From a virus, in the IMG/VR virus record IMGVR_UViG_3300031918_000852, positions 1 to 23,599 of that record: a DNA stretch of 23,599 nt, one strand, 5' to 3'. Position numbers and translations under genes: made by a program. Below are positions 1-23,599 of this stretch, piece by piece. The first letter of the stretch is position 1. Each line of letters starts with the position of its first letter. The notes beneath the pieces were generated by a model. That model was not told the DNA's origin. It searched no databases and was given only the letters and a program-made list of their open reading frames with translations.

Positions 1-1
1 C

Positions 2-25
2 GTTTCGACCGAAGCGATCGCCTAA
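2..25 (+). CDS. 3' end of an upstream gene (partial)
   Basis: The first bases read as seven sense codons followed by TAA at 23-25, 23 nt before the next start. In this position the gene upstream of a decoration-type protein is commonly the major capsid protein. Only seven residues are visible, so both the frame and the identity are guesses. Confidence 0.3.
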   Translation, partial: VSTEAIA

Positions 26-48
26 ACCACACACAAGGAGTAAACACA

Positions 49-447
49 ATGAGCACTCTTATTCGTTCTACCATCGACGCGAATCTTGCCGCGTCGAAAG
101 CTCTCCCCGCGGCTGGCGCTGCTGCCAGCTCCGCCTCGTTCAATATCGGTACGTCCGTGCCGGAAACGTTCCAAGCGCAGATCCTCGCACCCGCGACCAC
201 CGCGCTCGTGGACACGAAGACGATTACGTACGTCTTTGAGGATTCCGCCGATAACACCACGTTCGCGGCCATCGCTGAACTTGCTTCGCTGGTTCAGACT
301 GGCGCGGGTGGCACTGGTGCCGCCGCTGCGACTCGCACCGTCTACTTCCCGCCCTCCGTTCGCCAGTATGTTCGCGTAACCGCGACCGTACTTGCTGCCG
401 GTGGCGACAGTACCGCGAAGAGCTTCGTGTTCCAGTTACTGTTTTAA
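49..447 (+). CDS. Probable phage head decoration / capsid-associated protein
   Basis: This encodes a 132-residue protein rich in Ala, Thr and Ser. It has alternating hydrophobic strands and no membrane segment or catalytic motif, as expected for a small all-beta structural protein. The start is well supported: AAGGAG at 35-40 lies 8 nt before the ATG, the strongest ribosome site in the early part of the window. The N-terminal part (Ala-rich, then SFNIGTSVPETFQAQI) and the C-terminal strand pattern ending in FVFQLLF resemble capsid cement or decoration proteins that follow the major capsid gene. Its place just before the head-tail joining genes supports a head-surface or connector role. I do not recognise a specific family member. 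A neck or minor capsid protein is the main alternative. Confidence 0.55.
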   Translation: MSTLIRSTIDANLAASKALPAAGAAASSASFNIGTSVPETFQAQILAPATTALVDTKTITYVFEDSADNTTFAAIAELASLVQTGAGGTGAAAATRTVYFPPSVRQYVRVTATVLAAGGDSTAKSFVFQLLF

Positions 448-456
448 TCGCAAGCG

Positions 457-765
457 ATGCCCACGCCCGCACAGGAAGCCTTCATGGAAGGGTTTATGTT
501 GCTACTTGACGTTCACGGTCAGCCGTGGACGTTCGGGGCAGCGTCGTTCGCGGGCGTGGCGTCGCCACTCAAACCAGACGATCCACGCATGGACGGCAGC
601 GGAGATCGTCTGTTCGAAGTTCAAGTCGTCACCACGTCACTACCGGCAATCAAACCGGGACGTGGTGATGCTATTTCTTGTGCGGGAAAATTTCACCGCA
701 TCACCCGGCCGCTCGATAACGATTTCGCGACCGGCATCACGTCAATCCTCGTCGTCGAAACATGA
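457..765 (+). CDS. Putative head-tail joining (head closure) protein
   Basis: This is a 102-residue protein. The C-terminal half has the pattern of small beta-barrel head-closure proteins (lambda FII type): a PGRGD turn near residue 68, a strand with GKFHRITRP near residue 78, and a final strand ILVVET. It starts 9 nt after the preceding stop without a clear SD, and its stop overlaps the next start (ATGA at 762-765), which suggests translational coupling. The position between a head protein and tail completion/terminator genes fits a connector protein that seals the filled head and docks the tail. The assignment rests on size, strand pattern and order, not on a diagnostic motif. Confidence 0.5.
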   Translation: MPTPAQEAFMEGFMLLLDVHGQPWTFGAASFAGVASPLKPDDPRMDGSGDRLFEVQVVTTSLPAIKPGRGDAISCAGKFHRITRPLDNDFATGITSILVVET

Positions 766-1445
766 TCACCGTCGCCGTATCCGTCGACATGGCTCGCTTC
801 AACGCTGCGCTCGCGCAGTACATGGCTAAGACGAGCAAGACGCCCGCCGAAGTTCTCGAGAAGAAAGGCCGCGATCTTGGCATACGGCTTTTTAACGGCT
901 TCCGCGATCGCAAGTGGGGCGGCGTTGGCAAGCATCCGCGCCTGGCGCGCGCCGAACTCGCTGCGAGAACTGCGACGGGCAGGGGAACGCGTGTTCGCGC
1001 TTCTCTCATGGCCGAATATCTGAGCCAGCGCACGGCGCTTCGCTCAGCCCTCAAGAGCTTCGTTGGTCCGAAGACCGATCAGCAGAAAGTTTCCGACATC
1101 AAGAAGAAGGTTTCCCTCTGGCAATCGTTTGTTGGCAAAGAAATCGGTCTGCGCCAACGCGGCATCGGCGCTCTCGCCGCCTCTTTTTTGTGGTATCGCA
1201 GCCGCTCAAATAATGCCGTCGGCACGTATTACGTCAAAAACCGCAATGGCGTGAACATCGGCTTTGCCGATCGCGGCGATGGCTATTTTCGCGTGGTGAG
1301 CGATGCCGATGGCGCCGCGCTCGTCGATTCCCGTTATGGCATCGTTGCGACCGCCCTGACCGGCATGGCCGACGATATGATTCAGTATCTGCGCGAACGG
1401 CACGGTATCATTTTTCAGGAAGCATTTAAGGAGGCCGCAGCATGA
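762..1445 (+). CDS. Putative tail completion / minor tail protein
   Basis: This 227-residue soluble protein is rich in Arg and Lys. The N-terminus (MITVAVSVDMARFNAALAQY) is followed by a long helix-forming stretch, as in neck and tail-completion proteins of the HK97 gp10 or lambda Z type. A second alpha/beta part contains GVNIGFADRGDGYFRVVSD, and the C-terminus is helical. At 227 residues it is longer than the usual gp10 family (about 110-150), so it may have an extra domain. It overlaps the preceding and following genes by 4 nt each, placing it firmly in the head-tail junction operon. The function is inferred from gene order and general composition. Confidence 0.45.
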   Translation: MITVAVSVDMARFNAALAQYMAKTSKTPAEVLEKKGRDLGIRLFNGFRDRKWGGVGKHPRLARAELAARTATGRGTRVRASLMAEYLSQRTALRSALKSFVGPKTDQQKVSDIKKKVSLWQSFVGKEIGLRQRGIGALAASFLWYRSRSNNAVGTYYVKNRNGVNIGFADRGDGYFRVVSDADGAALVDSRYGIVATALTGMADDMIQYLRERHGIIFQEAFKEAAA

Positions 1446-1876
1446 AGCTCGAAGGCGTCCAGCAATACGTTGCCGATCGCATCGCCGCCGTTCCGGAGCT
1501 GGCTGCGTTTGGCGCTGCCATTCAGTTCTCTCCGCTGCTTGATGAAGTCGCGCTCAAGACTCAGATCTCCGACGCGCTTCGCACGATTGGCGTTTGCATT
1601 GAGATCAGCAGCGAGGAAGCCAGTCGCACTTCTGACGTGGCCACGAATCGCGGCGTCGTCGCCGATGCGTCATTCACCGTTTACGTCGCCGAATCGCCGA
1701 AGGTCGCACATACGCCGTCCGGCAAACTTCTAAGGAAGTCGGTGATCAGCGCGGTTACGTCCTTTCTTACCCCGCACGATACGCGGGCCGAATTTTCACA
1801 CTCCGACACGTTCAAGAGTGAGCACGGCTATGTGCTGCACGAGCTGGCTTTCACCATCCGCGTAACCATCCCATGA
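1442..1876 (+). CDS. Putative tail terminator protein
   Basis: This is a 144-residue alpha/beta protein. An N-terminal helix (LEGVQQYVADRIAAV) is followed by strands and a C-terminal beta segment LHELAFTIRVTIP, the arrangement seen in tail terminators (lambda U / minor capsid family), which form a ring that stops tube growth and binds the head connector. A strong SD, AAGGAGG at 1428-1434, precedes the ATG although that ATG overlaps the previous stop. The place directly after the tail-completion gene and before the tube gene supports the role. Two membrane-protein genes lie between it and the tube gene, which is unusual. Identity is by context and secondary-structure impression only. Confidence 0.5.
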   Translation: MKLEGVQQYVADRIAAVPELAAFGAAIQFSPLLDEVALKTQISDALRTIGVCIEISSEEASRTSDVATNRGVVADASFTVYVAESPKVAHTPSGKLLRKSVISAVTSFLTPHDTRAEFSHSDTFKSEHGYVLHELAFTIRVTIP

Positions 1877-2772
1877 ATACGTTACCTCCACTTTCTCAGG
1901 CCGGTTTGCATGCAGGGTGTGCGTTTCGCCACCTCGGCAAAGCAACGGCCGCGCTTTGGCAGTCTCGTGAGGCTCGCCTGTTCGTCATCATCGCTGCGCT
2001 TGGCGTGTTTCTCTGTCTGACCGGCTGCGCATCGACTGGACACGGAGTACGGCTATGGGCTCCGGCGACGTGGTTCTCGCATGCGCCGGCAGCCGCGGCA
2101 GACAAAGCCCATGCAGAGCAAACGAAGGCGGATGCCGTTGCTGATTCCGCCGCCGACAAGGCGACGCGGGCCGCACACGTTGAAATCGCCAAGGCTGATT
2201 TTGCGTCGATCTCGCTTCCGCCCTCACGCGCGACAGACCTTGTGCGCCGGTTCAATGCGAACGGGCTCGGATTGCTTGACCAGGTAGAACCGCTGACCGC
2301 CGCTGAGGCGTCTGAATTGCGGACGCTGGTTTCTTCACTGTTGAGCCAGAACGCCGAGACAGTTGCCACCGCCGAAAAGAAACAGGCTGAGGCTGAAAAC
2401 GAATCGTCCTGTCTTTCACGTGAACTCGCCAGTGCTCGCGCTGATGCGACCGCTGCCTCACAGCGGGCCGATAATGCCGATGCCAAGCTCCGCGCTGCCT
2501 TCGACCGTGAAAACGCTCTGGCGAACGACCTTCGTGCGCAGCATGCGCGGTTCTGGATCGCCGTTGCTGCCTTCGTGATCGTCTCCGCTTTCGCGCTGTA
2601 TGCGAAGCTCGCGCTCGGCGGGGTAGGCGCGGCTCTTCACACGGCCGGTGCGCCCGCCGCGGTGGTTCAGGCTCTCGACAGCAACCTTTCAACCTTTGGC
2701 CAGTGGCTTGTGAAAAGCGGGCGTATCGCTGCCGCAAAAGCCGAGGCATCCCTCAAAGCAAAAGCCGGATAA
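1873..2772 (+). CDS. Lipobox / coiled-coil / transmembrane protein, candidate one-piece spanin
   Basis: This 299-residue protein starts at an ATG overlapping the previous stop (ATGA), with no SD. A hydrophobic segment at residues 35-50 ends in the lipobox LTGC (Cys52). Residues 75-110 and 140-226 are Ala/Glu/Lys-rich with coiled-coil character. A second hydrophobic segment spans about 228-247, followed by about 50 mildly hydrophobic and basic residues. An outer-membrane lipoprotein start plus an inner-membrane segment joined by a periplasmic helix is the plan of u-spanins, which fuse the two membranes in the last lysis step. Unlike phage T1 gp11 (about 130 residues), this protein is much longer and the membrane segment is not at the extreme C-terminus. 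The n-region before the lipobox is also long (34 residues). A tail-associated or envelope membrane protein is the alternative. Confidence 0.5.
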   Translation: MNTLPPLSQAGLHAGCAFRHLGKATAALWQSREARLFVIIAALGVFLCLTGCASTGHGVRLWAPATWFSHAPAAAADKAHAEQTKADAVADSAADKATRAAHVEIAKADFASISLPPSRATDLVRRFNANGLGLLDQVEPLTAAEASELRTLVSSLLSQNAETVATAEKKQAEAENESSCLSRELASARADATAASQRADNADAKLRAAFDRENALANDLRAQHARFWIAVAAFVIVSAFALYAKLALGGVGAALHTAGAPAAVVQALDSNLSTFGQWLVKSGRIAAAKAEASLKAKAG

Positions 2773-2775
2773 CCC

Positions 2776-3042
2776 ATGCTCCCCATCCTCGCTCAAATGA
2801 CTCCAGATACATCTTTCACCGTGACGCTTGCAGTCGGTGTTCCGCTGCTATGCACGCTGATCTACACGACTTGGCGCGTCGCAAATTTGCTGCGCGATGT
2901 GCGCGACGAACTAGCCGCCATGCGTCGCGATATTCAATGCTCGTGGACGCGTGTTGAGCACGAACGGTGGGCCTTCGAGCTAGAGCGTCGGAACATCAAG
3001 ATCCCGCTCTATGTGCCCCCAGTGATCGAAGACAGGAGCTGA
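2776..3042 (+). CDS. Small single-span membrane protein (holin-like or lysis accessory)
   Basis: This 88-residue protein has one hydrophobic segment at about residues 13-31 (VTLAVGVPLLCTLIYTTW). A charged amphipathic helix follows (residues 33-72, many Arg/Glu) and then a proline-rich tail. The topology resembles small phage membrane proteins annotated as holins or haemolysin XhlA-like accessories, but there is no diagnostic motif. It begins 3 nt after the TAA of the spanin-like gene, without SD, so the two are probably translated together and may form a small lysis or envelope cassette within the tail operon. No soluble endolysin is encoded next to them. The next 48 nt (3043-3090) show no structure. 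Confidence 0.45.
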   Translation: MLPILAQMTPDTSFTVTLAVGVPLLCTLIYTTWRVANLLRDVRDELAAMRRDIQCSWTRVEHERWAFELERRNIKIPLYVPPVIEDRS

Positions 3043-3090
3043 TCAATTTCAACCGTCAGAAACACAACCTCTCAAACCCGCTAAAATATC

Positions 3091-3795
3091 ATGCCACTGC
3101 CAACCGCACCGTTTGATGCCACGAAGTCCATCTTCCTTGGCCTCGCCGTTATTCAGCTCAAGCTCACGCCTGCGCTTTCACCCGTCACCGCCGCCACCGA
3201 TACCCTCACGAGCGTTGGTCATGGCCTTTCCGTAGGCCAGACCGTCATCTACGTGAGCGGCACCGGCTTTACCGGCCTCACCGCGTTGAGCACTTATTTC
3301 GTTACAGCGGTACCCACCGCTGACACGTTTAAGCTAAGCGCCACCGTCGGCGGCGCCGCGATCACAGTTGGCACGTCGACCGTTGGTGTCTTTCAGCCGG
3401 TTCTTGTGTTCGAGGCCGCTGACCTCGGCGACGATCCTGAGCAGGAAATCAAGTATCTCGACCGTCCTGACTATCAGGGGGTCACCCGTCATGCTCGTGC
3501 TACCGAACTCAAGGGCTTCGAAAAATGGACCTTTGGGCTTGATGAGGTCAAACGCCTCCTCTCGATCTTCGGCGGTGCGTTGCGTGGCCGCAAGAGCGGC
3601 ACCTGCACGCTCTGGATTCCTGACCCCACCGACCAGACCGGCAAGGTGGCTCTGAAATCTGAAAACGATTTCGCCATGTCCGTCATGCGCGACGGCAAAA
3701 TGGAGCACGGCAATTCTGCGTACTCAAAAACGACGATCCGGATTGATTCGCTCAAATCCGGCAACGTCACCTGGACCGCCGACGGCACCGCCTAA
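3091..3795 (+). CDS. Major tail tube protein with an inserted beta domain
   Basis: This 234-residue protein forms the stacked rings of the tail tube. Its position immediately before the frameshifted chaperone genes and the tape measure is the conserved place for the tube protein. Residues 1-30 and about 104-234 look like the tube fold. They are separated by residues 33-103, which have the signature of a small beta domain often inserted in phage structural proteins: D-T-L-T..GHGLSVGQTV..SGTG..GLTALSTYFV..V.TADTFKLS.T.GGAAI. The insertion probably points outward from the tube. The gene begins with ATG after 48 non-coding bases and has no SD. Confidence 0.7.
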   Translation: MPLPTAPFDATKSIFLGLAVIQLKLTPALSPVTAATDTLTSVGHGLSVGQTVIYVSGTGFTGLTALSTYFVTAVPTADTFKLSATVGGAAITVGTSTVGVFQPVLVFEAADLGDDPEQEIKYLDRPDYQGVTRHARATELKGFEKWTFGLDEVKRLLSIFGGALRGRKSGTCTLWIPDPTDQTGKVALKSENDFAMSVMRDGKMEHGNSAYSKTTIRIDSLKSGNVTWTADGTA

Positions 3796-3798
3796 TCC

Positions 3799-4239
3799 AT
3801 GTCGACGCAAACCATCAAACAGAAATCCGCCTTCGTTCAAATCGAGGGCGGAAAACGAATCGAGGTTCGTCGCATGCGTTGGAAGGCAGCGCGTGCGATG
3901 CTTCGCATGCTCGGTGAGGTCGTGGTCAAGCTCTACTCAGGCGGCAACCTCAAGCAGGTTGCGGACGCTCAGAGTTTGGGTGACGCGGCTGGTGCGGCAC
4001 AGGGATTCATTCCGAAGGTCGCGACGATCATCGCGCAGTCAGACGAACTCGCGATGCACCTTGCGACGCAGAGCACGGACCTCACGTCCGAAGAGTTCGA
4101 CGAACTCGATATTGCCACCGCCAGCGAAGTCATCGCGCAGGCGTTCGCGGTCAATTTCGACATCGAACTAAAAAACTCATGGGCCAGCGTAATCGCCGCG
4201 GTAAAGGGACTCACGCTGGCCAAAACGAAGACGAGCTGA
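3799..4239 (+). CDS. Tail assembly chaperone, unshifted product (lambda G-like)
   Basis: This 146-residue protein is mostly helical and binds the tape measure during tail assembly in the lambda model. Between the tube and tape-measure genes almost all long-tailed phages carry two overlapping chaperone products made by programmed frameshifting, and that arrangement is visible here. The slippery heptamer A AAA AAC lies at 4170-4176, in the codons for Leu-Lys-Asn near residue 125, and the -1 frame stays open to 4376. Unshifted translation ends at TGA 4237-4239. The start follows the tube stop by 3 nt (TAATCCATG) and lacks an SD. Confidence 0.8.
   Translation: MSTQTIKQKSAFVQIEGGKRIEVRRMRWKAARAMLRMLGEVVVKLYSGGNLKQVADAQSLGDAAGAAQGFIPKVATIIAQSDELAMHLATQSTDLTSEEFDELDIATASEVIAQAFAVNFDIELKNSWASVIAAVKGLTLAKTKTS
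4170..4221 (+). promoter_or_regulatory. Programmed -1 ribosomal frameshift signal
   Basis: The heptamer A AAA AAC is at 4170-4176, in the correct phase (codons cta aaa aac). Five bases later a perfect 9-bp inverted repeat begins: GGCCAGCGT at 4182-4190 pairs with ACGCTGGCC at 4213-4221 across a 22-nt loop. Slippery site, short spacer and stable stem are the three standard elements of -1 frameshifting. The shifted frame is open through 4373. Confidence 0.88.
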
Positions 4240-4376
4240 TGGGCGCGCTGTACTCATACCTCATCGATGCGGGGTATCAGGCAGCCTACTTGGACGAATG
4301 CACACTGCTAGATATCGACCTGTTTGCGCAGCAGACGAATGAGCTGAGGCGCAAACAGGGGTGGAAGCCAGCGTAA
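4176..4376 (+). CDS. Frameshift extension of the tail assembly chaperone (lambda GT-like C-terminal part)
   Basis: After slipping at 4170-4176, ribosomes read the -1 frame from 4176 and add 66 residues before TAA at 4374-4376. The fusion would have 126 residues from the first frame plus 66, 192 in all. In lambda the extended GT form links tape measure to tube subunits, and the same role is inferred here. The extension contains a compact part with MGALYSYLIDAGYQAAYLDE. An ATG at 4239-4241 overlaps the TGA of the unshifted frame (TGATG), so a separate 45-residue product made by re-initiation cannot be excluded. The frameshift elements make fusion the better explanation. Confidence 0.78.
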   Translation, partial: LMGQRNRRGKGTHAGQNEDELMGALYSYLIDAGYQAAYLDECTLLDIDLFAQQTNELRRKQGWKPA

Positions 4377-4391
4377 GTAAAACCAACTACC

Positions 4392-6713
4392 ATGCCACAA
4401 ATCGACGTACTCTTAAAAGCAAAGGCCGACCTGTCGGCTTTGAGCCAGGTGGAGCATGCCGTCGAGAAGATGTCCGACCACGTCAGCGAGATCGGGCTAA
4501 AGATTGGCGTGGGCATGTTGGGCGCACGATCCGCGGCGAAGCTCGTCGAAGAAGAGTTCAAGCACGTTGTTGAGGCCATCGACGAGATACCCGGCATCCC
4601 GGAAGATACCATTGAATCGATTCACCAAGCGAAGTACGCGATCAAGGAGGCTCGGGACGTAATAGATGGTTGGATCGCGGAGGGCATCTCGGCATTTACG
4701 CAGATGGGTCAAGGGCTCGGCTATCTCGCCGGAATGCTGATTTACGGCAAGGATGCGGCCGTTGATGCGTACACGGAAACCGCGAAGGCTGCCGAGGATT
4801 ACGACCGCGTAATGAGGCAGGCCAAGACTAGCGCCCGAGAGCTTGCCGCTGCTGAAAAAGACTTGGCTGAAGTTGAGAAGTCATTGCACGCACTCCATGC
4901 CGCAGGTGCCAAGGAGAGGCAGGTCGGCGAAACTACCGGCGAGAGGATCAACCGGCTCACTGGTGAGGCGGCAGCGGCTCAGAGCGCGGCCCTTGGTTAC
5001 AAGGGGACCGGCGACAAGGATAAGGACGACACCGAGAGGGCGCGGTTAATGACCGATGCCCTGAACACCCGCGCTGAACTGCGATCGGCAATGCTCGCGC
5101 TGACGGAAAAAGAGACCGCGCTCGCTGAGAAGCAGAATAAGGCCGCATTTGACGCGCTCACGACGGATCAAAAGATAGCTTCACTGCAGGGAACCATCTC
5201 GGCAAACCATGCGTTTGCAGCAAAGATGGATTCGGCCGATGGCGTCCAGCGTGAACGAAAACTTGAGGCACAAAAAGCCGAGTTCGAGGCTACTGAAAAA
5301 CTCGACGTTATTCTGAAACAATCCGCCGAGGATAGAAAGAAAGCCGACGCGGACGCACTCGACGCGCTCGATAAACGTGCGCAGCGGCTAAAGGAAGAGC
5401 GGGCGATAGCAGTGCAACGCGGCGATAAGGTTGAAGCCAATCGGCTGTTAGAGCAGGAGCGCGACACGTTAAAGCAGATCGTTGCGGCCTACACTTCGAT
5501 TGCCGAACACTCAACAACACCTAAAGAAAAAGAGGAAGCACTGGCGCGTGCTGCGAACGCCAAGAAGGATCTCGGCGATACGGGAAATAAAACCAGCAAA
5601 ATAGAGCAGGCGCGTCAGGGCTTCAGCAATCTTTCTAAACCAGAAGACCACTTTCAATCTGCCGGGGAAGGCGCTCAGGGCGCCGCTTTGGAGTATATGA
5701 CCAAGGTCGGCACAGTTGGTGATCAGACCGCAAGAGGGCTTTCCACCGTGTTCAGCGGCGTCGCCAATGGCCTACAATCGGCGATGACCGGACTGATCAA
5801 TAAAACCATGACGTGGAAGCAGGCGCTTGGAAGTATTTGGAGCGGATTCGCCACTTCGATGCTTCAGGCTTTCACGCAGATGGTGGCGGAGTACGCCGTC
5901 AAGAAATCGGCCATGTTTGTCGTCGACGTTGCATTTGCGGCCAAGGGATTGGCGCTTTCCGCTGCGTCTGCCGCCAAAAGCCTACTCATGTGGCTGCCCT
6001 CCGCCATTGCGGCCTCAATCTCGTCGTGGGGCATTGCTGCTGCGCTTGGCTTGGCCGCCGTCGTTGCCGTCGTGGCGGCAAGCGGAGGCTTTGCTTCTGG
6101 CGGCTATACAGCGGATGGACAGAAAAACGAAGTCGCCGGCGTCGTGCATAAAGGCGAGTGGGTCGCGCCAAAGTGGATGGTAGAAGACCCGAACTACGCC
6201 GGAACGATTGCGGCTCTTGAGGCCGGTCGCCAAGGCCAACCCGGTTATCAGGGTGGCGGGTTCATAATGCAGTACCTTGGCGGCAAGGGAACTTTCAGAC
6301 AGCAACTCGGAACGTACCTTGGCAACGGATTCATTCCGAGCCAGCTGCTTTCAAAGAACCAAAACAACTTTCAGAAGAAGTGGAATTTGCTCAGCGGCAC
6401 GCAGCTTTATGGTGAGCAGAAAGGCCCGGTTTCAGCCATCACTGGAATGCCGGTGGCTGATAGTTATTCACCGGGTGTGCCGCGTGCAGAATATCAGCCA
6501 AACACAGCGGGTGGGGCATCCGGTGGTGACAGCTCATCGAGCAGCTTTGGTGGCGGGTCAGGTGGTGGCTCTGGCGGATCGGCTGGGTCCGACGGTCAAC
6601 GCCCCACCGTCAACATCCTCATGGATAAGCAGGAGTTCGCCCGGATGATGCAGGAACAATCTGGCTCGTGGTTCGAGCAAATGCACGCGGCTCAAATGAG
6701 GAAAAACGCATGA
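4392..6713 (+). CDS. Tail tape measure protein
   Basis: This 773-residue protein sets tail length and is thought to be ejected ahead of the DNA. The first 430 residues are mostly Ala/Glu/Lys-rich helix with long coiled-coil stretches. Residues about 510-570 are strongly hydrophobic, with several membrane-like segments. Next comes the characteristic tape-measure motif GVVHKGEWVAPKWM near residue 585. The C-terminal 100 residues are Gly/Ser-rich low complexity ending in a short helical part. Using the usual rule of about 0.15 nm per residue, the tail would be roughly 115 nm. The ATG lies 15 nt after the chaperone extension, without SD, and the stop overlaps the next start. Confidence 0.9.
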   Translation: MPQIDVLLKAKADLSALSQVEHAVEKMSDHVSEIGLKIGVGMLGARSAAKLVEEEFKHVVEAIDEIPGIPEDTIESIHQAKYAIKEARDVIDGWIAEGISAFTQMGQGLGYLAGMLIYGKDAAVDAYTETAKAAEDYDRVMRQAKTSARELAAAEKDLAEVEKSLHALHAAGAKERQVGETTGERINRLTGEAAAAQSAALGYKGTGDKDKDDTERARLMTDALNTRAELRSAMLALTEKETALAEKQNKAAFDALTTDQKIASLQGTISANHAFAAKMDSADGVQRERKLEAQKAEFEATEKLDVILKQSAEDRKKADADALDALDKRAQRLKEERAIAVQRGDKVEANRLLEQERDTLKQIVAAYTSIAEHSTTPKEKEEALARAANAKKDLGDTGNKTSKIEQARQGFSNLSKPEDHFQSAGEGAQGAALEYMTKVGTVGDQTARGLSTVFSGVANGLQSAMTGLINKTMTWKQALGSIWSGFATSMLQAFTQMVAEYAVKKSAMFVVDVAFAAKGLALSAASAAKSLLMWLPSAIAASISSWGIAAALGLAAVVAVVAASGGFASGGYTADGQKNEVAGVVHKGEWVAPKWMVEDPNYAGTIAALEAGRQGQPGYQGGGFIMQYLGGKGTFRQQLGTYLGNGFIPSQLLSKNQNNFQKKWNLLSGTQLYGEQKGPVSAITGMPVADSYSPGVPRAEYQPNTAGGASGGDSSSSSFGGGSGGGSGGSAGSDGQRPTVNILMDKQEFARMMQEQSGSWFEQMHAAQMRKNA

Positions 6714-8734
6714 TTCTCATAAACGTAGCTGGTCAAAACTGCTGGCTGATCCCGTACGCGCCTGGTGACGCGACGGCGCTACGGTTGAGCATGGGTATCC
6801 CGGTTGACGCCAAGCGCGGCCTGACCGGCAACGGGTCACGCCGCCCCGCCGCATTGGCACCGCGTTATACGTTCGAATATCGGGCGATGATGTTTCAGGC
6901 AGAGTTTGCGACGATGCGCACGGCCTCGTTGAGTGCGCAGGACGAGCCGATCCTTGCCCCGCTCTGGAATCACGCCTACCGGCCCGGCATCGACACGCCA
7001 ACCATCACGGCGGGGCTTGTGGTGGCCTACAAGAGCGACTGGTCAGCCTACGCCATCAATCCCGGCAGCTATGCCGGCTACGATTACGCTGCGCCGGTCA
7101 TCATGGGACGTTTTCACCAGCCCCCGCGTCTCGTGGCCTCAAAGGACGGCGTGGTGACGGCGGACATCATCATCGACGAAAACGCGCCGGTCAGCCAGAG
7201 CTTTGCCCCCGCTGCCGGTATCCTGCCTGCCGATACGACTTTCACGAACTCGGCAGGATACACCGCTCCCGTTTTCCCGTTCGTGCCTGACTGGTCGAAG
7301 CCGCCGACGCCCGGCACGGCCGTGACCGAGGTTGACCGCGCTGCGAATGGTCCGGGCCGCATTCCGCAGACGACTTTTTATCCGCAGGTTCCTGAGCAGA
7401 CTTACGCTGCAATTTTCTCCGGCTTTGGTTCCGCTGAGGCTGCGCAGTTCATGGCGTGGTGGATTCGCCGCTGTGGCGTGGCCGATGCGCACTGGGTTGC
7501 CACGTCGCAGTCCATGTGGCATCTCGCCAACACGGCGAGCGCAGGCGCAACCACGCTCACGCTCGCCCTCGATACGCCCGCACCTGCCATTGGCGCGAAT
7601 CTGGCGCTCTGTGGCGTCTCGTCGACGGAGTTCGTGCGCGTCACCGCCGTTGCTGGCGCCGTGCTCACGTTGGCCTCACCATTGGTCAACGCATGGTCCG
7701 CAGGCTCGATCACCTCACCTGCGATCCTTGCCAGGCATACCAACGATACTCTGGCGCTGGATTACACGCCTGCTGGTTGGGTTGCTTCCTGTCAGCTCTC
7801 GTGGCGCGAGGTGGCGGCAGAATATGCGGTCCCGGCAGGAGAGACGCGGGGAACGACGCTTGGCCGTCTTCCCGGTGCCGCGTGGTTCTTCCAAATCGAT
7901 CTCGATTACAACGGCGCGATTGTCAGCACCTACCTGACGAACTGGGAATCAGGTGCGACCATTGGTGGCCACGCATGGACCTATAACGACTGCACGTTCG
8001 ACAAGCTTATCCAGTCAATCGATCTCGAGGATGACAACTGCACGTTCACCATGCGCTGGTATGCCGGTTGCCCATGGGAAAACTGGCTGCCTGGTGTGTT
8101 GGCTGCACGCGGCTTCCTGACCATCAATCGCGCCGATGCTGATCCGTCCGGTGCGCTTTCAAACTTTGCTCCGATCTGGAAAGGCGAACTCAGCACTCCC
8201 GTTCCTGATGGTCCGAACCTCAACGTAAAAGTGCTGGGTGCCAACGCGCTCTTTGCGCGAAAAGGTCCGCGACAGGTGATGAGCACGACCTGTGGCACGA
8301 GTCTTTTCAAACCACGCTGCGGGCTTGCGCTGAGTGATTGGACGTTCAATGCGCTCATCGTTTCGGCAGTCGGTACCATCGTGACGATTGGCACGATCAC
8401 CCGCGCCAACGGCCAAGGAATGCCGTCAGGCTTTGGAGCCGCTGACTGGTTCGCTCTCGGTTGGATGGGGTGGACCGCATCAGGGCGTCCGCAGCGGTCT
8501 GGCGTGCTGACCTGCACGGCGCTGGCTTCCGGTCAGATCGTGCTGACGCTTGACCGCGCATGCGGCTTGAGCGCGGGCGCGAGTGTCACCGCGGCGCCGG
8601 GATGCGATCGGCAAGGATCGACCTGCCGAACAAATTTTAACAATTACCCGAATTTTCGCGGGTTCGAATACATGCCGGCGATCAGCCCGAGCTTCATCAT
8701 TCCGCAAACGACTCAAACGAGTGCCAAGAAATGA
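6710..8734 (+). CDS. Tail hub / distal tail protein with Phage_BR0599-type Fe-S Cys motif
   Basis: This is a 674-residue protein. The in-frame reading extends further upstream, but the ATG at 6710 is chosen because it overlaps the tape-measure stop (ATGA) and has GAGG 8 nt before it. It resembles tail hub proteins of the DUF2163 / Phage_BR0599 group (as in gene transfer agents). Four cysteines occur as C528-x8-C537 and C632-x6-C639. The second pair sits in the family-typical GCDRQGSTC...NFRGF context near the C-terminus. Lambda tail-tip protein L binds a [4Fe-4S] cluster with, as I recall, the same x8/x6 spacing, so metal binding is likely. Residues about 280-350 and 538-630 look like inserted beta domains. 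It would join the tube tip to the hydrolase and tip protein that follow. Confidence 0.75.
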   Translation: MILINVAGQNCWLIPYAPGDATALRLSMGIPVDAKRGLTGNGSRRPAALAPRYTFEYRAMMFQAEFATMRTASLSAQDEPILAPLWNHAYRPGIDTPTITAGLVVAYKSDWSAYAINPGSYAGYDYAAPVIMGRFHQPPRLVASKDGVVTADIIIDENAPVSQSFAPAAGILPADTTFTNSAGYTAPVFPFVPDWSKPPTPGTAVTEVDRAANGPGRIPQTTFYPQVPEQTYAAIFSGFGSAEAAQFMAWWIRRCGVADAHWVATSQSMWHLANTASAGATTLTLALDTPAPAIGANLALCGVSSTEFVRVTAVAGAVLTLASPLVNAWSAGSITSPAILARHTNDTLALDYTPAGWVASCQLSWREVAAEYAVPAGETRGTTLGRLPGAAWFFQIDLDYNGAIVSTYLTNWESGATIGGHAWTYNDCTFDKLIQSIDLEDDNCTFTMRWYAGCPWENWLPGVLAARGFLTINRADADPSGALSNFAPIWKGELSTPVPDGPNLNVKVLGANALFARKGPRQVMSTTCGTSLFKPRCGLALSDWTFNALIVSAVGTIVTIGTITRANGQGMPSGFGAADWFALGWMGWTASGRPQRSGVLTCTALASGQIVLTLDRACGLSAGASVTAAPGCDRQGSTCRTNFNNYPNFRGFEYMPAISPSFIIPQTTQTSAKK

Positions 8735-9135
8735 TCACTCCTGACCAACTAAACGCCATCGAGACTGCCGCGGCTGCCGCCGTTGGTGGCCCGGAAATGC
8801 GCTGCCAGGTGGCGATGGCTGACGTCTACAAGGAAGCCGGTCTGCTTCCGTCTGATCTCGAAATTCCGAACGGTAATCGCGATTGGGCCCGCGTGCAGGG
8901 GTGCAGTCTGATCACCCCGTGGGTTGAGGGCTGTGGCCATTTCGAGGAAGTCGCTGCACCGGCTCAACCGGGTGACCTGCTCGGCTTTCGCCTTGGTCGC
9001 ATTTTGCACCATGTAGCAATTCAGATTTCAGGCGGGCGACTGGTTCACGTCTTCGGTTCTCACGGCGTGCAGATTGCTGCATGCATCCCAGCCGAATGGG
9101 AAAAGCGTCTCGAAAAAATCTGGAGGCTAAAATGA
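8731..9135 (+). CDS. NlpC/P60-like tail-associated cell-wall hydrolase
   Basis: This 134-residue protein starts at an ATG overlapping the hub stop. The pattern fits a compact NlpC/P60 peptidase. A candidate nucleophile Cys25 lies in MRCQVAMADVYKEAG. The PGDLLGFR strand at about residues 80-87 is followed by H93/H94 in ILHHVAIQIS, and a third polar residue H106 is in GGRLVHVFGS. Proteins of this type in the tail-tip cluster cut peptide links in peptidoglycan during entry. It is slightly shorter than the usual 140-150 residues, and the Cys is not in the classic DCSG context. Which Cys acts (C25, C58 or C68) is inferred from order and spacing. Gene order (hub, hydrolase, small protein, tip protein) strongly supports the call. 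Confidence 0.75.
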   Translation: MITPDQLNAIETAAAAAVGGPEMRCQVAMADVYKEAGLLPSDLEIPNGNRDWARVQGCSLITPWVEGCGHFEEVAAPAQPGDLLGFRLGRILHHVAIQISGGRLVHVFGSHGVQIAACIPAEWEKRLEKIWRLK

Positions 9136-9317
9136 GCGCTGCAAAAGACCCGGTAAAAAAAGAGCTGCTTCCGTTCCAGCAAGAGTCTGTCGCGAGCAAT
9201 CAGCAGAGCATCCCGCTCCCTTACATGGCAGGCACACGCTTGATTGCTGTCCGGTGGATCAGTCCCGCGCTCGACGAAGTCATCATCGAAGTACCCGGAA
9301 ACGGGAAAAAAGGCTAA
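9132..9317 (+). CDS. Small tail-tip protein between hydrolase and J-like protein
   Basis: This 61-residue protein has its start fixed at ATG 9132, which overlaps the hydrolase stop and has a good SD (GGAGG at 9122-9126). The core reads IPLPYMAGTRLIAVRWISPA, followed by a strand DEVIIEVPGNGKKG. It has no membrane segment. Small proteins at this place occur in phages with the hub-hydrolase-tip arrangement and may correspond in position to lambda I, but I do not recognise a characterised family. Its conserved place and strong ribosome site suggest it is a real tip-assembly component. Confidence 0.6.
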   Translation: MSAAKDPVKKELLPFQQESVASNQQSIPLPYMAGTRLIAVRWISPALDEVIIEVPGNGKKG

Positions 9318-9320
9318 CCA

Positions 9321-12300
9321 ATGTCATCTTCATCCGGCGGCAAAGGCGGGTCATCCTCCAAGCAAAAGAATTACTACGGCACGATTGCCGGAGCGATTTG
9401 CTGGGGCCCGCTCGATTGGGTCTCTGCGATTATTTTCAATGGGAACTATCTTTGGCAGGGAAACCTGACGCTCACATCAGACGTAACGGATTTCACCGGC
9501 TCGCTGCTTGACCCGACGCTGGTCGCTCCGGGCGGGTATTTGAAGCTGTACCGCGGCACGGAGACTCAGCCGGCCGATCCATCGCTCACCGGCACTCCGA
9601 CCGATAGGGGAACCGTGAAGCTGGTCGGAAAGCATCTCTTCTTCGGGCAAGGAAGTGGTTCGGCTCCGAACATTCAGATCATCGGCGGGCGTCTGCCGCG
9701 TGTTCCAACGACCATCGTTGCCGCTGCCTCCAACATTGCCGACGACGGGCAGGTCAATCCGATTGCTGCCTACGCTGAATTCCTACTCGATGAGCGCGGT
9801 GGTGGCATCGCTGCTTCTCAGTTTGACGCGCCGTCGTGGCTGGCTGCGGCTGCCTGGTGCGCTCAGGATCAGGATCACCGCGACTACACTTTCTGTTCCC
9901 CACTAATAACCGAGCAGGTCGCCATTCGTGACATCAACAAACGCCTGCTTGGGCCGTTCAATGGCTACGTGCGATGGAATCCGGCAGGCTTGCTCACCTG
10001 CAACATTTACGAGTGGGGAGTTGATCCGGGAAACCTGCCGACGCTCGATGCGCAGGTTTGGACGAAAAAGCCTCAGTTTACACTTGGCGATTGGGTTGAT
10101 GTTCCAACCGAACTACTCGTCAGTTTCACTGACCGGGCTTACGAGTTTCAGGATAATTCTGTTTTGGTTCCAAACGCACGCGCCGCGCAGATTCGTCAGG
10201 TCGACGATCAACGGCGCATAGAACGCCCCGACGTCATGCGGGCGACGCAGGCTCACCGGCATGCTGCGGAGATGAACCGACGCCTCGGAAACCCGGCAGC
10301 GAATGCGCCAATCGATGTTCGCGAGCCGTTCGTTCGCTCGATTCGTGTTGGCGACAAGGTCAAGGTCGACACGGACCCGGAGCCAGGTGGCTCAGGCTTG
10401 GCGCAACTTTGCCAGGTGGTGAAGATCGAGCAGGACTGCACCGACGAAGCGACCATAACCGTCACTACCGACAATCTTCTTCCCGCAACTCTCTACAAGC
10501 CATCGTACCCCGCGCTGACGCCTGTCACTCAGGTGTCCCCGCCGATGGTGAACTTTATGGCGCTACCGTTGCCGCCCGTCTCGTTCGGATGGCCTCTTGC
10601 CGTTGGCATTCTGGCCACGCGGCCGAGTGCGGCCGTGGTCGGCATGGAAGTGTTTTTCAGCGATGCCCACGCAAACGCCTTTGACGCGATCGGTCAGCAA
10701 GTCGGCTTTGCCGTACGCGCTCAACTCTCAGGTGCGATCGGCACTGGCGACACAACGCTCTCGTTGATGGAAATCGACGGCCTTACAGCGCCCGATGCAA
10801 ACATCGCGGTCAACACGCCGGGCGGAAATCTCACAACGGCAAAAAACAACGCGCTTCTCGCCGTATTCGTTCAGCTCGATGGCAACGGGCGCGTCGCGCT
10901 CGACAGCGGTGGAAACCCGATCATGGAGTTCGCCTCTATCATCGACCGCACGTTTGTCTCTGGCGCGACGTTCAGCTATTCGGTTCTCCGCGGCAGACTC
11001 GACACACCTGCGCTCGCATGGGCCAACGGAGCGGCCGTTTGGATCGTGCCGTCGTCCAGCCTTGAGGCATGGCGTCCTGAGCTGCTTGGTTTTCTCTGCG
11101 GTTCTCCGGCATTCCTTCGCCTGGTCAGCTACACCTCGGCTGCCAGCGACGAAACAACGCCGGCCCCTGAGTGCAGCGTGAACGTGCTACCGACCAGTTC
11201 AGACATGTATCAACGCGGACTGGCTTCGACCGGCGCAGATGACGGTATCAAGCCCGATCCGGTGACGGCATTTTCTGCGACGGCAGGTCCGGGCATGATC
11301 ACGCTCAAGTGGACACCGCCAAGCAACACGCCGATTGCACTCACTCGGATTTACGAGAGCACGACAACGACGCGGCCAAACGGCCCGGTGTTGGCGGTCA
11401 CAGCTCCACAGGCTTATTGTTTCAGGTCGGGCTTGGACGATGGCGTTACGCTGCAATACTGGTTCGAAGTTCTTGGCAAGAATGGGCGCACGAGCGTCAT
11501 CGTTGGGCCCTACGCAGCAACGGCAGGCACACAGGTGCCGCAGGTGGTGACGGATGCGCTGAATGGCATCTCGAACACGCTGGCACGATCGCTGCAAGAC
11601 TCTGCGGACCATGCCGAAGCGATCACACAGGAAATCACAGATCGGTCGACAACCGATTCGGCATTGCTGCAATCAATCCAGCAACAGGCCACGGATTTCA
11701 TAGCGCTCGTTTCGCAGACTAAAACCGACACGCTGGCTGCCGCGGCGGGTGATGCGTCTTCAAAGGACACGGCTGTTGCTACCACGGCCGCGAATGCAAC
11801 CGCGGCTCTTGCGACGCGGACCTCTACACTTGAATCGACGGTTAACAATGCAACGACCGGGCTTGCCGCAACGGTGGCCCGTGTAGGCACCGTGGAGACC
11901 AACTACGCATCGGCCGATGCTGCACTCGCGACGCGTGCAACGAACCTTGAGACAACGGTAAATAATGGCACCACCGGACTGGCGGCCACTCGCTCGTCGC
12001 TGGCAACTACGCAAGCGGTTGTGGGCGACGCCAACAGCGGCTTGGTTAAGAACCAGACGACGCTTTCGAATCAGGTAAACGATGCGAACACTGGCTTGGC
12101 GAAGACGAAGCAGATCGCCGATACTGTCACGACGGTTGTGGGCGATGCGAATTCAGGGTTGGTTAAAACGACCAACACGCTATCGGCACAGATCAACACG
12201 CCAACCACCGGAATTGCAGCGGCCTTGGCGGCAGTGCAGACAACAGCTTCCGCGACGGCTACAGCCCTCTCAACCGAGACGACAAACCGCACGACGGCTG

Positions 12301-13403
12301 AATCGGTGATAAACACTGCACTCGGGCAAAAGGCCGCGCAGTCTATCGTCGACTCGCTGAGTTCTACCCTGACGACCTCGCTCGCTTCCTTTGCTCAGAC
12401 GATCGCGAACGTCATCGCCCAACAAGGCGATGTGAGTGGTTCGGTTCAGACGCTTGCCGACGCGTACGTCGATGCAGCAGGCAAGGCGATTACTCGGTGG
12501 GGCGTTCAGCTTACAGCCGGTAGCGATGGCAACATGGTGCAGACTGGCATCGAGGCTGTTGCCCAGAACGGGAAAGACCCCATCTCCGCGATTCGCATGC
12601 TGGCGAATATTTTCCAGCTCCGCAGTACGATCAACGGAACCGACGTGTCACCGTTCATCGTGGATAACGGCGTCGTCTATATGAACACCGCTATGATCGG
12701 AAGCGCGACGATCACGGATGCGATGATAGCGGCGCTCACCGTTGATAAACTACAGGGCGGGACAATCACCGGAAAGAATATCAATGTGACCGGTGGTGGC
12801 AGGATACTATTCGACAACGGCTCGGTCTGGAACGTGATCGGGACCGGATTTGGCTCAGCAAATCAGTTCGTCGAATGGTTTGGTCCGACGCAGAGCAGCA
12901 TCTCACTTTGCACTGAGGCAAACGCGATCAGCTACAAGAAGATTGATGGCTCGGCCTACTTCGGCGGTTCGTTGAGCGCAGGCCGCTTATTCAATTCGAT
13001 TTCGACAAGCGATCTCTCTGCAACCGCTCAGGTAATACTTGGACCATTCGGGACCAACGGAAACCAGAAAGCGGTGGTGCTTTCATACAATGTGACTGTT
13101 GATGTCGCCTCAGTAATAGCGACAAATGGCCAGGCTGCTACTGCCTCAGTTCAGCTCTGGAGATCGATCAACGGCGGTGCAGAAACTCTCGTTACGACAC
13201 TTTCGGCAACAGGAGCGTGGGCTGTTTATACCGTTCCGGGTGAGCAGGATTCCCGTCTCCATTTGGGCGGATCGGTAACCTTCACCGACACCGACACCTC
13301 GACATACAACAGGACGTATCGTGCGGTAATTACAGCGCGAAACCCTTCGTCTCTTCCAACGCAGGGCGGCACTCAGCGCATCACGATCACTTCAACCGAG
13401 TAA
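9321..13403 (+). CDS. Tail tip / host-specificity protein (lambda J-like)
   Basis: This 1360-residue protein is the largest in the window. After a Gly/Ser/Lys-rich start, residues about 15-400 look like the hub-binding domains of tip attachment proteins. Residues 400-640 contain inserted beta domains, and residues about 643-735 look like a fibronectin type III domain (VTAFSATAGPGMITLKWTPP). Residues about 747-1020 form an Ala/Thr-rich coiled-coil stalk with a repeated Gly-Leu motif. Residues about 1007-1153 (DVSGSVQTLADAYVDAAG; MIGSATITDAMIAAL) match the DUF1983-like central region of J proteins. The last 200 residues are a beta-rich terminal domain. It probably forms a trimer at the tail end. 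It starts 3 nt after the preceding stop (TAACCAATG). Confidence 0.82.
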   Translation: MSSSSGGKGGSSSKQKNYYGTIAGAICWGPLDWVSAIIFNGNYLWQGNLTLTSDVTDFTGSLLDPTLVAPGGYLKLYRGTETQPADPSLTGTPTDRGTVKLVGKHLFFGQGSGSAPNIQIIGGRLPRVPTTIVAAASNIADDGQVNPIAAYAEFLLDERGGGIAASQFDAPSWLAAAAWCAQDQDHRDYTFCSPLITEQVAIRDINKRLLGPFNGYVRWNPAGLLTCNIYEWGVDPGNLPTLDAQVWTKKPQFTLGDWVDVPTELLVSFTDRAYEFQDNSVLVPNARAAQIRQVDDQRRIERPDVMRATQAHRHAAEMNRRLGNPAANAPIDVREPFVRSIRVGDKVKVDTDPEPGGSGLAQLCQVVKIEQDCTDEATITVTTDNLLPATLYKPSYPALTPVTQVSPPMVNFMALPLPPVSFGWPLAVGILATRPSAAVVGMEVFFSDAHANAFDAIGQQVGFAVRAQLSGAIGTGDTTLSLMEIDGLTAPDANIAVNTPGGNLTTAKNNALLAVFVQLDGNGRVALDSGGNPIMEFASIIDRTFVSGATFSYSVLRGRLDTPALAWANGAAVWIVPSSSLEAWRPELLGFLCGSPAFLRLVSYTSAASDETTPAPECSVNVLPTSSDMYQRGLASTGADDGIKPDPVTAFSATAGPGMITLKWTPPSNTPIALTRIYESTTTTRPNGPVLAVTAPQAYCFRSGLDDGVTLQYWFEVLGKNGRTSVIVGPYAATAGTQVPQVVTDALNGISNTLARSLQDSADHAEAITQEITDRSTTDSALLQSIQQQATDFIALVSQTKTDTLAAAAGDASSKDTAVATTAANATAALATRTSTLESTVNNATTGLAATVARVGTVETNYASADAALATRATNLETTVNNGTTGLAATRSSLATTQAVVGDANSGLVKNQTTLSNQVNDANTGLAKTKQIADTVTTVVGDANSGLVKTTNTLSAQINTPTTGIAAALAAVQTTASATATALSTETTNRTTAESVINTALGQKAAQSIVDSLSSTLTTSLASFAQTIANVIAQQGDVSGSVQTLADAYVDAAGKAITRWGVQLTAGSDGNMVQTGIEAVAQNGKDPISAIRMLANIFQLRSTINGTDVSPFIVDNGVVYMNTAMIGSATITDAMIAALTVDKLQGGTITGKNINVTGGGRILFDNGSVWNVIGTGFGSANQFVEWFGPTQSSISLCTEANAISYKKIDGSAYFGGSLSAGRLFNSISTSDLSATAQVILGPFGTNGNQKAVVLSYNVTVDVASVIATNGQAATASVQLWRSINGGAETLVTTLSATGAWAVYTVPGEQDSRLHLGGSVTFTDTDTSTYNRTYRAVITARNPSSLPTQGGTQRITITSTE
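11844..12221 (+). repeat. Degenerate Gly-Leu motif repeats in the tip-protein stalk
   Basis: Six copies of a motif of the form (N/D)-x-(T/N)-(T/S)-G-(L/I) occur between residues about 842 and 970: NNATTGLAA, NNGTTGLAA, GDANSGLVK, NDANTGLAK, GDANSGLVK, NTPTTGIAA. The two GDANSGLVK copies use different codons, so the repeat is kept by protein selection and is not a recent DNA duplication. Confidence 0.7.
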
Positions 13404-13425
13404 CCAGTTTTCAACTACAATCACT

Positions 13426-14904
13426 ATGGCAATTCTACGCAAAGGTTTCAATTTGGACTTCGCCGCGATGGCGAAGCAACTCGGCGTTCTTAACGATCCA
13501 ATCGTCAGCTTCTCGCGTTCCACCGGCGCGACTCGCATCAATCCGCTGACTGGTGTCGTGGAGTCCGTCGCCGCCAACATTCCGCGCATCTGCGGCCGGC
13601 AGGAACTTTGGAAGGCTGGGTGTAAGAACCTGTGCCCGTATTCAAATGACTTCACAAACGCTGCATGGAATTTGAAGAGCCTTTCAACAGTCGTTGCTAC
13701 AAGCGATGGGACGCTGGTAACATTTCAACCGGGGGACTCCTATTTAGGGATGTTTGCTGCGCTTCAAGTCGGCAGTCCTTATACTATCTCAGCGAAGGTC
13801 AAATCGGTAAACGGATCGGCATATAACATCGTAATCGAACAAAACGGAAGTTCCTCTGGTTTACCTGTTACCGCGGATTGGACAACCATATCCTACACGC
13901 ATACGGCGGGGGCGGCACAGTATTGGGTTTTCCGCCCCGGTAGTGGAACGTCAGTGTTAATAAAAGACGTTCAGGTTGAACAATCAGCTGTTGCCACTAC
14001 CTACGAGCCAAACCCCGTTGTACTTCAGCCGGGGCTTTGCGTTGAAGGCGCTGCAACGAACCTCGCTTTCAAAATGTCCGCCAATTACTGGGGAGGGGCT
14101 CCCGGTTGGAATGTTGGTTTTACTACTGCCCCGGATGGAAGCGGGGAAGCCGTTCGGGGTTCTTATGTTGGTAGCTATATCTACAATGTACTAACCAATG
14201 CCCCGACCAAATTTGTCTTTAGCTTTTGGGCCAAAGCGCCGGTTAACGGAACGACCGTTAATATGGAAGCCGGGTACACGATGAGAACCCTAACACTTAC
14301 GACCGAGTGGCGGCGCTACTTCCTCGTGGAAAACAACGCAACCCCGCGCGGGTATGTGTTTATAAGCGGGCCAAGTGCTGAAATCCACTTGTGGGGACCG
14401 CAGGTTGAAGCCAACGCGGAGGTTCCAACTGCATACATACCCACCGCAGGCGCAGCCGTAACCCGAGCTGCGGAAATTGCTAGCGTTGATGTATCCAAAA
14501 TTTGGAATCCGAACGAAGGCACAATTGTTTGTGAGGCTGACTTTGGGCCGGTTGGACCTGATAGGAAAATGGCATACTGCCCAATGGACTACCAGTTTAG
14601 CCCGATGGAGCGTGTTCCCGACACTGGGAACCAAGTTGTAGTTGCTGGCTGGTGGTTAGATTTTGGGGTGCTCACAAGGGCAAAAATAGCACAAGCAGTT
14701 AAACCGACTGAAATCCGTGCGGCTGGAAACGGAGGAAGTATAGTCAACCGGGTTGCTTCATACGGTCCATTGACGGTGACGAGTATAATTTTAGGAGCCG
14801 GTTCGAATGGCAACTGCCCGCTCAACGGCACTATTCAGCGTGTCGCATATCTCACATACGCATTGGACGACTATACCCTCAAATCAGCTTCAATCGTTAG
14901 CTAA
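13426..14904 (+). CDS. Receptor-binding / tail fibre protein with duplicated CBM-like domains
   Basis: This 492-residue protein has a short N-terminal part (1-60), typical of tip-attached fibres, with VSFSRSTGATRINPLTGVV. Two consecutive jelly-roll-like domains follow, residues about 66-196 and 202-345. Each ends in a matching signature (DVQVEQSAVATTYEPN and PQVEANAEVPTAYIPT), which points to internal duplication. Residues 350-492 resemble a LamG/concanavalin-type domain (SKIWNPNEGTIVCEADF). Such modules bind carbohydrate, so surface polysaccharide is the likely target. From about 13,650 to 14,880 the DNA is visibly more AT-rich than its neighbours, suggesting exchange of the binding part. 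The start has no SD and lies 22 nt after the tip-protein stop. Confidence 0.65.
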   Translation: MAILRKGFNLDFAAMAKQLGVLNDPIVSFSRSTGATRINPLTGVVESVAANIPRICGRQELWKAGCKNLCPYSNDFTNAAWNLKSLSTVVATSDGTLVTFQPGDSYLGMFAALQVGSPYTISAKVKSVNGSAYNIVIEQNGSSSGLPVTADWTTISYTHTAGAAQYWVFRPGSGTSVLIKDVQVEQSAVATTYEPNPVVLQPGLCVEGAATNLAFKMSANYWGGAPGWNVGFTTAPDGSGEAVRGSYVGSYIYNVLTNAPTKFVFSFWAKAPVNGTTVNMEAGYTMRTLTLTTEWRRYFLVENNATPRGYVFISGPSAEIHLWGPQVEANAEVPTAYIPTAGAAVTRAAEIASVDVSKIWNPNEGTIVCEADFGPVGPDRKMAYCPMDYQFSPMERVPDTGNQVVVAGWWLDFGVLTRAKIAQAVKPTEIRAAGNGGSIVNRVASYGPLTVTSIILGAGSNGNCPLNGTIQRVAYLTYALDDYTLKSASIVS

Positions 14905-14913
14905 CCATCTCCC

Positions 14914-15267
14914 ATGAACGAAACAAATAAACTCTACCTCAAGACAACAAGCAGCCTTGCCCTTTTGCTCGACCTGCTCGAAATCGGTCTCGCGTCCATC
15001 GGCCCCGAAAATCTAGCAGTGACGCTCAAGCCAGGCGTCAACGTGCATTACATCGGGCGCATGGTGAAGACACCTGCTGTGCTCGATGTGACGAAGTTCC
15101 CGCCTGTGGAGACGACGCCCGCCGAATACTACGCCGATGAACGGGCGAACGTGCTGCTTGCTGGCGACAGCGTCGGCGAACTGCGCAGCGCGTTCGACAA
15201 TGCAGCGTTTAAACACGGCACGGAAATTCTTCCAGAGCCCGAAAACCCGAAAGCGGTTTGGGCATGA
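14914..15267 (+). CDS. Hypothetical phage protein of the distal tail region
   Basis: This 117-residue protein starts 9 nt after the fibre gene without an SD. The first 30 residues form a Leu-rich amphipathic helix (SLALLLDLLEIGLASIG), too interrupted for a clear membrane segment. A beta-type stretch (VNVHYIGRMVKTPAVLDVT) and an acidic helical C-terminus follow. I do not recognise it. Its stop overlaps the start of the next gene (ATGA at 15264-15267), so the two are probably made together. It could be a fibre assembly chaperone or a small structural protein, but the sequence does not decide this. Confidence 0.5.
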   Translation: MNETNKLYLKTTSSLALLLDLLEIGLASIGPENLAVTLKPGVNVHYIGRMVKTPAVLDVTKFPPVETTPAEYYADERANVLLAGDSVGELRSAFDNAAFKHGTEILPEPENPKAVWA

Positions 15268-15851
15268 TCGCCTCGACTCGCATCGACGTGAACCTGACCG
15301 GAGCGTACGGTCAGGGCGGTGTCAATTTCGACAACTGCGATCTATCGGCAAACGATGGCCGCGAGTATTCGACGCTGCTCAAGGTGTCGCACTGCAAGGA
15401 CGTGTCGGGCGAAGGCCTCGACATCCCTCAGGGCAACGAGAACGCCGCAGACATCGACGTGTGCAAGGACGTGTCACTGCACGGCGTGTTCGGCACTGCC
15501 GGCGTCCTCGGCGACCAGGTCATCACGGTCAAAGGCGGTTGCCGCCGTGTCCATCTCTCCGGCCTGATCAGAACGCTCACGACGCGGCGCAAGGCCCATG
15601 TGCAGGTCGGAAACTGGATGGATCAGTCCTACAGCCTCACGCGTGACGTGCTGCTCGATTTCAAACGGACTGACAATGGGCCGGTGTACGTCGCGATCGG
15701 CTGGGCCGTGCCGTTCACGGTTCAGCTGCGCGGCGACTGTCGGCTTCTCGTCTGGGAGTCGGTCAAGCTCAAGGCCTACGTGCTCGCCAAATTCGCAATA
15801 CGGGCCGTTCTCCGCATACCGAAGGGCACGAAGGGGCCTGCATGGTTCTGA
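15264..15851 (+). CDS. Beta-helix-like distal tail protein
   Basis: This 195-residue protein has its start placed at ATG 15264, overlapping the previous stop; an upstream in-frame TTG is less likely. Residues about 10-100 show short strands separated by turns with recurring polar ends: VNFDNCDLSANDG, LLKVSHCKDVSGEG, IDVCKDVSLHGVFG, QVITVKGGCRRVHLSG. This pattern is characteristic of right-handed parallel beta-helices. Phage proteins of that fold bind or cleave surface glycans, or act as spikes. No catalytic triad can be assigned. The C-terminal 70 residues are a different, basic domain. It is the last + strand gene of the tail operon. Confidence 0.5.
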   Translation: MIASTRIDVNLTGAYGQGGVNFDNCDLSANDGREYSTLLKVSHCKDVSGEGLDIPQGNENAADIDVCKDVSLHGVFGTAGVLGDQVITVKGGCRRVHLSGLIRTLTTRRKAHVQVGNWMDQSYSLTRDVLLDFKRTDNGPVYVAIGWAVPFTVQLRGDCRLLVWESVKLKAYVLAKFAIRAVLRIPKGTKGPAWF

Positions 15852-15859
15852 GGCCTCAG
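15848..15859. repeat. 12-bp perfect palindrome spanning two convergent stop codons
   Basis: CTGAGGCCTCAG contains the TGA of the + strand gene (15849-15851) and the TGA of the minus-strand gene (complement of 15856-15858). The stops are 4 nt apart. There is no T-run on either side, so this is not a standard intrinsic terminator. Confidence 0.6.
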
Positions 15860-16506
15860 CGGCTGGCGATCAGTCCGCGCGTGAGCAATGCTGACCTTGC
15901 GAAGCGTTCGCTGTGCATGTCTACCTCGGCAACCATAGTGCCGACGCTTGGCTCATAAGCGGCCATTGTCTTCGGCGTAGGACGCCAAACCAGCACGGTG
16001 TAGCTTCCGACCGTGAAGACTTCACCAGTGCCTAGAATCTCTTGCGCAATGGCTACTTCCTTTGAGCGTTCAGTCGGCGTCGCCGGAATCGATTCGTTCA
16101 TCTCACGCACCTTTTCGGCCGAACCTGAAAGCCTAAGCCAAGCTCGCGCCGCCGACGTGTACGCACTCTGCACGTTTTCGCCGCTTATTTCACGCACGCC
16201 AACAAGCCAGTCGCGCACGTAGCTCTTGCCATTCATGCTCACGACAACGACGGAATGCCCAGATCCGTCGAGCTGCTTGACCTGTACGATTTCGGTCTTT
16301 GCTTCTGGCAGTTCGTTAGCGAGGCGCGCGACGTATGCGGTTGCACTGATGAGGCAGCCGTTTGAAATGTGTTTGGCGTCAAGCAGCGCAGGGGGCGTTG
16401 CGGCGTGAGCAAATGTTAACCAGACGGTAACCGCGATAAAAGCTCCTAGGGAAGCGCGGGCCTCACCAGCCCGACCATTTAATACCAGCGAGAGAGGGGA
16501 ATTCAT
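15856..16506 (-). CDS. Secreted protein with Cys-His-Asp arrangement (cysteine protease / transglutaminase-like), probable moron
   Basis: This is a 216-residue protein. Residues about 19-36 form a signal peptide ending AHA, with cleavage predicted before ATPP. The mature part has Cys51 at the start of a helix (NGCLISATAYVARL), His84 before a strong strand (GHSVVVVSMNGK) and Asp99 in YVRDWLVGV. The order Cys, His, Asp with a helix then two strands matches the papain-like core of transglutaminase-like and small cysteine peptidases. The C-terminal half is helical and then beta, with no recognised domain. It is transcribed against the tail operon and sits beside the integrase, a usual position for lysogenic-conversion genes. 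No SD is seen before the ATG. Enzymatic activity is inference. Confidence 0.55.
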   Translation of the reverse strand: MNSPLSLVLNGRAGEARASLGAFIAVTVWLTFAHAATPPALLDAKHISNGCLISATAYVARLANELPEAKTEIVQVKQLDGSGHSVVVVSMNGKSYVRDWLVGVREISGENVQSAYTSAARAWLRLSGSAEKVREMNESIPATPTERSKEVAIAQEILGTGEVFTVGSYTVLVWRPTPKTMAAYEPSVGTMVAEVDMHSERFARSALLTRGLIASR

Positions 16507-16566
16507 GTTTTGAGAGGTAAACGGACTTAGTTTGACTTAGTTCGATTTCGTTGAAATTAGTGCCTT
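16507..16566. promoter_or_regulatory. Divergent intergenic region with 10-bp-spaced direct repeats
   Basis: These 60 bases separate the divergent secreted-protein and integrase genes, so promoters for both should lie here. GACTTAGTT occurs at 16524-16532 and again at 16534-16542, one helical turn apart. TTGACT at 16532-16537 matches a -35 element for the integrase, but no good -10 follows (AATTAG at 16555-16560). The repeats could be integrase arm-type sites or an operator. Confidence 0.4.
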
Positions 16567-17889
16567 ATGGGAACTAAACGTCAACCGAAAAAGGCAAGTC
16601 AGTTGCCGGTACCTGTTTTGGTTACCGAAAAGAGTAACCAGAGCAGCCAAGAATGGAAACCGCCTCGCGGAATTCTCTATCTCGCTACGCGTGAAGGGCG
16701 TCCGAAGCCTTTCGGCCTGCGTTGGCGAGAGCGGGGCAACCCAAAGCCACACTTCCAGTTTTTTGCGACAGAGGCTGAACGTCAGAAGGCGGCAAAGTCG
16801 TTGGCTGAGAAGCGTGCAGAGCATGGCCGCTCAATCTTGGAGTTCACCCCTGATGGGTGGGCCGAATACCTGGCAGCCAAGGAGCTTGCCGAGGGGCTAG
16901 ATCTTCGGGAGATGGCCAGAGAGTGGATGGCCGCGAGTGAGATTGCCGACGGTGCCGATCTGCGCACCGTAGCGCGTGAATGGCTGGCGTCGAAGGGTGG
17001 CGACACTGGTCAATTCCGGTCTGCCCTCACAGTTCGCGAGGCGGTTACCAAATATCTTGAACTGCGGTACACATCGGATGTGAACCAAGACGGCGACACC
17101 GGGCGGCATCTCGATCTGCATTTGGCGAAGCGCTTCGTCGGCGCGTTCGGTGACCTGATGGTCGATGAGGTGACGCCTGAGGCGATCCGCGATTGGTTGG
17201 CCAACATCAAGAGCAGCAAGACAGGCGAGAAGATCGGCAACCTATCGCGCCGTCATCACCGGAAAGACGTGAACACGTTTTTCAAACGCGCACAGCGCGA
17301 GGAATGGGTGAAAAAGAATCCGTGCGAGCGCGTGGACCTTCCGAAGATTCAGGTCAAGGACGTGCAGATTTTGACGGTGCAGCAGGCTAGGGCGATTCTT
17401 TCAAAGAACGTCGGCAGGCCGATCGCTGCGCGTCTCGCGTTGGAGATGTTTGGAGGCTTGCGTGCCGCGTCGGTCGAACGGTTGAAAAAGGAACACATCG
17501 ACTGGGATCGGAAGGGCATCCGCATGCCTGGCGAGCTGCACAAGAGCCAAAAGACTGTCTATCGCCAAGGGCAGCCCGACGTGTTGTGGGCTTGGCTGAC
17601 AGCGGCGACGGAAACGACGTGGACTGAAATCAACGAAGGAAACTACGGACACGAGAAGGTGAACGCGATCCGTCGCGCCTTCGGTCCCGACTTCACACTC
17701 CCCCATAACTCCATGCGCCATTCGTTCGCGAGCTACCATCTGGCCGCGAACAAATCGCTTTCGCAGACCGGCTACCTGATGCAGCACACCAGCACGCACA
17801 CGACCACGAAATACGAAGGGATGGCGCAAGAGCAGGACGCAAAAGATTACTTCGCGCTCACGCCGGATGCGGTGGTGAAGACGCCTTAA
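16567..17889 (+). CDS. int: Tyrosine-family phage integrase
   Basis: This 440-residue protein performs site-specific recombination between phage and host attachment sites. All catalytic positions are visible: Arg299 (FGGLRA), Lys326 or Lys329 (HKSQKTVY), His380-x-x-Arg384 (PHNSMRHSF), His407 (MQH) and nucleophile Tyr416 (TKYEG). Residues 152-258 look like the core-binding SAM-like domain. Residues 1-95 probably contain the arm-binding part. Residues 100-143 are an unusual tandem repeat with a 19-residue period. The catalytic-domain style (HNSMRHSFASYHLAANKS) recalls integrases of Verrucomicrobiota, from memory. It is transcribed away from the secreted-protein gene, with no SD before the ATG. 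Confidence 0.92.
   Translation: MGTKRQPKKASQLPVPVLVTEKSNQSSQEWKPPRGILYLATREGRPKPFGLRWRERGNPKPHFQFFATEAERQKAAKSLAEKRAEHGRSILEFTPDGWAEYLAAKELAEGLDLREMAREWMAASEIADGADLRTVAREWLASKGGDTGQFRSALTVREAVTKYLELRYTSDVNQDGDTGRHLDLHLAKRFVGAFGDLMVDEVTPEAIRDWLANIKSSKTGEKIGNLSRRHHRKDVNTFFKRAQREEWVKKNPCERVDLPKIQVKDVQILTVQQARAILSKNVGRPIAARLALEMFGGLRAASVERLKKEHIDWDRKGIRMPGELHKSQKTVYRQGQPDVLWAWLTAATETTWTEINEGNYGHEKVNAIRRAFGPDFTLPHNSMRHSFASYHLAANKSLSQTGYLMQHTSTHTTTKYEGMAQEQDAKDYFALTPDAVVKTP
16864..16995 (+). repeat. 19-residue (57-bp) tandem repeat inside the integrase
   Basis: Residues 100-118 and 119-137 align without gaps (11 of 19 identical: E, AA, E, A, G, DLR, AR positions), and a third partial copy starts at 138 (EWLASKGG). 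The DNA copies have diverged, so the duplication is old. It lies between the N-terminal part and the core-binding domain. Confidence 0.65.
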
Positions 17890-17953
17890 ATCGAACTTAT
17901 CTCCAGAGCTATTCTGAAAATAGTTTTAGAAAAATATTGCGCCCTTCGCAGGC

Positions 17954-17989
17954 GGGGTTTTACGTCCCGTCAGACGGGAACGTAACCCC
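17954..17989. repeat. Long hairpin-forming inverted repeat after the integrase
   Basis: Starting 64 nt after the integrase stop, GGGGTT..ACGT..CCCGTC pairs with GACGGG.AACGT.AACCCC around a tiny centre, with only small bulges (about 16 pairs). No T-run follows on either strand, so it is not a classic intrinsic terminator. It could still stop transcription, stabilise an RNA end or be a protein site. Confidence 0.55.
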
Positions 17990-18015
17990 CCACCGTTGCA
18001 GGTAGGGTGGCAAAC

Positions 18016-18043
18016 ACAGAACTAAATGCGGGTTAAGTTCTGT
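18016..18043. repeat. 8-bp inverted repeat with 12-nt spacer
   Basis: ACAGAACT (18016-18023) and AGTTCTGT (18036-18043) are perfect inverse copies. This half-site spacing is compatible with a DNA-binding protein or recombinase site. Its closeness to the integrase makes an attachment-site role possible. Confidence 0.4.
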
Positions 18044-18239
18044 AATTCCACAACGAAGCTTACTTACAAAAGATTTTATACCCGCAAAACGCCTCTTTTA
18101 GTATTTGAAACCCTGATACATTAGGCGCAATCAATAGTTAAGCACTTTTGTAAAGTGGCTATCCTGTGGTATTACTTACGCAACGGACACTGTAAAAATG
18201 ACTGTTGCGTGAGGGGTGTGCAGGTTGAGCTTTTTACGC

Positions 18240-18515
18240 TTAGCGTAGCTCGTCAGGAATTCGCGGAACTTCGATGACCTTCCCGTCCTTAATCACAATG
18301 CGGAAGTTACCGCCCGTTCCCCAGCCTGTGCCGTAGGTCCACTGCCAGATATCATTCGGGCCGTCGGTGGTCATGAGGTAGGGCTTGCCCATGATTTGGC
18401 GCACCTCCTCTTTTGTCATGCCGACCTTTACGGCTCGGGCGTTCGACCAGGCGAAATGGGTGCCGACACAGCCGGCAAGAATGAGTGCGAGTAGGAGCGG
18501 GAGTAGTTTTTTCAT
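18240..18515 (-). CDS. Small BamE/SmpA-like lipoprotein
   Basis: This is a 91-residue protein. The N-terminus is a short lipoprotein signal (MKKLLPLLLALILAGC) with lipobox LAGC and Cys16. Residues 29-75 show the SmpA/OmlA/BamE-like pattern: VKVGMTKEEVRQIMGKP, then a loop, then IWQWTYGTG, then strands FRIVIKDGKVIEV. In cellular BamE this fold joins outer-membrane assembly; small phage and plasmid versions are usually of unknown role. It lies alone on the minus strand between the integrase and regulator genes. It is therefore a candidate for a gene expressed in the lysogen that alters the cell envelope, for example in exclusion of other phages. That role is inference. No SD is visible. A small hairpin (TACGC-tta-GCGTA, 18235-18247) encloses the stop codon. 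Confidence 0.7.
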   Translation of the reverse strand: MKKLLPLLLALILAGCVGTHFAWSNARAVKVGMTKEEVRQIMGKPYLMTTDGPNDIWQWTYGTGWGTGGNFRIVIKDGKVIEVPRIPDELR

Positions 18516-18740
18516 GGTTGAGCTGGATGGCTCGATCTATGAATACCGGAAATAGTTGGGCAAGTTACAATGCTTCTCCCGACCCCGTTCGCCGCCGTAA
18601 CTTATGCCCCGCATTAGCCAAAATATCACGCCTACCCTACGTTGGGTAAATTTGGCTGTTGACACGAATTTAGATGTAAAACGACGTTGAAAATCAATTG
18701 CGTCTAGTGTGTGGAGAGAGGGAGATGAACCCCCGTGCAA
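18516..18740. promoter_or_regulatory. 225-nt intergenic region with dyad and promoter-like elements
   Basis: I see no credible gene here. TAAATT (18647-18652) and AATTTA (18667-18672) form an inverted repeat bracketing TTGACA (18659-18664), a perfect -35 hexamer on the + strand, although no good -10 follows. On the minus strand TTGATT, 17 bases, then TCTAAA could drive the lipoprotein gene. Both readings are weak. Confidence 0.3.
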
Positions 18741-19019
18741 TCAGTCCTCTTTCAGCTTCCCTCTCAGCATTTGATCCTCTCTGACTTTTTTGAGGCGATC
18801 ATGTGCAGCGTGCCGCAGGAATGCAGCCGCAGTCCGCGATCCATCCAGCTTGGCCGCTACGCGCACCTCAGACAAGAGGTCCTTCGAAAGCTCTAAGTTA
18901 AATTGAGTCCATCCGTCTGGAAGGCGTTTCTTTTTCTGCACGCCCGACAGCCAAGATTCACGCCACAAACGTATCAATGCCCGAACTACCGCGTCCCCTG
19001 TTTTCCCTATATATTCCAT
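18741..19019 (-). CDS. Ribbon-helix-helix-like DNA-binding protein (RHH 1)
   Basis: This is a 92-residue protein. The start is placed at the ATG whose complement is 19017-19019; a TTG five codons upstream is possible but less likely. Residues 37-45 (WTQFNLELS) form the strand that would contact DNA. Helix A follows (KDLLSEVRVAAKLDG), then helix B (SRTAAAFLRHAAHDRLKK), the usual RHH arrangement of Arc/MetJ/CopG-type dimeric repressors. An N-terminal extension of about 35 basic and hydrophobic residues is unusual, because most RHH proteins begin with the strand. A perfect 9-bp-arm palindrome covers the start codon, so autoregulation is likely. It is the first of three RHH genes within 1 kb. Confidence 0.65.
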   Translation of the reverse strand: MEYIGKTGDAVVRALIRLWRESWLSGVQKKKRLPDGWTQFNLELSKDLLSEVRVAAKLDGSRTAAAFLRHAAHDRLKKVREDQMLRGKLKED

Positions 19020-19026
19020 AGGGAAA
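19002..19026. promoter_or_regulatory. Operator-like palindrome on the RHH 1 start codon
   Basis: TTTCCCTAT (19002-19010) and ATAGGGAAA (19018-19026) are perfect inverse copies with 9-bp arms and a 7-nt spacer. The RHH 1 ATG (19017-19019 on the complement) lies at the edge of one arm. TATATT at 19010-19015 could be a -10 for the opposite + strand direction. Binding here would block both directions. Confidence 0.7.
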
Positions 19027-19053
19027 CGACGCAATCAATCCCACCAATTACCC

Positions 19054-19257
19054 ATGTTCAACGTAACCAAAATCGGAAACCAGATCAGCAATCCCGTCAC
19101 GATTGACGAAGCAAAACACGAACGCCTGCGGCGTGATATCTTGCGAGCGAACACATCGTTTGAGCTTAGGATTGTTTCTTTCGCTTTGCTTGCTGAGTGT
19201 CGACGTCTGGCAAATTTGCCTTTCGCTCAGCAAGGTAAAGCTCGACGGCCTTTCTGA
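19054..19257 (+). CDS. Small hypothetical protein, doubtful
   Basis: This is a possible 67-residue protein divergent from RHH 1. It has a strand-like start (NPVTIDEAKHERLRR) and a helical middle (ELRIVSFALLAECRRL), but no family is recognised. There is no SD. The leader, ending in TTACCC before the ATG, looks like those of other genes in this window. Its last 92 bases overlap the 3' end of the better supported minus-strand RHH 2 gene, which counts against it. Against that, it begins 28 nt beyond the palindrome in a position where a divergently controlled gene would be expected. Confidence 0.35.
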   Translation: MFNVTKIGNQISNPVTIDEAKHERLRRDILRANTSFELRIVSFALLAECRRLANLPFAQQGKARRPF

Positions 19258-19405
19258 TTAATGCAGAGAGCCTGCCTTTCTTCGCAACGGTTGGGAACTC
19301 ATCGTCAGCTGCGGATCGAATCGCAATATCGATCTCGTTTGAGATTTGAAACGTGATTCTCCGACCGTCGCGAATTGGTGGGTTTTTACGATCATGTTTT
19401 TGCAT
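19166..19405 (-). CDS. Ribbon-helix-helix DNA-binding protein (RHH 2)
   Basis: This is a 79-residue protein if started at the third in-frame ATG (complement of 19403-19405); the ATGs at 19417 and 19435 would add 4 or 10 residues. The third is preferred because an inverted repeat and a -10-like CATAAT (complement of 19434-19439) lie just upstream. RRITFQISNEIDIAIRSAAD gives the DNA-contacting strand and helix A. SALIRKAVELYLAERK gives helix B, as in Arc/MetJ-type repressors. The basic C-terminus (AKRKKQS) could add DNA contact. It is divergent from RHH 3, with an operator-rich region between them. Confidence 0.72.
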   Translation of the reverse strand: MQKHDRKNPPIRDGRRITFQISNEIDIAIRSAADDEFPTVAKKGRLSALIRKAVELYLAERKANLPDVDTQQAKRKKQS

Positions 19406-19420
19406 GACACATGTCATGCA
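19401..19420. promoter_or_regulatory. 20-bp operator-like palindrome at the RHH 2 start
   Basis: TGCATGACA (19401-19409) and TGTCATGCA (19412-19420) are perfect inverse copies with 9-bp arms separated by CA. The preferred RHH 2 ATG (complement of 19403-19405) lies in one arm. The inner TGACA/TGTCA half-sites resemble the TGTCTGACA boxes nearby. Confidence 0.7.
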
Positions 19421-19421
19421 C

Positions 19422-19434
19422 TGTCTGACAGACA
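19422..19434. promoter_or_regulatory. TGTCTGACA operator box 1
   Basis: TGTCTG-A-CAGACA is a 13-bp perfect inverted repeat. It sits next to CATAAT, a good -10 for the minus strand, so it would overlap the RHH 2 transcription start. Its 9-base core is repeated at 19506-19514. Confidence 0.55.
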
Positions 19435-19469
19435 TTATGCAAGTAACTAATTGGTAGGGTTAGACCCCG

Positions 19470-19497
19470 TTGACCTTGTAGGGGGAATCATTATTTT
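19470..19497 (+). promoter_or_regulatory. Candidate promoter for the RHH 3 operon
   Basis: TTGACC at 19470-19475 and TATTTT at 19492-19497 are separated by 16 bases, with five and four matches to the sigma-70 consensus hexamers. Transcription would start near 19505, on operator box 2, about 30 nt before the RHH 3 ATG. Confidence 0.45.
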
Positions 19498-19504
19498 GTT
19501 GCGC

Positions 19505-19515
19505 GTGTCTGACAC
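19505..19515. promoter_or_regulatory. TGTCTGACA operator box 2
   Basis: GTGTC-T-GACAC is a perfect inverted repeat containing the same TGTCTGACA core as box 1. A weaker related copy, GTCCGACA, lies just before the RHH 3 start codon at 19536. Confidence 0.5.
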
Positions 19516-19535
19516 AGAACACTACGGTCCGACAC

Positions 19536-19739
19536 ATGGCACGAATCACTTTTAGACCAGACGATGAATTGGTTGCAGTTCTAGAAAAGGCAGAGCGCGA
19601 TACCGGACTGACCTCGAGCGAGCTTTGTCGGTTGAGCATTGCTGAATGGGTAGCCAAGCAAAAACCCGAGCAGATAATTAAGGCCAATGTTGCACGCCGG
19701 ATTAAATCGGCACGCGGGAAAACGAGGACGGCCGCATGA
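19536..19739 (+). CDS. Ribbon-helix-helix DNA-binding protein (RHH 3)
   Basis: This is a 67-residue protein. The strand ARITFRPDD at the very N-terminus, helix A (ELVAVLEKAERDTG), the turn LTSSE and helix B (LCRLSIAEWVAKQ) make a complete compact RHH domain. A Lys/Arg-rich tail follows (VARRIKSARGKTRTAA). It is the first gene of the rightward early operon and its stop overlaps the next start, so it could be a Cro- or Arc-like regulator that controls its own operon. It faces RHH 2 across an operator-rich 130-nt region. There is no clear SD at the ATG. Confidence 0.7.
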   Translation: MARITFRPDDELVAVLEKAERDTGLTSSELCRLSIAEWVAKQKPEQIIKANVARRIKSARGKTRTAA

Positions 19740-19924
19740 GCTACGAGGATCAAGCGATCGTCACGATGCTCGTGGTGGCTGCCGTCAGCTGCGTCGCGGT
19801 GTTCGTCATAACCGAAGTTCGTGCTCGCCGTCGTCATCGGAAGCTGATCGCAGGACTCGATGCGATGGCCCGCGGTGAGGCTCAGTTCTCACGCACACGT
19901 CGCTGCAAGGAGATCGTCGCATGA
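19736..19924 (+). CDS. Small single-span membrane protein
   Basis: This 62-residue protein starts at an ATG overlapping the RHH 3 stop, with GAGG 8 nt before it (19724-19727). One membrane segment lies at residues 8-26 (IVTMLVVAAVSCVAVFVIT). An Arg-rich stretch (RARRRHRK) follows, which would keep the C-terminus in the cytoplasm, and then a short helix. Its function is unknown. Small membrane proteins in early phage operons sometimes affect exclusion or host division, but nothing here decides that. The stop overlaps the next gene. Confidence 0.55.
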   Translation: MSYEDQAIVTMLVVAAVSCVAVFVITEVRARRRHRKLIAGLDAMARGEAQFSRTRRCKEIVA

Positions 19925-20196
19925 GCACAGAGGAAAAACTAGATCGCGTGCTCACAGAGCTGACCGACGTAAAGCGGGAACTCGCGGACGTGAAACTACG
20001 GCTGCCGGTTGCTCAGAAGCGCGAGCCGATGCCTCCGACCCTGCTGCTGAAAGATTTCTGCAAGCGCTGCAATCGCTCCGTTTTTTGGGGATACGAGATG
20101 ATTAAGCGTCGGAAGATCATCCCTTGCAAAACCGGCAAGCCATACGAAGTCCCGGTCGAGCAGCTTCAAAACTTTCTAGGGAGGGCTGCAAAGTGA
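19921..20196 (+). CDS. Excisionase-like winged-helix DNA-binding protein
   Basis: This is a 91-residue protein with a strong SD (AAGGAG at 19907-19912). Residues 1-28 form a short coiled coil with heptads (EEKLDRVLTELTDVKRELAD). Residues 40-90 match small MerR/excisionase-type winged helices: LLLKDFCKRCNRSVFWGYEMI, then KRRKIIP, then a wing, then EVPVEQLQNFL. Proteins like this bend attachment-site DNA and direct the integrase towards excision. Its place in an early operon a few kb from the integrase fits an Xis role. A transcription regulator is the alternative. Cys47, Cys50 and Cys69 are noticeable, but metal binding is not supported by a fourth ligand. Confidence 0.6.
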   Translation: MSTEEKLDRVLTELTDVKRELADVKLRLPVAQKREPMPPTLLLKDFCKRCNRSVFWGYEMIKRRKIIPCKTGKPYEVPVEQLQNFLGRAAK

Positions 20197-20648
20197 TCGC
20201 CGTTCCTTGCGCCATCCTTCTCGCCACAGATCTGACCGTCGCGGCTTTGTTGACGGTCGAGTGGTTCAAGACTTACCCCGTCGGCGGCAGTGGCGCCGGC
20301 AAAAGGAGAGCCGAAAAGCGGGCCGCAGAGGCCGCCGATGGGGCATCAAATTTCCCGTCCACGCAAAACCGATGGAACTCCCCCGTGGAGTCTGAGAGCA
20401 GCGATGCCTCAGGTGAATGCGTGGGCGGGTTTTCAATTTCGACCGGTTCAGTCGTTCAGACGACGCCAGCAAAACAGTGGCTCAGGACGTGGATTGAGAA
20501 GTGCCGAAAGGCTCTTACCCGCCGTGAGCAGTCCGCTTCAACGGCACACCAAAATAGCGTTACGGCGTCAGGGCAGTGCCCGCCGGTCGATTCCTCTTCG
20601 GTCGCGGCGCGGTGTCTGGTCCCTGATTCGGATCAGCCCGCGTCGTGA
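20193..20648 (+). CDS. Hypothetical protein with hydrophobic N-terminus
   Basis: This 151-residue protein is read from a GTG that overlaps the previous stop (GTGA), with a strong purine-rich SD, AGGGAGGG at 20178-20185. The first 22 residues are hydrophobic (AVPCAILLATDLTVAALLTV), possibly a membrane anchor. The rest is Ser/Ala/Arg-rich with no recognised domain. Two other + frames are open over parts of this stretch; this one is preferred for the coupled start and SD. Function unknown. Confidence 0.45.
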   Translation: MIAVPCAILLATDLTVAALLTVEWFKTYPVGGSGAGKRRAEKRAAEAADGASNFPSTQNRWNSPVESESSDASGECVGGFSISTGSVVQTTPAKQWLRTWIEKCRKALTRREQSASTAHQNSVTASGQCPPVDSSSVAARCLVPDSDQPAS

Positions 20649-20678
20649 CCCGTCCTTAACCCAAAACATATCCGAATC

Positions 20679-21062
20679 ATGAATACACGTAACAGCGTCC
20701 CGCCGTCTCAGGAAGTTATAACTCAGGCCGTCAACATTCTGGCAATCGCCATGTCGACGCCGACAAACATCGCTGATGTTTTCGTCCAGTGGTCGCCGCA
20801 CTGCCAGTCATTAGATGTCTCTGGTCATTCGTTCGGCTGGCATGAGAACAAGAGCGCGGAATTTAAGCGCGATCTCTATTTTCATCACAGCAAGGATGCG
20901 TTGGCTGAGTTAACGCAGGTCCGTGAAGACCTGATGGCCTACATTGCTGACTGTGAAAAAGCAGGGCCAGCCGAACGCGCTGAGTCCGATGCAAAGGCTC
21001 TGCGCGCACAGGCCGCGAAACTTCTGGCTGAAGCCGACTCACTTTCTCCCGTCCAGTCGTGA
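20679..21062 (+). CDS. Hypothetical early-region protein
   Basis: This is a 127-residue protein. The N-terminal half contains a predicted helix (EVITQAVNILAIAM) and a Trp/His-rich patch (VSGHSFGWHENKSAEF). The C-terminal half is a long Ala/Glu-rich helix (ERAESDAKALRAQAAKLLAEAD) likely to form a coiled coil. There is no SD, and the ATG follows 30 nt of non-coding sequence. Its stop overlaps the next start (GTGA). I do not recognise it. It belongs to the same operon as the Sak4-like gene by orientation and spacing. Confidence 0.55.
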   Translation: MNTRNSVPPSQEVITQAVNILAIAMSTPTNIADVFVQWSPHCQSLDVSGHSFGWHENKSAEFKRDLYFHHSKDALAELTQVREDLMAYIADCEKAGPAERAESDAKALRAQAAKLLAEADSLSPVQS

Positions 21063-21244
21063 GCAATTCTCGCGCTCGTTTCTCCGGCTTCGGCGATGCC
21101 GTCACCAATCACAAGCTTTGGCTGCAATCTCAGCGCATCGCAAAGCAAGAGCGCGTGAAGAAATCCGAACCAGTTCCCACCAGCTTCAAAGACCCGCGAT
21201 TCGTCAGCGTTCGCGAACAGATCGAGCGCAATGCCGCCAAGTAA
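21059..21244 (+). CDS. Small basic hypothetical protein
   Basis: This 61-residue protein is read from GTG 21059, which overlaps the preceding stop. It is basic and helical (LWLQSQRIAKQERVKK) with a second conserved-looking part FKDPRFVSVREQIERNAAK. It has no membrane segment or known motif. The overlap supports translation, although no SD is visible. Function unknown. Confidence 0.5.
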   Translation: MSNSRARFSGFGDAVTNHKLWLQSQRIAKQERVKKSEPVPTSFKDPRFVSVREQIERNAAK

Positions 21245-21268
21245 TTTCCGTAGTTAAACCATCGATAC

Positions 21269-21297
21269 AAAAAAGCCCGCCGTGTCATCGGCAGGCT
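21269..21297 (-). terminator. Intrinsic-terminator-like hairpin reading on the minus strand
   Basis: AGCCCGCCG and CGGCAGGCT form a 9-bp stem with one mismatch around TGTCAT. A run of six A lies on its left side. Read on the minus strand this is a GC-rich hairpin followed by six T, a standard Rho-independent terminator. On the + strand there is no T-run, so rightward transcription of the early operon should pass. Confidence 0.6.
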
Positions 21298-21312
21298 CAA
21301 CTAACTCAGAAC

Positions 21313-21870
21313 ATGAGCAAAAAAACAAAAAACGTCTCAAAAGACAAGTCAGCATCCAAGCCGGTCGTCCGGCCACCTAAAAAAGGCGAACGCCAATTGC
21401 GCGTCGAATTCACCGAAAAGGAAATCCTTGAACAGGCTAAAAAGCTTGCCGAAGCCAATGCCGAACTTAGCCGCGCTGAGAACAACAAGAAGTCTGTCAC
21501 CAGCCAACTCAAGGCCGACTGTGACAGCATTTCCAGCCGCATCGCCGTGCTGTCGGGCAAGATCAACGACGGATTCGAGTACCGCCAGGTGAACGTTGAA
21601 ACAACTTTCGACGATCCCAAGCGCGGAATGAAGACCACCCGCCGACTCGACACAAACGAAACCGTCGAGTGCGAAACCATGACCGGCGCAGAGATGCAGG
21701 AAGAGCTCCCGCTGACCACGTCCGGCAGTTCTGGCGCGGCGGTGATTTCAATAACCACCGGCAAGCCCGAACGCCCGCCTCTGCGCACAGTCACGGGGTC
21801 CGGCGTTGTCGCCACCGAAGAGGATGGCGAGGGCGAAGATCTCCAAAACGAAGACGACAGCAAAACATAA
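21313..21870 (+). CDS. Coiled-coil phage protein upstream of the recombinase
   Basis: This is a 185-residue protein. The start is placed at the ATG after the terminator-like hairpin; the frame is open far upstream, but that part overlaps two better genes. Residues 1-30 are Lys-rich, and residues 38-85 form a coiled coil (EKEILEQAKKLAEANAELSR). Residues 86-130 are beta-type (YRQVNVETTFDDPKRGM; VECETMTGAEM), and the tail is acidic (EEDGEGEDLQNEDDS). Proteins of this build are common next to phage single-strand annealing or RecA-like genes, but I know no biochemical role. The basic head and acidic tail suggest a nucleic-acid or partner-binding adaptor; that is inference. Confidence 0.55.
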   Translation: MSKKTKNVSKDKSASKPVVRPPKKGERQLRVEFTEKEILEQAKKLAEANAELSRAENNKKSVTSQLKADCDSISSRIAVLSGKINDGFEYRQVNVETTFDDPKRGMKTTRRLDTNETVECETMTGAEMQEELPLTTSGSSGAAVISITTGKPERPPLRTVTGSGVVATEEDGEGEDLQNEDDSKT

Positions 21871-21876
21871 CCGATC

Positions 21877-23106
21877 ATGGCACTACAAATCATCAAAGGA
21901 AAGATTGCTGCCCCAGTGCGCGGCATCTTCAGCGGAACCGAGGGCATCGGTAAATCTACGCTCGCTGCGCAGATTCCGGGCGCTGTCTTCATCGATACCG
22001 AAGACGGTTCCAGTCAAATCGACTGCGCCAGAATCCTCGCCACCGATTGGCGTGCGATCGAGAACGCGGTCAAGGAACTGATCGCAGACCAGCAAGGTTT
22101 CACCACCGTAGTCATCGACACCGCCGACTGGCTTGAACGCGCACTCATCGAGTGGATGCTCAAGCGGGACGCGCAGAAATCAATCGAGTCCTACGGATAC
22201 GGGAAAGGGTACACGATGCTGCAAGAGCATTTCGCCCGGTTCCTGGCTCTGTGTGACCAGTTGATCGCGAAAGGCATTCACGTCGTGTTCGTGGCTCACA
22301 CGAAGACGGTCCGCGTCTCGCCTCCCGACCAGACGGACGGTTACGACCGCTGGGAACTCAAGCTGACGAAGCAGGTTTCACCGCTCCTCAAAGAGTGGTC
22401 CACGCTGTATCTGTTCGCCAACTACAAGATTCAGATCGTGGAAGGCACGGACGGACGGCTCAAGGCTCAGGGCGGAAAAGAACGCGTCATGTACGCGAAC
22501 CGTTGCGCCGCTTGGGATGCGAAAAACCGTTACGGACTGCCCGACGAAATGCCGATGGACTTTGCGCAGGTCGCGAAGGTCTTTGACGGTGCAGTGGCGC
22601 GGCCACTCGTCAACGTCGCTCCGGTCGCTCCGGTTGTGGCACCCACAGTCAGCACGGAACCAGTCCCGACGCTCGCCACGATGGAACAGCTGGCGCAGCT
22701 GCTCGAATTCAAGAAGTCGAAGAAAGGCGCTGAGATGATCGAGGCCGCGCTCGAACAGATCAACGGCATCGACTGCTCAGAGCTGACAGTCGAACAGATC
22801 AACGGCATCGACTGCTCAGAGCTGACAGTCGAACAGGCCGCCGAGCTGATCACCAACATCGATGTCGCGCTTCCGAAGGTCGCGTCATCCACCAACCCAA
22901 CCGTTCCCGGCAATCTTCCGCCTCACTTCGTAAAGTGGCTCGATGCGAATGCCGATGCGGTCAACGCGTACCTGGTTCGCGTCAAGTGGCTGGTAGCTGG
23001 TCAGACGTGGCGCGATCTAACCGACGAAAAGGCGCACAGCATCGTCGACAAGTCCGACAAGTTCGCTCGTGCAGCCGGTATCACGGCCATCGGAGGTGCA
23101 AAGTGA
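21877..23106 (+). CDS. Sak4-like RecA-fold ATPase (phage recombination)
   Basis: This is a 409-residue protein. Walker A is GTEGIGKST at residues 20-28, with an acidic strand after it (VFIDTEDG). Walker B is VVIDTADW at 78-85, and the motif FVAHTK at 138-143 matches the sensor of phage RecA-like ATPases (Sak4 / AAA_24 group). These bind single-stranded DNA and promote annealing in phage recombination. Residues about 245-270 form a Pro/Val-rich linker, and 270-409 form a helical C-terminal extension. The extension contains a perfect 39-bp tandem duplication (residues 293-318). It starts 6 nt after the previous stop without SD and is overlapped by the next gene. Assignment to the ATPase group is firm; the exact role is inferred. 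Confidence 0.8.
   Translation: MALQIIKGKIAAPVRGIFSGTEGIGKSTLAAQIPGAVFIDTEDGSSQIDCARILATDWRAIENAVKELIADQQGFTTVVIDTADWLERALIEWMLKRDAQKSIESYGYGKGYTMLQEHFARFLALCDQLIAKGIHVVFVAHTKTVRVSPPDQTDGYDRWELKLTKQVSPLLKEWSTLYLFANYKIQIVEGTDGRLKAQGGKERVMYANRCAAWDAKNRYGLPDEMPMDFAQVAKVFDGAVARPLVNVAPVAPVVAPTVSTEPVPTLATMEQLAQLLEFKKSKKGAEMIEAALEQINGIDCSELTVEQINGIDCSELTVEQAAELITNIDVALPKVASSTNPTVPGNLPPHFVKWLDANADAVNAYLVRVKWLVAGQTWRDLTDEKAHSIVDKSDKFARAAGITAIGGAK
22753..22830 (+). repeat. 39-bp perfect tandem duplication
   Basis: Bases 22753-22791 and 22792-22830 are identical. They encode 13 residues twice in frame (EQINGIDCSELTV). No base has changed between the copies, so the duplication is recent or actively maintained. 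It lengthens the helical C-terminal extension of the Sak4-like protein. Confidence 0.95.
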
Positions 23107-23599
23107 AAATTGAAATCAAAACAGTCTTCGGCGATCTCATATTTGAAGGTGATTTCACCTGCATGGCAGAGGCGATCAAGGCCGCGCTAGCGGCCAAAAA
23201 ATCGCTCAGCTCTGCGGACCTCAGCTCTGCGGACCTCCGCTATGCGGACCTCAGCTCTGCGGACCTCAGCTCTGCGAACCTCCGCTCTGCGAACCTCCGC
23301 TCTGCGAACCTCAGCTCTGCGGACCTCAGCTCTGCGGACCTCCGCTATGCGGACCTCAGCTCTGCGAACCTCAGCTATGCGAACCTCAGCTATGCGGACC
23401 TCAGCTCTGCGGACCTCAGCTCTGCGGACCTCCGCTATGCGGACCTCAGCTCTGCGGACCTCAGCTATGCGAACCTCAGCTCTGCGAACCTCCGCGAAAC
23501 AAAGGGATCAGCGTTAGCCATCGCTCAAACACGGATTTTGCCAGAGGGCAATATCATCGGATGGAAGATGCTTTGCGGTGGTATCATTGCAAAAATACT
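23103..23599 (+). CDS. Pentapeptide-repeat protein (3' end outside window)
   Basis: The GTG start overlaps the Sak4 stop (GTGA) and has GGAGG at 23092-23096. Residues 1-34 are a small beta/helix cap (IEIKTVFGDLIFEGDF). Nineteen pentapeptides of the form A-(D/N)-L-(S/R)-(S/Y) follow, which should fold as a right-handed quadrilateral beta-helix. After the repeats comes a different domain beginning ALAIAQTRILPEGNIIGWK, similar from memory to the DUF5758-type tail found on phage pentapeptide proteins. The window ends inside it. Some pentapeptide proteins mimic DNA and bind gyrase (Qnr, MfpA), but this function is not shown here. Other frames across the repeat are also open because the 15-nt unit is a multiple of three; this frame is fixed by the start, SD and composition. 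Confidence 0.85.
   Translation, partial: MKIEIKTVFGDLIFEGDFTCMAEAIKAALAAKKSLSSADLSSADLRYADLSSADLSSANLRSANLRSANLSSADLSSADLRYADLSSANLSYANLSYADLSSADLSSADLRYADLSSADLSYANLSSANLRETKGSALAIAQTRILPEGNIIGWKMLCGGIIAKI
23206..23490 (+). repeat. 19 tandem 15-bp units encoding pentapeptides
   Basis: The unit is TC(A/C)GCT(C/A)TGCG(G/A)ACC. Across 19 units only those three positions vary, each between two bases and each changing the amino acid (Ser/Arg, Ser/Tyr, Asp/Asn). Units 1-4 and 14-17 are identical over 60 bases. Units 8-11 match them except for one base. There are no silent differences anywhere in the array. Confidence 0.95.

Follow-up and report, generated by a model that had tools for sequence, protein, structure and literature searches.

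Two divergently transcribed genes for small ribbon-helix-helix (RHH) proteins, RHH2 and RHH3, lie between the integration gene and the early genes of the phage analysed here and most likely constitute its on/off switch for dormancy. In most known phages, another kind of repressor sits at the dormancy switch. RHH proteins are textbook DNA binders, and those of phages are chiefly known as accessory regulators, for example Arc and Mnt of P22. The initial annotation had proposed that three RHH proteins may be the main lysis-lysogeny control of this phage. This idea gains from 13 further phages with such an arrangement, from conserved paired operator-like sites and from negative searches for CI-type genes in relatives, yet it applies to a pair of proteins, not to three. 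Descriptions of RHH proteins as the main switch in such phages were not found in the literature searched, which was covered in part. What appears to be new is comparative, namely the recurrence of a divergent RHH pair at the same functional position in at least 13 related phages of Verrucomicrobiota-type bacteria.

RHH genes in the window

The window, i.e. the whole stretch of DNA that was analysed, is an entire linear IMG/VR record of 23,599 bases and represents an incomplete phage. A second record (G001), 99.8% identical to the window across 11.8 kb, extends the phage leftward by 6.1 kb carrying packaging and head-type genes, so that 29.7 kb of the phage are known. The window encodes, in this order, tail genes, the integrase, a BamE-like lipoprotein, RHH1, RHH2, RHH3, small genes and a Sak4-like recombination gene (Table 1), with the lipoprotein, RHH1 and RHH2 on the leftward strand. 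Integrases 44-46% identical to that of the window are present in genomes of Verrucomicrobiota, a phylum with very few studied phages, and judging from the relatives, the host presumably is a Verrucomicrobiota-type bacterium. Family searches gave no match for the small membrane protein encoded after RHH3. The C-terminal part of the Sak4-like protein contains an in-frame tandem duplication (EQINGIDCSELTV), and near the right end of the record there is an ORF (23242-23517) composed of near-perfect 5-residue repeats (RTSAL/RTSAM).

Table 1. Genes and candidate regulatory sites in the window
Feature	Position	Strand	Evidence
Tyrosine integrase	16567..17889	+	phrog_1, E 1.9e-21
BamE-domain lipoprotein, predicted last gene of lysogenic operon	18240..18515	-	Pfam BamE, 28.4 vs 23.2 bits
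'RHH1' ORF, RHH assignment unsupported	18741..19034	-	no profile match
Perfect inverted repeat TTTCCCTAT-N7-ATAGGGAAA, over 5' end of RHH1 ORF	19002..19026	.	
RHH2, predicted lysogenic repressor	ORF 19166-19435	-	independent RHH profile; position
Operator-like palindrome TGCATGACA-CA-TGTCATGCA, at RHH2 start	19401..19420	.	shuffling
Operator-like palindrome TGTCTGACAGACA	19422..19434	.	
ACCCCGTTGA motif and predicted early promoter TTGACC-N16-TATTTT	19464..19497	+	
Operator-like pair GTGTCTGAC-N13-GTCCGACAC, between predicted early promoter and RHH3	19505..19535	.	
RHH3, CopG-type RHH, head of early operon	19536..19739	+	Pfam RHH_1, 22.4 bits, cut-off 20.5
Small predicted membrane protein, early operon gene 2	19736..19924	+	sequence
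Probable excisionase/HTH_17-type protein (weak)	19921..20196	+	phrog_66, E 0.19 only; synteny
Sak4-like ssDNA annealing protein, early operon	21877..23106	+	Pfam AAA_24, E 9e-45; phrog_124, E 2e-47

The three ORFs that had been read as RHH genes within 1 kb are placed and oriented as described at the time, and for two of them family searches bore out the assignment. RHH3 is recognised by Pfam. RHH2 matched Pfam RHH_3/RHH_6 below the cut-off only (E 0.042-0.065) and was identified with an independent profile of 22 RHH proteins, all of them from other phages and none from the window. Among the 241 window ORFs this profile ranked RHH2 first (E 7.6e-4) and RHH3 second (E 1.8e-3), the third-ranked ORF being far behind (E 0.43). 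RHH2 also occupies the position of the leftward RHH genes in the integrase-type relatives described below; its start is likelier to be the ATG at 19405 than that at 19435, which would place the gene at 19166..19405. RHH1, on the other hand, produced no RHH match in Pfam, NCBIfam or with RHH profiles, and was rejected as a third RHH for want of any support, its label having been assigned by eye alone. Since RHH1 matches nothing while both RHH2 and RHH3 match, the finding is a pair and not a trio. Single-sequence AlphaFold models of RHH1 (all helical, low confidence, pLDDT 65) and RHH2 (pLDDT 71) were too poor, and Foldseek gave no fold match. None of the window RHHs matches the Arc family in Pfam, and no window protein matches Arc/Mnt families. 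Direct relatives of RHH2 and RHH3 were found neither in IMG/VR nor in INPHARED. The window RHHs share only 7-25% identity with RHHs of other phages, and their kinship therefore rests on profile matches and synteny.

Divergent RHH pairs in other phages

The 13 other phages with a divergent RHH pair comprise three of integrase type and ten others, giving 14 with the window; the route to these relatives led solely through Sak4, integrase and tail-protein neighbours. A Sak4 profile retrieved two Verrucomicrobia prophages (L041 and L042), and the integrase search a third (L126). The integrases of relatives were searched with phrog_1; Pfam Phage_integrase is blind to this integrase family. All three prophages have the gene order of the window, i.e. 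integrase, leftward RHH, rightward RHH, HTH_17 excisionase-like gene and early genes, with the gene at 19921-20196 of the window occupying the place of their excisionase-like genes. The RHHs of L126 are visibly paralogues of each other. The possibility that the pair is tied to the integrase type was considered and rejected, because two integrase relatives at 44-46% identity (G152 and G095) have other neighbourhoods and several other integrase relatives have an excisionase-like gene right after the integrase without an RHH pair. A tail-tip scan of genomes made no finds. Two related phages (L006 and L010) carry a CsrA-like small gene immediately upstream of Sak4 (2323-2523 and 2303-2512, respectively) and, by eye, also an XRE-like gene.

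Divergent RHH genes are also present in two relatives by tail protein, G010 and G011, in both of which the lysogeny-side gene is followed by one for a BamE-type lipoprotein. One of these lipoproteins is 43% identical to that of the window and the other is a different BamE lipoprotein, so a BamE-like lipoprotein ends the lysogeny-side operon in the window and two relatives. BamE lipoproteins repeatedly adjoin the lysogeny-side RHH (18240-18515 in the window, 14314-14607 in L030, 3315-3734 in L035) and may be superinfection exclusion or lysogenic conversion genes. Scans with G010 and G011 proteins yielded L132, L133, L135, L136, L138 and L140, and the pair is present in all six; L137 duplicates L136 and was left out of the count. 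A search of 387 Verrucomicrobiota genomes revealed the pair in two more (L148 and L149). Pairing of RHH genes is not trivial, since this search also gave three weaker hits (L150-L152) with a single RHH gene and no second one divergent from it. MuA/MuB-like transposition genes are present in 8/10 non-integrase pair phages, two of the eight residing in Verrucomicrobiota chromosomes, a count in which L132 and L133 are represented by short flanks only. Where both ends are visible, the early RHH heads an operon leading to the transposition genes.

Mu-like transposable phages or prophages of Verrucomicrobiota were encountered at L153 (G063), L154 (G272), L030-L035 (G010, G011) and L135-L144, and are apparently undescribed. 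Their MuB-type ATPases match phrog_296 with E-values down to 8e-40; their transposase-like proteins were recognised by no Pfam or PHROG model. Bro-N (antirepressor-type) genes lie directly behind or beside RHH genes in L138 (5148-5810), L153 (8637-9368) and L150 (1735-2331), in L138 and L153 after the early RHH; Bro-N was confirmed by Pfam in L138 only and was assigned by eye in L153. A small ORF that encodes cysteines and converges with the RHH gene of the lysogeny side (L136 4445-4639, +; L035 3077-3373, -; L030 near 14113-14300, -) looks conserved (ETxEGMSPEE...ARIIR...CESC).

Operator-like sites and DNA-contacting ribbons

The matched palindromes pointed out in the initial annotation are real. 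The window has four such sites, all composed of TGTC/GACA: one pair is located at the start of RHH2 and the other lies downstream of the predicted rightward promoter, ahead of RHH3. The arm length of TGCATGACA-CA-TGTCATGCA was reached in 0/500 shuffles of the region. Eight GACA/TGTC half-sites within 145 nt represent the densest cluster of the 23.6 kb, and by shuffling P is 0.001 for this tetramer and 0.038 for any tetramer class. The word TGTCTGACA occurs twice, at 19422 and at 19506. The predicted rightward promoter has a weakly matching -10 element (TATTTT), and the three integrase relatives share an ACCCCRTTGA motif with the window. An inverted repeat of the form GGG(G)T-N3/4-ACCC(C) immediately precedes the TTGA element in the window (19455-19470), L042 (8317-8334) and L126 (near 1790-1806), and may be the site of a second regulator.

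Paired operator-like repeats in the intergenic regions are clade-specific. In L041 and L042, GTGCAC occurs twice at each promoter, four times in all, with matched spacing, and in L042 these four are the only copies within 14 kb. An inverted pair GTTTAACRCCC ... GGGYGTTAAAC is common to seven phages of the Mu-type clade, in which one repeat falls between the -35 and -10 elements of the early promoter; the word GTTTAACRCCC was found nowhere else among the clade loci scanned. In the clearest cases of this clade, the early promoter is TTGACn-17-TAACtn and the operator-like site is within the spacer.

The DNA-contacting ribbons of the two RHHs are more alike within a phage than in shuffled pairings (P about 1e-4), as estimated with one phage per clade and with anchors set manually according to a fixed rule. 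The window, for example, has RITFR/RITFQ, and G010 has VFIGTW/VFVGIW. Across the Mu-type clade, operator base R tracks the type of the lysogeny-side ribbon, being A with VF-type and G with KLLGF-type ribbons; one KLIG-type ribbon goes with A. The similarity of the RHH2 and RHH3 ribbons is only suggestive of shared operators. Alternatively, the likeness within phages may be due to shared ancestry of the pair.

A putative RHH switch and known regulatory systems

RHH2 and RHH3 probably act as a divergent two-repressor switch heading the early region. DNA binding by these proteins, the direction of regulation, the repressor and Cro-like roles and the status of sole switch are what we infer from sequence. 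In the prophage, leftward expression would yield RHH2 and continue through the RHH1 ORF and the BamE-like lipoprotein gene, the three together forming the lysogenic operon. An RHH2 dimer or dimer array would bind the TGTC/GACA palindromes at both promoters; it would tune its own promoter and shut the early one, which would drive the genes for RHH3, the excisionase-like protein and recombination. Upon infection or induction, RHH3 would be made first and, via its similar ribbon, would bind the sites of RHH2, holding RHH2 off; later it may damp its own operon as a Cro-like early autoregulator. We know of no lysogens in culture for phages of this kind.

It is conceivable, albeit unlikely, that the pair plays an accessory part only, in immunity or antirepressor control as with P22 immI, and that the main repressor is CI-like and encoded outside the known sequence. 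P22 mnt-arc-ant is itself described in the literature as a secondary immunity region, in line with the accessory role ascribed to Arc and Mnt in the initial annotation. Such a role would also fit the Bro-N antirepressor-like genes of L138 and L153, and, because the window is an incomplete, linear fragment, a CI gene could lie elsewhere in the phage. Moreover, other verrucomicrobial phages do carry CI-type genes, namely Akkermansia phage Chantilly (HTH_3 and S24) and the related phage G008 (HTH_3), and an RHH switch would therefore be an alternative rather than the rule in the phylum. However, the place of the pair is that of CI/Cro or of Mu c/Ner, with the integrase on one side and the early operon on the other or else heading the transposition operon, and not in a late region. 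Neither HTH_3 (CI/Cro) nor S24 was detected in the window, in agreement with the earlier remark that no CI or Cro protein is visible between the integrase and the recombination genes, and the search for a CI-like gene beyond the window was likewise negative in the extra 6.1 kb of G001, covering 29.7 kb only. The sole helix-turn-helix hint in the known sequence is the weakly excisionase-like gene at 19921-20196. HTH_3 is also absent from G009, G010 (41 kb) and G011 (42 kb), and S24 from 12 records, among them the RHH-pair phage records tested. HTH_3 hits in G402-G404 were rejected as CI genes, since they belong to MuB-like ATPases.

We consider it still less probable that the action of RHH2 and RHH3 is confined to their own transcripts, as local autoregulators or antitoxin-like proteins without a part in the lysis/lysogeny decision. 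Antitoxins and plasmid copy regulators are very common among RHH proteins, and the best matches among solved structures are of antitoxin, CopG and NikR types, with weak RelB-like matches for RHH3. Yet Pfam and PHROG searches show no toxin-like partner beside the pair in the window, where the genes next to it encode a lipoprotein, a membrane protein and an excisionase-like protein; the operon context is one of integrase, excisionase-like, recombination or transposition genes, and two divergent RHHs with paired sites recur in 14 phages.

Going beyond the proposed two-repressor switch of the window, we are narrowly inclined towards a broader scenario, in which a class of temperate phages of Verrucomicrobiota, both integrating and transposing, uses an RHH-only lysis-lysogeny circuit whose proteins recognise the same operators and which replaces CI/Cro or, in Mu-like members, c/Ner. 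If true, the logic of CI/Cro can be built from another fold, the question arises what induces lysogens that lack a RecA-cleavable repressor, and the pair could serve as an annotation marker for temperate phages which now seem repressor-less. The idea of an RHH switch is directly testable at the 14 loci with their operator sets.

Several known systems resemble parts of this arrangement. In Pf prophages, an Arc-type RHH gene is found where the usual repressor is missing (12/182 lack repressor C but have an Arc-type gene), although these are filamentous phages with a single RHH gene of putative function (PMC7549136). Type II toxin-antitoxin systems differ in that no toxin gene was recognised among the operon neighbours in the window. 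As in lambda CI/Cro, there is a predicted repressor divergent from a putative Cro-like gene, with paired operator-like sites at both promoters, an early operon behind the Cro-like gene and an integrase nearby, but RHH stands in place of helix-turn-helix. No HTH_3/XRE repressor or S24 cleavage domain was found; therefore, induction would have to work in some other way. In Mu, the MuA/MuB genes lie behind c/ner, and in the eight pair relatives with MuA/MuB-like genes these lie behind the early RHH wherever the sequence shows both; RHH proteins are there in place of the HTH proteins c and Ner, whereas the window phage has an integrase instead of Mu genes. The nearest known architecture is that of P22 Mnt/Arc. 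In both, two RHHs flank one divergent control region, with operator-like sites between them in the window; Mnt acts in lysogeny and Arc heads the lytic operon, the predicted counterparts being RHH2 and RHH3, and some relatives described here have a Bro-N antirepressor-type gene after the early RHH. The window has no antirepressor gene behind its early RHH. Furthermore, P22 immI is a second immunity region, located in the late operon beside c2/cro, whereas the pair described here, with no CI-type gene in the 29.7 kb known, is at the main-switch position.
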